Source: an uncultured Desulfatitalea sp. (GTDB lineage Bacteria > Desulfobacterota > Desulfobacteria > Desulfobacterales > Desulfosarcinaceae). Taken from it: 64,000 nucleotides of DNA. Positions 1-64,000 of the stretch are shown in pieces. The notes beneath the pieces were generated by a model. That model worked only from the letters and a program-made list of their open reading frames with translations. It did no database searches and was not told the origin of the DNA. How positions within the stretch are numbered: the first letter of the stretch is position 1; each line of letters opens with the position of its first letter. A program made the translations under genes and the position numbers. The stretch covers positions 62,001-126,000 of the forward strand of contig CALMNL010000003.1 of the NCBI GenBank assembly GCA_937868765.1, written 5' to 3'.

Positions 1-1
1 C

Positions 2-199
2 TGGCTGCAGCTGCCCACGGCATCGCTGGGCCTGGCCGCCGATCAGCCGTACCAGGTTCATGACCTGATCGGCGATGCCCGCTATCTGTGGCACTCCGGC
101 AGCAACTATGTGGAGTTGGACCCGCTGGTCATGCCGGTGCACATATTTCGCATTCGCAAGCGACTGCGTTCGGAGCATGATTTTGACTACTATATGTAG
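2..199 (+). CDS. glgE: GlgE maltosyltransferase, C-terminal fragment
   Basis: The gene is cut by the window start; only the last 65 residues and a TAG stop are visible. The tail contains WHSGSNYVELDP followed by a PVHIFRI-like end, which is how alpha-1,4-glucan:maltose-1-phosphate maltosyltransferases (GH13) finish. GlgE transfers maltose from maltose 1-phosphate to a growing alpha-glucan in the cytoplasm. The assignment rests on this short tail and on the genes behind it, which supply the other steps of the GlgE pathway in the same orientation. Another GH13 enzyme with a similar C-terminal beta domain is possible. Confidence 0.72.
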   Translation, partial: WLQLPTASLGLAADQPYQVHDLIGDARYLWHSGSNYVELDPLVMPVHIFRIRKRLRSEHDFDYYM

Positions 200-238
200 C
201 CATAACCGCCTTTTCTCGGCATGATGAAGGAAACCTGC

Positions 239-3200
239 ATGGCCATCAAGGAAACGCAACGGGGCCGGAACCCCCTGTGGTACAAGGACGCCGTCATCTA
301 CCAGTTGCATGTCAAAACCTTTTTCGACAGCGATGGGGACGGGATCGGCGACTTTCCCGGTTTACAACAGAAGCTCGACTACCTCCAGGAACTGGGGGTG
401 ACGGCGCTGTGGCTGCTGCCGTTCTATCCTTCGCCCCTGCGGGACGACGGATATGACATCGCCGATCTGCAAGACGTTCACCCCAGCTACGGCACACTCC
501 GCGATTTCAAGGCGTTTTTAAAATCAGCCCACAGTCGTGGGTTGCGGGTGATCACCGAACTGGTCATCAACCACACCTCCGATCAGCACCCCTGGTTTCA
601 GCGTGCCCGGCGCGCCAAGCCGGGCAGCCCCTGGCGCGATTTCTATGTCTGGAGCAACACTTCCCAGCGATACGAAGATGCCCGTATCATTTTCCAGGAT
701 TTCGAAACCAGCAACTGGACCTGGGATTCGGTGGCCGGCGCCTATTACTGGCATCGGTTCTACTCCCATCAGCCCGATTTGAATTTCGACAACCCCCGGG
801 TCCACGACGCCGTCTTCAAGGCGTTGGCGTTCTGGCTGGACATGGGCGTGGACGGGTTGCGTCTGGATGCCGTTCCCTATCTGTACGAGCGCGAAGGCAC
901 CAATTGCGAAAATCTTCCCGAAACCCATGCTTTCCTCAAGAGCCTGCGTGCGCGGGTGGATCAGAATTATACCGACCGGATGCTGCTGGCCGAAGCCAAC
1001 CAATGGCCCGAAGATGCGGTGACCTATTTCGGCAAGGGCGACGAATGCCACATGAATTTCCACTTCCCGCTGATGCCCCGGCTCTACATGGCCTTGCAGA
1101 TGGAGAGCCGCCACCCGGTGGAAGACATTCTCGAGCAGACCCCCCAGATCCCCGACATCTGCCAGTGGGCCATCTTCCTGCGCAACCACGATGAGTTGAC
1201 GCTGGAGATGGTGACCGACGAGGAACGCGATTACATGTATCGGGTCTACGCCCGGGACCCGCGCATGCGCCTCAATCTGGGCATCCGCCGCCGGCTGGCG
1301 CCCTTGATGGGCAACCATCGCCGGCGCATCGAATTGATGAAGGGGCTGTTGCTTTCACTTCCCGGCACACCGGTGGTGTACTACGGGGACGAGATCGGCA
1401 TGGGCGACAACATCTACCTGGGCGACCGCAACGGGGTGCGCACGCCCATGCAGTGGAGCCCGGACCGCAATGCCGGCTTTTCCAGGGCCAATCCCCATCA
1501 ACTGTATCTGCCGCTGATCATCGATCCGGAGTATCACTACGAAGTGGTCAATGTGGAGTCCCAGAAGAACAACCGCCATTCGCTGCTTTGGTGGATGCGG
1601 CGGCTGATCACCTTGCGCAGCCGGATCAAAGCCTTCAGCCGGGGTGATCTGACCTTTCTGCACCCGGCCAACGAGAAGATACTCGCGTTTATCCGCCATT
1701 ACCAGGACGAGCATATCCTGGTGGTGGTCAATTTGTCCCGGTTCGTGCAGTATACCGCCCTCGACCTCTCCCGGTACAAGGATTGGGTGCCGGTGGAGGT
1801 ATTCGGCAATTTGCGTTTTCCGGTGATCACGGGTGAACCCTACATGCTGAGCTTCGGGCCGCACACCTTCTTCTGGTTCTACCTGCTGCCCAAGGAAGAC
1901 AAAATCGATGATACCGACGAGCAAAAGCCGACTTCCCTTCAATTGCCGCTGTTTCAAGTGCAGGGCCACTGGCGCGAATTGTTCGAAGAGGGCGTATCCA
2001 GACCGCTGGCACGACGAATGGCCGGCTACCTGAAAGCGCAGCGATGGTTCGGCGCCAAGGAACGCCACATCAAGGCGCTGACCGTCAGGGAAGTACTTCC
2101 CATCCAGGACGGCGCCTTCTTCATGGCCCTGCTGCTGACGGTGCTGGAATACGATGACGGCCTGGTGGAATCCTATATCCTGGCGGTGGCCCAAGTGTCG
2201 CGGCAGGAAGCGGATACCTTGCTCGAGAAGGCGCCGCTTTCGGGCATCCTCCGGGTCCAATCCGTGGAAACAGGGGAAGAAGGGGTTCTGTTGGACGGAT
2301 TGGCCTTGCCGGGGGCAAGCCAGGCATTGCTGCGTCTGATCGAGCACCGGCACGGGATCAAAGGACGTCACGGAAAACTCAGCGGCATGACCACTCCGGC
2401 GTTGAAGTCCTTTTTGCGCCAGGCCCAGCCAGACGAACCCATCACGCTGATCGGCGCCGAGCAGAGCAACACCTCGGTGGCTTTCGGCGATCGCATGATC
2501 CTAAAACTTTTCCGGCGCATGCAGGAGGGCATCAACCCGGATCTCGAGATCGGCCGCCATCTGACCCGCAAGAAATTCGCCAACCTGCCGGCCGTTCTGG
2601 GCGCACTGGAGTATCGGCCCGAGGGAGAGGAGCCTTCCACCGTCGCCATCCTGCAAGTCTATGTGCGCAACCAGGGCGACGCCTGGCAGCATACCCTCGA
2701 GCACCTGTCGCGCTTTTTCGCCAGCATCCTGGAGAGCCCCCAGACCCTGCCGCCTGAGATCCCGGCGGGCCATTTGCTGAAAGTCGCCGACGAAGAAATC
2801 CCCGAGGCGGTGACCTCCCGTCTGGGATTCTACGCGGCCTCCGTCCAATTGCTGGCCCAGCGCACGGCCCAGATGCACCTGCACCTTTCGGCCGATAACG
2901 GCGACAGCGGATTTGCTCCCGAACGGTTCTCCAAACTTTATCAGCGCTCGTTGTACCAGTCCATGCGCGCGCTGACCACCCGCGTATGGATCCAGTTCGC
3001 CAACGCCATCCCGCGTCTGCCTCAGGCGTTGCGTCCCGTCGCCGAACGCATCGTGGTGCACCAGGACCGGATTCTGGCCCTTTTCCGGAAGATGATGGAA
3101 GCCAAGCTGACCGGCAAGCGCATCCGCTGCCATGGCGATTACCACCTGGGCCAGGTGCTCTTTACCGGCAAGGACTTTGTCATCATCGATTTCGAGGGCG

Positions 3201-3595
3201 AACCGGCCCGCCCCGTGAGCGAACGCAAAATCAAGCGCTCGCCGCTGCGCGATGTGGCCGGCATGCTGCGTTCGTTTCATTATGCCGCCCATACCGCCCT
3301 GATGAAGGAAAGCGCCAAGGGGATCCTCAAGGATCAGGAACTGCGCCACCTGGAGGGGTGGGCCGACTACTGGTACCGCTGGGTCGCCGCCTTATTCTTG
3401 AAACGCTACCTGGCGGAAAGCGCAAAGGGGGATTACTTGCCGGAAACCGGCGAACAGACCCGCGTGCTGCTCGATGCGTTTCTGATGGAAAAGGCCGTCT
3501 ATGAACTGGGCTACGAAATGAACAACCGGCCGGAATGGATCCGTATTCCGCTCCAGGGCATCGAACAGCTGCTCTCCCCGGGAGGCGTGACATGA
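239..3595 (+). CDS. treS: Trehalose synthase-maltokinase fusion (TreS-Mak)
   Basis: Bifunctional cytoplasmic enzyme of 1118 residues. The N-terminal half is a GH13 trehalose synthase (trehalose-maltose isomerase): it has [22 protein letters not shown] with the nucleophile near D210, LAEANQW with the acid/base near E252, and RNHDE with D318. The last 500 or so residues are a maltokinase, with HGDYHLGQ near residue 965 and [10 protein letters not shown] for ATP and metal binding. Together they turn trehalose into maltose 1-phosphate, the GlgE substrate. An in-frame ATG lies at 221, but 239 has the better ribosome binding site (AAGGAA about 8 bases upstream). The stop overlaps the glgB start by four bases, so translation is probably coupled. 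Confidence 0.93.
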
Positions 3596-5553
3596 CACCG
3601 AATGAAGAACGATCCGCCGCAGTCGGGCCGGGAGAATTCAAGGTTGACACCAGTTTCTCGCTGTTGACCGCGGAGGATCTCTACCTGTTCAACGAAGGGA
3701 GTCATTTCAGGCTTTACGACAAGCTGGGTTCCCATATCCTCACCCGTGGGGACGAGACAGGGGTTTACTTTGCCGTTTGGGCGCCCAATGCCCAGCGCGT
3801 GACGGTGATGGGGGACTTCAACGGCTGGAACAAGGAGACCCATGACCTGGGGCCGCTCTCGAATTCGGGGATCTGGCAGGGATTCATTCCCGGCCTGCCG
3901 CAAGGCACCGTCTACAAATACCATATCCGCTCCGCCCATAACGGATTCAGTCAGGACAAGGCCGATCCCTTCGCCTTTCATACCGAATTGTCGCCGCAGA
4001 CCGCCTCGGTGGTGTGGGATCTCGACTATGACTGGGGCGCGGAGTCCTGGCGCGAAAACCGCAAGGCCCATAATGCCCTCGACGCGCCCATCTCCATCTA
4101 CGAGATGCACCCCGGCTCCTGGATGCGCGTGCCCGAAGAGGACAACCGCCTGCTCACCTGGCGCGAGCTGGCGCCCAGGCTGACGGCCTACATGCACCAG
4201 ATGGGCTTCACCCACGTCGAATTCCTGCCGGTCATGGAACATCCCTTCTATGGCAGTTGGGGCTATCAGTGCCTGGGCTACTTCGCCCCCACCAGCCGCT
4301 TCGGCACGCCCCAGGAGTTCATGTACCTGGTGGATCACCTGCACCGCCATGGAATCGGCGTCATCCTCGACTGGGTCCCGTCCCATTTTCCGTCCGATCC
4401 GCATGGTCTGGGCCTTTTCGACGGCACCCATCTTTTCGAGCACGAGGACCCGCGCAAAGGATTTCACCCGGACTGGAACAGCTACATCTTCAACTACGGT
4501 CGGCATGAGGTGCGCAGCTTCCTGATCAGCAGCGCCCTGTTCTGGCTCGACAAGTACCACGTCGATGGGTTCCGGGTGGACGCCGTGGCCTCCATGCTCT
4601 ACCTGGATTACTCCCGCAAGGCCGGCGAATGGATTCCCAATGAGCACGGCGGCCGTGAGAACCTCGAAGCGATCGCGTTTCTGCAGCGCTTCAACGAAAC
4701 CGTGCACCAGGCTTATCCCGCGGCACTCACCATCGCCGAAGAGTCCACCGCCTGGCCCCAGGTTTCCCGGCCGGTCTACCTGGGCGGGCTGGGGTTCGAC
4801 ATGAAATGGGACATGGGCTGGATGCACGACACCCTGAAGTATATGTCCCAGGACCCCATCTATCGCAGCTACCATCACAACCTGCTGACCTTCCGGTTGA
4901 TCTATGCCTTCCAAGAGAACTATGTGCTGCCGTTGTCCCATGATGAAGTGGTCCACGGCAAGCGATCGCTGCTCTCGAAGATGCCGGGGGACGAATGGCA
5001 GAAGATGGCCAATCTGCGCCTGCTGCTCGGCTACATGTACGCCCAGCCGGGCAAAAAACTGCTGTTCATGGGCGCGGAGATCGGGCAGTGGCAGGAGTGG
5101 TCCCACGACCGCAGTCTGGACTGGCACCTGCTGGGGCAGTCTTACCACCATGGCCTGCAGCGCTGGCTGGAAGATCTGAATCAGTTCTACCGCCGCGAAC
5201 CGGCCATGCATATCCAGGACTTTTCTACCCAGGGGTTCGCCTGGATCGATTGCAACGACGCTTTTCAATCCACCGTCAGCCTGCTGCGCCGGGGCCTGGC
5301 CGCCCACCTTCCGGTGGTGGCGGTCTGCAATTTCGTGCCGGTGCCGCGTCACAACTACCGCGTCGGCGTGCCCCGGGAGGGGTTCTGGCAGGAACGGCTC
5401 AATAGCGATGCCCGCGAATATGGCGGCAGCAACCAGGGCAGCCAGGGGCGCCTGGAGGCCTCTCCGGTGCCTTGCCACGGCTACGAGTGGTCGCTCAATC
5501 TGGTGCTGCCGCCGCTGGCGATCGTGTTCTTCACGCCGGAGAACCAGGCGTGA
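3592..5553 (+). CDS. glgB: 1,4-alpha-glucan branching enzyme GlgB
   Basis: 653 residues. Transfers alpha-1,4 oligoglucan segments onto C6 to make alpha-1,6 branches in glycogen. An N-terminal CBM48-type domain is visible ([20 protein letters not shown]), then a GH13 barrel with GFRVDAVAS (nucleophile near D330), AEEST (acid/base near E383) and [10 protein letters not shown], then the C-terminal beta domain. The spacing of D330 and E383 equals that of D405 and E458 in E. coli GlgB, and the shorter N-terminus is typical of forms lacking the first N1 module. The ATG overlaps the treS stop (ATGA). A longer reading from 3535 would sit inside treS and lacks a ribosome binding site. Confidence 0.96.
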
Positions 5554-5610
5554 GGCACCCCTAACCATCGCTCCCGCAAAGCCGGGAGCCCATCCAAACA
5601 GGAGCAAGCC

Positions 5611-6840
5611 ATGCGTATTTTACTGCTGACCAATGAATATCCCCCCCACATCTACGGTGGCGCAGGGGTCCATGTGGAACATCTTTGCCGGGAACTGGTC
5701 CGCCTGGATGAATGGCGCCACGAACTGCGGGTGATGTGTTTCGGCGGCTCGGAAGCGTCCCGCGACGAACCCGGCGTGACGCGGGTGGCCGGGCCGGGGG
5801 CCGCTTTCAAGGGGGTGGAACATCCCAGATTGCTCGATGCCCTGTATCGGAACCTGTTCATGACCGGCGGCGCCGACGAAGCGGACATCATCCATTGCCA
5901 CACCTGGTACACCTATCTGGCCGGCTGCTTGCTCAAACCCATGACGGCCGCACCGCTGGTGATCACCGTGCACTCCCTGGAACCGCACCGTCCCTGGAAA
6001 AAGGAACAGCTCGGCACGGGCTACCAGGCCACCTGCTGGCTGGAACGCACCGCTTTGCGCAACGCCGACGGCATCGTCGCCGTCTCGTCGGCCATGAAGG
6101 AAGATATCATCCGGCTCTACGGTATCGACCCCCGACGCATCCGCGTCATCTACAACGGGATCGACACCCACCGGTTTCAACCCGTCGACCGTCCCGACAT
6201 CCTCGCGGCGTATGGCATCGATGCCGCGCGGCCCTACGTGCTGTTCGTCGGGCGGGTGACGCGCCAGAAGGGCATCCTGCACCTGGTCGATGCCCTGCCG
6301 TTTCTGGCCCCGGGCGTGCAGGCGGTGCTGTGCGCAGGAGCGCCGGACACGCCGGCCATCGCCCAGGAGATGCGCCAGCGCGTCGACCAGGCACGGCAGC
6401 GATCCGCCAACGACATCATCTGGGTCGAAGACATGGTACCGGTGGATCGTCTGGCGGCGCTTTACAGCCACGCCGAGGTATTCGTCTGTCCGTCGATTTA
6501 CGAACCCTTCGGCATCATCAATCTGGAGGCCATGGCGTGCGGCACGCCGGTGGTGGGCGCGGCGGTGGGGGGCATCCCCGAAATCATACGAGAGGGCGAG
6601 AACGGCGTGCTGGTGCCGTTCGAACCGGAGGGGCCCGGGGAGCCTTCGCCCAAACAGCCGCAGCAATATGCCCGGGACCTGGCGGCAGCCATCAACGGCG
6701 TGTTGGGATCGGAGCAAAAGCGCAAAGCCATGGGCCGCTCTGCCCGCCAATGGGTCGAAGCGCATTTCAGCTGGGAACGCATCGCCGCCCAGACGTTGGC
6801 CTTTTATGCCGATCTGCGCAGCGGCGATCGGGTGCCGTGA
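5611..6840 (+). CDS. glgM: GT4 glycosyltransferase, GlgM/GlgA-type (maltose 1-phosphate or glycogen synthase)
   Basis: 409 residues with a GT-B fold of family GT4. The N-terminus has the synthase signature TNEYPPHIYGGAGVHVEHL, the second domain has LFVGRVTRQKGI, and the nucleotide-sugar site has CPSIYEPFGIINLEAMACGTPVV. This matches the actinobacterial-type glycogen synthase group, whose mycobacterial member GlgM joins ADP-glucose and glucose 1-phosphate to make maltose 1-phosphate. The location after glgE, treS-mak and glgB makes the GlgM role likely, but a simple glycogen synthase activity cannot be excluded from sequence. A good ribosome binding site (CAGGAG) lies 7 bases before the ATG. 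Confidence 0.85.
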   Translation: MRILLLTNEYPPHIYGGAGVHVEHLCRELVRLDEWRHELRVMCFGGSEASRDEPGVTRVAGPGAAFKGVEHPRLLDALYRNLFMTGGADEADIIHCHTWYTYLAGCLLKPMTAAPLVITVHSLEPHRPWKKEQLGTGYQATCWLERTALRNADGIVAVSSAMKEDIIRLYGIDPRRIRVIYNGIDTHRFQPVDRPDILAAYGIDAARPYVLFVGRVTRQKGILHLVDALPFLAPGVQAVLCAGAPDTPAIAQEMRQRVDQARQRSANDIIWVEDMVPVDRLAALYSHAEVFVCPSIYEPFGIINLEAMACGTPVVGAAVGGIPEIIREGENGVLVPFEPEGPGEPSPKQPQQYARDLAAAINGVLGSEQKRKAMGRSARQWVEAHFSWERIAAQTLAFYADLRSGDRVP

Positions 6841-6859
6841 GGGGTTCCCAAACAGGGTT

Positions 6860-7747
6860 TTATGGGCGTCCCAGGGAATTGGCAGGGGCCGCGATGTTTG
6901 CGAGCATCGCCAACTCGGCCGCGTTCAGGTCGATCTCGTAGCACCCCAGATCTTCCTGCATATGGACCTGGCGCGTGGTACCGGTGAGGGGAATCATGCC
7001 CATCTGCTGGGCGAAGCGGAAGATCACGCGGGCCGACGAGCAGTTGTGGCTGCGGGCGATTTGCTCCACCTTGGGGCTGTTCAATTCCCTGGCATTGGCC
7101 GTGAGCAGCGAGAAGCCCTGGTAGACGATGTCGTGGGCGGTGCACCGGGCCCGCACCTCGGCATCCCACCCGGTGCGCGCGAAACACCTGTTCTGCACGA
7201 AAGCCGGTTTTACCGCCGCGCCGTCGAGGAGCAGATCCAATTGCCCGGGCTGGACGTTGGATATGCCGAGCAGGCGGATCTTGCCTTCGCGCTGCAGGGC
7301 CTCCATGGCCCGCCACACCTCCCAATCCGCCCGGCTCAGGATGTACGGCTGCAGCGGCCCGTGCAGCAGATAGGCATCCAGGTGGTCGGTGTGCAGGTGG
7401 GTCAAGGTGCTCTCCACCGATTGGACGACCTGGCGGGTGAAATCGGCCGCCGGGTCATAGGGCAGACGGTGATCCTGGGCCACCGCATAGGTAAACTTGC
7501 TTTGCAGAAAAAGCTCTTCGCGCTTCAATTCGCCCGCCGACAATACGCGGCCGATGGCCGCGCCCACTCCCGCCTCGTCGTAGTGGCGGCGCTGGTTGGC
7601 CGTGTCGATGCCCCTGAAGCCGGTCGCCAGGGCCAGGCGGGTCAAGGCTTCGGAGCGATCCTCCTTCCAGGCCGTGCCGTAAATGAAAGTGGGGACCGGC
7701 ACCCCCCTATGATGCATGTAGCGGTCTAGGCTTTTGGACATGGTCAT
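6860..7747 (-). CDS. Aldo/keto reductase
   Basis: 295 residues, a single NAD(P)H-dependent TIM-barrel oxidoreductase of the AKR superfamily. The catalytic tetrad can be placed as D48 (GIDTAN), Y56, K84 (LQSKF) and H129 (LLHGP). The D-to-Y spacing is three residues longer than the usual DTAxxY arrangement. The C-terminal half has the usual GISNVQPGQL segment. The substrate cannot be read from sequence. The start at 7747 has AAAGGAG six bases upstream; an ATG two codons later is the alternative. The gene converges on glgM with a 19-base gap and shares its strand with the aldehyde dehydrogenase about 110 bases upstream, so the two may be co-transcribed and handle related aldehydes. Confidence 0.88.
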   Translation of the reverse strand: MTMSKSLDRYMHHRGVPVPTFIYGTAWKEDRSEALTRLALATGFRGIDTANQRRHYDEAGVGAAIGRVLSAGELKREELFLQSKFTYAVAQDHRLPYDPAADFTRQVVQSVESTLTHLHTDHLDAYLLHGPLQPYILSRADWEVWRAMEALQREGKIRLLGISNVQPGQLDLLLDGAAVKPAFVQNRCFARTGWDAEVRARCTAHDIVYQGFSLLTANARELNSPKVEQIARSHNCSSARVIFRFAQQMGMIPLTGTTRQVHMQEDLGCYEIDLNAAELAMLANIAAPANSLGRP

Positions 7748-7854
7748 GGGTCGCTCCTTTGCGTGGGGCAGGGGTTGGGGCCCGCGCCGAAATAACGCGC
7801 ACGTTCACGATGGCAATCGTGGACGTGCACGTTGACGCCAGCGCACTGCGGCTG

Positions 7855-9273
7855 TCAAAGTTGCAGGGATTTGATCTCCAGGTATTCTTCCAGACCGTAT
7901 TTCCCCAACTCCCGGCCGCGGCCGGATTGCTTGTAGCCCCCGAAAGGTGCCAGGGGATTGAATTTGCCGCCGTTGATCATCACCTGCCCGGTGCGCATGC
8001 GCCGGGCGACGCGCTCGGCACGTTCCGGGTTGCTGGACCACACGGCGCCGGAAAGGCCATAGACCGTATCGTTGGCGATGCGGACGGCTTCGTCCTCATC
8101 TTCATATGGGATGATGCACAACACCGGTCCGAAGATCTCCTCCTGGGCGATGGCCATCCTGCTCGAGACATCGGAGAATAGGGTCGGCGCCACGAAATAG
8201 CCGCGCGGCAGCCCCGCCGGCACCTCCGGGCCGCCGTACACCAGGGTGGCGCCTTCTTCGATGCCCTTGTTTATATAGCCCCTTACTTTCCGGCGCTGGG
8301 CTTCGCTGACCAGGGGGCCCATATAGGTGTTCGGATCGTCCGGGCGGCCGATGGCGATTTTTTCCGCGGTTTGCTTGGCGATGGCCACGGCTTCGGCTTG
8401 CCGGTGGGCCGGCACGAGCATGCGGGACAGGGCGCTGCATACCTGGCCGGAGTTCAGGCAGATGTCCCTGACGCCCTGGGAAATGGCCCGCTTGAGGTCG
8501 GCATCGTCCAGGATGACGTTGGCCGACTTGCCGCCCAGTTCGAGGGTCACCCGCTTGATGGATTGGGCGGCCAGCTCCGCGATGCGGCGTCCGGCGCGGG
8601 TCGATCCCGTAAAAGAGATCAAGTCCACCTCTGGATGGCGCGCCAGCGCTTCGCCCACCTCGCGGCCGGAGCCGGGCACCAGGTTGAAAACCCCCGGCGG
8701 CAGTCGCACTTCGGCCATGATCTCGGCCAGGATAAAGGCATTGAGGGGCGTCTGGCTGCTGGGCTTCACGATCATGGTGCATCCGGCCGCCAGGGCCGGC
8801 GCGACTTTGCCGACAATCTGGTGCAGGGGAAAATTCCAGGGGGTGATAAAGGCGCACACCCCCACCGGCTCGCGGAGCACCCGGGAGTGGCCGATTTGCT
8901 CCTCCGCGGGCGCTTCGGCCGCCAGGGTGGCGTACGAAGCCATCACGGTCGCAGGCAGTCCGGCCTGTATGGCTTTTGAAAACGATATGGGCATTCCCAG
9001 TTCCGTGGAGACGGTTTGCGCGATCTCGTCGCTGCGCGCTTCCAATTTTCGGGCGATCTCTTCGATGACGGCGGCCCGTTCCCGGTGAGCGACCCTGGAC
9101 CAGACCGCGAAACCGTTCCGCGCGGCCTGCACCGCCGTATCGACATCCTGGCGCGTACCTGCGGGGACGCGCCCGCAGAGTTCTTCTTTAAACGGATCGA
9201 CCACGTCGATGGTGTCCGCTCCCGATGGCGTCACCCACTGGCCGTTGATGAATAAACGATCGTATATTTTCAT
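7855..9273 (-). CDS. NAD(P)-dependent aldehyde dehydrogenase
   Basis: 472 residues, full length for the ALDH superfamily. It shows the oxyanion-hole asparagine N147 in TPWNFPL, the coenzyme loop [10 protein letters not shown], the general base E245 in [10 protein letters not shown], and the catalytic cysteine C279 in NSGQVCSA. It oxidises an aldehyde to the acid; the substrate is not determined. I start it at 9273 because GGAAGG lies seven bases upstream and the protein then begins with the family's [13 protein letters not shown]; the open frame continues 60 codons further upstream but that part resembles no ALDH N-terminus. It lies divergent to cbiA and upstream of the aldo/keto reductase. 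Confidence 0.92.
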
Positions 9274-9724
9274 GGCGCACCTTCCGTCGTTGGCTTTGAA
9301 GTAAATTGAATTGTGTCCGTCACGCGACGCAGGGTACGTATTGTGCCGCGGCCGGGCGCTGCGATCTGCGATGCGGACCCCGCGCGGCCCGCGGCTGATG
9401 CCGGGACCAGAGCCGTCCAACGCAAAAAGCATGATTCGAAAGATACGGCACATTCATCCTCGCGCAAATGATGGGGCGCCAGCCCCAATCGACAGCCTTC
9501 CCAGATCGTCGCCGGTCAATATCGCCGCCCCGCGGTCCCCAGGCATGTGCCATGCGCTCATCGGGTACGGCTCCGGGCTTTTCAGCAATAATCGCTGGCA
9601 TGCCCTGGCAAACTTGATCGCGACCTGTCGATACGCTATACACGGACGTTGCGCGGCCGCGCCTTTTTCGAGAGATCTCAATTTTCAGCCGTGGCATGCC
9701 GCCGGCAAGCGCAGAAGGAATCAG
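9274..9724. other. Intergenic region between divergent aldehyde dehydrogenase and cbiA
   Basis: About 450 bases that should hold promoters for both divergent genes. I see no convincing -35/-10 pair, no tRNA, and no B12-box that would mark a cobalamin riboswitch in front of cbiA. A small self-complementary GC run (GCGCGGCCGCGC) followed by CTTTTT sits near 9650-9672, but the stem is too short to call a terminator. No coding potential with a plausible start is evident. Confidence 0.5.
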
Positions 9725-11158
9725 ATGGCAGATAGGAACGGGATGCACAAGACCCATCCGGAAGGGGTGCTCGTATCGGCATTGTCGGGGGGCGCGGGCA
9801 AGACGGTGCTCACCCTGGCCATCATCGCGGGTTTGCGGGAAAGAGGCTGCCCGTTGGCGGTCTTCAAAAAGGGTCCGGACTATATCGACGCCGGCTGGCT
9901 GTCGGCGGCTGCCGGGCGGCCATGCTACAACCTGGACAACTACCTGCTCAAACCGGAGACGGTGGCCCGTTCGTTCCGCCTGCGGGCGACGCCGGCCGAT
10001 GTGGCCGTGGTCGAGGGAAATCGCGGCCTCTTCGACGCCATCGATGTCGAGGGGCATACCAGTTCGGCCGAGCTTGCCAAGCTTCTGGGGCTGCCGGTCA
10101 TCCTCTGTCTGGACTGCACCAAGATGAGCCGGACCATCGCCGCCCTGGTGTCGGGCTGCAAGGGTTTCGATCCGCAGTTGCACATCGGCGGGGTGATCCT
10201 CAACCGGGTGGCCGGCACTCGGCACGAAGGCATATTGAGAGAGAGCATCGGCCACTACTGCGCGCTGCCGGTGGTGGGCGTCGTGCCCAAGCTGCGCACG
10301 GAAAGCTTTCCCGAGCGCCACATGGGGCTGGTGCCCGCACCGGAACATGACCGGGTGCAGCAATCCCTGGAAACCGTCAGGCGGATCGCCCGTGACTATC
10401 TCGATTTGGATGCCATCCTCGACATCGCCCGACACGCCGTTCCCGCTGGCCCTCCGGTTACCGATGCCTGTGAGCTCTACCCCTGCAACTCAATGGATCA
10501 GGAAATCACCATCGGTGTCTTCAAAGATGCCGCTTTTCAGTTTTACTACCCGGAAAACCTGGAAGCCTTGAACGCGGCCGGTGCCCGACTGGTGTTCCTG
10601 AGCCCCCTCGAAGCCACCGACCTGCCGCCCGTGGATGGGTTGTACATCGGCGGCGGTTTTCCCGAAACCCATGCCGAAAGGCTGGCCGCCAATCGCAGCC
10701 TGGCCCGGTCTGTCCGGGCCGCCGCCTTGGAGGGCATGCCGATTTACGCCGAATGCGGTGGTTTGATGTACCTGGGCCGAGAGCTGGTCTTGAATGAGCG
10801 GATATATCCCATGGCCGGCGTGCTGCCGGCGGTTTTCGGGCTTTGCGCCCGGCCCCAGGGGCTGGGCTATACGCGCTTGACCGTGACCGGGGAGAATCCC
10901 TATTTCCCGGTGGGCAGCCGGCTCGTGGGGCACGAATTCCACTATTCCCATGTCATCCGCTGGATGGACGACAACGCCCGTTTCATCTTCGCCGTGAACC
11001 GGGGAACGGGTATCACCAACGGCATGGACGGCTTTTGCGATCGCAACGTGCTGGCCAGCTACACCCACCTCCACGCCTTGGGCGTTCCGGAATGGGCTCC
11101 GGCCCTGGTCGCCAATGCACACCGCTTTGCCCGGCAGAAAACAGCGCTCTCGGGATAA
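9725..11158 (+). CDS. cbiA: Cobyrinate a,c-diamide synthase (CbiA/CobB family)
   Basis: 477 residues. Catalyses ATP- and glutamine-dependent amidation of the a and c side chains of cobyrinate (or hydrogenobyrinate) in corrinoid synthesis. The N-terminal half is a dethiobiotin synthetase-like ATPase with SGGAGKTVLTLAI and GPDYIDAGWL. The C-terminal half is a class I glutamine amidotransferase with the nucleophile cysteine in YAECGGLMYL and a late histidine segment (GHEFHYSH). The start at 9725 has AAGGAA four to five bases upstream; an ATG at 9743 is an alternative. The frame upstream is open for 138 codons but shows nothing family-like. No other cobalamin genes are visible nearby, so it appears isolated. 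Confidence 0.93.
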   Translation: MADRNGMHKTHPEGVLVSALSGGAGKTVLTLAIIAGLRERGCPLAVFKKGPDYIDAGWLSAAAGRPCYNLDNYLLKPETVARSFRLRATPADVAVVEGNRGLFDAIDVEGHTSSAELAKLLGLPVILCLDCTKMSRTIAALVSGCKGFDPQLHIGGVILNRVAGTRHEGILRESIGHYCALPVVGVVPKLRTESFPERHMGLVPAPEHDRVQQSLETVRRIARDYLDLDAILDIARHAVPAGPPVTDACELYPCNSMDQEITIGVFKDAAFQFYYPENLEALNAAGARLVFLSPLEATDLPPVDGLYIGGGFPETHAERLAANRSLARSVRAAALEGMPIYAECGGLMYLGRELVLNERIYPMAGVLPAVFGLCARPQGLGYTRLTVTGENPYFPVGSRLVGHEFHYSHVIRWMDDNARFIFAVNRGTGITNGMDGFCDRNVLASYTHLHALGVPEWAPALVANAHRFARQKTALSG

Positions 11159-11248
11159 TGGCGAACCTTGTGCACTCTGGCCCTGTGGCCCGCTGCGGTG
11201 GCGCCGCATGCCACGCGGAGAGGACAGGGCACCGCTCGTCGGGCCATG

Positions 11249-12634
11249 CTACTTCGCTTCGCCCAGATCTGCCATGTGCCGGGCGGAGAGCGATAGACCG
11301 GCTTGATGGGTGGTATCTCGGCAGGATTGGAAAAAACCGGCCAGGGAAGAGGGGCTCCCGGGTTTAATGGCATCGATCACGGTTTTCAGCGTGCGTTCAT
11401 AGTCTGCCACCAGTCTGGCCTGTTCGGCGGTGGAGAGCCGGGTGGAGGCGCCGCCGTGCGACTTGATGGGGGTCCCGAACAACGGCTCCAAACGGTCGAT
11501 GTACATGAGGGTGTGCAGAAAGGAGGCGCAGAATTCGTCCAAATTGTCTCTGGAATGGCCTCCGCTCATGCCCCGGATGAAATTCGTTTCATTGATGAAA
11601 TCGAACAACCGGCTCGCACCGGGCAAGCTGGCATCCGATGGGAGGCCCGGCGGTGTCCCGCTGGTGATCACATAGAACCGTTCCCGGGAAAATAGATCGA
11701 AGCCCATCAGGTCGGCATACAATTCCCGCATCCGGGAGCTGGTCGACAGCCCCAGTCGGTCGCTGAGAATGTGCATGGATTCATGTTCGGCGATGACGCG
11801 CAGTTCCGCTATCGGTTCGCCCCAGAACACCTGGTTGTATAGCCAGATCTGATTTTCATCGTTGCAGCTGAAGGCATTCCGGCCTGTGTCGAAATCGATG
11901 ATATGAATGCCTTCGACAATCTTGCCGCCCGTTTTTTGCTCGATGGACTGAATGCCTGTCAGGATGGCATCCATGCGTTGCTTGAACCCCTCCTTGTTGC
12001 CATCGAACTGGTCCGGTTTGTTGCCCAGGTAGTAGATCTCCGGCGAACTGCCTGCGAGGGGACGAACAAGACAAAGGTCCATTTTTACACTGGCATCCTG
12101 GCGGATGGTCAATTCCTGCGTGATGCCTCGATAATTGAGGACTATCTGAAATTCGGGAGCATGGCTCAATGCGTCGCCCGGTACCTTGGGGAAGATCGCG
12201 TACCGGCCCTGGATCCGTTCGATATCGGGGGCCTCACGGCCGGCAGGCATAAAGGTGGACCAGAAGTCCTGCCGGCTGAAGTTGCCGTAATATTTGAGCT
12301 CATAATAGCCGTCGGTGCCGATGGGGATGGGCTTCATCGGCTTGTGGTCGACCGAAGCGTCCAGCGGAGTATTGCTCAACAGGACGATGCCGCTGACATA
12401 GCCATCGACAGTGATGAACGGCGCACCAGTCAGGCTTTCTGCCAGGAGGGTCTGCCGTTTCATCTTGCCGTCCTTGACCACCTGCAACGAGATGGCGGCC
12501 ACCTCCTGCAGAGAGCCGGCATTGGCGTAAACCGCGGCGGCGCGGTTTGGATCATTCAAGGATTGCGCATCGGCGGCGACCGAAAGCAACAATGCAACCA
12601 GGATCAGGGCAATAAGTCTGAGAAGTACGAGCAT
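11249..12634 (-). CDS. Secreted HExxH-motif protein, putative metallopeptidase
   Basis: 461 residues; I do not recognise a named family. The N-terminus is a clear signal peptide (two Leu-rich stretches, then SVAADAQS with a likely Ala-x-Ala cut), so the protein is exported. In the middle, H284-E-S-M-H288 is preceded by a hydrophobic IAE and followed 16 residues later by ELYAD (E304 to D308), the spacing expected of a gluzincin-type zinc site. That suggests a zinc metallopeptidase, but no activity is proven. The start at 12634 has GGAGG six bases upstream; the frame is open far upstream but only this start gives a signal peptide. It converges on cbiA. Confidence 0.72.
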   Translation of the reverse strand: MLVLLRLIALILVALLLSVAADAQSLNDPNRAAAVYANAGSLQEVAAISLQVVKDGKMKRQTLLAESLTGAPFITVDGYVSGIVLLSNTPLDASVDHKPMKPIPIGTDGYYELKYYGNFSRQDFWSTFMPAGREAPDIERIQGRYAIFPKVPGDALSHAPEFQIVLNYRGITQELTIRQDASVKMDLCLVRPLAGSSPEIYYLGNKPDQFDGNKEGFKQRMDAILTGIQSIEQKTGGKIVEGIHIIDFDTGRNAFSCNDENQIWLYNQVFWGEPIAELRVIAEHESMHILSDRLGLSTSSRMRELYADLMGFDLFSRERFYVITSGTPPGLPSDASLPGASRLFDFINETNFIRGMSGGHSRDNLDEFCASFLHTLMYIDRLEPLFGTPIKSHGGASTRLSTAEQARLVADYERTLKTVIDAIKPGSPSSLAGFFQSCRDTTHQAGLSLSARHMADLGEAK

Positions 12635-13126
12635 GCAGGGCCTCCGTGGGGTGGATTGACTGCCGGGCGGATGTTGCCCGTGCCGTTCAAGATCCATGCG
12701 TTCCAGCAGACCTGGTCGCCCCCATTGTCGGTTCGGAATGGGACTGCTCCGAATGATATGAATCTCTATCATATTTCGGCGGTTCGCCTGAAATGGTAAC
12801 CGGATAAAATCAAAAAGGAGGGCTGAAGAGGGGCCAAAAAAACGTCCAAGCACGTTTGGCCATGTTCCCCATGAAAGCGGGTTTTTCAGGAAAGGCTTGG
12901 TTGAAGAGGCTTTCGGGGTATGGCGGCTGGATGGGCCCGGGACACCCGGGACCGCATACATCGCAAACGATGCAAGGCGTGCTTGCGACAGTAGGCCCCT
13001 TCGGAGGCGAAGTTCCCTTGCCTTTCCGGTGCTTACAGCGGCAGCACTTCCGGCCCGCGAAAACGATCGCGCCAGAGCCGCGGAATGCATCGGGCGGGGG
13101 ATGACCGGCTCCTGTCGTTCACGGTC
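12635..13126. other. Intergenic region upstream of the secreted HExxH gene
   Basis: About 490 bases between the ldh stop and the next minus-strand gene. It is GC-rich with several short inverted repeats: CCCGGG-ACAC-CCCGGG near 12938-12953, GTGCT...AGCAC near 13030-13055, and CGCGA...TCGCG near 13057-13072. None has a T-run, so they are not clear terminators. The minus-strand RNA contains a purine-rich segment loosely like a riboswitch core, but it does not match one I can name. No gene is supported here. Confidence 0.45.
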
Positions 13127-14074
13127 TCAGATCTCAAACTTCATGCGGTCAAGAATTTCACGCAGAATTCTGGCCGATTGACGGAGCGCCGCCATCTCCT
13201 CCAAATCCAGCTTCGGCAGAATTTTTGATTCGATACCGCCCAGGCCGACGACCGCCGGCAGGCTCAAACACAGATCGGACAACCCATATTCGCCCGAAAG
13301 GTGCGTGCTGACCGTGAGCACGCTTTTTTGATCTTTGAGAATGGCCTCGACCAGCCGGGCAATCACGACTCCAATGGCCGTATTGGTGTACCCCTTGCGC
13401 TCGATGATACGATAGGCTGCATCGCGTACTTCGACGAACAGTCGCCCCATGGGCTCGGGTTCAAAGCGCCGTCCCCGAACCTCGTTGCCGGTGATGGGCA
13501 CCCCGCCGATCGCTGCGCTGCTCCACAAAGGAACTTCGCTGTCGCCGTGTTCGCCAAGGATATAAGCGTGCACCGACCGCGGATCCACCTCATAGTGCCG
13601 ACCCAGCAATGTCCTGAATCGACCTGTATCCAGCATGGTTCCGGTTCCGATGATCCGATCAAAGGGCCTTTTGCTCATTCGGTGCATGGCATAGGTCAAG
13701 ATATCCACCGGGTTCGTGGCCACGATCAGAACTGCATCGGGCGCGTGGCGGTCCAGTTGCGCCGTAATCTGGCGCAATACGCCGGCATTTCGATTCAAGA
13801 GATCGAGGCGGCTCTCGCCCGGACGTTGCCCCACACCCGCACAGACCACCACCACCTGGGCAGAACCGAGGTCGGCCCAGGTGCCACTCCGGATCGTGAC
13901 GTGGCCTGCATAGGGTTGGCCGTGCATCATGTCCATGGCCTCACCTTCCGCCCGGCGGGCCTCCTGGTCGATGAGGATCAACTCACCCGCCACCTGCCGC
14001 AAAAAAAGGGCAAAGGCGGCAGCCATACCCACGTTCCCGGTTCCGATGATACCGACCGTATGCCTTTGAATCAT
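13127..14074 (-). CDS. ldh: L-lactate dehydrogenase
   Basis: 315 residues of the LDH/MDH family; reduces pyruvate to L-lactate with NADH in the cytoplasm. It has the Rossmann GTGNVG (11-16) with acidic D36 for NAD, and the catalytic D149, R152 and H176 (ILGEHGDSE). The substrate-specificity loop reads GQRPGESR with Q83 where malate dehydrogenases carry arginine, so lactate dehydrogenase is favoured over malate dehydrogenase. The start at 14074 has AAGGAGG about nine bases upstream and removes a 28-codon extension of no family character. Its physiological direction cannot be told from sequence. Confidence 0.9.
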   Translation of the reverse strand: MIQRHTVGIIGTGNVGMAAAFALFLRQVAGELILIDQEARRAEGEAMDMMHGQPYAGHVTIRSGTWADLGSAQVVVVCAGVGQRPGESRLDLLNRNAGVLRQITAQLDRHAPDAVLIVATNPVDILTYAMHRMSKRPFDRIIGTGTMLDTGRFRTLLGRHYEVDPRSVHAYILGEHGDSEVPLWSSAAIGGVPITGNEVRGRRFEPEPMGRLFVEVRDAAYRIIERKGYTNTAIGVVIARLVEAILKDQKSVLTVSTHLSGEYGLSDLCLSLPAVVGLGGIESKILPKLDLEEMAALRQSARILREILDRMKFEI

Positions 14075-14283
14075 TGCGCCATCCCTCCTTGTATGCAGTT
14101 TTTCTAAAATTCGGCGGATCGCATCTGATATGCAGACAACATCAAGCACGGCACGCAAATTTCAACCTCGGCTTCTTCAGTAAAAAAGGCAGGCTGAAAA
14201 GAACAGCTTCCCAGAACAGATTCGTTTGCATCGCATTTAATGGGGCTTATTTTGATTCGAACCATCAAACCAAGGAGGTCGCT

Positions 14284-14514
14284 ATGCTATTCGGTGACAG
14301 AGGACCGATGAAAACCATCATCGACCGTGAAAAGATGATCCTGTTGAAGACATGTGCGGCCTGCGACAGGCCGTTTAATCTGGGGGATCCCGTGGTCATG
14401 GCCTGCGGGGCCTGGGAGGGCCCGCCCAAGCTCATCCACGAGAACGAGGCCGTCTTCGACCCAGCTTCCGGAACTTATATCGAGAGGAAGTGCTATTCGG
14501 CTAGAAATCGGTAA
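14284..14514 (+). CDS. Small Cys-motif protein of unknown function
   Basis: 76 residues, not recognised. A perfect AAGGAGG sits six bases before the ATG, which argues that it is translated. The sequence has a CAAC knuckle (KTCAACDRPF) followed by a second cysteine near position 40 (VMACGAW) and a late KCYS, so four cysteines could bind zinc or an iron-sulfur centre; this is inference. The gene is transcribed divergently from ldh with a 209-base gap and ends just before the tRNA-Arg gene on the other strand. No close functional partner is suggested by the neighbours. Confidence 0.7.
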   Translation: MLFGDRGPMKTIIDREKMILLKTCAACDRPFNLGDPVVMACGAWEGPPKLIHENEAVFDPASGTYIERKCYSARNR

Positions 14515-14545
14515 CTAACGAAAAAGGAAGGTCCGCCTGATTTCG

Positions 14546-14621
14546 TGGTGCCCCCGGCAGGAATCGAACCTGCGGCCAACAGATTAGGAATCTGCTGCTC
14601 TATCCCCTGAGCTACGAGGGC
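14546..14621 (-). tRNA. tRNA-Arg (CCT)
   Basis: 76 nt cloverleaf on the minus strand. The seven-base acceptor stem GCCCTCG pairs with CGGGGGC with one G-T pair, the anticodon loop is TTCCTAA (anticodon CCT, reading AGG), the T-arm has TTCGATT, and the CCA end is encoded. Confidence 0.96.
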
Positions 14622-14771
14622 GATATTGAATGGCGCTCTTTGATGGAGCAGGAGCGTGTCGGAACCTTTATTGGCCCGTCAGATAGCACAAAGAATCAAA
14701 ATTGAAAATGAAAATTGGGTCTTGCCGGTCAGGAGAGCCGACGGCACGGCGCAGAGGCGGCGCGCCATGAA

Positions 14772-16616
14772 CTACTCCACTACCAATTTCTGGCCGGGAT
14801 AAATCTTGCTCTGGGGGGAAAGCTGATTGAGGTACAAGAGCCTTTCCAGGGTAATCTTGTGTTTGTTGGCAATGGTGAAGGGGGTGTCTCCCTGCTGCAC
14901 GTAATAAGTGCTCATGTTGGCGGCGCTCAGTTCGCTGGCTTCCGGCAGTGGACTTGGTTTGTACCCCGGTATCTTGAGCTTCTGGCCGATGCGAAGGTCT
15001 TTGGAGGAGAGGTTGTTCAAATCTTGAATCTGTTGCACGGTGGTACCGTAGCGGTTGGCGATGTTCCAGAGGGAATCACCCTTGACGACCGAATGGGTAC
15101 CCGAAAAAGAAGTTTGCTTCTTGGTGGTTTGCTCGCTGGCGACGTAACGGCCCTGGGGAATTTTCAAGGTCCGGCCGGCACGGATCATTCTGGAGCGACC
15201 CAATTTGTTCAGACTGGCGATGGTCGCAGTGCTGGTTTTGTAGCGACGGGCGATGCCGGCCAGCGTTTCGCCGGACCGGACGCGGTGATAGGTGTAAGCG
15301 CCTTTTGAAAATTGCGGTTGGGGCAGGGAGCAGACATTGATGCTATCCAGGCTGGCCAGCAGGGTGTCGGCGGTGCCCTTCGGAATCCTCAGTTTATAGG
15401 GTTCAGGGGGCAAGATCATGTAGCGCAACTCAGGGTTGAGTTCTTCCAGTTTGGCCACATCCACATCGATGGCGGGGCCGATGTCTTTCAGGTGCACCTG
15501 GCGATTGATCTCCACCTGGTCAAAGTCAATCGGCGTTTCAAATGCAATCTGGTCCAAACCATATTTTTCCGGATTCTTGACGATCTGCAGGGTTGCGAAG
15601 AAGCGCGGCACATAACGGGCGGTTTCGCGTGGAAGGCGTTGGTAAAGGTCCCAAAAGTTATCGAGATAATTAACATTTTGAGTTCTGATGACCTGCAGGA
15701 CGCGTCCTTCCCCGCAATTGTAGGCAGCCAGCACGGTCGCCCAATCGCCGAACATGCTGTGCAGTTCTTTCATGTACTCGATGGCCGCATTGGTGGATTT
15801 GATGAAATCGATGCGTTCATCGATGTAGTTGGTGCGTTCGAGGCCGAATTTATATCCGGTGGAGGGGATGAACTGCCACAGGCCGAGGGCTCTGGCAGGG
15901 GAGAGGGCCTTTACTTTGAAACCGCTTTCGATCAACGGCAGCCAGGACAGCTCTTCGGGCAATCCCGCCTGTTTGAGTGCTTGTACGATATAGGGACGAT
16001 AGCGCCCGGAGCGCTGGTAGGCGCTGCGGAAGGCATCCTTTTCGTAACCAACTGTAAACGATCGCAATTCGGCTTCGATATGGCTGTTCATGGCCATGGG
16101 GATTTCGTCGTGGGTGCCGTTGACGACGATATTGCGAGAAGCGTAAATTTCCAAAATACGCTTGGAAATCAAGAAGCGCAGATCTTCCTTCTGCTGGATC
16201 AACTTGGGGTCCTGGGTGGTTTCTGCCTCGAGCACCATGGCGTAGGCTTTATCCAGTGACTCCAGTGCATTGTCCAGTTCTCCCCTTTGCCAGGCAGTTT
16301 GGGATTCCTCGCAAAAAACAAGCGCTTCGTCGAGCTTGGACTGGGCTTCCTTGTCCGTCGCAGAGTCCTCTTTTGCAGATAAATCGCAATCCGTGGCGCC
16401 ATCCGGGCAGCCGCCGTCGACATCTTCCTGGTCTGCCGCGTCCTCGCTTAGCTCGGTCACATTGCCGAATGTCGCATCCTGCGCGCTATTGGCGGCCCGG
16501 CCATTCATGGATTGGGGCTTGTTGGTGGGAGCTGAGGTGATGTGGCTGCAATTGCAGATAAATAAAACGAGGGGAAGAACCAGGGTGTAGAAGGTGTGTT
16601 TTTTCAATGCTCCCAT
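14772..16616 (-). CDS. mltD: MltD-like membrane-bound lytic murein transglycosylase with three LysM repeats
   Basis: 614 residues. Cleaves the glycan strands of peptidoglycan to give 1,6-anhydro ends. The N-terminus is a lipoprotein signal (LPLVLFICNC), so it is probably anchored in the outer membrane facing the periplasm. After an acidic linker (about 40-100) comes an SLT domain with the catalytic glutamate in LPLIESGF and ALGLWQFIPSTG. Three LysM modules follow, beginning YHRVRSGETL, HSVVKGDSLW and YYVQQGDTPF, each ending in a KIP- or LVVE-type strand. MltD proteins usually carry one to three LysM repeats. The start at 16616 has only a weak GGCGG site but gives the lipoprotein signal. Confidence 0.92.
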   Translation of the reverse strand: MGALKKHTFYTLVLPLVLFICNCSHITSAPTNKPQSMNGRAANSAQDATFGNVTELSEDAADQEDVDGGCPDGATDCDLSAKEDSATDKEAQSKLDEALVFCEESQTAWQRGELDNALESLDKAYAMVLEAETTQDPKLIQQKEDLRFLISKRILEIYASRNIVVNGTHDEIPMAMNSHIEAELRSFTVGYEKDAFRSAYQRSGRYRPYIVQALKQAGLPEELSWLPLIESGFKVKALSPARALGLWQFIPSTGYKFGLERTNYIDERIDFIKSTNAAIEYMKELHSMFGDWATVLAAYNCGEGRVLQVIRTQNVNYLDNFWDLYQRLPRETARYVPRFFATLQIVKNPEKYGLDQIAFETPIDFDQVEINRQVHLKDIGPAIDVDVAKLEELNPELRYMILPPEPYKLRIPKGTADTLLASLDSINVCSLPQPQFSKGAYTYHRVRSGETLAGIARRYKTSTATIASLNKLGRSRMIRAGRTLKIPQGRYVASEQTTKKQTSFSGTHSVVKGDSLWNIANRYGTTVQQIQDLNNLSSKDLRIGQKLKIPGYKPSPLPEASELSAANMSTYYVQQGDTPFTIANKHKITLERLLYLNQLSPQSKIYPGQKLVVE

Positions 16617-17096
16617 CCGCCAAGTGTTTTTGCCGCGCTGTTTGTGATTTTATGGTTGAAAGCGCGGACGATTGTCAATATATCTGGTGCACGTACACCG
16701 GCTTCATCTGCGGCGCACGATAGCATGAAAATTACCACTTCTGTCAAGTAATTATGCTTACATAAACACTCTTAAAGCACTTATCGGTCATTGATATTTT
16801 ATCTTTAGCTTCAAGTGCCGAAACTTTGTCTTTTTTATGTCGGCGAATCCGCCAGGCCCTTTTCCGCGTCCCGATCTCAGAAATCAGGATGCCACATCCA
16901 AGTGCAGGGGCTTCGTCTGATTAGGGAAAGTTGGTGCCGGGGGGTGGATAGGCGCTGATCGCCAAAAGGCATAAAAAAATAAGGTGGGGCAAAAATAAAG
17001 CTTGTCATTTTCAAATTAACTGAGTAAAAAGACCATTTTTAGTTACCTTGGCACCTTGCGGCCTGGTTCGATCTTTAAAATGGTTAGATGTTTGGT
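16617..17096. other. Non-coding region upstream of the tRNA-tuf operon
   Basis: 480 bases, AT-richer than its surroundings, between the divergent mltD gene and tRNA-Thr. It holds the likely promoter of the downstream tRNA-tuf transcription unit (listed separately) and presumably the mltD promoter on the other strand. No gene, tRNA or repeat is visible. Confidence 0.6.
17002..17030 (+). promoter_or_regulatory. Candidate sigma-70 promoter of the tRNA-tuf operon
   Basis: A TTGTCA -35 box and a TAAAAA -10 box with exactly 17 bases between them, in an AT-rich tract 67 bases before tRNA-Thr. The boxes match the consensus at five and four of six positions. Placement fits a stable-RNA promoter, but no start site is known. 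Confidence 0.45.
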
Positions 17097-17172
17097 GCCA
17101 GCGTAGCTCAGTTGGTAGAGCTACTGATTTGTAATCAGTGGGTCGTGGGTTCGAGTCCCTCCGCTGGCTCCA
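17097..17172 (+). tRNA. tRNA-Thr (TGT)
   Basis: 76 nt. Acceptor GCCAGCG pairs fully with CGCTGGC, the anticodon loop is TTTGTAA (TGT, reading ACA), the T-loop is TTCGAGT, and CCA is encoded. It corresponds in position to thrU of the E. coli thrU-tyrU-glyT-thrT-tufB operon. Confidence 0.97.
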
Positions 17173-17184
17173 ATAGACGCATAC

Positions 17185-17270
17185 GGTGGGGTTCCCGAGC
17201 GGCCAAAGGGAACAGACTGTAAATCTGTCGGCTATAGCCTTCGGAGGTTCGAATCCTCCCCCCACCACCA
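17185..17270 (+). tRNA. tRNA-Tyr (GTA)
   Basis: 86 nt class II tRNA with a long variable arm. Acceptor GGTGGGG pairs with CCCCACC, the anticodon loop is CTGTAAA (GTA), and CCA is encoded. It corresponds to tyrU of E. coli and starts 12 bases after tRNA-Thr. Confidence 0.97.
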
Positions 17271-17436
17271 CTCATTGGAATGATGCTTTATGTAGGAGAT
17301 CCGTTTTCGGAGTCGTTTCTGACTACATGGCTGCCAGCAAGCGCATTTCGCATCGCGCGCTAAATTAATAAGGTATAGCGATGCAAGGATGCAGGTGGAT
17401 GCGGGTGTTCAGAATTTTGTTTGATCAGAAAATCGG

Positions 17437-17512
17437 GCGGGAGTAGCTCAGTTGGTAGAGCTTCAGCCTTCCAAGCTGATTGTCGCGAGTTCGAGCCTCG
17501 TCTCCCGCTCCA
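17437..17512 (+). tRNA. tRNA-Gly (TCC)
   Basis: 76 nt. Acceptor GCGGGAG pairs with CTCCCGC, the anticodon loop is TTCCAAG (TCC, reading GGA), the T-loop is TTCGAGC, and CCA is encoded. It corresponds to glyT. The 166 bases separating it from tRNA-Tyr hold no recognisable gene. Confidence 0.96.
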
Positions 17513-17572
17513 TGTTTTCCTTCTGAACCTTGCACGGCCTTCGATCAGAACAATCCGAAAATAGCCCAGATT

Positions 17573-17649
17573 GCCCACGTAGCTCAGACGGTAGAGCGCT
17601 TCCTTGGTAAGGAAGAGGTCCACCGGTTCGATTCCGGTCGTGGGCTCCA
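17573..17649 (+). tRNA. tRNA-Thr (GGT)
   Basis: 77 nt. Acceptor GCCCACG pairs with CGTGGGC, the anticodon loop is TTGGTAA (GGT, reading ACC/ACU), the T-loop is TTCGATT, and CCA is encoded. It corresponds to thrT and lies directly before the first tuf gene. Confidence 0.97.
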
Positions 17650-17762
17650 TTTTTCTTTTTTTCACGGCAACCGTCAGCAGGTGCGGCCAGGGCGGAAAAC
17701 GACACCTGATCGTGGCGAGCGAGATCCGGAACCCCAATTTTGAATGACTTTATGAATGCCCA

Positions 17763-18966
17763 GGGAGGACAAGATGGCCAAGGCAAAATTTGAGAGAAAG
17801 AAGCCCCATGTCAACGTAGGGACCATCGGTCATATTGATCATGGCAAGACGACATTGACGGCAGCGATCACCAAGCACAATGGGTTGAGAGGCCGTGCGG
17901 AGTTTGTGCCGTTTGATCAGATCGACAAGGCGCCCGAGGAGAAGGAGCGCGGTATCACGATTGCCACGGCGCATGTGGAGTACGAGTCCGAAAACCGTCA
18001 TTATGCCCATGTGGATTGTCCGGGGCACGCGGACTATATCAAGAACATGATCACGGGAGCCGCCCAGATGGACGGCGCGATTCTGGTGGTGGCGGCCGAC
18101 GACGGTCCCATGCCCCAGACGCGGGAGCACATTTTGCTGGCGCGTCAGGTGGGTGTGCCGCGCATCGTGGTATTCTTGAACAAGTGCGACATGGTGGACG
18201 ATGCGGAGCTGATCGAGCTGGTGGAGCTTGAGTTGCGCGAGCTGTTGACCAAGTACGAGTTTCCCGGGGACGATACGCCGATCATCCGTGGCAGCGCGCT
18301 CAAGGCGCTGGAGAGCGACGATCCGGAGAGCGCCGAGGCCAAGTGCATTTTCGAGTTGATGAATGCCATCGACACGTTCATTCCCGAGCCCAAGCGCGAC
18401 ATCGACAAGCCCTTCCTGATGCCCATCGAAGACGTGTTCAGCATTTCGGGTCGCGGCACGGTTGTGACCGGTCGCGTGGAGCGTGGCATCATCAAGGTGG
18501 GTGACAACGTGGAGATCGTGGGCATCCGTCCGACGTTAAAGACGGTGTGCACGGGCGTTGAGATGTTCCGCAAGCTGCTGGACGAAGGTCGGGCGGGCGA
18601 CAACATCGGCGTATTGCTGCGCGGCACCAAGCGTGAGGAAGTCGAGCGCGGCCAGGTCGTGGCGGTGCCGGGCACGATCACGCCGCATACCAAGTTCAAG
18701 GCCGAGGCGTACATTTTGAGCAAGGAAGAGGGGGGGCGCCACACGCCGTTCTTCAACGGGTACCGGCCTCAGTTTTACTTCCGGACCACCGATGTGACCG
18801 GTATTTTGAACCTGCCCGAGGGCGTGGAGATGGTGATGCCGGGGGACAATGTTGCGATCACGGCCGAGCTGATTACGCCGATCGCCATGGAAAAAGAGCT
18901 GCGCTTTGCCATCCGCGAAGGCGGACGGACGGTCGGCGCCGGTGTGGTGAGCGAAATCATCGAGTA
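17763..18966 (+). repeat. Long direct repeat, copy 1 (tuf gene and its ribosome binding site)
   Basis: About 1204 bases that recur at 32752-33955 with no difference in the segments I compared. Identity begins 11 bases before the ATG (at GGGAGGACAAG) and stops inside the stop-codon region, where the two copies become unrelated. Such sharp borders around the coding sequence are the mark of gene conversion between paralogous tuf genes. Confidence 0.9.
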
Positions 18967-18967
18967 A
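17774..18967 (+). CDS. tuf: Elongation factor Tu, copy 1
   Basis: 397 residues. GTPase that brings aminoacyl-tRNA to the ribosomal A site. The P-loop GHIDHGKTT, switch [10 protein letters not shown] and the NKCD guanine-specificity motif are all present, followed by the two beta-barrel domains. GGGAGG lies five bases before the ATG at 17774; a start six codons upstream has no support. The gene ends the tRNA block and is followed 18 bases later by rpmG, so it belongs to the tRNA-tuf-rpmG-secE-nusG transcription unit. It is identical to the copy at 32763. Confidence 0.98.
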
Positions 18968-18985
18968 TAACCAAGGAGTCGACAG

Positions 18986-19135
18986 GTGAGAGTAATCGTA
19001 ACGCTGGCATGCGGCGAGTGCAAACGCCGCAATTACACGACGACGAAAAACAAGCGGACTACGCCAGACAAGCTGGAGTTCAGCAAGTACTGTCCGTTCT
19101 GTCAGAAACATACGCCTCATAAGGAAACGAAATAG
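18986..19135 (+). CDS. rpmG: 50S ribosomal protein L33, zinc-binding type
   Basis: 49 residues from a GTG start with AAGGAG seven bases upstream. Small protein of the large subunit near the E site. It carries two CxxC pairs (ACGEC near residues 9-12 and CPFC near 36-39), so this is the zinc-binding (C+) form. Its place between tuf and secE is the usual one in many proteobacteria. Confidence 0.96.
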
Positions 19136-19167
19136 CTTGATACGGCACGCTAAAGTGTCGACGGTGC

Positions 19168-19246
19168 AGGCCGGTTGCTCGAATGGCAGCGCATCGGACG
19201 CCAAATTCAGGGGCGCTGGGGGGAGCGTCTCCCCCCTGGCCTGTCA
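19168..19246 (+). pseudogene. Degenerate tRNA-Trp (CCA)-like locus
   Basis: 79 nt at the spot between rpmG and secE where tRNA-Trp is normally found. A seven-base acceptor helix survives (AGGCCGG with CTGGCCT), and segment lengths up to the anticodon match tRNA-Trp: GCTC and GCGC D-stem halves and the loop CGCCAAA with CCA at the anticodon. Key features are lost: position 33 is G instead of the universal U, the anticodon stem TCGGA/TTCAG has only weak pairing, the T-loop lacks the TTC core and is replaced by a G6/C6 hairpin, and the 3' end is TCA rather than CCA. I read it as a decayed tRNA-Trp gene; a strongly divergent functional tRNA is less likely. Confidence 0.55.
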
Positions 19247-19333
19247 AGCCGATCCGAAGGGGCTGGGGGATTGATACGCGAACGATCGCTCTTAGGGGGG
19301 ACACCCCCGACCGACTGATCGACGAGGAGTGGC

Positions 19334-19705
19334 ATGGGACGGATACTTAAAAAGAAGGACCCTGAAAAAAAGAGGGCCCAGCGCCTGGAAAAAGTAGGTG
19401 ATGCATCCTCCGCCACCCAGGCAGGGACGGAAGACGGCCAGGCCAAGCCAGCAGTCGCAATTAAAAAAGCGCCGGTTATTGCCAAGCCGAAAACGCCGGT
19501 GCCGGTCGGCGAAAAGAACCTTCTGGATAAAAGCATCCAATTCCTGCGGGAAGTCAAAATCGAGCTGAAAAAGGTCACTTGGCCTTCCCGCAAACAGACG
19601 ATGGGGTCCACCCTGGTCGTTATCATACTGGTTATGATAATTTCACTCTTTTTGGGGGTCGTCGACTTCAGTCTTTCGAAACTGATACAGGTCGTGCTTC
19701 CATAA
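19334..19705 (+). CDS. secE: Preprotein translocase subunit SecE
   Basis: 123 residues. The conserved SecE core is at the C-terminus: an amphipathic helix with REVKIELKKVTWPSRKQ, then a single membrane helix (STLVVIILVMIISLFLGVVD). Before it lies a charged, Lys/Ala/Pro-rich stretch of about 60 residues of low complexity, without the extra two membrane helices of E. coli SecE. It clamps SecY in the inner-membrane translocon. GAGGAG lies five bases before the ATG, and nusG follows 19 bases after the stop. Confidence 0.95.
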   Translation: MGRILKKKDPEKKRAQRLEKVGDASSATQAGTEDGQAKPAVAIKKAPVIAKPKTPVPVGEKNLLDKSIQFLREVKIELKKVTWPSRKQTMGSTLVVIILVMIISLFLGVVDFSLSKLIQVVLP

Positions 19706-19724
19706 ACCCAAGGCAAGGTGATTC

Positions 19725-20255
19725 GTGGCACTTAGATGGTACATCGTTCACGTCTATTCCGGTTTCGAGAATAAGGTCAAGGCCTCACTGGAAGAGCGCA
19801 TCGCCATCTCACCCAACCCTCAGAAATTCGGCGAGGTGCTGGTCCCTACCGAAGAGGTAGTGGAGTTGGTAAAGGGTAAACGGCGTACCTCGGCGCGAAA
19901 GTTCTACCCAGGGTACTTGTTGGTTAGAATGGAGCTGGATGATGAGACCTGGCACATTGTGAACGACACCGCCAAGGTGACCGGCTTTCTCGGGGGGCGG
20001 GACAAACCTACGCCCTTGACCGACGAGGAGGCCGATCGAATTCTCAATCGCATGGAAGCCGGAAAGCTCAAACCGCAACCCAAGTACTTCTTTGAGACCG
20101 GCGATGAGGTGCGGGTCATTGACGGCCCCTTCACCAACTTCAATGGCACCGTTGAAGAGGTCAATCAGGAGAAGGGCAAGATCAAGGTTCTGGTGAGTAT
20201 TTTCGGACGATCCACTCCGGTGGAACTGGACTTCGTACAAGTAACCAAGCTATAA
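19725..20255 (+). CDS. nusG: Transcription termination/antitermination factor NusG
   Basis: 176 residues from a GTG start. The N-terminal NGN domain (ALRWYIVHVYSGFENKV) binds RNA polymerase, and the C-terminal KOW domain (FETGDEVRVIDGPFTNFNG) binds Rho or ribosomal protein S10. Length is close to the 181 of E. coli. The secE-nusG-rplK order is universal in bacteria. There is no insertion between the domains. Confidence 0.97.
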   Translation: MALRWYIVHVYSGFENKVKASLEERIAISPNPQKFGEVLVPTEEVVELVKGKRRTSARKFYPGYLLVRMELDDETWHIVNDTAKVTGFLGGRDKPTPLTDEEADRILNRMEAGKLKPQPKYFFETGDEVRVIDGPFTNFNGTVEEVNQEKGKIKVLVSIFGRSTPVELDFVQVTKL

Positions 20256-20293
20256 AGATTTCTATAGAAACGATCAGGAGATAATAGAGAACC

Positions 20294-20716
20294 ATGGCGA
20301 AAAAGGTAATGGCACAAATAAAGCTGCAAGTCACGGCGGGCAAGGCCACACCATCGCCCCCCATTGGCCCCGCCCTGGGTCAACACGGCGTGAACATAAT
20401 GGATTTCTGCAAGGCTTTCAATGCCCGTACGGCCAATGAAGCCGGCATGATCATCCCTGTGGTCATAACTGTGTACCAGGATCGTTCTTTCACGTTCATC
20501 ACCAAAACACCGCCGGCGTCTGTATTGCTTAAAAAGGCGGCCAAAATAGCCAAAGGCGCAGGCGATCCCAAGAGAGACCGCGTCGGCAAAGTCACCCGGT
20601 CCCAGGTCGAAGAGATCGCCAAGCTGAAAATGGCGGACTTGAACGCCAATGATCTGGAAGCCGCATGCCGCATCGTCAGCGGCACCGCTCGGAGTATGGG
20701 GATCGAGGTTGTCTGA
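20294..20716 (+). CDS. rplK: 50S ribosomal protein L11
   Basis: 140 residues (142 in E. coli). Binds the GTPase-associated region of 23S rRNA and is needed for stringent response signalling. The N-terminal [20 protein letters not shown] with the proline-rich [15 protein letters not shown] and the C-terminal RNA-binding domain are both complete. It is the first of the rplKAJL genes, 38 bases after nusG. Confidence 0.98.
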
Positions 20717-20799
20717 TGAGGTAAGCAACGCCTGCATTTAAAACAACCAGAGATGCGGCGCGATAAAAGATGCCATAGGTTAAGGAGTGGGAAGCGAAC

Positions 20800-21504
20800 A
20801 TGCCGAAACGGGGTAAAAAATACTTAGAATCAAAGAGCAAAATCGACACACAAAAGCGTTATGATTTTGTGGAAGCCGTCGAGTCCGCCCTGAAATCATC
20901 CTTTGCCAAGTTCGATGAAACCGTGGACGTGGCCGTACGTTTGGGCGTCGACCCGCGGCATGCCGATCAAATGGTCCGCGGTACGGTCGTCTTGCCGCAC
21001 GGCATTGGCAAAGAGGTACGGGTCCTGGTTTTTGCCAAAGGTGAAAAAGAGAACGAAGCCAAAGAGGCCGGCGCCGATTTCGTGGGCAACGATGAACTCA
21101 TTGAAAAGATCCAGGGCGGATGGTTTGATTTCGACAAGGTCGTGGCCACGCCGGATATGATGGGTGCCGTTGGCAAGATCGGTCGCGCCTTGGGTCCGCG
21201 TGGGCTGATGCCCAATGCCAAGACCGGTACGGTTACTTTCGATGTGGGCAAAGCGGTCAAAGAATTAAAGGCCGGCAAGATCGATTTCAGGGTCGAAAAG
21301 GCCGGCATCGTTCACGCGCCCATGGGCAAGGTCTCCTTCGGCGTGGAAAAAATCGTGCAAAATCTATCTGCTTTCATTGACACCATTATCCGGCTCAAGC
21401 CGTCTTCCAGCAAGGGAACCTATCTCAAGAGCATCGCGATTTCCACGACCATGGGGCCCGGCGTCAAGATCGATACGGGTATGGTGAAAGAAACGACAAA
21501 GTAG
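20800..21504 (+). CDS. rplA: 50S ribosomal protein L1
   Basis: 234 residues, the same length as in E. coli. Forms the mobile L1 stalk at the E site and in many bacteria represses its own operon by binding mRNA. The signatures [16 protein letters not shown] and [15 protein letters not shown] are intact. AAGGAG lies about 11 bases before the ATG. An 83-base gap separates it from rplK, and it is followed by the long leader of rplJ. Confidence 0.98.
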
Positions 21505-21822
21505 GGTTTGCGTTCCAGGTTCATCCAAATGGGGTTACCAGGCTGCAAAGGGTACAATCGTTTGCAGCCACAAAAGCATTGGAAACGGACAATTTCGTCC
21601 AAGGGAAAATAAATACGCTGTCAAAGACCGTAGGTTCATGCGAGGGGATCAGGCATCCCAAGGCGTGTTTAATCGGCATAAGCCGGCCTACCGAGACAGT
21701 CTGCAAGTGGTGTTGATCGGTTTTCGGTGTACAGAGTATCGTCCTGGACGATCAAAACCCAACAGACACACTCCCGCTGTAATCAACGGTTATACAGTCA
21801 GGGAAGGAGGTGTTAGGTAAAG
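21505..21822 (+). promoter_or_regulatory. rplJ leader with L10 (L10-L7/L12) binding structure
   Basis: 318 non-coding bases between rplA and rplJ. The segment 21618-21699 opens with CTGTCAAAGACCGTAGG and closes with CCTACCGAGACAG, whose ends pair; this is the conserved framework of the ribosomal protein L10 leader, where the L10-L12 complex binds to regulate rplJL. A second hairpin follows at 21719-21759 (GGTTTT with AAAACC around an ATCGTCC-GGACGAT stem) and may be the part that changes when L10 binds. Confidence 0.8.
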
Positions 21823-22350
21823 TTGGATATCGAAGCCAAAAAACAGTTTGCGGCGCAACTTCACGAGCGGATGAAGAAAAGCAAAGTAGTCATCGTTACC
21901 GATTTCAAAGGCATGGATGTCGGTACCATGACCGAATTGCGAAGAAAACTGCGTGAAGCCGATGTCGAGTATGAGGTAATAAAAAACACCATGCTCCGTC
22001 GGGCATCCGAAGGCACGAACGTCGCGCCCATCAAAAGCTACTTTGAGGGCCCTTGCGCAGTTGCGATCAGCTATTCCGATCCGGTGGCACCGGCCAAGGT
22101 TCTGACCGAGTTCGTTAAGAACAATCAGAAGCTCGAGATCAAAGTCGGCGTGCTCGATGGGAAAGTGCTGGACATGGCAGCCATTAAGGCGCTCTCCTCG
22201 CTGCCGTCGCGCGAAGAGCTGCTGGCCACCGTGCTGTCCGCTATGATCGCCGTGCCCACATCTTTGGTGCGTGCGTTGAGCGATGTGCCGCGGCGTATGG
22301 TCAACGTGCTGCAAGCCATCAAAGAGCAAAAAGAAAAGCAGGCGGCCTGA
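21823..22350 (+). CDS. rplJ: 50S ribosomal protein L10
   Basis: 175 residues (165 in E. coli). Base of the L7/L12 stalk; its C-terminal helix carries the L12 dimers and its N-terminal domain binds 23S rRNA and, for autoregulation, its own leader mRNA. The start is TTG, with AGGAGG rather far upstream (12 bases) and AGG closer in. A GTG at 21810 is in another frame. VVIVTDFKGMDVGTMTELRR is the family signature. Confidence 0.96.
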   Translation: MDIEAKKQFAAQLHERMKKSKVVIVTDFKGMDVGTMTELRRKLREADVEYEVIKNTMLRRASEGTNVAPIKSYFEGPCAVAISYSDPVAPAKVLTEFVKNNQKLEIKVGVLDGKVLDMAAIKALSSLPSREELLATVLSAMIAVPTSLVRALSDVPRRMVNVLQAIKEQKEKQAA

Positions 22351-22440
22351 AGGCCCCATGCAAAACCTGTATTCCAGATTGAACAATAGCGCCGTTCAAC
22401 CATACGGCGATACGATTTCATAAGCGGAGGAAATAATACA

Positions 22441-22827
22441 ATGGCAGATATCAGCAAACAGGATGTTATCAATTTCATCGCCAACATGACCGTTCTGGAG
22501 CTTTCCGAGATGGTCAAGGAGCTCGAAGAAAAGTTCGGTGTGTCCGCGGCCGCTCCCGTAGCCATGATGGCCGCAGCCGGCCCGGTTGGCGAAGCCGGCG
22601 CCGCCGCAGAGGAAAAGACCGAATTCGACGTCATTCTGACCACCGCTGGCGATAAGAAGATCCAGGTGATCAAAGAAGTCCGCGCCATCACCGGTCTCGG
22701 CCTGAAGGAAGCTAAAGATCTCGTGGATGGTGCCCCCAAACCCGTAAAAGAGGGCGTGAGCAAAGAGGAAGCAGAAAAGATCAAAGCGCAGTTGGAAGGA
22801 GCCGGAGCCCAAGTGGACCTCAAGTAG
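22441..22827 (+). CDS. rplL: 50S ribosomal protein L7/L12
   Basis: 128 residues. Multimeric stalk protein that recruits translation factors. The N-terminal dimerisation domain, the Ala/Gly-rich hinge ([20 protein letters not shown]) and the C-terminal factor-binding domain ([20 protein letters not shown]) are all present. GGAGG lies nine bases before the ATG. Confidence 0.98.
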
Positions 22828-22880
22828 GTTTCCGCGATGGAGATGACGACCATCGCCCTGCTTACAACGAATGATGCAAT

Positions 22881-22926
22881 GCGGAAATGGGGTGGAAAGG
22901 CCGAAAACCTTCTATCCCATTTTCGC
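22881..22926 (+). other. Hairpin between rplL and rpoB, possible attenuator or processing site
   Basis: GCGGAAATGGG pairs with CCCATTTTCGC at 10 of 11 positions, with a further AAGG-CCTT pairing inside the loop. No T-run follows, so it is not a classic terminator. In E. coli the same gap holds an attenuator and an RNase III site that lower rpoBC expression relative to the ribosomal genes; a similar role here is inference. Confidence 0.45.
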
Positions 22927-22962
22927 GTTTCCTAAAGTCATTTTTAAAAAATTGGAGAGACC

Positions 22963-25900
22963 ATGGTTGCACGGCTGGCGCTTGACAAGCGAATTCGTAA
23001 GAATTTCGGTAAGATCAAGAAGATAGTGGATATCCCCGATCTTATCGGCATGCAAAAAGAATCCTATCGACGCTTTCTACAGCTCGATGTGCCGCCCGAA
23101 AAGCGCGAAGACATCGGTTTGCAGGCGGTTTTCAAGTCGGTATTTCCCATCAAGGATTTTACTGGCAGCGCTTCCTTGGAGTTTGTGGCCTATCGCTTTT
23201 CCGAAGTAAAACACAGCGAAGAAGAGTGCATCCAGCGTGGCATGACCTATGAGTTACCGGTACGCATTACCGTCCGGCTGGTGGTTTACGATGTCGACAA
23301 AGAAACCGGCGTCTCCAATATCCGCGATATCAAAGAGCAGGAAATCTACTTCGGTACGATCCCGTTGATGACCGAAAAGGGAACTTTCATCATCAACGGC
23401 ACCGAGCGTGTGGTGGTCAGCCAACTGCACCGCTCCTCGGGCGTGTTTTTCGACCACGACAAAGGCAAGACCCATTCCAGCGGTAAGATCATTTACAGTG
23501 CGCGCATCATTCCGGTGCGCGGCTCCTGGATCGATCTGGAGATCGATCCCAAGGATATCGTCTACATCCGCATCGATCGCCGGCGCAAGTTCCCGGTGAC
23601 CACACTGCTCAAAGCCTTCGGCTACAACACCGAGGATCTGCTGAATTACTTCTACGCCAAAGAGCGCGTGGTTATCGAAGGGCGTCGCGCCTTCAAATTG
23701 TTCAACGAAGAACAGCTTAAAGGTCAGCGCGCGAGTCGGGACGTGGTTGATCCGAGCAGCGGTGAAGTGCTCGTGAAAAAAGGACGCATGTTCACCCAGC
23801 GTGCCATCAAGCAGATGAAGACGGCCAACATGACATCCATTCCCATCGGGCCGGAAGAGCTGCTCAGCAAAGTGTTCGCAGTGACCATCCCCGACCCGAA
23901 GAGCGGTGACGTGCTGATCCACTGCAACGAAGAAGTCGACGAAGAGGCGCTGGCCAAGCTGAAGAACGCCGGCATCAATGAGTTCGACATTCTGCATGTG
24001 GACGGCGTTTCCAGTAGCGATTCCATCCGCAAGACACTGCAACTGGATAAAGTGGTCAGCAAGGAGGAGGCGCTGATCGAGATCTACCGCCTGATGCGCC
24101 CAGGGAACCCGGCCACGCCCGAGGTGGCGCAGGAGTTCATGGATCACCTCTTCTTCAAGTCGGCCTACTACGATCTGTCCAGCGTCGGCCGCCTCAAGAT
24201 CAACCTGCGTCTGGGGATCAACGCACCGGTCTATCTGCGGACCCTGCGCAAGGAAGATATTCTGCTGACGACCAAGACCTTGATCGAACTGCGCGACACC
24301 CAGGGGGTCGTGGACGATATCGATCATCTGGGCAATCGACGCGTGCGTGCGGTGGGCGAACTTCTGGAGAACCAGTACCGCATCGGTCTGGTTCGAATGG
24401 AACGGGCCATCAAGGAGCGCATGAGTCTGCAGGAAGTGGATGCCCTCATGCCCCACGACCTGATCAACCCTAAACCGGTTTCGGCGGTGGTCAAAGAGTT
24501 CTTTGGAACCAGCCAGTTGAGTCAGTTCATGGACCAGACCAACCCCCTTTCCGAGACAACCCACAAGCGACGCTTGAGCGCGCTGGGGCCCGGCGGTTTG
24601 ACACGCGAGCGCGCCGGTTTCGAGGTCCGTGACGTGCATCCCTCCCATTACGGACGGATTTGCCCCATCGAGACTCCTGAGGGGCCGAACATCGGCTTGA
24701 TCGTATCCCTGAGCACCTACGCCCGGGTCAACGATTACGGTTTCATCGAAACCCCCTACCGGGTGGTCAAGGACGCTGCGGTGACCCAGGATGTGAAGTT
24801 CCTCAGCGCTTTTGAGGAGAAGAAACATCCCATCGCCCAGGCCAACGCGCCCATCGACGACAAAGGCGGGTACATCAACCCGCTGGTAACTTCGCGGGTA
24901 GCCGGCGAATTCATGATGGTCGAGCGCGAGCAGATCGAGCTGATGGATATCTCTCCCAACCAGTTGGTAAGCGTTTCGGCCTCGCTGATTCCCTTCCTGG
25001 AAAACGACGACGCCAACCGTGCCCTCATGGGCTCCAACATGCAGCGCCAGGCCGTGCCGTTGATGACCAGTGAGGCGCCGCTGGTAGGCACCGGGATCGA
25101 GGGGGTTGTGGCCAAAGATTCTGGCGTCACCATCGTCACCGACCGCGATGGCGTGGTGGTCGATGTGGATGCTTCCCGTATCGTGATCCGGCATTCCGAG
25201 GATCCCAAGAGTCACAAAAAGCCGGTCTCGATCTACAACCTGTCCAAATTCATCCGGTCCAACCAGAATACCTGCTTCAACCATCGGCCCATCGTCCGCA
25301 CCGGTCAATTGGTGCGGGCCGGCGACATCATCGCCGATGGACCGGCCACGGATCACGGTGAATTGGCCTTGGGCAAAAACGTGACGGTGGCCTTCATGCC
25401 CTGGGGCGGATATAATTTCGAAGACTCGATTCTGGTTTCCGAGCGGCTCGTGCGGGACGGCGTCTACACCTCCATCCATATCGAAGAGTTCGAAGTCGTG
25501 GCCCGGGACACCAAACTGGGCAAAGAAGAGATTACACGTGACATTCCTAATGTAGGCGACGAGGCCCTCAAGAATCTGGACGAAAGCGGCATTATCCGGC
25601 TGGGCGCTGAAGTGGTTCAGGGGGACATTCTGGTAGGCAAGATCACGCCCAAGGGCGAAACCCAGCTTTCTCCGGAAGAAAAGCTGCTGCGGGCCATTTT
25701 CGGTGAAAAGGCCGGGGATGTGAAGGATACGTCGCTGCGTGTGCCACCGGGCGTTGAAGGTATCGTCATCGACGCCAAGGTGTTCGCGCGCCGGGGCACC
25801 GAAAAGGATGAGCGCACCCAGGCTATCGAGCTGGCCGAAATCACGGTGCTCGAACGCAACCGCGACGACGAACTCAAAATCCTGGAAGAGATCACCCGTG

Positions 25901-27072
25901 AGCGAATCGAAAAACTGGTGCTCGGGCAGAAGCTGGCTGCGCCTTTGAAAAAAGGCAAAAAGGTCGTTGCCGGCAAGGACGAAAAAGTGATGGAAGGCAT
26001 GCTGGCCGATATTCCGGCCTCGCAACTGGAAAGCCTCGTGCTCAACGATGCCGAGATGACTGAGAAGGTGCACGACATGCTCGAGCAGTTCCGGCAGCAG
26101 TGCGAGCGCGTGCGTGAGGGGTTCGAAAACTCGTTGCAGCGCTTCGAGCGGGGTGATGAGCTGCCGCCGGGCGTCATCAAGATGGTCAAAGTGTACGTTG
26201 CCATGAAGCGCAAGCTTTCGGTGGGCGATAAAATGGCCGGCCGCCACGGCAATAAGGGCGTCGTATCCCGGATTTTGCCGGTGGAAGACATGCCCTACTT
26301 CGAGGACGGAACGCCGGTGGATATGGTGCTCAACCCCCTGGGCGTGCCCTCGCGTATGAACGTCGGCCAGATTCTGGAGATCCACCTGGGGCGCGCAGCC
26401 AAAGGGCTCGGCGAACAGATCAATCGAATGCTCGAGGAGAACAAGGCCGACGAACTGCGCAAAAAGCTCAAACGCGTGTTCGACACCAAGGAAATCACCA
26501 GCGCCATCGATAAGCTGAATGAGCCCCAGGTGCTGGAAATGGCGGCCAATTACAAGAGCGGCGTGTTCATGGCCACGCCGGTCTTCGACGGTGCCAAGGA
26601 AGAAGAGATCAAGGCGCTGTTGACCGAAGCCGGCGTCGCCGCAACCGGTCAGGCGACCTTGTATGACGGCCATACCGGCGAGCCCTTCAAAGAGAAGGTC
26701 ACGGTGGGCACCATGTATATGTTGAAACTGCATCACCTGGTGGACGATAAGATTCATGCGCGCTCCATCGGTCCCTACTCCCTGGTTACCCAGCAGCCAT
26801 TGGGCGGCAAGGCCCAATTCGGCGGGCAGCGGCTGGGTGAAATGGAAGTCTGGGCCATGGAAGCCTATGGCGCGGCCCATGCCCTGCAAGAGTTCCTCAC
26901 GGTAAAATCGGACGACATGGCCGGCCGCACCCGTATGTATGAAAAGATCGTCAAGGGGCAAAACATTCTGGAACCGGGGCTGCCCGAGTCCTTCAAGGTG
27001 TTGACCAAGGAACTGCAGGCTTTGGGCCTGGATGTTTCGCTTCTGGAAGAAAAGGATCTGCCGAAATCATAA
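22963..27072 (+). CDS. rpoB: DNA-directed RNA polymerase subunit beta
   Basis: 1369 residues (1342 in E. coli). Forms one jaw of the polymerase and, with beta prime, the active centre. The rifampicin-pocket region is intact around [19 protein letters not shown] and [13 protein letters not shown], with the wild-type residues expected of a rifampicin-sensitive enzyme. The switch and flap regions ([25 protein letters not shown]) are also conserved. The length fits the proteobacterial form with its lineage insertions, and I see no foreign domain. It lies 135 bases after rplL and 78 bases before rpoC. Confidence 0.99.
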
Positions 27073-27150
27073 ACGCGACGCATGGCATGCCATCTGCCTG
27101 GGTTCGTGTGAACATATTTGAAATAATTTCCTAAAAAAAAGGAAATCCGA

Positions 27151-31572
<4,422 letters not shown>

Positions 31573-31669
31573 TGTCATTGAACCGGTAACCGGGAACCTT
31601 ATCTGAAGGCACCGCTTGCCGGACATTGATTTCGTTTAAAAAAAAGAGCCGGTGGTCAAGGAAAATCAC

Positions 31670-31699
31670 TTGACAATTAGCGGGCATCTATATACTAAT
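31670..31699 (+). promoter_or_regulatory. Candidate promoter upstream of rpsL
   Basis: A perfect TTGACA at 31670-31675 in the 194-base gap after rpoC, with TATACT at 31691-31696 (spacing 15, short) overlapping TACTAAT (spacing 17). This is the best promoter-like sequence in the ribosomal block and would give the rpsL-rpsG-tuf-S10 genes their own start. Confidence 0.5.
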
Positions 31700-31766
31700 C
31701 CGCTTTTTCCGCAGGGGCGTGCGCTGCGTCCCGGAATCAAGAAAAGATGAGGGTTAAGAGGAAATT

Positions 31767-32138
31767 ATGCCGACGATCAACCAGTTAGTAAAGAATGGGC
31801 GCCAACGGGTTAAGAAAAAAACCAATACCCCCGCGCTGAAGGGGGCGCCTCAAAAAAGAGGTGTTTGTACAAGGGTTTACACATCAACTCCCAAGAAACC
31901 CAACTCGGCCCTTCGCAAGGTGGCGCGTGTCCGCTTGACCACCGGCATCGAAGTCACCGCCTATATCCCGGGTATTGGTCACAATCTGCAGGAGCACTCG
32001 GTGGTATTGGTCCGTGGCGGACGCGTCAAGGACCTTCCCGGTGTGCGATACCATATCGTGCGCGGTACCTTGGATACACTGGGAGTTGAAGATCGTCGCC
32101 AGGGGCGCTCCAAGTATGGCGCCAAGAAACCCAAATAG
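31767..32138 (+). CDS. rpsL: 30S ribosomal protein S12
   Basis: 123 residues. Decoding-centre protein. The universal [11 protein letters not shown] start, the [18 protein letters not shown] segment containing the lysine whose mutation gives streptomycin resistance (here the sensitive form), and [11 protein letters not shown] at the end are intact. First gene of the str cluster, followed 40 bases later by rpsG. Confidence 0.98.
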
Positions 32139-32178
32139 TTTCATTAACCGAACCACAGTCGAGAAGATGGTGTAGCAT

Positions 32179-32649
32179 ATGCCGAGAAGAAGAGAAGTAC
32201 CCGAGCGCAGCATTATTCCGGACGCCAAATACAACAGCAAGTTGGTGGCCAAATTCATTGCGTCCCTGATGCGGGATGGAAAGAAGAGTGTCGCAGAATC
32301 CGTGATGTACGGCGCTTTCGATATCGTCGAAGAAAAATCCAAGAACGAAGCGATAAAAGTGTTCGAGCAGGCCTTGGAGAATGTGCGCCCCATGATCGAG
32401 GTCAAATCCAGGCGCGTGGGCGGTTCGACCTACCAGGTGCCGACCGAAATCCGTCCGGCTCGACGGACGGCACTCGCCATCCGCTGGTTGATCTCCTACG
32501 CTCGCGGACGCTCGGAACTCGGTTTTTCAGCCAAGCTGGCCGGTGAAATGATGGATGCGGCCGGAAACCGCGGAGCGGCTGTCAAGAAAAAGGAAGATAC
32601 GCACAAGATGGCTGAGGCCAACAAGGCCTTTGCTCACTATCGCTGGTAA
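32179..32649 (+). CDS. rpsG: 30S ribosomal protein S7
   Basis: 156 residues. Initiates assembly of the 30S head and lies near the E-site t[23 protein letters not shown] and [16 protein letters not shown] are diagnostic. In most bacteria fusA follows; here the next gene is tuf, 113 bases downstream, with no trace of an elongation factor G gene between. Confidence 0.98.
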
Positions 32650-32751
32650 GAGGTTCACGAACGAACGCGCAATAGGTTTTAAATTCCGCGCTCCACCGAA
32701 GTACCGGGTCTTTAAAACCTATTCTTTTTGTCTAATCGATAGCCCGATTAG

Positions 32752-33955
32752 GGGAGGACAAGATGGCCAAGGCAAAATTTGAGAGAAAGAAGCCCCATGT
32801 CAACGTAGGGACCATCGGTCATATTGATCATGGCAAGACGACATTGACGGCAGCGATCACCAAGCACAATGGGTTGAGAGGCCGTGCGGAGTTTGTGCCG
32901 TTTGATCAGATCGACAAGGCGCCCGAGGAGAAGGAGCGCGGTATCACGATTGCCACGGCGCATGTGGAGTACGAGTCCGAAAACCGTCATTATGCCCATG
33001 TGGATTGTCCGGGGCACGCGGACTATATCAAGAACATGATCACGGGAGCCGCCCAGATGGACGGCGCGATTCTGGTGGTGGCGGCCGACGACGGTCCCAT
33101 GCCCCAGACGCGGGAGCACATTTTGCTGGCGCGTCAGGTGGGTGTGCCGCGCATCGTGGTATTCTTGAACAAGTGCGACATGGTGGACGATGCGGAGCTG
33201 ATCGAGCTGGTGGAGCTTGAGTTGCGCGAGCTGTTGACCAAGTACGAGTTTCCCGGGGACGATACGCCGATCATCCGTGGCAGCGCGCTCAAGGCGCTGG
33301 AGAGCGACGATCCGGAGAGCGCCGAGGCCAAGTGCATTTTCGAGTTGATGAATGCCATCGACACGTTCATTCCCGAGCCCAAGCGCGACATCGACAAGCC
33401 CTTCCTGATGCCCATCGAAGACGTGTTCAGCATTTCGGGTCGCGGCACGGTTGTGACCGGTCGCGTGGAGCGTGGCATCATCAAGGTGGGTGACAACGTG
33501 GAGATCGTGGGCATCCGTCCGACGTTAAAGACGGTGTGCACGGGCGTTGAGATGTTCCGCAAGCTGCTGGACGAAGGTCGGGCGGGCGACAACATCGGCG
33601 TATTGCTGCGCGGCACCAAGCGTGAGGAAGTCGAGCGCGGCCAGGTCGTGGCGGTGCCGGGCACGATCACGCCGCATACCAAGTTCAAGGCCGAGGCGTA
33701 CATTTTGAGCAAGGAAGAGGGGGGGCGCCACACGCCGTTCTTCAACGGGTACCGGCCTCAGTTTTACTTCCGGACCACCGATGTGACCGGTATTTTGAAC
33801 CTGCCCGAGGGCGTGGAGATGGTGATGCCGGGGGACAATGTTGCGATCACGGCCGAGCTGATTACGCCGATCGCCATGGAAAAAGAGCTGCGCTTTGCCA
33901 TCCGCGAAGGCGGACGGACGGTCGGCGCCGGTGTGGTGAGCGAAATCATCGAGTA
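32752..33955 (+). repeat. Long direct repeat, copy 2 (tuf gene and its ribosome binding site)
   Basis: Second copy of the roughly 1204-base repeat that also occupies 17763-18966. It again starts 11 bases before the ATG and ends in the stop codon, here TAG followed by AAAG instead of TAATAACC. Confidence 0.9.
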
Positions 33956-33956
33956 G
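32763..33956 (+). CDS. tuf: Elongation factor Tu, copy 2
   Basis: 397 residues, identical in protein and, as far as I compared, in DNA to the gene at 17774. It sits at the classical str position between rpsG and rpsJ. Both copies share the same GGGAGG ribosome binding site five bases before the ATG. Only the stop codon context differs. Confidence 0.98.
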
Positions 33957-33968
33957 AAAGATTGACCC

Positions 33969-34280
33969 ATGATAATGAACGCCAAAATCAGAATCAGGTT
34001 GAAGGCTTACGATCACAAACTGTTGGATCAATCGGCAACGGATATCCTGGACACCGCCCGCAAGACAGGCGCCAAAGTGGTGGGCCCGATTCCTCTGCCG
34101 ACCAAGATCAACAAGTTTTGTGTTTTACGGTCTCCTCACATTGATAAGAAGTCTCGGGAGCAGTTTGAGATGCGCACCCACAAACGGCTGCTGGATATTC
34201 TCGAACCCACCCAGCAGACGGTGGATGCCCTGATGAAACTGGATCTTTCTCCCGGCGTGGATGTGGAGATCAAACTGTAA
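33969..34280 (+). CDS. rpsJ: 30S ribosomal protein S10
   Basis: 103 residues, the E. coli length. Part of the 30S head; also binds NusB and NusG in transcription antitermination. [18 protein letters not shown] and [19 protein letters not shown] are conserved. The ATG at 33969 is followed by another at 33975 that would give the more usual MNAKIRIR start; both are compatible with the weak AAAG upstream. It begins the S10 operon. Confidence 0.97.
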
Positions 34281-34296
34281 GTAGGAATGACGAGCC

Positions 34297-34932
34297 ATGA
34301 GCAAAGGATTGATCGGTAAAAAGCTGGGAATGACGAGCATTTTCACGGCAGATGGCCAATATATCCCGGTCACCGTGATCCAGGCAGGACCTTGTGTGGT
34401 CACCCAGATCAAAACAGAGGCCAACGACGGTTACAATGCGCTGCAGTTGGGTTTCTCGGAGAAACGCGTATCGCGCACCAACAAACCGGACCAGGGGCAC
34501 TTCAAGAAAAGCGGCGGTCAGTGCTATTACTTCGTCCGCGAAGTTGCCGTAGATGATCCAAGCGCATACTCCCTGGGCCAGAACCTCGGCCCGGACCTGT
34601 TTGATGTTGGGGAAAAGGTTGACGTGATCGGCACGAGCAAAGGGCGTGGCTTTGCCGGTGTTGTCAAGCGGCATCGCTTCGGCGGCGGTCGCAAGACTCA
34701 CGGCGGAAAATGCTATCGCATCCCCGGCTCGGTAGGCAGCAGTGCATGGCCGTCCAAGGTGATCAAGGGTAAAAAGCTTCCCGGCCACTTCGGCACGGAT
34801 CGCAAGACCACCCGGAACCTTGAAATCGTTGACGTCCGCCCCGAAGAGAACCTGATTCTGGTCAAAGGCGCCGTCCCGGGCAGCCGCGACGGGATGGTCA
34901 TGATCAGGAAGCTGAAAATCGCCAAGAAGTAA
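34297..34932 (+). CDS. rplC: 50S ribosomal protein L3
   Basis: 211 residues (209 in E. coli). Early assembly protein whose loop reaches the peptidyl transferase centre. [13 protein letters not shown] at the start, [19 protein letters not shown] in the middle and [11 protein letters not shown] at the end identify it. It lies 16 bases after rpsJ. Confidence 0.98.
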
Positions 34933-34997
34933 CCACCGGCAGCCCGCCCTGGCAAAGAGCATTCCAGGCGATCGGCGGGTTCCGAACGAGGAAGAAT

Positions 34998-35621
34998 ATG
35001 GCAACTGTAGACGTCATCAACATTGAGGGTAACAAAGTATCCCAGGCCGAGCTTTCGGATGCCATTTTTGACGTACCGGTTAAGAAATCCGTTATGCACC
35101 AGGTGGTCAAGGCTCAATTGGCCAAACGACGCAGTGGCAACGCAAGCGTCAAAAACCGTCACGACGTGGCTGGCTCCACGCGCAAACTCTATAAGCAAAA
35201 AGGGACCGGCCGCGCGCGGCGCGGTGATATAAAGTCACCCTTGATGCGCGGCGGTGGCGTTATTTTCGGACCTCACCCCAGATCCTATGAGCAGAAAGTG
35301 ACCAAGAAAGTGCGCCGTCTCGCGCTCAAAATGGCGCTGACCTGCAAACTCAAAGAGGCCGAATTGATGGTCCTGGACGGCTTCGATCTCGCAAGCATCA
35401 AGACCAAGGAATTTGTCCGGACCGTTGAAACGCTCAAAGCCTCCAACGCATTGATCGTGACGGCGGAGCAGAACGCGAATCTCGAACTTTCATCGCGCAA
35501 CGTCCCGGGTGTAAAGGTGATGCGGCTCGAAGGATTGAATGTCTACGATATTCTCAAATACGAGAAGCTCGTCCTGCTTCAAGGTGCCATCAAAGGCATC
35601 GAAGGGAGATTAATGGCATGA
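34998..35621 (+). CDS. rplD: 50S ribosomal protein L4
   Basis: 207 residues (201 in E. coli). Lines the exit tunnel; in E. coli it also represses the S10 operon by binding its leader. The tunnel loop is recognisable in [20 protein letters not shown]. Its stop overlaps the start of rplW by four bases, so the two are translationally coupled. Confidence 0.98.
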
Positions 35622-35905
35622 TCAACTACGACATCATCAAACGGCCGATCATCTCCGAGAAGACCAACATCCAGAAGGAAAAAAGCAATCAGGTTACGTT
35701 CGAAGTCGACCCTCGCGCGAATCGCATCGAAGTCCAGCGTGCTGTCGAGAAGATTTTCAACGTAAAGGTGGCCGATATCCGAACCATGCATGTCAGAGGA
35801 AAGTTTAAAAGGCGAGGACGTGTTCTGGGTAAACGCCGCAACTGGAAGAAGGCCATCGTGAAGCTGATGCCGGGCGAGCGCATCGAATTCTTTGAAGGGG
35901 CCTAA
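35618..35905 (+). CDS. rplW: 50S ribosomal protein L23
   Basis: 95 residues (100 in E. coli). Sits at the tunnel exit and is the docking site for trigger factor and SRP. The [12 protein letters not shown] start and the [15 protein letters not shown] motif are present. It overlaps rplD (ATGA) and ends 18 bases before rplB. Confidence 0.98.
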
Positions 35906-35923
35906 CGCTAGGAGCTATTAGAA

Positions 35924-36745
35924 ATGGGAATCAAAAGAGTTCAACCGACATCGTCTGGTCGCAGGTTTCAGACCTTCTACGATTTCGAGGAGATCACCAA
36001 GGATCGGCCGGAAAAAGGCCTCATCAAGATCCGGAAATCCAGCGGCGGACGAAACGCCTATGGCCGTGTTACGGCCCGGCGCAGAGGCGGTGGTCATAAA
36101 CGCTATTATCGCATCATCGATTTCAAACGGGACAAAGACAGCATTCCCGCCAAGGTGGCCGCCATCGAATACGATCCGAACCGTAGTGCGCGCATTGCTC
36201 TGTTGAATTACGTGGACGGAGAGAAGCGCTATATCCTCGCACCGGTGAATCTGAAAGTCGGCGATCTCGTAATGTCGGGAGCCGAGGCGGACATCAAGCC
36301 AGGCAACGCGCTACCGCTGGCCAACATCCCATTGGGTACGCACATTCACAATATCGAATTGCGACTCGGCAAAGGCGGGCAAATCGTTCGGGCGGCCGGA
36401 ACCTACGCCCAGTTGATGGCCAAAGAAGACCGATATGCGCTGGTCAAACTGCCTTCAGGTGAAGTGCGCATGGTTTTGCTCAAGTGCAAGGCGACCATCG
36501 GCCAGTTGGGCAATGTGGAGCATGAAAACATATCTCTTGGAAAAGCGGGGCGCAACCGCTGGCTCGGGCGTCGGCCCAAAGTACGCGGCGTGGCCATGAA
36601 CCCGGTGGACCATCCGATGGGCGGTGGCGAAGGTCGCTCTTCTGGTGGACGGCATCCCTGTTCGCCGTGGGGTATGCCCACTAAAGGCTACCGCACCCGT
36701 AACAATAAATCCACCGACAGATTTATCGTCAAACGTAGAAAGTAG
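35924..36745 (+). CDS. rplB: 50S ribosomal protein L2
   Basis: 273 residues, the E. coli length. Essential for subunit joining and peptidyl transferase. [20 protein letters not shown] near the C-terminus contains the histidine region important for activity, and the SH3-like and OB domains are complete. Confidence 0.99.
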
Positions 36746-36825
36746 TAATTGCACGGCGCCGGCGCGGCAGATCCAAAGGCCACCCATCAGCGCCAAGGCA
36801 ACGGCATGGATGCACAGGAGAAGAT

Positions 36826-37104
36826 ATGCCACGGTCACTGAAAAAAGGTCCGTTCATTGAAGACAGCTTGATGAAAAAGGTCTTGGTTTCCCAGGAGACG
36901 CGAAGCAACCGCGTCATCAAGACATGGTCAAGGCGCTCGACGATTGTGCCCGAGATGGTCGGACTGACGCTGGCAGTCCATAACGGTCGTAAATTCATTC
37001 CCGTATTCGTTACTGAAAACATGGTGGGGCACAAACTTGGTGAGTTTTCGCCGACCCGGACCTTTTTCGGACACGCAGCCGACAAGAAAACCAAAAAGAA
37101 ATAG
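36826..37104 (+). CDS. rpsS: 30S ribosomal protein S19
   Basis: 92 residues, the E. coli length. Forms a complex with S13 in the 30S head. [19 protein letters not shown] and [16 protein letters not shown] are the family signatures. The 80-base gap after rplB contains an AGGAGA just before the start. Confidence 0.98.
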
Positions 37105-37129
37105 GTATGGGTAGATAGGAGTAGCAGTC

Positions 37130-37468
37130 ATGCAGGTTAAAGCAGTCGCCCGATATGTGCGCGTTTCACCGCAGAAGGTGCGTTGGATGGCCGAAGCCAT
37201 CAAAGGCAAACCGGTGGAAAAAGCCTTGGCTACCATTAAATTCATGCCCCAGAAGGCTGCCGGGATCGTCGAAAAAGTACTGCGCTCAGCTGTGGCCAAT
37301 GCGGAACAGATGCCGGACGTGGATATCGATGATCTTGTGGTGGGCAATCTTATCGCCGACAGTGGACCGATGCTCAAGCGCTTCGCGGCAAAAGCACGTG
37401 GACGCGGAACGCGGATATTAAAGAAAACAAGCCATGTGACGGTGATTCTCACCGATGCGTCGTTGTAA
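37130..37468 (+). CDS. rplV: 50S ribosomal protein L22
   Basis: 112 residues (110 in E. coli). Its beta hairpin lines the exit tunnel. [20 protein letters not shown] and the C-terminal [18 protein letters not shown] are conserved. Confidence 0.98.
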
Positions 37469-37486
37469 CCAGGAGGAGGTAAAAGC

Positions 37487-38137
37487 TTGGGCCAGAAAGT
37501 CAACCCCATTGGATTAAGGCTGGGTATCGTAAAGACGTGGGAATCCCGGTGGTTCGCGGATAAGAAGTACGGAGAATACATCCAACAGGATTCAAAACTA
37601 CGTGACTTCGTTAAGAAAAAGCTGTTTCATGCGGGGGTATCCCGTATTGAGATAGAACGCTCAGCCAAACGTATTCGACTTCGGATTTACACGGCGCGTC
37701 CGGGTATCGTTATCGGAAAGAAGGGCTCCGAGATCGAAAGGCTCAAGCAGGAAATTGAAAAGACCGTTTCACAAGAGGTAATGATTGACATTCAGGAAGT
37801 TCGCAAGCCTGAAATCGATGCTCAGTTGGTGGCCGAAAACGTGGCCATGCAAATCGAAAGACGCGTAGCCTTCCGGCGCGCGATGAAGCGCGGTGTCACT
37901 TCGGCCATGCGGTTTGGCGCCCAAGGCGTAAAAATTATCTGCTCAGGCCGCTTGGGGGGCGCTGAAATGGCACGCCGAGAGTGGTACCGGGAAGGCCGGG
38001 TGCCGCTGCATACCCTACGTGCAGACATAGATTATGGTTTCACCGAAGCTCGCACGACCTACGGTGCCATCGGTGTAAAAGTATACATCTTCAAAGGAGA
38101 AATCCTGAAGAAGGAAGAACCGCAAGTCCAGGGATAA
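37487..38137 (+). CDS. rpsC: 30S ribosomal protein S3
   Basis: 216 residues (233 in E. coli; the shorter form is common). KH-domain protein at the mRNA entry site with helicase activity together with S4 and S5. The start is TTG with AGGAGGAGG upstream, giving [33 protein letters not shown] is the KH loop. Confidence 0.98.
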
Positions 38138-38214
38138 CCCCGGCGGACATCAGCGGCCCAGACGCGCAGTAATAAAACGATGAATTGCCGCGTTGAACCA
38201 GGAGAGTGGTTGAT

Positions 38215-38631
38215 ATGTTAAGCCCAAAGAAGGTCAAGTTCCGCAAAATGATGAAAGGCAAAATGCGAGGGACGGCTCGCCGCGGCGCCACCCTCAATTT
38301 TGGGGAATACGGATTGCAGGCCGTTGCCTGCGGCTATATCAGCGCCAAACAGATCGAGGCTGCCCGTATTGCCATGACCCGACACGTAAAGCGTGGCGGA
38401 AAAATCTGGATTCGCATCTTTCCTGACAAGCCGTTGACCAAAAAGCCCGCTGAAGTCCGCATGGGTAAGGGCAAAGGCGCACCCGAAATGTGGGTGGCCG
38501 TCATCCGGCCCGGCCTGGTTCTTTACGAAATGTCGGGTGTCACCAAAGAGATGGCCCAGGAAGCGCTTCGGCTGGCAGCACACAAACTCGCGGTAAAGAC
38601 CCGATTTGTGGAGAGGAGCGAGACAATATGA
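38215..38631 (+). CDS. rplP: 50S ribosomal protein L16
   Basis: 138 residues (136 in E. coli). Contacts A-site tRNA. The start at 38215 gives [22 protein letters not shown] lies about ten bases upstream. A GTG three codons earlier is too close to that site. The stop overlaps rpmC by four bases (ATGA). Confidence 0.97.
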
Positions 38632-38837
38632 AGATCAGTGAAGTCAGGGCGCTCAGTCCAGAAGAGATGAAACGTAAGCTTGGAGAGCTGAAGCACGAAC
38701 TGTTCAACCTGCGCTTTCAAAAGGGGATCAGCCAGCTCGAAAACCCGCGCAAAATGAACCAGACCCGGAAGGACATCGCGCGCATTAACACGGTGCTTAC
38801 CGAGTTGACTCGTAACCCCATGAAGACGAATAACTAG
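38628..38837 (+). CDS. rpmC: 50S ribosomal protein L29
   Basis: 69 residues (63 in E. coli). Helical hairpin at the tunnel exit next to L23. [18 protein letters not shown] and the [19 protein letters not shown] motif identify it. The ATG overlaps the rplP stop. Confidence 0.97.
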
Positions 38838-38845
38838 GGGCGCAT

Positions 38846-39106
38846 ATGGAAAATACACGTGGAACAAAACGGCAAGTAATCGGTACCATCGTCAGTAACA
38901 AGATGGACAAGACAGTCGTGGTCGTATCAGAGCGGCTGGTGAAACATCCTTTATATAAGAAATTCATCCGGCGCCAACACAAATACGTCGCCCACGATAC
39001 CGCCAATGCCTGCAGCATCGGGGACCGGGTGCTCATCACCGAATCCAGACCGTTGAGCAAAACCAAACGCTGGCGCGTCAGCCGCATTATCGAGAAAGCC
39101 GTCTAA
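38846..39106 (+). CDS. rpsQ: 30S ribosomal protein S17
   Basis: 86 residues (84 in E. coli). OB-fold protein that binds 16S rRNA early in assembly. [20 protein letters not shown] and [19 protein letters not shown] are typical. It starts eight bases after rpmC. Confidence 0.97.
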
Positions 39107-39123
39107 AGCAAAGGGATAAGAAG

Positions 39124-39492
39124 ATGATTCAGACCGAAACGAGACTAACTGTGGCCGACAATTCAGGAGCCCGCGTACTGTACTGCATTAAGGTGCTCGG
39201 TGGGTCCCGACGCCGCTATGCCAGCCTGGGTGACGTGATCGTTGTCTCCGTGAAAGATGCCATACCTAACGCCAAAGTCAAGAAAGGCGATGTGCACAAG
39301 GCGGTTGTCGTTCGTACCTCCAAAGAAGTGCGAAGGCCGGATGGCTCCTATATTCGCTTTGACGACAACTCGGCGGTGTTGATCAATAACCAACGCGAGC
39401 CCTTGGGCACCCGTATTTTTGGACCGGTGGCTCGAGAGCTGCGCGCCAAACGCTTTATGAAAATCGTTTCGCTGGCCCCCGAGGTCATCTAA
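39124..39492 (+). CDS. rplN: 50S ribosomal protein L14
   Basis: 122 residues (123 in E. coli). Interface protein contacting 16S helix 44. [20 protein letters not shown] and the C-terminal [20 protein letters not shown] are conserved. First gene of the spc section, 17 bases after rpsQ. Confidence 0.98.
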
Positions 39493-39509
39493 CGACGGAG
39501 TCGATTCCC

Positions 39510-39839
39510 ATGGAACGCTATAAGTGCAAACTCAAGAAAGACGATAAGGTAAAAGTAATTACCGGCAAAGACAACGGTAAGATCGGCAAAGTTCTAAAAG
39601 TGGACCGCAAAAACAAGCGTGTCCTGGTGGAACACGTCAACATGGCGAAAAAGCACCAGCGGCCTACGGCACAAAATCGGCAGGGCGGCATTGTCGAGAG
39701 TGAGGCGCCGCTGAATTGGTCCAACGTCATGTTGATGTGCAATAAATGCGTTAAGCCGGTCCGGATCAAGATGCAACAGCTCGAAGACGGCAAAAAAGTG
39801 CGCGTGTGCCGCAAATGCAATGAGCAGATCGACGCTTGA
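39510..39839 (+). CDS. rplX: 50S ribosomal protein L24, with Cys pairs
   Basis: 109 residues (104 in E. coli). Assembly initiator of the 50S subunit. The KOW motif is at VKVITGKDNGKIGKVLKV. The C-terminus carries two cysteine pairs (CNKC and CRKC), suggesting a zinc ribbon that E. coli L24 lacks but many bacterial L24 proteins have. Confidence 0.97.
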   Translation: MERYKCKLKKDDKVKVITGKDNGKIGKVLKVDRKNKRVLVEHVNMAKKHQRPTAQNRQGGIVESEAPLNWSNVMLMCNKCVKPVRIKMQQLEDGKKVRVCRKCNEQIDA

Positions 39840-39876
39840 TTGATCTCATCGCAGGCACCACTTGCGGAGGAGTGGA

Positions 39877-40416
39877 ATGTCACAGCTTCAAACATACTAC
39901 GAAGAGCAGGTTGTCCCAAAGCTCAAGGAAAAATTCAACTACGCCAATGTTCACCAGATTCCGAAACTGGAGAAGATCGTCCTGAACATGGGCTTGGGGC
40001 AGGCCATTCAGAACATCAAAATCATAGATGCGGCCGTCGAAGAGCTGATGAGTATCGCCGGGCAGCGACCAGTCGTAACCAGAGCCAAGAAATCCATCGC
40101 GGCCTTTAAGCTGAGAACCGGCATGCCCATCGGCGTGATGGTGACCCTGCGGCGGCAGCGTATGTTTGATTTTTTGAGCAAGCTCGTGAATGTCGCGCTG
40201 CCCCGCGTCCGTGACTTCAGAGGCGTATCCCAGAAAGCTTTTGACGGAGCAGGTAACTACTCGCTTGGCATCAGAGAGCACATCATCTTCCCTGAGATCG
40301 ATTACGACAAGATCGAAAACGTTAAGGGAATGAATATCAGCATCGTGACCACCGCAAAGAACGACGAAGAAGGGCGCGAACTGCTGGCTTTACTGGGAAT
40401 GCCTTTCCGCAAATAG
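39877..40416 (+). CDS. rplE: 50S ribosomal protein L5
   Basis: 179 residues, the E. coli length. Binds 5S rRNA and P-site tRNA. GGAGGAG lies just before the ATG at 39877; an upstream TTG at 39862 would precede that site. [17 protein letters not shown] and [20 protein letters not shown] are characteristic. Confidence 0.98.
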
Positions 40417-40437
40417 AGATACCGTAAGGAGGAAGCT

Positions 40438-40623
40438 TTGGCCAAGACATCATTACGATTGAAAGCGCTGCGCAAGCCCAAATTCGGCGTACGGGAATAT
40501 AACCGATGCCCCCTTTGCGGGCGGCCACGTGCGTATATCCGAAAATTCGGCATCTGCCGTATCTGCTTCCGCAATATGGCATCTCAAGGCAAATTGCCGG
40601 GTGTTGTTAAATCGAGCTGGTAA
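40438..40623 (+). CDS. rpsN: 30S ribosomal protein S14, type Z (zinc-binding)
   Basis: 61 residues from a TTG start with AAGGAGG seven bases upstream. The CPLC and CRIC pairs make this the short zinc-binding form, not the 101-residue zinc-free form of E. coli. Part of the 30S head. Confidence 0.97.
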
Positions 40624-40688
40624 CGTGCAGACTGCGCTCGTTTACCGGCTAAAAATACAGAAGACTTTTTGAGCAAACGGAGAATAAG

Positions 40689-41087
40689 ATGGCGATCACC
40701 GATCCAATTGCCGACATGCTGACCCGGATCCGAAATGCCGGAAAAGCCAAATTGAACAGCGTAGATATCCCCGGCTCCAAGATCAAGACCGAATTGGCCA
40801 AAGTGATGAAGAGCGAAGGGTTTATCCGCAACTACAAGTTCATCAAAGACGGCAAGCAGGGGATTCTGAGAGTCTATTTGAAGTATGGGGACAATCAGTC
40901 CCATGTGATCCTCGAGATGCAGAGTGTCAGCAAGCCGTCGCGGCGAATTTACACAAGCGCCGGCGATGTCAAGCCTGTCTACAATGGCATGGGTATCGCT
41001 ATTCTATCGACGTCCAAAGGAATTCTTACCGATAAACAGGCGCGAAAAGAAAACGTCGGCGGTGAAGTTCTCTGCACTATGTTCTAA
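40689..41087 (+). CDS. rpsH: 30S ribosomal protein S8
   Basis: 132 residues (130 in E. coli). Binds the central domain of 16S rRNA; in E. coli it also represses the spc operon. TDPIADMLTRIRNAGKAK and the C-terminal STSKGILTDKQARKENVGGE are conserved. A 113-base gap follows before rplF. Confidence 0.98.
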   Translation: MAITDPIADMLTRIRNAGKAKLNSVDIPGSKIKTELAKVMKSEGFIRNYKFIKDGKQGILRVYLKYGDNQSHVILEMQSVSKPSRRIYTSAGDVKPVYNGMGIAILSTSKGILTDKQARKENVGGEVLCTMF

Positions 41088-41200
41088 AGGGCGATTCCTT
41101 GGGGCGTACCAGAGAGAAAGCGAAACGGAACAGGATCCATACTGCAGCTGTAAAAGAAAAACGCCCGTAGACAGCCAAGCGTATGATAGAGGTGGAAAAG

Positions 41201-41740
41201 ATGTCGCGAGTAGGTAAAAAGCCAATCCGCGTGCCCGAGAAAACCACAGTATCGGTTAAGGAAGGCACGGTAACGGTTCAGGGCAAAAACGGAAAACTGA
41301 CACACAGTATGCATCCGGCCATCGATCTGACGATAGAAAAAGACCGGGTCGATGTCACCATGAAAACGGACGATCGAAAGACGCGAGCGCTCCAGGGAAT
41401 GACCCGCAGCATCGTAGCCAGCATGGTAACCGGTGTGAGCAAGGGGTACGAACGGGTGCTGGAGATCAACGGCATCGGTTATCGTGCGGAGGCCAAAGGA
41501 AAGAGCCTGGTCTTCAACCTGGGGTTCTCCCACCCGATTACCTTTCCTCTGCCTGAGGGTATAACGGCTGCTGTTGAGAAGAATAATGTGGTCAAATTGG
41601 CCGGCATCGACAAGCATCTTCTGGGCCAAACCGCGGCTCGCATTCGTCAGTTGCGGCCACCGGAGCCGTACAAGGGCAAAGGAATCAAATACGCGGAAGA
41701 GCATATTCAAAGAAAAGCCGGGAAGACCGGCACCAAATAA
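41201..41740 (+). CDS. rplF: 50S ribosomal protein L6
   Basis: 179 residues (177 in E. coli). Lies at the base of the L7/L12 stalk near the sarcin-ricin loop. MSRVGKKPIRVPEKTTVSV begins the protein at 41201, with GAGGTGG upstream; a start six codons earlier is less likely. RQLRPPEPYKGKGIKYAEE is the C-terminal signature. Confidence 0.97.
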   Translation: MSRVGKKPIRVPEKTTVSVKEGTVTVQGKNGKLTHSMHPAIDLTIEKDRVDVTMKTDDRKTRALQGMTRSIVASMVTGVSKGYERVLEINGIGYRAEAKGKSLVFNLGFSHPITFPLPEGITAAVEKNNVVKLAGIDKHLLGQTAARIRQLRPPEPYKGKGIKYAEEHIQRKAGKTGTK

Positions 41741-41816
41741 GCCAAAGGAGCCCCGCGGTATTCGGGGCTGCCGCCTCTAACTAATGGTGTTCGAAAGAGC
41801 ACAGGTGGGGATCATC

Positions 41817-42185
41817 ATGAGTACTACAAAAGCAAAAGAAGTCGCACGGGCAAAACGCAAAGCGCGTATCCGCAAAAAAATTTCCGGGACGCCTGAAAGG
41901 CCGCGTCTAACCGTGTTCCGAAGCGCTCGGCACGTCTACGCCCAGATCGTCGATGACCGGGCCGGCAACACCCTGGTTACCGCATCGAGTTTAGAAGGCG
42001 CCTTCAGGGAACAGCCCAAATTCGCGAGCAAAGTTGCGGCCGCGAATTTCATCGGAAAGCTATTGGCCCAGCGCGCCTTGGAAAAGGGCATCAAGAAAGT
42101 CGTCTTTGATCGCAACGGTTTCCTGTACCACGGCCGCATCAAAGCTATATCGGATGGTGCCAGAGAAGCAGGCCTGGACTTCTAG
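41817..42185 (+). CDS. rplR: 50S ribosomal protein L18
   Basis: 122 residues (117 in E. coli). Binds 5S rRNA with L5. The basic N-terminal tail ([20 protein letters not shown]) and [20 protein letters not shown] at the end identify it. The start at 41817 follows AGGTGGGG; an in-frame ATG at 41784 gives a non-conserved extension. Confidence 0.96.
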
Positions 42186-42219
42186 TCTGGAGGCGCAACG
42201 CGCATAAGGAGGAGAGCCC

Positions 42220-42717
42220 TTGTTTAAGCAAGATATCGATGAAACCCAATTAATTGATAAGGTCGTCCACATCAGCCGCGTGGCCAAAGTAGTTAAGGGT
42301 GGTCGCCGCTTCAGCTTCAGCGCCATCGTCGTGGTCGGCGATGGCCGTGGCAATGTCGGGTGTGGATTGGGAAAAGCCGGCGAAGTGCCCGAGGCGATCC
42401 GCAAAGGAGTCGAAAAGGCCAAAAAGAGCATGATCCAAGTTCCCATTAAGGAAGGCACCATCCCTTATCAAACGATCGGACGATTCGGCGCCGGTCGGGT
42501 CATGCTGAAACCGGCTATGGAAGGTACCGGTGTGATCGCCGGCGGCGCGGTGCGAGCCGTTCTCGAGGCGGTAGGCATTCAGAACATTCTTACAAAATGC
42601 ATGGGAACCAGCAATCCTCACAATGTGGTGAAAGCAACTATCGAAGGGTTGCGCCACCTGCAGAGCACCGAACAGGTCGCTGCGCGACGCGGATTGCAAG
42701 TAGCCGAATTAAGGTAG
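42220..42717 (+). CDS. rpsE: 30S ribosomal protein S5
   Basis: 165 residues (167 in E. coli). Fidelity protein at the mRNA entry site. The start is TTG with AAGGAGGAG upstream. [19 protein letters not shown] and [20 protein letters not shown] are conserved; the region associated with spectinomycin resistance looks wild type. Confidence 0.98.
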
Positions 42718-42732
42718 ATAGGAACGACGAAC

Positions 42733-42921
42733 ATGGCTGGCAAAATTAAGGTTACCCTGAAAAAAAGCATGATCGGTAGGCCCGAAAAGCATCGTGAAGT
42801 TTTGCGCGGCATGGGGCTCACTAAAATGAATCGAACCGTCAAACTGGACAATACACCAGCAATCCGGGGCATGATTCAAAAGGTACTGCACCTGGTAGAG
42901 GCTGAGGAGATCAAGCCATGA
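42733..42921 (+). CDS. rpmD: 50S ribosomal protein L30
   Basis: 62 residues (59 in E. coli). [19 protein letters not shown] and [20 protein letters not shown] match the family. It overlaps rplO by four bases (ATGA). Confidence 0.97.
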
Positions 42922-43358
42922 AGTTGCACGAACTGAAACCGGCCAAAGGCGCAACCAAAGACCGTCAGCGCAAAGGGCGAGGGGTCGGATCAGGCTGGGG
43001 AAAAACCGCAGGCCGTGGCTCCAAGGGGCAAAAAGCCAGAAGTGGACCCGGCATTCGCCCTGGATGGGAAGGCGGTCAGATGCCGTTGCATCGCAGGCTG
43101 CCCAAACGCGGTTTCAAAAATGCCTTCAAGAAAGAGTTCGCGGTTGTCAACGTTAGTGATCTGGGAAGGTTCGATGCCGGCATGGTCGTCGACGAAGCCG
43201 CTCTGGTACGAATCGGATTGCTCAAGGGCCGGCACGATGGGATCAAATTGCTCGGCCAAGGCGAAATTGGTGTGGCCTTAACGGTTAAACTCAACGCCAT
43301 CAGCCGCAGCGCGAAAGAAAAGATCGAAGCGGCCGGAGGCAGCGTAGAGGTAATCTAA
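42918..43358 (+). CDS. rplO: 50S ribosomal protein L15
   Basis: 146 residues (144 in E. coli). Late assembly protein. The glycine- and lysine-rich N-terminal half ([20 protein letters not shown]) and [15 protein letters not shown] are typical. secY begins at the base after its stop codon. Confidence 0.98.
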
Positions 43359-44669
43359 ATGGTCGGCAGCGGATTCGGCAATATTTTCAAGATTCCGGAA
43401 TTGCGCAAGCGTCTTTTCTACACTGCCGCTCTTCTGGCGGTGTATCGCATCGGCGTGTACGTACCGACGCCCGGTGTGGACGCTGGGGCATTGAAGTCCT
43501 ACTTCGATTCCATGCAAGGCACGATCTTCGGGGTTTTCAACATGTTCACCGGCGGTGCCTTGGAGCAGCTGTCGGTTTTCGCCCTGGGCATCATGCCTTA
43601 CATCAGCGCGTCGATCATTCTCCAGCTGCTGACTATGGTAATTCCCCATCTGGAAGAGTTGAAGAAGGAAGGGGAGCAGGGCCAGAAAAAGATTACCCAG
43701 TACACGCGCTATGGCACAATCGTGCTGAGCATCATCCAGGGCCTCGGCATCGCCGTCGGGCTCGAAGGGATGCACTCGCCCACCGGAGCCGCTGTGGTTT
43801 ACAATGCCGGATGGGGTTTCCGACTGCTCACCGTGATAACGCTCACCGCCGGAACGGCCTTCATCATGTGGCTGGGAGAGCAGATCACCGAGCGGGGAAT
43901 CGGCAACGGAATCTCCCTGATCATTTTTGCAGGCATCGTGGCGCGCATGCCCGGCGCCTTGGCCAATACGATTCGTCTCGTTCAGCAGGAGGAAATGGGA
44001 ATCTTTGCGCTGATCATTATTCTCATACTCATGGTTCTGGTGATCGGCGTTATCATCTTCATAGAACAAGGGCAGCGACGTATACCGGTGCAGTATGCAA
44101 AGCGCGTTGTAGGCCGGCGCATGTACGGCGGACAAAGCACCCACTTGCCATTGAAAATCAATTCGGCCGGCGTCATTCCACCGATATTCGCTTCCTCGAT
44201 CATCATGTTTCCGGCAACAATCGCCCAATTTGCCCAGGTTTCCTGGCTGAAAAGTGTCGCCGATGCCTTTCATCCAGGTAGTGTCTGGTACAGCTTGCTT
44301 TACGTTGCATTCATCATATTTTTCTGCTATTTCTACACGGCTGTGACTTTCAACCCTGTGGATGTGGCCGAAAACATGAAAAAGCATGGCGGCTTCATTC
44401 CAGGTATCCGACCGGGGAAAAGAACAGCTGATTACATTGACCGGGTGCTAACGAGAATCACCCTGGGCGGCGCTATCTATGTTTCTGCGGTGTGCGTTCT
44501 GCCGACGCTGTTGATCACAAAGTTCAACGTCCCCTTCTATTTTGGAGGCACGGCCCTGCTGATTGTCGTCGGCGTTGCCATCGATACAATCGCTCAGATG
44601 GAATCACACATGCTGACGCGGCATTATGAGGGCTTCCTTAAAAAGGGCAGTATCAGGGGGCGCAGATAA
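43359..44669 (+). CDS. secY: Preprotein translocase subunit SecY
   Basis: 436 residues (443 in E. coli). Ten-helix channel of the Sec translocon in the inner membrane. The protein starts with the cytoplasmic [20 protein letters not shown], has the plug-helix region [16 protein letters not shown], and the C5 loop basic patch [18 protein letters not shown] that binds SecA and ribosomes. GAGG near the end of rplO serves as the ribosome binding site. adk and map, which follow secY in many bacteria, are absent. Confidence 0.98.
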
Positions 44670-44721
44670 AAGACGTACCCGCGAGGCGATGGAAGGGATA
44701 ATGTGAGGTTCAGGGGGAGCG

Positions 44722-44940
44722 ATGGCTAAGGAAGAGCCGATACGGGTAGAGGGCGTTGTTCTGGAAACGCTGCCTAACGCCATGTTCAAGGTTGAGCTGG
44801 AAAACAAACACCAGGTGCTGGCTCACATAAGTGGCAAAATGCGCATGCATTTCATCAAAATTCTACCCGGTGACAAGGTAACGGTCGAGCTATCGCCCTA
44901 TGACCTGAGTCGGGGCAGGATCACTTACCGGTCGAAGTAG
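44722..44940 (+). CDS. infA: Translation initiation factor IF-1
   Basis: 72 residues, the E. coli length. OB-fold factor that blocks the A site during initiation. [20 protein letters not shown] and [17 protein letters not shown] are conserved. GGGGGAG lies directly upstream. It takes the position between secY and rpmJ, as in many non-enteric bacteria. Confidence 0.97.
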
Positions 44941-45011
44941 TTATTGAGATAATTGGCGCGCAGAACACGAAAGTGATCATAAGCCAGCAAAGAACATAGG
45001 AGTCAAAGGCA

Positions 45012-45125
45012 ATGAAGGTCAGAACGTCCATTAAAAAAATCTGCAGCAAATGCAAAATCGTTCGACGCAAAGGTGTTTTGCGGGTCATTTGCGAAAACAA
45101 GCGTCACAAGCAACGACAAGGTTAA
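45012..45125 (+). CDS. rpmJ: 50S ribosomal protein L36, zinc-binding
   Basis: 37 residues, too short for most gene finders. [20 protein letters not shown] followed by a [11 protein letters not shown] end; the C-x2-C, a later C and H make the usual zinc site. ATAGGAG lies upstream of the ATG, and rpsM follows after 30 bases. Confidence 0.97.
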
Positions 45126-45155
45126 GTGTTTTGATGGTTTAGAGGAGGATTCGCT

Positions 45156-45539
45156 TTGGCACGAATTGCAGGTGTAGACTTACCGAGGCGCAAAAGGATC
45201 GAAATCGGATTGACCTATATTTATGGAATAGGTCGCGCCATGTCCAATAGAATTTTAAAGGATTCGAATGTAGATCCAAATACCCTCACCGATGATCTTA
45301 CCGATGCGGAAGTGAACAACATCCGTAAAGTGATCGACGGTACATGCAAGGTAGAGGGTGAGCTGCGTACTGAAATTTCCATGAATATCAAGCGTCTCAT
45401 GGACCTGGGGTGCTACCGCGGGCTCCGCCATCGCCGTGGCTTGCCGGTTAACGGACAACGCACCAAGACCAATGCGCGCACGCGCAAGGGGCCGAAGCGT
45501 TCTGCCATCAAGAAAAAAGGCGCCGTCAAAAAGAAATAG
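45156..45539 (+). CDS. rpsM: 30S ribosomal protein S13
   Basis: 127 residues (118 in E. coli), ending in a longer lysine-rich tail. Contacts P-site tRNA and L5 across the subunit interface. The start is TTG with AGAGGAGG upstream. [20 protein letters not shown] and [20 protein letters not shown] are diagnostic. First gene of the alpha operon. Confidence 0.98.
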
Positions 45540-45565
45540 ACTTTGAAGCTTTGAGGACATAGCAA

Positions 45566-45952
45566 ATGCCAAAAAAAACGCGCACCAAGAAAAAAGAGAA
45601 AAAGAACATCGCCAACGGTGTGGTGCACATCCAATCGACGTTCAACAATACCATCGTGACCATCAGTGACTCAGCCGGCAATGTAGTCTCATGGTCCAGT
45701 TCGGGTGTAATGGGCTTCAAAGGATCCCGCAAGAGCACGCCTTTCGCCGCTCAATTGACCGCCGAAGATGCCGCTAAAAAAGCCATAGAACATGGAATGC
45801 GGAATGTTGAGGTTTATGTGAAAGGCCCCGGCGCGGGGCGAGAGTCCGCCTTACGCTCTTTGCAGGCTGCTGGTTTCAATGTTACGCAGATCAAGGATGT
45901 GACACCGATTCCGCACAACGGCTGCCGCCCGCCGAAAAGACGTCGGGTTTGA
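45566..45952 (+). CDS. rpsK: 30S ribosomal protein S11
   Basis: 128 residues (129 in E. coli). Platform protein near the E site. [18 protein letters not shown] and the C-terminal [18 protein letters not shown] are conserved. An unusually long gap of 213 bases separates it from rpsD. Confidence 0.98.
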
Positions 45953-46165
45953 TGTGCGGCTTTTGAGTGAAGCAACTCGATGATCAGCTGTGAGATGCGA
46001 ACTGAGTACGCCGGGGGCAATGTGGCCCGGGCGTGAAGATATCCGCCCGCCAGCGGAAGATTCGACCGCAGCAACCGAGTGTCCATAGGCAGCTGACCGC
46101 TGGCATTCGAAAGGCCGAAAAGGCATTTAATAAACTTCCATGCTACATTGCTAAAGGAGGCAATT
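45953..46165 (+). promoter_or_regulatory. Possible S4-responsive leader of rpsD
   Basis: 213 non-coding bases in an operon whose other gaps are mostly 8-80 bases. The segment is GC-rich with several short complementary blocks (for example CCGGGGGCAATGTGGCCCGG near 46012-46031) and ends in AAAGGAGG before the TTG of rpsD. S4 autoregulates through mRNA structures in other bacteria; here I can only say the position is right. Confidence 0.4.
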
Positions 46166-46795
46166 TTGGCACGCTATACTGGTTCGGTTTGCAGGATTTG
46201 CCGTAGGGAAAACCTGAAACTCTTTCTCAAAGGCGATCGTTGTTTCTCTGAAAAATGTGCATTTGACCGCCGCAGCTACGCTCCCGGTGAACACGGACAA
46301 CGGCGTCGTGGAAAAACATCCGATTACGGCGTCCAGTTGCGTGAAAAGCAGAAGGTCAAGCGCATGTACGGTCTATCGGAAAAGCAGTTCCACCTTTGTT
46401 TCCAAACTGCAGACCGTCAGAAAGGAATCACGGGTACGAACCTGCTCGTTCTTCTGGAAAGACGTCTTGACAACGTAGTCTACCGTCTCGGTTTCGCTAA
46501 TTCCAGGACCCAGGGCAGACACTTCGTCCGGCACAATCACTTCAAGGTGAATGGCAAGACGGTCAATATCCCTTCCTACCTGATCAAAGTGGGCGACGAA
46601 ATCAGCGTGGGAGAGAAGAGCAAAGAAGTGGCATCCATCAACGAATCACTGGATGCTGTCGTGCGTCGCGGCGTTCCCCAGTGGCTTGAACTGGAACGCG
46701 CGCAACTCAAGGGTGTCGTAAAGAGCTACCCCGTTCGCGATGATCTGACCATGCCGATGCAGGAACAACTGATCGTCGAGTTGTACTCCAAGTAG
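46166..46795 (+). CDS. rpsD: 30S ribosomal protein S4, zinc-binding type
   Basis: 209 residues (206 in E. coli). Primary 16S-binding protein and, in E. coli, repressor of the alpha operon. The start is TTG with AAAGGAGG six bases upstream, giving [20 protein letters not shown]. The N-terminal cysteines (CRIC, then C and KC around residues 26-31) form a zinc site absent from E. coli S4. The S4 RNA-binding domain lies around [20 protein letters not shown]. Confidence 0.97.
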
Positions 46796-46865
46796 CTTCG
46801 TAGTGCGCTGCGGGTACAAAGAAGAAGCCTAAACCTTAATTAATCCCAAAGGCTGGAGAATGGGT

Positions 46866-47894
46866 ATGCCATCAAATGAACTGATGTACGTGAACTGGCG
46901 TGAGATGATCAAGCCGGAAAAGGTGCAGGTATCCAGCACACCCACATATGGGAAGTTCGTGTGTGAGCCTCTGGAAAGAGGATACGGTATCACCATGGGC
47001 AACACCCTGCGGCGTGTCATCCTCTCTTCGCTGCATGGTGCCGCGATCACCTCCGTGCGCATCGAGGATGTTCAACACGAGTTCAGCGTCATTCCCGGCG
47101 TGTTGGAAGATATTTCCGAAATTATTCTGAACCTGAAACAAGTGCGACTGAGAGCCAGGGACACACAAGCGCGCAAGCTCACGTGTAACGTCAAGGAAGA
47201 AGGCATCGTTACGGCCGGCCAGTTTGTGAGCCCGGACGGTGCAGTGGAAATCCTGAACCCGGAACTGCACATTGCAACCCTTTCACCAGGCAGTAAATTG
47301 GTGATGGAGATGACTGTGCGTGTCGGCAAGGGGTATGCACTCTCGGAGGCCAACAAGGAAGAAGACGCCCCCATTGGTACCATACCCATCGATGCGGTCT
47401 TTTCACCCATCAAACGCGTCAACTATGTTGTGGGCAATGCCCGCGTGGGGCAGCGCACCGACTATGATAAGCTGACTTTGGAAGTTTGGACTGACGGCAG
47501 CATCACACCTGAAGATGCCGTCGCTTATTCAGCCAAGATTTTTAAAGACCAGATGTCGATCTTTATTACCTTCGATGAAGAGACTGTGCCGGAGACCACC
47601 ATCAAGACGGGCGATGATGAGTCCGCTCTTTTCAACGATAACCTCTACCGCAGCGTCGACGAACTGGAACTCTCCGTGCGCAGCGCCAATTGCCTGAAAA
47701 ACGCTGAAATTCACAAGATATACCAACTGGTCCAAAAAACCGAAAACGAGATGCTCAAGACCAAGAACTTTGGACGCAAGTCGCTGAACGAAATCAAAGA
47801 AGTTTTAACGGAAATGGGTCTGTCCTTGGGCATGAAACTCGAAGGTTTCGAACCGCCGGTCGAAGACGTCGAAGACGAAGAAGAAGGGGAGTAA
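46866..47894 (+). CDS. rpoA: DNA-directed RNA polymerase subunit alpha
   Basis: 342 residues (329 in E. coli). The dimer scaffolds polymerase assembly through the N-terminal domain ([20 protein letters not shown]) and binds UP elements and activators through the C-terminal domain ([20 protein letters not shown] with [13 protein letters not shown]). The C-terminal tail is acidic. GGAGA lies five bases before the ATG at 46866; the ATG two codons earlier would sit directly on it. Confidence 0.98.
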
Positions 47895-47902
47895 CTTTTT
47901 CC

Positions 47903-48490
47903 ATGAGACATAAAAGAGCAGGAGTAAAACTCAATCGGACGACCAGCCATCGGCAGGCCATGTTTCGTAACATGGTGACTTCCTTATTCAAGTACGATCG
48001 GATACGCACCACAGACATCAAAGCCAAGGAGCTGCGGCGCTGGGCCGATCAGATCATAACGCTGGCCAAACGCGGCGACCTGCATGCACGACGTCAGGTG
48101 CTGGCCCTTGTCAGAGAAAAAGACGTGGTCCACAGCCTTTTCGCGGACGTGGAAAAACGTTTTGGAAACCTGCGCGGCGGGTACACGCGCATCGTCAAGA
48201 TTGGGCCACGACCCGGTGACAACGCGCCCATGTCCATCATCGAACTGGTCTCTATTGAAGAAAAACCCAAGAAGACCAAGAAAAAGGGTAAGGCTGCCGA
48301 CAAAAAGGAGACAACCGAGCAAGCCGTAACAGCTGCGGCGCAAAAAGCGCCTCAAGCTGAATCGGTGGCTGCCGGTGAAGCCGTCAAAACGGCGGAAAAA
48401 GACAGCGCCGAGGGCGGCACTGATTCGACGGCGGTCAAAGCAGACGCAAACGATCCTGCCGCCGACGAAAACGCCAAACCCCAAGCGTAA
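47903..48490 (+). CDS. rplQ: 50S ribosomal protein L17 with long C-terminal tail
   Basis: 195 residues, against 127 in E. coli. Residues 1 to about 118 are a normal L17 ([20 protein letters not shown], then [20 protein letters not shown]). The rest is a low-complexity tail rich in Lys, Ala, Glu and Thr of about 75 residues. Such tails occur in some bacterial L17 proteins and have no known job. It closes the alpha operon and is followed by a strong terminator. Confidence 0.96.
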
Positions 48491-48514
48491 GTCCCTTTGC
48501 AAATAAACATGACC

Positions 48515-48550
48515 AAGGCCTCTTTCCGTCCACGGGAAAGAGGCCTTTTT
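48515..48550 (+). terminator. Rho-independent terminator of the alpha operon
   Basis: AAGGCCTCTTTCC and GGGAAAGAGGCCTT form a perfect stem around a GTCCAC-type loop, followed directly by a T-run. It lies 24 bases after the rplQ stop and separates the ribosomal block from gspA. Confidence 0.9.
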
Positions 48551-48637
48551 GCACTCCCGCGTTAGGCTTGAATCCTTCAGGATAATTTGAGATAGTACCT
48601 ACGTTAGACCCCCACGTGTGTCGAGGCTGAGTGCTCT

Positions 48638-50416
48638 ATGTACACCACCTATTTCGGATTCAGGGAAAAACCATTCAAGCTGGTCCCAAACCCGGACTTC
48701 TTGTACTTGAGCAAGAACCACGAAATCGCTCTGGCCCATCTGAGCTATGCTGTCAGCCAGGGGGACGGGTTCGTCGTCATTACCGGCGAAGTGGGAACAG
48801 GCAAGACCACCCTGTGCCGCATTTTTCTCGAGCAATTGGCGGAGGGCATCGAGTCAGCCTATATCTTCAACCCGCGACTGGACTCCGTCCAACTGCTCAC
48901 CGCAATCTGCAATGAATTTGGAATACGCACCAATTCAAATAACTTAAAGCAGCTTTTGGATGTCATTAACGGCTACCTGATCATGAAGAACAAGGCCGGC
49001 CGCAAAGTGATTCTGCTTATCGACGAAGCCCAAAATCTCAGCGTGGAAAACCTGGAAATGATCCGCATGCTCTCCAATTTGGAGACGACGCGCAACAAAC
49101 TGCTTCAAATTATTCTGGTAGGGCAGCCTGAGTTGGCGGACATGTTGGATTCATATGAACTTCGCCAATTGGCGCAAAGGATCTCGCTGAGCGCCCATCT
49201 GACGCCTTTAACCAAAGCGGAAACGGCCGGTTATATCGAACATCGCCTCTTTATTGCGGCCCAGCGTCAGACCAACTTATTCACACCCAGGGCCTGCCGT
49301 TTAATTCACAAATTTTCCAAAGGTATTCCGCGCAAGATCAACATCGCGGCTGATCGAGCCTTGCTCACGGCTTACAGCCTGAACCGATCCAAGGTAACCG
49401 GGACAGTGGCGAAGATCGCCATCGAGGAACTTTCCAGCCGAGGCCCGGCACCTGCCGCTGCTTTCTCGATAAGCCGCAGCGCCTTGTTGTGGGCAGCGCT
49501 GACCATTTGCCTGCTGTTGCTGGTTGGCGGCGCATTTCTCAAGCGCCGCGTTCCATGGCAATGGCCTCTGCAGACCAGTGTGGAGGCCGATGCCGGACAG
49601 GCCGCTTCCTTTGATCGCCCTTTGCGAACCTACAAAATTGAGAACTATACACCCATCGTTCCTGCGGCTGCCCTCAATCCGACCCCGGCGGGCCTCCAGT
49701 CGGACGGAAATCCTTCGGCTGCGATTCGAACGGTCGCCTCCCTAGCAGAGGTCATAAATTCGCTGGATCACGATCGCTCCCGGCTGGACGCGATGGCCTT
49801 GGTTCTCGCGAGATGGCAACAGCCCGCTCCCAGTGGCTCTCAACTTCCCGAAATGGCGATTGATCCGGAGTATTTCGAAATCGCTGCTTACCAGTATGGA
49901 TTGCGCATGTATACGGTGGAATCGGATTGGGCTCTTGTAAAGCAGATGAATATGCCTGCCATCGTAGCTATGAAAAAGCCTCGTTCGGCCGAACTGGTTT
50001 ACATGGCCATGGTGGGCTGGTCTGGCGGAAAAATTCAACTTGCCCTCGGCGGCGGTCAATTCATCCAGACCGATCTCGAGACGTTGTTGCCATATTCCCA
50101 GGGCACGGCTTACGTCTACTGGAAAAACTCTTTTGGTTTCGATCCTGTCATTAATACCAATTCACCTGCACAGGCGGTGTCGGCGGTCAAGAAATTGCTA
50201 AGAAAGGCCGGATATGACCACATGAGTCAATCTGCCGTTTATGATCGTTCCACCGAAAAAGCGGTTATGGATTTTCAATTGCGGCACAGCCTGACACCGG
50301 ACGGGCTGGTAGGATCCTTGACCAAAATTTTCTTGATCAATGAAGCCGACACAGAGGGGAACGAGAGTGATCGTCCGCGATTAAATGGTACCTCGGATGG
50401 AAGAGAGGGCGCGTGA
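48638..50416 (+). CDS. gspA: GspA/ExeA-type AAA ATPase with peptidoglycan-binding domain
   Basis: 592 residues. With GspB it helps assemble the type II secretion secretin across the cell wall. The cytoplasmic N-terminal part begins FGFREKPFKLVPNPDFLYLS and holds Walker A (GEVGTGKTT, about 50-58) and Walker B (ILLIDEAQNL, about 125-135). A membrane helix follows near 287-307, then a periplasmic C39-like segment and a C-terminal peptidoglycan-binding module (VYDRSTEKAVMDFQLRH). This is the ExeA domain order. The GTG of gspB overlaps its stop. The other gsp genes are not in the window. A role in exopolysaccharide export, where related ATPases occur, is less likely given the GspB partner. Confidence 0.88.
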   Translation: MYTTYFGFREKPFKLVPNPDFLYLSKNHEIALAHLSYAVSQGDGFVVITGEVGTGKTTLCRIFLEQLAEGIESAYIFNPRLDSVQLLTAICNEFGIRTNSNNLKQLLDVINGYLIMKNKAGRKVILLIDEAQNLSVENLEMIRMLSNLETTRNKLLQIILVGQPELADMLDSYELRQLAQRISLSAHLTPLTKAETAGYIEHRLFIAAQRQTNLFTPRACRLIHKFSKGIPRKINIAADRALLTAYSLNRSKVTGTVAKIAIEELSSRGPAPAAAFSISRSALLWAALTICLLLLVGGAFLKRRVPWQWPLQTSVEADAGQAASFDRPLRTYKIENYTPIVPAAALNPTPAGLQSDGNPSAAIRTVASLAEVINSLDHDRSRLDAMALVLARWQQPAPSGSQLPEMAIDPEYFEIAAYQYGLRMYTVESDWALVKQMNMPAIVAMKKPRSAELVYMAMVGWSGGKIQLALGGGQFIQTDLETLLPYSQGTAYVYWKNSFGFDPVINTNSPAQAVSAVKKLLRKAGYDHMSQSAVYDRSTEKAVMDFQLRHSLTPDGLVGSLTKIFLINEADTEGNESDRPRLNGTSDGREGA

Positions 50417-51372
50417 GCACCATTCTAAAGTCATTAAAAAAACTTGAAAAAGAAAAGGAAGGGCAAAATCCGCCAGCGCCGGCACCAGCCCTGATAACCG
50501 GTTTGGGCACCCATCAGATCATGCATCGGTCGGTCCGAACCGCTCGGCTGAAGGGGCGTATCGCTCAATGGGGGATCTTCGGGGCCGGCGGGCTCGTACT
50601 GCTCATCCTCGCTCTGTATGCCCTTCATCGTCCCAGCCCACCCTATAAAGAAAACGCGGCTGCGGCAAAGCCAATTGTCCAGTCTGTGTCCAAAATCAAA
50701 CCATCCCCACCGCCAATGAAGCCTGTGCCCCGGGAGGACCTGTCAACCGCGGTGCAGGACAATCAATTAATTGCGATGGAATCGAAGACGCCGCCGAAGG
50801 AAATGATGCCTCCAGTGTCGGCGGTACCTCCCCCTGTGGCCCAAAGGTTCGAAATTGGCCAAGCACCCATATCTCCCCCGGTGCCGCCGCCCTCCCTGTC
50901 CAAAGATGGCTTTGAGGCGTTAGGCCAGAAACCGGCACCTTCAACCATGGGGGTGGTGCCAGTGCCGGCCCGCAGGTCGCCGCCCAGACCGATACAAAAA
51001 CAACCTGCCCAGATCTCCAAACCCAGACCCACGATGATGCCCGGCGCTGTCTCCGGGGAATCCCTCTCCGCAGGGATCGTTCCGCCAGGCCCAGGCGGCG
51101 CGCAGCCTGTTGCAGCACCTGCTGAAACGGTCCATCCGAAACCCGAAGAAGCGGCTTATGCCGGCGCCGTTCGGATGACGAATGGGGCCCTGAAGGTACA
51201 AGCCATCGTTTACGCTCCCACGGCTGAAGAACGCATGGCGGTGGTGAATAATACGATCGTTCGGGAAGGTTCGGCTATCGATAGTTACACCATCGTGGGC
51301 ATTGGTGCAGAAGACGTCTTCGTTCGGGAGGGGGGGGGGCGTCTGCTGAAGGTGCCCTTCGGGAAACCGTGA
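50413..51372 (+). CDS. gspB: GspB-type type II secretion assembly protein
   Basis: 319 residues from a GTG that overlaps gspA by four bases. A short cytoplasmic start (STILKSLKKLEKEKEGQ) is followed by one membrane helix (WGIFGAGGLVLLILALYALH), a long proline-rich periplasmic spacer of about 180 residues, and a C-terminal globular GspB domain (LKVQAIVYAPTAEERMAVVN, then GSAIDSYTIVGIGAEDVFVR). It is expected to partner GspA in secretin assembly. The proline-rich linker is probably there to span the periplasm. Confidence 0.88.
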   Translation: MSTILKSLKKLEKEKEGQNPPAPAPALITGLGTHQIMHRSVRTARLKGRIAQWGIFGAGGLVLLILALYALHRPSPPYKENAAAAKPIVQSVSKIKPSPPPMKPVPREDLSTAVQDNQLIAMESKTPPKEMMPPVSAVPPPVAQRFEIGQAPISPPVPPPSLSKDGFEALGQKPAPSTMGVVPVPARRSPPRPIQKQPAQISKPRPTMMPGAVSGESLSAGIVPPGPGGAQPVAAPAETVHPKPEEAAYAGAVRMTNGALKVQAIVYAPTAEERMAVVNNTIVREGSAIDSYTIVGIGAEDVFVREGGGRLLKVPFGKP

Positions 51373-51530
51373 CGCGTGTAGGCGCAATCCCTTCTTCGCC
51401 CGCTTGTCGACGTCCGCTGCCGGACGGAATTGGAGGTTGATTTGACTGCCTGTTTGGGCTAAATCGATGATGATCCGTAACTTCTCGTCCCACATACAGA
51501 AAACATCTGCTATCCAGGAGACCAGCATCC

Positions 51531-52049
51531 ATGGATGCGACCCAAGTTATTAAAGATAAAGTGATCCTGGCGGTGGATGACGAACCCGATGTGCTCGACA
51601 CCGTTGCCGATGTATTGGAGGGTTGCCTGGTCACCAAGGCCCGGGACTACGAAACGGCACGGCAGTATTTGATGAGCTTTACTTATGATGTCGTCATTCT
51701 GGACATCATGGGGGTCGACGGTTTTGAGTTGCTCAAAATATCGGTCAAACGCGGATTTCCCACGGTCATGCTGACCGCATACGCGCTGACCCCCGAAGCC
51801 CTTGAGAAATCCATCCGCCTGGGTGCCGTCAGTTTCCTGCCCAAGGAGAAAATGAGCGAGTTGGATGAATTCGTGGCCGATGTCGTGCTGGGGGGCAACA
51901 AGCCGGTCTGGGATAAGCTGTTCTCCAAGCTGGGGCATCTGTTCAACAAACGCTTCGGCCCCGATTGGCAGGAACGCAACGAGTTTTTCAAAGCCTTTGA
52001 GCAAACCTTGCGTCAAGAGAAGGAAAATAAGGGCCGAGGGGCCGAATAA
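51531..52049 (+). CDS. Single-domain response regulator
   Basis: 172 residues. A receiver domain occupies about residues 10-120, with the acidic pair D16-D17, the phospho-acceptor D58 (VVILDIMG), T82 and K105. The C-terminal 55 or so residues are helical-looking and charged and match no DNA-binding or output domain that I know. AGGAG lies 12 bases before the ATG. No histidine kinase is nearby. It sits 12 bases before the liv substrate-binding protein and on the same strand, so it may regulate or be co-transcribed with that importer. Confidence 0.85.
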   Translation: MDATQVIKDKVILAVDDEPDVLDTVADVLEGCLVTKARDYETARQYLMSFTYDVVILDIMGVDGFELLKISVKRGFPTVMLTAYALTPEALEKSIRLGAVSFLPKEKMSELDEFVADVVLGGNKPVWDKLFSKLGHLFNKRFGPDWQERNEFFKAFEQTLRQEKENKGRGAE

Positions 52050-52064
52050 CAAAGGAGGAGGATG

Positions 52065-53222
52065 ATGGTGAAGAGAGTTGCGATTGTATTCCTGGCATGT
52101 GTTGCAATCTGCGGATGGGCCATCCGACCGGCGCTGGCGGAGTACAAGGTGGGTGCCATCTTTTCGGTGACGGGCGGGGCCTCCTTCCTGGGCGATCCTG
52201 AAAAGAAGACCGCCGAGATGGTGGTGGAAAAAATCAACCAGGCGGGCGGCATCAATGGACAAAAAATCAATTTGATTGTCTATGATGACGAAAGCGATGC
52301 CACCAAGTGCAACCTGTTGGCCAAGAAACTGATCACCCAGGACAAGGTGGTGGCGGTGATCGGACCTTCGGTGAGCGGCCTGAGCCTGGCCGTGGTGCCT
52401 GTTTTCGAAAAGGAGCGGACGCCCCTGATCTCCTGCGCCGCCAGCTTCAAGATCGTTCACAACGATAAGACCGGCAAGCCCTATCCCTGGATTTTCAAGA
52501 CCCCCCAATCGGACAGCCTGGCGGTTGAAGCCATATACACCCAGATGCAGAAGATGGGCATCCGCAAAATCGCCATTATGAGCGTCACCGAGGCCTTCGG
52601 CGCCAGCGGCCGCGAAGAATTGTTGCGTCTGGCTCCGGCTTACAAGATCGATATCGTCGCCGATGAAAAGTATGGCCCGAAAGACACCGACATGATGGCC
52701 CAACTGACCAAGATCAAGGGCCTGGCCCCCCAGGCCATCATCAACTGGTCGGTGGGCCCGTCCCAGGTCACCGTGGTGCGCAACTGGCGTGACCTTGGCA
52801 TGGAGAAGATTACCTTCTTCCAGAGCCATGGCTTCGGCAGCCGCAAGAATATCGAGTTGGCCGCCGGTGCGGCCGAAGGGGTCTTCTGCCCTCTGGGCGC
52901 CTGCAATATCGCCGAGTTGCTGCCCGCCGACCATCCCCAGAAGCAGGTCACCATGACGTACATGAACGACTACATGGCCAAGTACAATGAGCCGCTGAGT
53001 TCCTTCGGTGGTCATGCCTGGGACGCCATCAGTCTGCTGGCCGATGCGCTCAAGGCCGTTGGCCCGGACAAGGCCAAGATCCGCGAATATCTCGAGACCA
53101 AGAAGAATTTCGTGGGGCAGCATGGCGTTTTCAATTTTTCCGCCGACGATCACAACGGTCTCACCAAGGAGGCCTTCCAAATGGTTGTGGTCAAAGGTAA
53201 AGATTGGGCGTTGGCCAATTAG
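52065..53222 (+). CDS. ABC transporter substrate-binding protein, branched-chain amino acid (LivK) type
   Basis: 385 residues. Periplasmic binding protein of the type I (Leu/Ile/Val) fold, with a signal peptide cut after IRPALA. YKVGAIFSVTGGASFLGDPE and VVAVIGPSVSGLSLAVVPVF are family signatures. The ligand could be a branched-chain amino acid, but related proteins in anaerobic degraders also bind aromatic or other acids. AAGGAGG lies six bases before the ATG at 52065; one codon earlier is also ATG but closer. It is the first gene of a liv-type operon. Confidence 0.92.
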   Translation: MVKRVAIVFLACVAICGWAIRPALAEYKVGAIFSVTGGASFLGDPEKKTAEMVVEKINQAGGINGQKINLIVYDDESDATKCNLLAKKLITQDKVVAVIGPSVSGLSLAVVPVFEKERTPLISCAASFKIVHNDKTGKPYPWIFKTPQSDSLAVEAIYTQMQKMGIRKIAIMSVTEAFGASGREELLRLAPAYKIDIVADEKYGPKDTDMMAQLTKIKGLAPQAIINWSVGPSQVTVVRNWRDLGMEKITFFQSHGFGSRKNIELAAGAAEGVFCPLGACNIAELLPADHPQKQVTMTYMNDYMAKYNEPLSSFGGHAWDAISLLADALKAVGPDKAKIREYLETKKNFVGQHGVFNFSADDHNGLTKEAFQMVVVKGKDWALAN

Positions 53223-53247
53223 GGTCGATTTGACCCGAGTAATTTAT

Positions 53248-53275
53248 CCGAGGGTGGTCGCTGGACCACCCTCGG
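53248..53275 (+). terminator. Hairpin between the binding-protein and permease genes
   Basis: CCGAGGGTGGTC pairs perfectly with GACCACCCTCGG around a four-base loop, and TTTCT follows. The 12-base stem would act as a partial terminator or as an mRNA 3' barrier, so that the binding protein is made in excess over the membrane subunits. Confidence 0.7.
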
Positions 53276-53299
53276 TTTCTGGTTGATACGCATCTGCTG

Positions 53300-54202
53300 A
53301 TGGAATCATTGCCTTTCTTCAATCAATTGCTCCAATTTATTGTCACCGGTCTGACCATCGGCGCCATCTATGCCATGGTCGCTATCGGTTTCAATATCAT
53401 CTACAATGTCACCGAGATCATCAATCTGGCCCAGGGCGAGTTCGTCATGCTCGGCGGGTTGGTCATGGTGACGGTGCATGTCATGTGGGGAGTGCCTTTG
53501 CCCCTGGCATTCGGGCTGACCGTCCTGGGGGTCACCCTGGTGGGCGTTCTCCTGGATCGCCTGGCCATACGGCCCATCCGCAAACCTTCGGTGATGACCC
53601 TGATCATCGCCACCGTGGCCGCTTCGATCATCATCAAGGGGGTGGCCATGCTCATCTGGGGCAAGTCTCCCTACGATCTTCCGGCATTCTCCGGACGCAC
53701 GCCCATCGATTTGGGCGGCGTGATCATCCAGCCCCAATACCTGTGGGTGGTGGGGTTTCTCGTCGTGGTGGCCATAGGCTTGACTTGGTTTTTTAACCGT
53801 ACGATTTATGGCAAAGCCATGAGCGCCTGCGCCGACAACCCGGACGCGGCCCGCCTGGTGGGTATCAACGTACGCCACATGGTGCTGCTCTCCTTCGCGC
53901 TCTCGGCCGCCATCGGCGCCGTGGCCGGTTTGACCCTGACCCCCATTGCGCTCATGGATTACGACCGGGGCGCCATGCTCGCCATTAAAGGGTTCGGTGC
54001 GGCCATTCTGGGGGGGCTGGGCAGTTTTCCGGGCGCCATTCTCGGAGGTTTGGTTCTGGGCCTGATCGAAGCGCTCAGTGCCGGTCTGCTATCCTCCGGA
54101 TACAAGGATGCATATGCCCTGATCATTTTGCTGGCCGTCCTTTTCATCCGGCCCAGCGGCATTCTGGGCAACCTGGAAGTGACCCGTTTTAAAAGGTTTT
54201 GA
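53300..54202 (+). CDS. livH: ABC transporter permease, LivH type
   Basis: 300 residues with about eight membrane helices. The start QFIVTGLTIGAIYAMVAIGF and the conserved NPDAARLVGINV and GGLGSFPGAILGGLVLGLIE segments identify the LivH family of inner-membrane subunits. It lies 77 bases after the binding-protein gene, beyond the hairpin, and abuts livM. Confidence 0.94.
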   Translation: MESLPFFNQLLQFIVTGLTIGAIYAMVAIGFNIIYNVTEIINLAQGEFVMLGGLVMVTVHVMWGVPLPLAFGLTVLGVTLVGVLLDRLAIRPIRKPSVMTLIIATVAASIIIKGVAMLIWGKSPYDLPAFSGRTPIDLGGVIIQPQYLWVVGFLVVVAIGLTWFFNRTIYGKAMSACADNPDAARLVGINVRHMVLLSFALSAAIGAVAGLTLTPIALMDYDRGAMLAIKGFGAAILGGLGSFPGAILGGLVLGLIEALSAGLLSSGYKDAYALIILLAVLFIRPSGILGNLEVTRFKRF

Positions 54203-54204
54203 TT

Positions 54205-55158
54205 ATGCTGCGGATACACAAAGCGCCCATGCTGGCAGGCGCGCTGCTCATACTCTTCTTCCCATGGATCGCCAGACAATTGCCGACCATCTCCCACTAT
54301 CCGGACCTGATGGTCTTTGCCGGCATCTATACATTGATTACCCTCGGCTTGAGCCTGCTGATGGGCTATGCCGGCCAGATATCACTGGGGCATGCCGCTT
54401 TTTTCGGCATCGGCGCCTATGTTTCCGGAGTGCTGAGCACGCAATTTGATTGCAATCCCTGGCTGGGAATGCTCCTGGGGGCGGCCGTCGCCGCCATGGT
54501 AGCCGTGATCGTGGGCGCCCCCTCCCTGAAGCTCCGCGGGCACTATCTGGCCATGGCCACTCTGGCTTTCGGCATCATCGTCAACATCGTCTTCCGGGAG
54601 GAAGCCCGCTGGACCGGTGGCCCGGACGGCATGATCGGTATTCCCGGCTTGTCCCTTTTCGGCCTGGCGCTCGATAGCGCGGAGAAATACTACTACCTCG
54701 TGTGGGGAATCGTCGCAGCCGTTTTCCTCTTCTCGGTCAACCTGATTCAATCGCCGGCCGGCCGGGCACTGCGCGCCATCCATGCCAGCGAAGCCGCCGC
54801 CGCGGCCATGGGCATTCCCATTGCGCGTTACAAGGTGATTGTTTTCGCCTATTCGGCGGTACTCGGCTCCCTGGCCGGCAGCCTTTACGCCCACTACATG
54901 AACTTCATCAATCCCGCCACCTTCGACCTTTTCTTCTCAATCAAGCTGGTCATCATGATCGCCCTGGGGGGCATGCACAGCATCTGGGGCGCCCTCGTCG
55001 GCGCGATCATCGTCGCTTTTCTGAGCCTGGAGTGGTTGCACTACTTCGAGGAGTTTGAAGTGGTTGTGTATGGCGCGATACTGCTGCTGGTCACGATCTT
55101 CATGCCTGAAGGACTCGTGGGCGCTCCAGCCAAACTGATGGCGCGGATGAGGAGATAA
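54205..55158 (+). CDS. livM: ABC transporter permease, LivM type
   Basis: 317 residues, multi-pass inner-membrane subunit. ITLGLSLLMGYAGQISLGHA and GRALRAIHASEAAAAAMGIP are LivM signatures. The ATG at 54205 follows AAAAGG; an upstream TTG at 54199 overlaps the livH stop and is a possible alternative. livG starts three bases after its stop. Confidence 0.94.
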   Translation: MLRIHKAPMLAGALLILFFPWIARQLPTISHYPDLMVFAGIYTLITLGLSLLMGYAGQISLGHAAFFGIGAYVSGVLSTQFDCNPWLGMLLGAAVAAMVAVIVGAPSLKLRGHYLAMATLAFGIIVNIVFREEARWTGGPDGMIGIPGLSLFGLALDSAEKYYYLVWGIVAAVFLFSVNLIQSPAGRALRAIHASEAAAAAMGIPIARYKVIVFAYSAVLGSLAGSLYAHYMNFINPATFDLFFSIKLVIMIALGGMHSIWGALVGAIIVAFLSLEWLHYFEEFEVVVYGAILLLVTIFMPEGLVGAPAKLMARMRR

Positions 55159-55161
55159 GCG

Positions 55162-55959
55162 GTGGCGGCGGAATCTGTCCAAGATCCCATTCTGGAAATC
55201 GAAGAACTGGTCATGGCTTTCGGCGGCCTGACCGCCCTGATGAATATCGACCTGTGTGTACCCCGGGGCAGGATCAAAGCCGTCATCGGTCCCAACGGCG
55301 CAGGCAAAACGACGCTCTTCAACATCATCACCGGTGTCTTCCCGCCCACCGAAGGCCTGATTCGCTTCAACGGCCGCGCCATCAGCGGGTGCAAACCCCA
55401 CCACATCGCAGCGTTGGGCATCTCCCGCACCTTTCAGACCGTTGAACTTTTCAACAACATGACGGTCCTGGAAAATGTGATGACCGGCCGCCACCTGCGT
55501 ATCCGCAGTTCATTTTTCGGAAGCGGCCTGGCCCTGCCCAGTCTGCGCCGGCAGGAAAAAGGCCTTGTCGAACAAGCCATGGCCCTGCTGGAATTCATTG
55601 GCTTGGCGGCCAAGCGGGATATCATGGCCGACGCCCTGCCGCTGGGCGAACGCAAGATTCTGGAGATCGGCCGCGCTCTGGCCACCGATCCGCAACTGGT
55701 CTGCCTGGATGAGCCGGCGGCCGGGCTCAATGAGACCGAAACCGAAGCGGCCGCCCATTTGATCCAGGCCATCCGGCAAAAGGGTATCACCGTCCTGCTG
55801 GTCGAGCACGACATGAAAATGATTATGGATATTTCCGATGAGATCGCCGTGCTCAATTACGGTGAGAAGATTGCCGAGGGCACGCCCAGGGAGATCCAGA
55901 ACAATCCCCTGGTCATCGAAGCCTACCTGGGACAGGGCGGCGGATTCGATATCCGGTAA
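55162..55959 (+). CDS. livG: ABC transporter ATP-binding protein, LivG type
   Basis: 265 residues from a GTG with GAGGAG upstream. Walker A is GPNGAGKTTLFN. The signature motif is LPLGERKILEIGRAL, slightly different from the usual LSGG form, as is common in LivG. Walker B is VCLDEPAAGLN, and the H-loop is LLVEHDMKMI. Energises uptake together with LivF. Confidence 0.94.
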   Translation: MAAESVQDPILEIEELVMAFGGLTALMNIDLCVPRGRIKAVIGPNGAGKTTLFNIITGVFPPTEGLIRFNGRAISGCKPHHIAALGISRTFQTVELFNNMTVLENVMTGRHLRIRSSFFGSGLALPSLRRQEKGLVEQAMALLEFIGLAAKRDIMADALPLGERKILEIGRALATDPQLVCLDEPAAGLNETETEAAAHLIQAIRQKGITVLLVEHDMKMIMDISDEIAVLNYGEKIAEGTPREIQNNPLVIEAYLGQGGGFDIR

Positions 55960-56014
55960 AAATGGAAAATTTGAGTTGAAAGTTATGAATCGGAAGCAGT
56001 ACAGTTGAAATCGT

Positions 56015-56728
<714 letters not shown>

Positions 56729-57133
56729 ATGGACGACGATGTCAAGAAGAAGACCCGCGAAACGGCTGCGCTGTACTTCCAGGGTGTAACCGAAGAAAAA
56801 CCCGTGGATCTCTGGCGTGCCTTCGATCCCGAATTGGGCAAACAATTTTCGCTGTTCATCACCGGACGGCTCTACGGCCGGGAGAAAATACCGCATCCCA
56901 CGCGCCAACTGGTGACCGTGGCGGTGCTCACCGTGCTGGGACGTACCGATGAGCTCAGACTGCACATCCTGGCGGCCCTAAACGTGGGCTGTACACCGCA
57001 GCAGATTGCCGAGGTGATCTTCCAGACCTTCACCTACGCCGGCGTGCCCACGGTCAACATGGCATTGAAGGTCCTGCGTGAAGTTTTGCGGGAAAAGGGA
57101 TTGTGGCCGCTGGCGGGGAAGGCTGAAGGCTGA
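56729..57133 (+). CDS. Carboxymuconolactone decarboxylase-family protein
   Basis: 134 residues. The all-helical CMD fold is recognisable from LGKQFSLFITGRLYGREKIP, RQLVTVAVLTVLGRTDELRL and GCTPQQIAEVIFQTFTYAGVP. There is no CxxC pair, so it is not an AhpD-type peroxidase; it looks closer to the PcaC branch, whose known member decarboxylates 4-carboxymuconolactone. The true substrate in an anaerobe is unknown. GGAGG lies just before the ATG, and the gene follows livF without a gap, so it is probably translated from the liv mRNA. Confidence 0.85.
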   Translation: MDDDVKKKTRETAALYFQGVTEEKPVDLWRAFDPELGKQFSLFITGRLYGREKIPHPTRQLVTVAVLTVLGRTDELRLHILAALNVGCTPQQIAEVIFQTFTYAGVPTVNMALKVLREVLREKGLWPLAGKAEG

Positions 57134-57223
57134 ATTACGAAAAAGGAGGAGAATCACGGCTTGTCGAGTTCCTGAGATTTCAGGGAATTTCTTTCACAAC
57201 TAAAAGAGGTTGGAGAAGCACGC

Positions 57224-58957
57224 ATGCGACCCTATTTCAAGAAGATGAATGCCTTCGGTCGGGCGCTCAACCCAGGTCAGATCAAAAGCGCCCAGGAGAA
57301 TGTCGCCCAAATCAAAAAAGTGGAAGCCCAGATCGACGAGGCCGCGGAAAAGGTCAAGAACGCCGGCTTTTCCACCGAAGAGATCAACTCGCGCGGGCAA
57401 TTGACCGTCTTCCAGCGTCTCAAATACCTGGTGGACGAAGGCACCTGGTGCCCGCTGCACACCCTCTTCAACCCAGCGGATAACGTCGAAGGAACGGACA
57501 ATGTCATCGACGGCCTGGGAAAGATTTCCGGGAAATGGGCGGTCATCATCGGGTTCGACAACAAGGTGATGGCCGGCGCCTGGCTGGCCGGGCAATATGA
57601 AAACATCCTGAGAGTCACCGATCTTTCCAAGCGCTTCAACATTCCCCTGGTATGGCTGGTCAACTGCTCGGGCGTCAAGCTTACCGACCAGGAGAAATTC
57701 TACGCCAACCGGCGCTGCGGCGGTACCCCCTTCTTCCGCCACGCGGAGTTGAACGAGCTGGGCATTCCCATCCTGGCGGGCATCTACGGCACCAACCCGG
57801 CCGGCGGCGGCTACCAGAGCATCAGTCCCACGGTACTCTTCGCCCACAAGGACTGCAACATGGCCGTCGGCGGCGGTGGGATCCTCAGCGGCATGTCGCC
57901 CAAAGGCTTTTTCGATGAAGAAGGCGCCGAACTGCTCATCAAGGCCGCCAAACAATTTAAAGCCGAACCGCCGGGCAGCGTGGGCGTGCATCACGACCAG
58001 ACCGGCTTTTTCCGGTACGTCTACGAGACCGAGACCGAAGTGCTCGACGGGATCAAGGAGTACATGCGGGACATGCCGGCCTACAGCCCCAAATTCTTCC
58101 GGGTGGCCGACCCGGTGGAACCGCTCTTCGACGCCGAAGACCTCTACGCCCTGGTTCCTTTCAACCAGAAGCAGATTTACGACTTCGACGAGGTGCTCGC
58201 CCGTCTGGTGGACGGCAGCGAGCACATGGAGTTCAAACCCGGCTACGGGCCGGAGATCTACACCGGCCTGGTCAAGATGGACGGCTTCCTGGTAGGTGTC
58301 ATCGGTAACCGGCAGGGCTGGCTGGGGGAGAACTATCCCGAATACGCCGATTACTCCGGTATCGGCGGCAAGCTTTATCGGCAGGGACTCATCAAGATGA
58401 ACGAGTTCGTGACCTTCTGCAGCCGGGACCGCGTACCCGTGATCTGGTTCCAGGATACGTCGGGCATCGATGTGGGCGACATCGCCGAAAAGGCGGAACT
58501 GCTTGGCCTGGGCCAGTCGCTGGTATACTCCATCCAGCAGAGCGGCGTGCCCATGATGCTCGTCGTGCTGCGCAAGGGCACGGCCGCCGCCCACTACGTC
58601 ATGGGCGGCCCGACGGCCAACCGCCAGAACGCCTTCACCCTGGGTACGGCCACTACCGAAATCTACGTCATGCACGGGGAAACCGCAGCGGCCGCCAGCT
58701 TCTCGCGCCGTCTGGTCAAGGAAAAGGCCGCCGGCAAGCCGCTCAAGCCGGTCATTGACAAAATGAACGAGATGGTCAAGCAGTACTACGACAATTCCCG
58801 TCCGGCCTACTGTGCCCGCATGGGCATGGTGGACGAGATCGCCAAGCTGAGCGAGCTGCGCAAGTACCTGCGAGCCTTCGCCGGGGCCGCCTACCAAAAC
58901 CCCAGGTCCATCTGCCCGCACCACCAAATGATATTGCCGCGCGTTATAAAAGGATAG
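57224..58957 (+). CDS. gcdA: Glutaconyl-CoA decarboxylase carboxyltransferase (alpha) subunit
   Basis: 577 residues, close to the 587 of the Acidaminococcus enzyme. The two crotonase-like carboxyltransferase halves are visible: the first around GTNPAGGGYQSISPT with GGGGILSGMSPKG, the second around QDTSGIDVGDIAEKAELLGL and VMGGPTA. It moves the carboxyl group of glutaconyl-CoA to biotin; in the full complex the beta subunit then pumps sodium. In anaerobic degraders of benzoate and related acids this step makes crotonyl-CoA. The biotin carrier, beta and delta subunits are not in the window. Another acyl-CoA carboxylase role is possible. GGAG lies about ten bases before the ATG. Confidence 0.86.
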   Translation: MRPYFKKMNAFGRALNPGQIKSAQENVAQIKKVEAQIDEAAEKVKNAGFSTEEINSRGQLTVFQRLKYLVDEGTWCPLHTLFNPADNVEGTDNVIDGLGKISGKWAVIIGFDNKVMAGAWLAGQYENILRVTDLSKRFNIPLVWLVNCSGVKLTDQEKFYANRRCGGTPFFRHAELNELGIPILAGIYGTNPAGGGYQSISPTVLFAHKDCNMAVGGGGILSGMSPKGFFDEEGAELLIKAAKQFKAEPPGSVGVHHDQTGFFRYVYETETEVLDGIKEYMRDMPAYSPKFFRVADPVEPLFDAEDLYALVPFNQKQIYDFDEVLARLVDGSEHMEFKPGYGPEIYTGLVKMDGFLVGVIGNRQGWLGENYPEYADYSGIGGKLYRQGLIKMNEFVTFCSRDRVPVIWFQDTSGIDVGDIAEKAELLGLGQSLVYSIQQSGVPMMLVVLRKGTAAAHYVMGGPTANRQNAFTLGTATTEIYVMHGETAAAASFSRRLVKEKAAGKPLKPVIDKMNEMVKQYYDNSRPAYCARMGMVDEIAKLSELRKYLRAFAGAAYQNPRSICPHHQMILPRVIKG

Positions 58958-58961
58958 AATC

Positions 58962-59000
58962 GGTGGCGGCCGTCAGCCCAGGGCTTCGACGGCCGCCACC
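58962..59000. repeat. Perfect inverted repeat at the gcdA-hrpA junction
   Basis: GGTGGCGGCCGTC and GACGGCCGCCACC form a 13-base perfect stem with a 13-base loop. It overlaps the 3' end of hrpA and lies five bases after gcdA. Convergent transcripts would both form it. No T-run follows on either strand, so it is at best a non-canonical terminator. Confidence 0.7.
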
Positions 59001-62000
59001 AAAGCATCCAGGCGCTTGGCCGATACCGGCTGGGCCGTCTTGATCTCCGGGGCGAAGATGGAGATTTTGTACTCCTCCACCATCCAGATGAGTTCTTCCA
59101 GAGCCTGACGCTTTTCGAGGCTGCTTTGAGGAATCAGGCTCTCGGTCAGTTTTTCCACCTGGGTTTCATAGACGGCCGCTTTCTGGGCCTTGACACGATC
59201 CTTTTCCAGATCAACAGCGGCGCGTTCGGCGCGCAGCACCAAGGCCCGGAGGTAGCGCGGCAGTTGGGACAACCGCGCCATGGGATAGCGCATGATGAAA
59301 TCCTCCGGCACGAGCTTCTGCATGCCGGCGCGCAGATCATCCAACAGCGATTTCAGGGCGGCATTCGCGGGATGGGCTCGTTCCAAGTCCAGCAGGCGCA
59401 ACCGCGCGGCCTGGTAGGCCTCCAATGAATCCAAAAGATGTCGCCGTATCTCCTGACCCCAGGCAGCCGTGTTCTCGTTGTGAATCGCTTCCAGCAACGC
59501 CTCGTATTCGGCCGCCGTGCGGATATCCCTGGCGAGATGATCATCGAGCACCCGTTCCACCAGCCGGGTCTCCAGGGCCGGGCGACCGCCGAAGTAACGG
59601 CAATGGGCATCGCGCTCGTAGGGCAGGGCCAGATTCTTGCGCAAGTATTTGATTTCCCCTCCGAGGCTTTTCTGGAGCAACGCGCGTACGCCCCGGGGAT
59701 GCGCAAGACGGGCTTCGGCGATATCGGCAAAGGCGGTAAGGAAAACACCTTGCGCGCGGGCTTCCAAGGTCGGATAGGCGGTCCATTGCCGGCGGCCCTG
59801 TCCCTTGAGCAGGATGGTCTCCGGCAAGTCGCCGAAATCCCAAGCGCTGATGGGTCCATGCTCCCACTGCCGGAGGGCCTTTTCGAAGGCCTGGGAAGCA
59901 TCTGCGGGCGCATCGCTCTGCAGTATGGACGGGTCCCGGTCCGAACGCACCACCCGGCCGTCGTCGTCGGTGACGGCGATACGCATGCGCAGGTGGTCGG
60001 GCAGAACGCGTTCGTTCCAGGTCGAGGCCGGAATAGCGAGGCCCCAGCGCTGGCGGATGAAACGACTCAGGGCCGTGTTCAAGCCTATCTGACGTTGGAC
60101 GGGCATCTCTGCCGCTATGATCTCCACGGTCTCGTTGACCGGCACCAACTGTTTGCGCAGATCCTTGGGCAGCGCCTTGATGAGGGCCGCGATCTTCTCC
60201 TTGAGCAGACCGGGAACCAGCCACTGGAAGCTTTCGGCGGGTAAGGCGGCGGCCGCGCGCGCCGCTACGCGTACGGTTACACCGTCGTTTTCTTCGCCAG
60301 GCGCGAATCGGTAAGCGCAGGGCAGGGCACGGCCATCGGCCTCGATGCGGTCCGGGAACTGGGACAAGGCTTCATCGTCCGGTCGCTGGGAAAGCAGGTC
60401 TTCTTCCCTAAGGCGCAGAAAGCCATCGTCACCGGCCTGGGCGATCTTCAGCTTCAACCCCCGCAGGTCATACACGTCGTCCAGCCGCTCACGATAAAAT
60501 TCGAACAACTGCTGCTCGTCCACCAGCAGATCCTTGCGGCGCAGGCGGTCCTGCATCTCTTCCACCTGGGCGATCATGCGCCGGTTGTGCTGCATGAATG
60601 CCAGCGGCCGCGAAACGTCGCTCTCGATGAGGGCATGCCGGATGAAAATCTCGGTGGCCTCTTCGGGATGGATCGGGCCATAGGGCCGTGTCCGGCGGTC
60701 GATGATCAGGCCGTAGAGGCTGACCTGCTCGGTGGCCACCACCGCTTCGCGGCGCCGTTCCCAGTGGGGATCGAGGTGGGTGTACTTGCACTGCTCCTTG
60801 CCCAGGGGTTCGATCCAGGCCGGATCGATCACCGCCGCACAGCGGGCAAAGAGCCGTGAGGTTTCGACCATCTCCGCGGCCACGATCCACTGGCCGGGGT
60901 TCTTGAAAAGCCCCGAGCCGGGGAAGACCATGGCCTGGCGACCATACGCCGCCTGGAAGATCTGCTTCTCCTTCTTCGCGGCGATGTTGGATAAAAAGCC
61001 GCTCAAAATCGATTGGTGGACGGCCGCATAGTCACTGTGGCCCAGATCGCCGGGCGCATCCGGCGGCGTGCTCGGCCGGGATGGCCGGATACCGTTTTCG
61101 GCCAGCTCTCCCAGGATCTGACCGTGCACATCCCGCCATTCGCGCATGCGCCGGAACGAGAGAAAATGGTTGCGGCAGAACTGTTTGACCTGCTGCCAGC
61201 TGGTGCGGCGGGTGGCGACCTGGTCGTAGGCGTGCCAGATCCGCAGCAGGGTCAGAAAGTCCGAGGTCGGATCGGCAAAGCGGCCATGGGCGGCATCGGC
61301 CTCGGCCTGACGTTCGGCCGGACGTTCCCGGGGGTCCTGGATGCTCAGCGCCGCGGCGAGGATGGCCACATCGGCCAGGCAATCACGCTGGCGTGCCTCT
61401 AGGAGCATGCAGGCCAGGCGCGGGTCCAGGGGCAGTCGGGCCATGAGGCGACCCTTGGCGGTCAAGGCGAACCGGCCGCCACGGTCTCGCTTGCGCTTGG
61501 CCGGCACGATGGCCCCCAACTCCAGCAGCAAAGCATAGCCGTCCTGAATGCTGCGCGGCGCGGGCGGGTCGATGAATGAAAAGGCGTCCACATCCCCCAA
61601 CCCCAGGGCGATCATGCGCAGAATGACCTCGGCCAGGTTGGCGCGCAGGATTTCGGGCAGCGTGTATTTGGGGCGCTGTTCGTAATCTTCCTGGCCGTAC
61701 AGCCGGATGCAGATGCCGTCGGCCACGCGGCCGCAGCGACCCTGGCGCTGGTCGGCGCTGCTCTGGGCGATGGGTACCACCGGCAGGGTGTTGGTGCGCG
61801 TGCGCGGCGTATACTGGCTGATGCGCGCCAGGCCGGTATCGATGACATAGCGGATGCCCGGAATGGTGATGGAGGTTTCGGCCACGTTGGTGGCCACGAT
61901 GATCCGCCGACCCTGGGACGGGTGGAAGACGCGCTGCTGCTCGCTGGCCGACAGGCGCGCGAACAGGGGAATGACTTCGGCCGAAGGGTACCGGCGTCCC

Positions 62001-62941
62001 TGGAGCAGCTCGCAGGTGTCGCGGATATCCTGCTCGGTGGGCATGAAGATCAACACATCCCCCTGGCGGCGCTCGCGGTGGAGCAGATCCATGGCCTTGG
62101 CCGCCTGCTCGATGTGGGTACTCTCCTCCCCATTGTCGGCCAGGTTCGCCAGGTATCGTGTCTCCACCGGATACATGCGCCCCGAGACCTCGATGATCGG
62201 TGCGCCGTCGAACGCCCGGGCGAACTTCTCCGTATCGATGGTGGCCGAGGTGATAATCACCTTCAGGTCCCGGCGGTGGCGCAACAACTGCCTGAGCAGC
62301 CCCAGGATGAAATCGATATTGAGGCTGCGTTCATGCGCTTCGTCGACGATCAGGGTATCGTACTGGTTGAGCTGGCGGTCCGAATGGGCTTCGGCCAGCA
62401 GGATGCCGTCGGTCATCAGCTTGATGCGCGTATCGGGCCCGGTGGACTCCTGGAAGCGGATCTTGACCCCCACAGTCCGCCCCACCGTTTCGCCCAACTC
62501 TTCGGCGATGCGCCGTCCCACGGTCAGGGCTGCAATGCGCCGCGGCTGGGTCACCCCCACGGTGCCATCTATACCCCGGCCGGCGGCCAGGCACAGTTTG
62601 GGCAGTTGGGTGGTCTTACCCGAGCCGGTTTCACCGGCCACCAACACCACCGGGTGGGCCTGGATGGCCGCGATGATCTCCTCGGCTTTGGCGCTGATGG
62701 GCAGAGCGGTGTCGACGGCCAGGGGCAGCCCCTGGGACTGGCGCGCCTCGCGCCGGGCAATGGATTGCGAGAGGCGGCGGGCCAGACGTTCGCAGCGGGT
62801 GTTCAACCTGGCTGGCGCCAGTCCCTGTCTGGCCGCCAGACGGATGTCCTGTATCTCGCGCAAAGCCGCTACGCGGTCCACGGTCAGCGCATTGGGCATT
62901 TGTTCCGTAAGGGCTTTGATATGTTCGCTTATTGACGTCAC
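58973..62941 (-). CDS. hrpA: ATP-dependent RNA helicase HrpA (DEAH box)
   Basis: 1322 residues (1300 in E. coli). DExH helicase that rescues stalled ribosomes in E. coli. Motif I is GETGSGKTTQLPKLC, motif II DEAHERS, motif III SATID, and motif VI QRQGRCGRVADG; the winged-helix, ratchet and OB regions follow, then the long HrpA-specific C-terminus. The start is GTG with AGGA upstream. It converges on gcdA, and the 141 bases beyond the start separate it from the last gene. Confidence 0.96.
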   Translation of the reverse strand: MTSISEHIKALTEQMPNALTVDRVAALREIQDIRLAARQGLAPARLNTRCERLARRLSQSIARREARQSQGLPLAVDTALPISAKAEEIIAAIQAHPVVLVAGETGSGKTTQLPKLCLAAGRGIDGTVGVTQPRRIAALTVGRRIAEELGETVGRTVGVKIRFQESTGPDTRIKLMTDGILLAEAHSDRQLNQYDTLIVDEAHERSLNIDFILGLLRQLLRHRRDLKVIITSATIDTEKFARAFDGAPIIEVSGRMYPVETRYLANLADNGEESTHIEQAAKAMDLLHRERRQGDVLIFMPTEQDIRDTCELLQGRRYPSAEVIPLFARLSASEQQRVFHPSQGRRIIVATNVAETSITIPGIRYVIDTGLARISQYTPRTRTNTLPVVPIAQSSADQRQGRCGRVADGICIRLYGQEDYEQRPKYTLPEILRANLAEVILRMIALGLGDVDAFSFIDPPAPRSIQDGYALLLELGAIVPAKRKRDRGGRFALTAKGRLMARLPLDPRLACMLLEARQRDCLADVAILAAALSIQDPRERPAERQAEADAAHGRFADPTSDFLTLLRIWHAYDQVATRRTSWQQVKQFCRNHFLSFRRMREWRDVHGQILGELAENGIRPSRPSTPPDAPGDLGHSDYAAVHQSILSGFLSNIAAKKEKQIFQAAYGRQAMVFPGSGLFKNPGQWIVAAEMVETSRLFARCAAVIDPAWIEPLGKEQCKYTHLDPHWERRREAVVATEQVSLYGLIIDRRTRPYGPIHPEEATEIFIRHALIESDVSRPLAFMQHNRRMIAQVEEMQDRLRRKDLLVDEQQLFEFYRERLDDVYDLRGLKLKIAQAGDDGFLRLREEDLLSQRPDDEALSQFPDRIEADGRALPCAYRFAPGEENDGVTVRVAARAAAALPAESFQWLVPGLLKEKIAALIKALPKDLRKQLVPVNETVEIIAAEMPVQRQIGLNTALSRFIRQRWGLAIPASTWNERVLPDHLRMRIAVTDDDGRVVRSDRDPSILQSDAPADASQAFEKALRQWEHGPISAWDFGDLPETILLKGQGRRQWTAYPTLEARAQGVFLTAFADIAEARLAHPRGVRALLQKSLGGEIKYLRKNLALPYERDAHCRYFGGRPALETRLVERVLDDHLARDIRTAAEYEALLEAIHNENTAAWGQEIRRHLLDSLEAYQAARLRLLDLERAHPANAALKSLLDDLRAGMQKLVPEDFIMRYPMARLSQLPRYLRALVLRAERAAVDLEKDRVKAQKAAVYETQVEKLTESLIPQSSLEKRQALEELIWMVEEYKISIFAPEIKTAQPVSAKRLDALVAAVEALG

Positions 62942-63082
62942 TTGGATCCTGCACTACTTAATCGGCATTTGGTTGCATCTCGATACGGAATGTTCCTATC
63001 ATACCTTGTATCGGTTTTGAACCTGAGTACGCCAAAGCGTGGCGCGCAATTAACGATCCCAACCCATTCAAAGGAGACGCCA

Positions 63083-64000
63083 ATGAAATTCGTGATCATC
63101 GGTGGAGACGCAGCCGGCATGAGCGCCGCCAGCCGCGCCAAGCGCCAGGACCCCTCCCTGGAGGTGATCGTTTTCGAACAGACCCAGACCGTTTCTTACA
63201 GCGCCTGAGGGATCCCCTACAATATCTCCGACCCCCGGCGGGCGGTCGACGATTTGGTAGTGCGTACCGCAGAGGCGTTCCGCAAGAAATCAGGAATCGA
63301 TATGCGGCTGGGCCATCGGGCCGAAGCGATCGATATAGCCGGGGGGCATGTCACCGGCAGTGGGCCGGACGGCAAATCGTTCGCCCTGGGCTATGACCGT
63401 CTGCTCATCGCCACGGGCGCGGCCCCCATCGTACCCCGGCGGCCAGGTTTCGACCGCCCCGAAGTGGTGGTGGTCAAAACCCTGGAAGACGCCCAGGCCA
63501 TCAAGGCGCGCCTGCAAAGCGGCAGCGTCAAACGGGCGGTCATCATGGGAATGGGGTACATCGCCATGGAAATGGCCGAGGCGTTGAGCCTGCGGCAGGT
63601 CACGGTGACCATGGTCAAGCCCCGGGCCGAACTGCTTCCCTGGCTGGATGCCGAACTGGCGGCCACCGTGCGCGGGGAACTGGAGCACCATAAGGTCGAA
63701 TTGCGCACCGGCTTCGACGTCGCGCGTATCGAGGCAGGTAAGGGAAGCAATGTGGCGGTGGTCGATGCCAGCGGTGCCTCCCTGGCCGCAGACCTGGTGA
63801 TCGTGGCCGTGGGCGTGCAGCCCAACAGCCGCCTGGCCGCCGATGCCGGGCTGCAACTGGGGCCGGCCCGCGCCATCGCCGTGGATCGCCAAATGCGCAC
63901 CTCCAACCCGGCCATCTATGCCGCCGGCGATTGTGCCGACGCCTTCCACGTGGTCACCGGCCAGCGCGCCTGGATTCCCCTGGCTCTGCGGGCCAACCGC
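63083..64000 (+). CDS. CoA-disulfide reductase-like flavoprotein, probable selenoprotein (3' end outside window)
   Basis: FAD- and NAD(P)H-dependent disulfide reductase of the CoA-disulfide reductase/NADH oxidase group. The N-terminus has the FAD Rossmann motif VIIGGDAAGMSAASRAKR. At residue 42 the reading meets TGA (63206-63208) in the context SYSA-TGA-GIPYNI, exactly where relatives have the redox cysteine (S-Y-x-x-C-G-x-P-Y). After it the frame stays open for 264 codons to the window end and keeps family features: LLIATGAAPIVP, the NAD motif VIMGMGYIAMEMAEAL (with M and Y in glycine positions of the usual GGGYIG form), and AIYAAGDCAD. I therefore read TGA as selenocysteine. AAAGGAG lies seven bases before the ATG. 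A nonsense mutation is the alternative. Confidence 0.82.
63229..63248 (+). promoter_or_regulatory. SECIS-like hairpin downstream of the in-frame TGA
   Basis: CGACCCCC pairs with GGGCGGTCG (one bulged C) around a GGC loop, giving an eight-base-pair stem. The apical G is about 31 bases after the T of the TGA, inside the distance range of bacterial SECIS elements, which lie in the coding sequence just after UGA and carry a G in the loop. The fold is short and GC-rich, so chance is possible. Confidence 0.5.

Follow-up and report, generated by a model that had tools for sequence, protein, structure and literature searches.

A decayed tRNA-Trp gene between rpmG and secE in a Desulfatitalea genome that carries an intact tRNA-Trp(CCA) gene elsewhere

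The window, i.e., the whole stretch of 64,000 nucleotides analyzed here, corresponds to C3:62001-126000 of the genome of an uncultured Desulfatitalea sp. (G000 hereafter; 5.36 Mb in 18 contigs, estimated to be 100% complete and 2.02% contaminated). It carries the gene order trnT-trnY-trnG-trnT-tuf-rpmG-relic-secE-nusG-rplK (gene names being read from the translations), in which the relic is a segment of 79 nt located on the + strand at positions 19168-19246. Its upstream neighbor is rpmG (18986-19135, + strand), which encodes bL33 and is 93.9-100% identical across eight genomes of the genus, and its downstream neighbor is secE (19334-19705, + strand), itself followed on its 3′ side by nusG (19725-20255). 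Besides a G6/C6 hairpin located within the relic (19218-19236, + strand), the rpmG-secE spacer includes a second G5/C5 hairpin (19295-19308, + strand), 25 nt before the start of secE. The pattern G5-N(3-9)-C5 fits at just these two places of the 64 kb window. The match count for this pattern (n = 4) was attained in 12 of 100 shuffled versions of the window and is therefore unremarkable; the closeness of the two hairpins may be unusual. No promoter-like site was found in positions 18900-19400, and the two terminator-like sites detected there (0.7 expected) are both on the - strand.

The first-pass annotation of this locus, made from the sequence alone, described the segment as a decayed tRNA-Trp having a seven-base acceptor helix, a CCA anticodon, a G at position 33, a poor anticodon stem, no TTC T-loop and a TCA end, and all these features were found again. 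The acceptor strands (AGGCCGG and CTGGCCT) can form seven pairs, of which 6:67 is a G-U pair. The anticodon loop CGCCAAA (19199-19205, + strand) includes the CCA anticodon at 19201-19203 and a G instead of a U at position 33 (19200). The anticodon stem (TCGGA/TTCAG) carries a C28-A42 mismatch and two G-U pairs, one of which is 27:43, which can thus still pair. Additionally, the D-stem pair 12:23 is broken by the change of A23 to C; the GG of the D-loop is kept. The T-loop reads AGCGTCT in place of TTCGAAT, and the 3′ end reads GTCA, the CCA end being lost. The proposal that a G6/C6 hairpin has replaced the T-arm had to be refined: the hairpin exists but occupies the T-arm's own place, since alignment to the tRNA model gives five pairs, all G-C, closing a loop of 7 nt, the sixth C belonging to the acceptor strand. 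The energy model alone favors a hairpin of eight pairs with a 3-nt loop, together with six acceptor pairs. U33 and the T-loop are needed for tRNA function, and the canonical cloverleaf with U33 and a TTC T-loop that characterizes a functional tRNA-Trp(CCA) was not found in the relic.

End-to-end alignment with tRNA-Trp revealed 60-62 identical positions out of 76, i.e., 14-16 substitutions, and a gain of 3 nt relative to the nearest intact operon copies, which are 76 nt long. This likeness is not due to chance, since the score of the global alignment between the relic and tRNA-Trp (41.5) is far above those of all 5000 dinucleotide shuffles (mean -4.0, maximum 10.5). Among the 44 tRNAs detected in the genome, tRNA-Trp is the nearest to the relic (score of 39.5, the next one reaching 11.0), with 62 identities compared to 55 for the best of the 43 other tRNAs aligned with tRNA-Trp. 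A covariance model built from 27 intact tRNA-Trp genes gave the relic a score of 51.6 bits (E 6e-12), a value that is not specific of tRNA-Trp, as the same model gives 57.2-60.8 bits to three intact tRNAs of other specificities located in the window. Ten intact tRNA-Trp genes outside the model-building set score 93.7-106.7 bits; the seven intact copies of the genus (102.5-107.6 bits) were all used in building the model and are not an independent yardstick. The relic is not among the five tRNAs that ARAGORN detects in the window. It is reported neither by the Rfam tRNA model, even at E values up to 10 (positions 19050-19400, where the sole Rfam match is a weak Clostridiales-2 RNA with 15.2 bits for a cut-off of 58.6), nor by a BLAST-type search using an intact tRNA-Trp copy at E values up to 1e-3. 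As judged from these comparisons, the segment 19168-19246 is a tRNA-Trp by descent and not a recognizable working tRNA.

Errors of sequencing or assembly affecting a normal tRNA gene would have to account for all 14-16 substitutions and for the 3-nt gain, in the middle of a contig and between open rpmG and secE frames; the site is moreover devoid of an intact gene in three other genomes, and such errors are extremely improbable. The relic could also be a functional, highly divergent tRNA. Some tRNA-Trp(CCA) with an anticodon stem of only 4 bp are expressed, can be functional and can read UGA (PMC13092985), and a figure legend of this paper lists tuf, rpmG, secE, nusG and rplK among the neighbors of these variants. 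The relic resembles them by its altered anticodon stem and by the presence of the same genes nearby in some genomes, and it has kept the CCA anticodon, the acceptor helix and the GG of the D-loop. However, the variants studied in PMC13092985 lack pairing at the top of the stem but are otherwise tRNA-like, whereas the mismatch of the relic is internal and accompanied by several other lesions (G33, loss of TTC, broken pairs 12:23 and 28:42, TCA end); the combination of a single unpaired top pair, a 7-nt loop and an otherwise normal tRNA was thus not found. As a normal tRNA-Trp is furthermore present in the genome, we consider it very unlikely that the relic still acts as a tRNA.

Pseudogenes of tRNA are a known kind of element in bacteria and tend to exceed live genes in length (PMC9858662, PMC8450103). 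The relic is similar to them in being derived from a tRNA, in its lower covariance score, in its broken pairs and loops and in its length (79 nt compared to 76 nt); in other words, it descends from a tRNA, has lost functional features and coexists with another gene predicted to be able to supply the function. It differs in having an identified parent operon position, identified intact orthologues and an identified replacing copy. It is therefore a well-resolved new example of an already known kind. Our literature search found no paper dealing with bacterial tRNA pseudogenes together with tRNA-Trp.

The genes rpmG and tRNA-Trp have been assigned to the ancestral secE operon, on the basis of Gammaproteobacteria and Bacilli (PMC8046335). 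SecE was found in 51 of the 60 genomes compared, 26 of these 51 belonging to the family, and a tRNA-Trp lies at the rpmG-secE site in 47 of the 51: 22/26 in the family (according to ARAGORN) and 25/25 in the other genomes of the order (according to matches; ARAGORN was run on nine of these 25, all intact, the 16 others having a match only). The proposed conservation of tRNA-Trp between rpmG and secE was thereby borne out, and the comparison of this gap in relatives showed the gene in most of them and a decayed copy in four genomes (G000, G010, G004 and G013, the latter belonging to another genus). Among the 30 loci that were fetched and analyzed by ARAGORN, 27 carry a tRNA-Trp at the site, the misses being G000, G010 and G004; in G010, ARAGORN calls a tRNA devoid of readable anticodon, the loop being one base short. 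For the remaining 21 genomes, the locations of the matches to SecE and to tRNA-Trp were compared by hand: the tRNA-Trp match adjoins secE in 20 of them (four of which were confirmed by ARAGORN), the exception being G013. A further set of 80 loci (kept out of 128 found), which overlaps the 60 genomes, includes 76 loci with a tRNA-Trp at the site; two of the four misses appear to correspond to G010 and G004, and two are contigs that begin inside secE or the tRNA. The hypothesis that the relic is a newcomer at this site was rejected, as 47 of 51 genomes carry a tRNA-Trp exactly there. Compared to the intact operon tRNA-Trp genes, the relic has the same position, orientation, acceptor sequence and CCA anticodon but has lost U33, the pairs 12:23 and 28:42, the T-loop sequence and the CCA end, and is undetected as a tRNA.

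The first-pass annotation predicted that the original tRNA-Trp had died and that a functional copy must exist elsewhere. A search with Rfam and ARAGORN corroborated this prediction by revealing a single intact tRNA-Trp(CCA) gene in G000, a 76-mer located at C4:959097-959172. Both RF00005 and ARAGORN detect 44 tRNAs in this genome, and the anticodon CCA was read only once, at this C4 locus, the anticodons being read by ARAGORN on stretches around every Rfam tRNA match. The pattern CTCCAAA occurs 446 times in the genome, too often to be discriminating. The list of tRNAs is devoid of tRNA-Ala(UGC) and tRNA-Ile(GAU). Since 16S is matched only once, by a partial sequence (model positions 9-873) located close to the end of its contig (C6:645932-646824), the rRNA operon is probably incomplete in this assembly and these two tRNAs were probably lost with it; a further tRNA-Trp located in an unassembled stretch could be missing as well.

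The 76-mer of this second copy is 100% identical in G000, G008, G009, G010 and G001, and this identity in five genomes argues for a strong selection on it. A hybrid histidine kinase gene directly adjoins the second tRNA-Trp in G008, G010 and G001; the distance between them is about 3.5 kb in G009 and 6.6 kb in G000. In the latter, the block of ORFs separating the intact tRNA-Trp from the kinase gene (C4, about 952500-959000; L036 1500-8100) seems, on visual inspection, to encode two-component regulators and a transporter. In genus g3 (G012 and G018), the kinase gene lies directly beside a tRNA-Trp that is 99% identical, and in G006, a second tRNA-Trp (96%) is located about 10.5 kb from the same hybrid histidine kinase gene. 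In G002, G003, G005, G007 and G004, no tRNA-Trp was found in the short flanks of the kinase gene (about 1.5 kb), which also miss the second tRNA-Trp of G000, G006 and G009. Arrival of the second copy on a mobile element was also considered but gained no support, no integrase being seen by eye among the surrounding ORFs. As the 76-mer is unchanged in four congeners and its locus is found in another genus as well, the second copy appears to be older than the decay of the operon copy.

The four decayed sites form a graded series according to the covariance model: 75 bits for G010, 51.6 for G000, 46.9 for G004 and 13.3 for G013. The score of G013 (E 0.17) is at noise level, and its relic, which is shorter and has no recognizable acceptor helix, was called by its position and by a short shared core; the sole tRNA-Trp found in this genome lies on another contig. 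The less decayed relic of G010 (C410:13624-13698; L038) has lost one base from its anticodon loop, shows a change on both sides of pair 28:42 (C-G to A-U) and scores 43.6 bits with Rfam, above the cut-off. Three of the four genomes with a decayed site have a full tRNA-Trp elsewhere. In G004, the other tRNA-Trp is represented only by its final 29-30 nt, at the end of a contig, and was found through a looser cut-off applied to the genus; as the ORF beside this fragment resembles one near rpmB in G002 and not the kinase gene, the fragment may belong to a copy different from the kinase-linked one. A tree of SecE-NusG-RplK groups G000 and G010 as sisters (84), G004 with G001 and G009 (73), and G013 with G023 of genus g4 (98); several of its nodes are weak (from 48), and G011, which belongs to another genus, falls inside the genus of the window. 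Since the relics of G000 and G010 share no identical change in the 33 columns of a hand alignment, these two sisters may have decayed separately.

Decayed sites were found in 4 of the 22 genomes carrying another full or partial tRNA-Trp compared to 0 of the 29 genomes without one (one-sided probability of 0.029, from a hand count that ignores kinship). Three of the 22 redundant genomes (G004, G011 and G031) are counted as such on partial matches, that of G011 being itself broken; without the looser-cut-off match of G004, the counts become three decayed sites among 21 genomes with another copy and one among 30 genomes without. Two further tRNA-Trp copies were observed elsewhere in the family: a broken one in G011 (C738; L212 134-214), in which the anticodon segment is repeated, and a divergent one in G025 (C92; L211 114-189) that is still called by ARAGORN.

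Taken as a whole, these results make it very probable that the relic is a tRNA pseudogene arising from differential loss after duplication, redundancy being followed by decay. An ancestor within Desulfosarcinaceae would have had a tRNA-Trp(CCA) gene in the tuf-rpmG-trnW-secE-nusG operon as well as a second one beside the hybrid histidine kinase gene. As the second gene alone would be enough to read UGG, selection on the operon copy would have been relaxed, and this copy would then have gained substitutions and indels in the lineage of the window and in G010, G004 and G013. In the lineages of G002, G003 and G005, the operon copy would be the remaining one, and the whole-genome search indeed detected a single tRNA-Trp, at the operon site, in these three genomes. 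G001 and G009, in which both copies are intact, would correspond to the expected intermediate. The simplest reading is that the two copies predate the split of the genera, their descendants losing one or the other; alternatively, the second copy could have been exchanged between genera instead of being ancestral. If redundancy followed by decay is indeed the history of this site, the genus offers a well-resolved case of tRNA gene replacement, with both-intact, lightly decayed and strongly decayed stages. It should also be emphasized that a conserved operon position is no proof of a live tRNA. Furthermore, the relic is possibly still transcribed within the operon mRNA, in which case it would yield no charged tRNA, and the relics provide a natural test of whether tRNA cutting at the rpmG-secE junction is of importance to the operon.

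The first-pass annotation also suggested, as an alternative to simple death of the gene, that the sequence now serves the secE mRNA as a structured leader or as a processing element. For example, a minihelix formed by the acceptor and the T-arm could still be cut by RNase P or another nuclease, separating the tuf-rpmG message from the secE-nusG one. The seven possible acceptor pairs (including one G-U) and the five possible G-C pairs of the T-arm would indeed form such a minihelix of 12 pairs in the tRNA register, two G/C hairpins lie close together in a single spacer, and the acceptor strands of G010 and G004 carry a single change each. However, as seen by eye, each of these two changes breaks a pair, and the energy model favors the longer hairpin over the minihelix in the tRNA register. 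The folding is unexceptional for both the relic (z -1.14, 29 of 200 shuffles being as good) and the whole spacer (z -0.95, 36 of 200), the minimum-energy folds differ among the four relic spacers, and the relic of G013 lacks any recognizable acceptor helix. Neither stability above chance nor conservation in relatives, the closest one compared being G010, was thus found, and reuse as a cis element of the secE-nusG mRNA, which gains no support from this analysis, is highly improbable.

Under independent random decay following redundancy, the relics would not be predicted to share the same changes. Contrary to this prediction, A23C and T33G are common to the relics of G000, G004 and G013, giving GCGCATCGGA(C/G)GCCAA; neither change is present in the sister G010. 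In a simulation based on the hand alignment of 33 columns, insertions being dropped, the probability that three columns are shared by three relics varied from 0.00005 to 0.004 according to the assumed G+C bias, this comparison being post hoc. In the same simulation, the number of columns shared by at least two relics was unremarkable (0.03 to 0.34), and one of the three shared columns, a T-to-G change in the D-loop, is variable in the intact genes of G026 and G027 too. The relics might not be random debris: in separate lineages of two genera, decay could have taken a common route in which A23C disrupts the D-stem and T33G removes the U-turn; we consider this unlikely. If true, the superfluous tRNA, still being transcribed, could have been under selection for rapid inactivation, or the relics could share an element of tRNA origin within the leader of secE. 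The sharing of A23C and T33G, whether it results from selection for disarming, gene exchange or chance, is regarded here as a lead only. As the three relics themselves served to define the 16-mer pattern, its matching them among 389 genomes of the order is by construction; the one further match obtained in this set, in G177, lies within a protein-coding stretch.

Follow-up and report, generated by a model that had tools for sequence, protein, structure and literature searches.

A selenoprotein family of Deltaproteobacteria, the 'FAD-dependent oxidoreductase (CoA-disulfide reductase)' (TIGR03385, motif UGxP, WP_011365774.1), is listed as a high-confidence prediction in two reviews (PMC13188914; PMC9312934), both of which, where they list it, credit it to Kryukov and Gladyshev 2004. 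The selenoprotein named 'NADH oxidase' in Geobacter metallireducens (PMC1794560) is probably the same family, and the GOS survey lists one sequence (PMC2398784). Non-selenium relatives belong to a group in which a single Cys beside FAD and a tightly bound CoA acts on disulfides, persulfides and polysulfides (PMC6026696, PMC7969121). A previous sequence-only reading of the locus described here had supposed that selenoprotein forms of related oxidoreductases might already be known, and these listings agree with it.

We studied a gene of this group, from a bacterium of sulfate-reducer type, at the right end of the window, i.e., the whole 64,000-nt stretch of DNA analysed (G000:C3:62001-126000), beyond which the contig extends. 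The main features are collected in Table 1. The start codon, ATG at 63083, and the Shine-Dalgarno motif in front of it were read directly from the sequence. The sequence-only reading had drawn attention to an in-frame TGA in the context SYSA-TGA-GIPY followed by 264 open codons up to position 64000, and the frame reads exactly so; the 3' part outside the window, whose state had been left for checking, is intact. The full gene (G000:C3:125083-126441) has 452 codons with codon 42 as the sole in-frame TGA, and terminates at TAA/TAG at the equivalent of window position 64441. Its 452-aa product presents the FAD/NAD domains and a complete dimerisation domain (Pfam Pyr_redox_2, Pyr_redox and Pyr_redox_dim). 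In comparison with its nearest relative (L031, 91% identical), dN was 0.059 and dS 0.344 over the 400 codons downstream of the TGA, and 0.033 and 0.511, respectively, upstream of it. Both flanks are under purifying selection, and dN lies well below dS after the TGA.

Table 1 Features of the predicted selenoprotein locus (window coordinates)
Feature	Position	Strand	Description
HrpA-type DEAH-box RNA helicase	58973..62941	-	Divergent upstream neighbour; Pfam DUF3418, Helicase_C, OB_NTP_bind; marks the syntenic locus, no part of the enzyme
Shine-Dalgarno AAAGGAG	63070..63076	+	6 nt before ATG
Predicted selenoprotein gene, 5' 306 of 452 codons	63083..64000	+	CoA-disulfide-reductase-like pyridine nucleotide-disulfide oxidoreductase; frame with one TGA
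UGA codon 42, predicted selenocysteine	63206..63208	+	At the single redox-active Cys column, SYSA-U-GIPY
SECIS-like hairpin	63229..63248	+	8 bp with one bulged nucleotide; apical loop GGC (63237-63239), 28 nt after UGA

TIGR03385 was the nearest model and the motif of the product is U42-G-I-P, so that the gene is a further example of the catalogued family and no new kind of selenoprotein. The catalogued protein (WP_011365774.1) shares the enzyme group, the Sec position in U-G-x-P and the deltaproteobacterial host, and is likewise a prediction from sequence. The window protein falls in a subfamily (MKFVIIGGDAAGMSAASRAK...NISDPRR) that often occurs in the order as a Cys form; it was set beside the catalogued family by description only, and we found no description of the subfamily in the literature searched, most subscription journals being outside it.

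Column 42 was inspected in 80 homologous loci from separately assembled GTDB species genomes. It held TGA in eight of them (L031, L032, L037, L043, L056, L065, L077 and L087) and Cys elsewhere, with TGC or TGT wherever the codon was read automatically and three SFSACGMPY variants scored as Cys from the translation. The earlier reading had placed Sec at the single catalytic Cys of the family, and this stands: the column holds Cys in each of the subfamily's 88 Cys forms and TGA in the Sec forms. The UGA is thus conserved in at least one other organism and aligned with a conserved redox Cys of homologues, each of which is a criterion for a selenoprotein. When 291 genomes of the order were searched, two further groups of Sec forms came to light: a six-member clade from another family (L150, L158, L159 and L161-L163) and, at about 40% identity, a distant subfamily (L141-L143 and L145). 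A DNA pattern for Y-x-A-UGA-G-x-P-Y matched 37 places in about 780 genomes (17 of 395 phylum genomes and 21 of 389 order genomes), against none for the reversed pattern used as control. Thirty-six of the 37 places belong to the CoA-disulfide-reductase-like family (two run into masked bases); the exception, L188, lies outside the family and lacks a hairpin. The pattern was present in 9 of 11 sampled genomes of the window's genus, and Sec forms occur in many families of the phylum. The distant subfamily encodes Sec widely across the phylum (L141, L142, L143, L145, L172, L175, L179-L187, L198 and L199).

These data bear on the reading in which the TGA arose by sequencing error or by a true nonsense mutation in what would be a mis-sequenced or dying Cys enzyme, as the Cys at column 42 of related genomes would allow. 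We regard it as highly improbable: the same codon is TGA in many separate assemblies, through most of the sampled genus and in other families, dN is well below dS after the TGA, the hairpin in the window's register is confined to TGA forms, and the full Sec machinery is present (see below). Relatives carry the TGA as well, contrary to the earlier concern that it might stand for TGC or TGT. Sequencing error, pseudogene and UGA reassignment were all rejected as candidates, the conserved TGA by itself refuting error and nonsense.

The genome contains selA (614 bits), a full-length selB (361 bits), selD (386 bits) and a tRNA-Sec gene, selC (72 bits), with anticodon TCA according to ARAGORN (UCA in RNA); the four genes that were to be looked for are therefore all present. 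Co-occurrence of SelB did not discriminate between the forms, since SelB-type matches were found in all 32 genomes checked, Cys-form and Sec-form alike, in four of them only below the cut-off. The selD gene (L026, G000:C6:34195-35121) carries an in-frame TGA of its own where the catalytic residue is encoded (GAG-U-ASK) and counts as the genome's second selenoprotein.

Published rules for bacterial SECIS elements ask for an apical loop of 3-9 nt with G in its first two positions, a stem of 4-16 bp, a distance of 16-37 nt from the UGA and a minimum free energy of at most -7.5 kcal/mol (PMC13188914 Fig. 2). The hairpin downstream of codon 42, CGACCCCC-GGC-GGG-C-GGUCG, with -12.5 kcal/mol, lies within all these limits. 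In its register the seven sequences of the set that belong to the window's clade each formed all eight pairs and L087 formed seven; no Cys form exceeded six of eight. Over the ten sequences used for pair counts, two pairs were changed on both sides, and the covariation score was reached by 8 of 500 shuffles, modest support for a SECIS. The best constrained hairpin averaged -9.7 kcal/mol in 21 Sec forms and -5.9 in 90 Cys forms; against synonymous shuffles of equal GC the mean z was -1.79 and -0.17, respectively (p 2e-9, inexact since the rows are related). Taken alone the window hairpin is unremarkable, 16 of 300 synonymous shuffles being equally good, and the case for a SECIS therefore rests on how Sec forms compare with Cys forms. 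Unconstrained folding of the 65 nt after the UGA gave no excess of stability over shuffles (z -0.28), and an Rfam scan of 55000-64000 gave no match.

Measured from the UGA to the start of the apical loop, the distance is 28 nt for the window's clade and for L087 (GGC), 27 nt for L056, L065, L077, L176 and L177 (GGUC), 20 nt for the second clade (GGC, GGU or GGA) and 21-22 nt for the distant subfamily. The hairpins of the second clade and the distant subfamily sit on codons other than the window's, and those of L065, L077 and L177 are weaker (-5.9 to -7.3), slightly short of the published energy limit. Several hairpins of the distant subfamily show compensating base changes (GUCGG/UCGAC, AUCGG/UCGAU).

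An open frame would be obtained under any sense reading of the UGA, including near-cognate readthrough or a reassigned codon. Such a reading has very little to recommend it, because reassignment is contradicted by the ordinary TGA stops of many related genes, that of L031 among them, the TGA appears solely at one redox Cys column, and selA, selB, selC, selD and the hairpin are present. We conclude that the gene almost certainly encodes a selenoprotein, as predicted from the aligned sequences; the sequence-only proposal of a real selenoprotein is supported by the conserved TGA, the four sel genes and the intact 3' part. UGA42 would be decoded by SelB with Sec-tRNA(UCA), guided by the hairpin.

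The product scored 395 bits with its best NCBIfam model, TIGR03385 (cut-off 578.8), 384.6 bits with PRK09564 (cut-off 458) and 235 bits with PRK13512 (cut-off 394). No score reaches the curated cut-off of its CoA-disulfide reductase model, and a substrate name is therefore not earned. U42 is the single catalytic residue in the SYxxCGxPY context, with no second Cys nearby and no CxxxxC pair. Among solved relatives the product matched Pyrococcus CoADR (E 6.5e-89), Npsr (7.7e-84) and the CoA-persulfide reductase 8a56 (2.2e-79). Judged from these sequence relationships, it is very probably a Sec flavoenzyme, whatever its substrate, that belongs with the CoA-disulfide reductases and NAD(P)H persulfide reductases. 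The flanking genes, HrpA and YjbQ, offered no functional clue and did not point to sulfur metabolism.

The Pyrococcus horikoshii CoA disulfide reductase (4fx9, 3kd9, 5l1n; PMC6026696) aligned over its full length, its catalytic Cys falling at the column where the window protein has Sec. The His367 located above that Cys appears in the alignment to be kept as His367 of the window protein, whereas Tyr65, Tyr66 and Pro67, which narrow the channel of the Pyrococcus enzyme, align with V, R and T, so that the channel may be wider here. The persulfide reductase Npsr shares the FAD/NAD core and the catalytic column, but its C-terminal rhodanese domain is absent from the window protein, which ends at residue 452 after the dimerisation domain. 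The Staphylococcus aureus CoA disulfide reductase (1yqz, 4em3) has the same fold and single-Cys chemistry and is more distant than the other relatives (E 5e-51). The same genome also encodes a Cys paralogue (L168, G000:C7:6811-8136), 38-39% identical, with a longer frame of 583 codons, a length that would fit a persulfide reductase carrying an additional domain at its C-terminus.

Function as an NADH oxidase or NADH peroxidase, acting on O2 or H2O2, seems unlikely for this selenoprotein. Selenolates react quickly with peroxides, which would suit a peroxidase, and yet enzymes of the NADH oxidase/peroxidase type have an active-site His at residue 10, where every readable member of the present family has Ala. 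The name NADH oxidase is borne by the best solved match by sequence, 6ruz, and by the selenoprotein family of PMC1794560; the streptococcal oxidase model, however, gave 242 bits for a cut-off of 600, far under it and behind the CoA-disulfide reductase models.

We lean towards a CoA-disulfide reductase or a CoA-persulfide/polysulfide reductase working through a Sec-Se-S-CoA intermediate, by analogy with the characterised relatives. The protein would be a homodimer-type FAD enzyme with selenocysteine as its sole catalytic residue. By the same analogy, NAD(P)H would reduce FAD, and FADH2 would in turn reduce the Sec42-Se-S-CoA selenylsulfide; the freed selenolate would attack a CoA disulfide, a CoA persulfide or a polysulfide, with release of a thiol or sulfide and re-formation of the mixed bond with CoA.

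About 14 homologous loci have the HrpA gene upstream in the opposite orientation. Downstream, YjbQ (UPF0047) follows the reductase gene in both Sec forms (L030, L031, L037, L043 and L087) and Cys forms (L034, L040, L058, L067 and L082). This shared position supports orthology of the Sec and Cys forms. Mapping the Sec label on the tree needed six changes, at least three of them forced by well-supported branches, counts that cannot separate gain from loss. Grouping all 18 Sec rows from the window's subfamily in a single clade was rejected (p-AU 1e-4, quick tree with thinned Cys rows). The scattered Sec forms, the rejected clade and the differing hairpin distances point to independent Cys/Sec exchanges, and the unrelated hairpin positions between groups argue for separate gains of Sec. 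We hold the balance to be even on a fuller scenario in which, at one orthologous locus (HrpA / reductase / YjbQ), the catalytic Cys was swapped for Sec several times independently, the SECIS growing at different sites of the coding sequence and shaping the protein (DPRR or DPGR where the Cys forms vary). If true, the repeated exchange would be a natural replicate experiment in selenoenzyme evolution. The literature searched, outside of which most subscription journals lie, held no mention of Sec forms scattered among Cys orthologues of one locus, of the clade rejection or of the differing hairpin distances.

Co-adaptation with Sec is possible at two residues of the subfamily. At residue 44 the 88 Cys forms all have Met, whereas 11 of the 17 Sec forms have Ile or Leu. 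Residue 433 belongs to the GPxWDP stretch in the C-terminal domain and lies outside the window; Val occupies it in 66 of the 88 Cys forms and in none of the 17 Sec forms, which have Thr, Ala or Ser. A test by independent pairs, which allows for descent and had four supported pairs, gave no significance for residues 44, 52 and 433 against Sec. Since Val or Leu occupies the position of residue 433 in the distant Sec subfamily, the change there is not generally required.

With this locus a selenoprotein family known until now from predictions gains a well-supported subfamily, whose hosts are anaerobes of the Desulfobacterales group, in which persulfide and CoA redox chemistry may matter. An annotation pipeline would report such a gene as two pieces, a fragment of 41 residues and a truncated reductase. 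Close relatives differ in whether they have the Sec or the Cys orthologue at this locus and so provide natural matched pairs, with which one could measure the contribution of selenium to a one-cysteine flavoenzyme, including any kinetic gain that Sec may bring, and follow the origin of a SECIS inside a coding sequence.

Elsewhere in the window, the GTPase part of the SelB model matched two places about equally, 17810-18679 (194 bits) and 32799-33668 (193 bits). These are most likely two copies of the EF-Tu gene, 15 kb apart, and the paired EF-Tu-like arrangement recurs in relatives.
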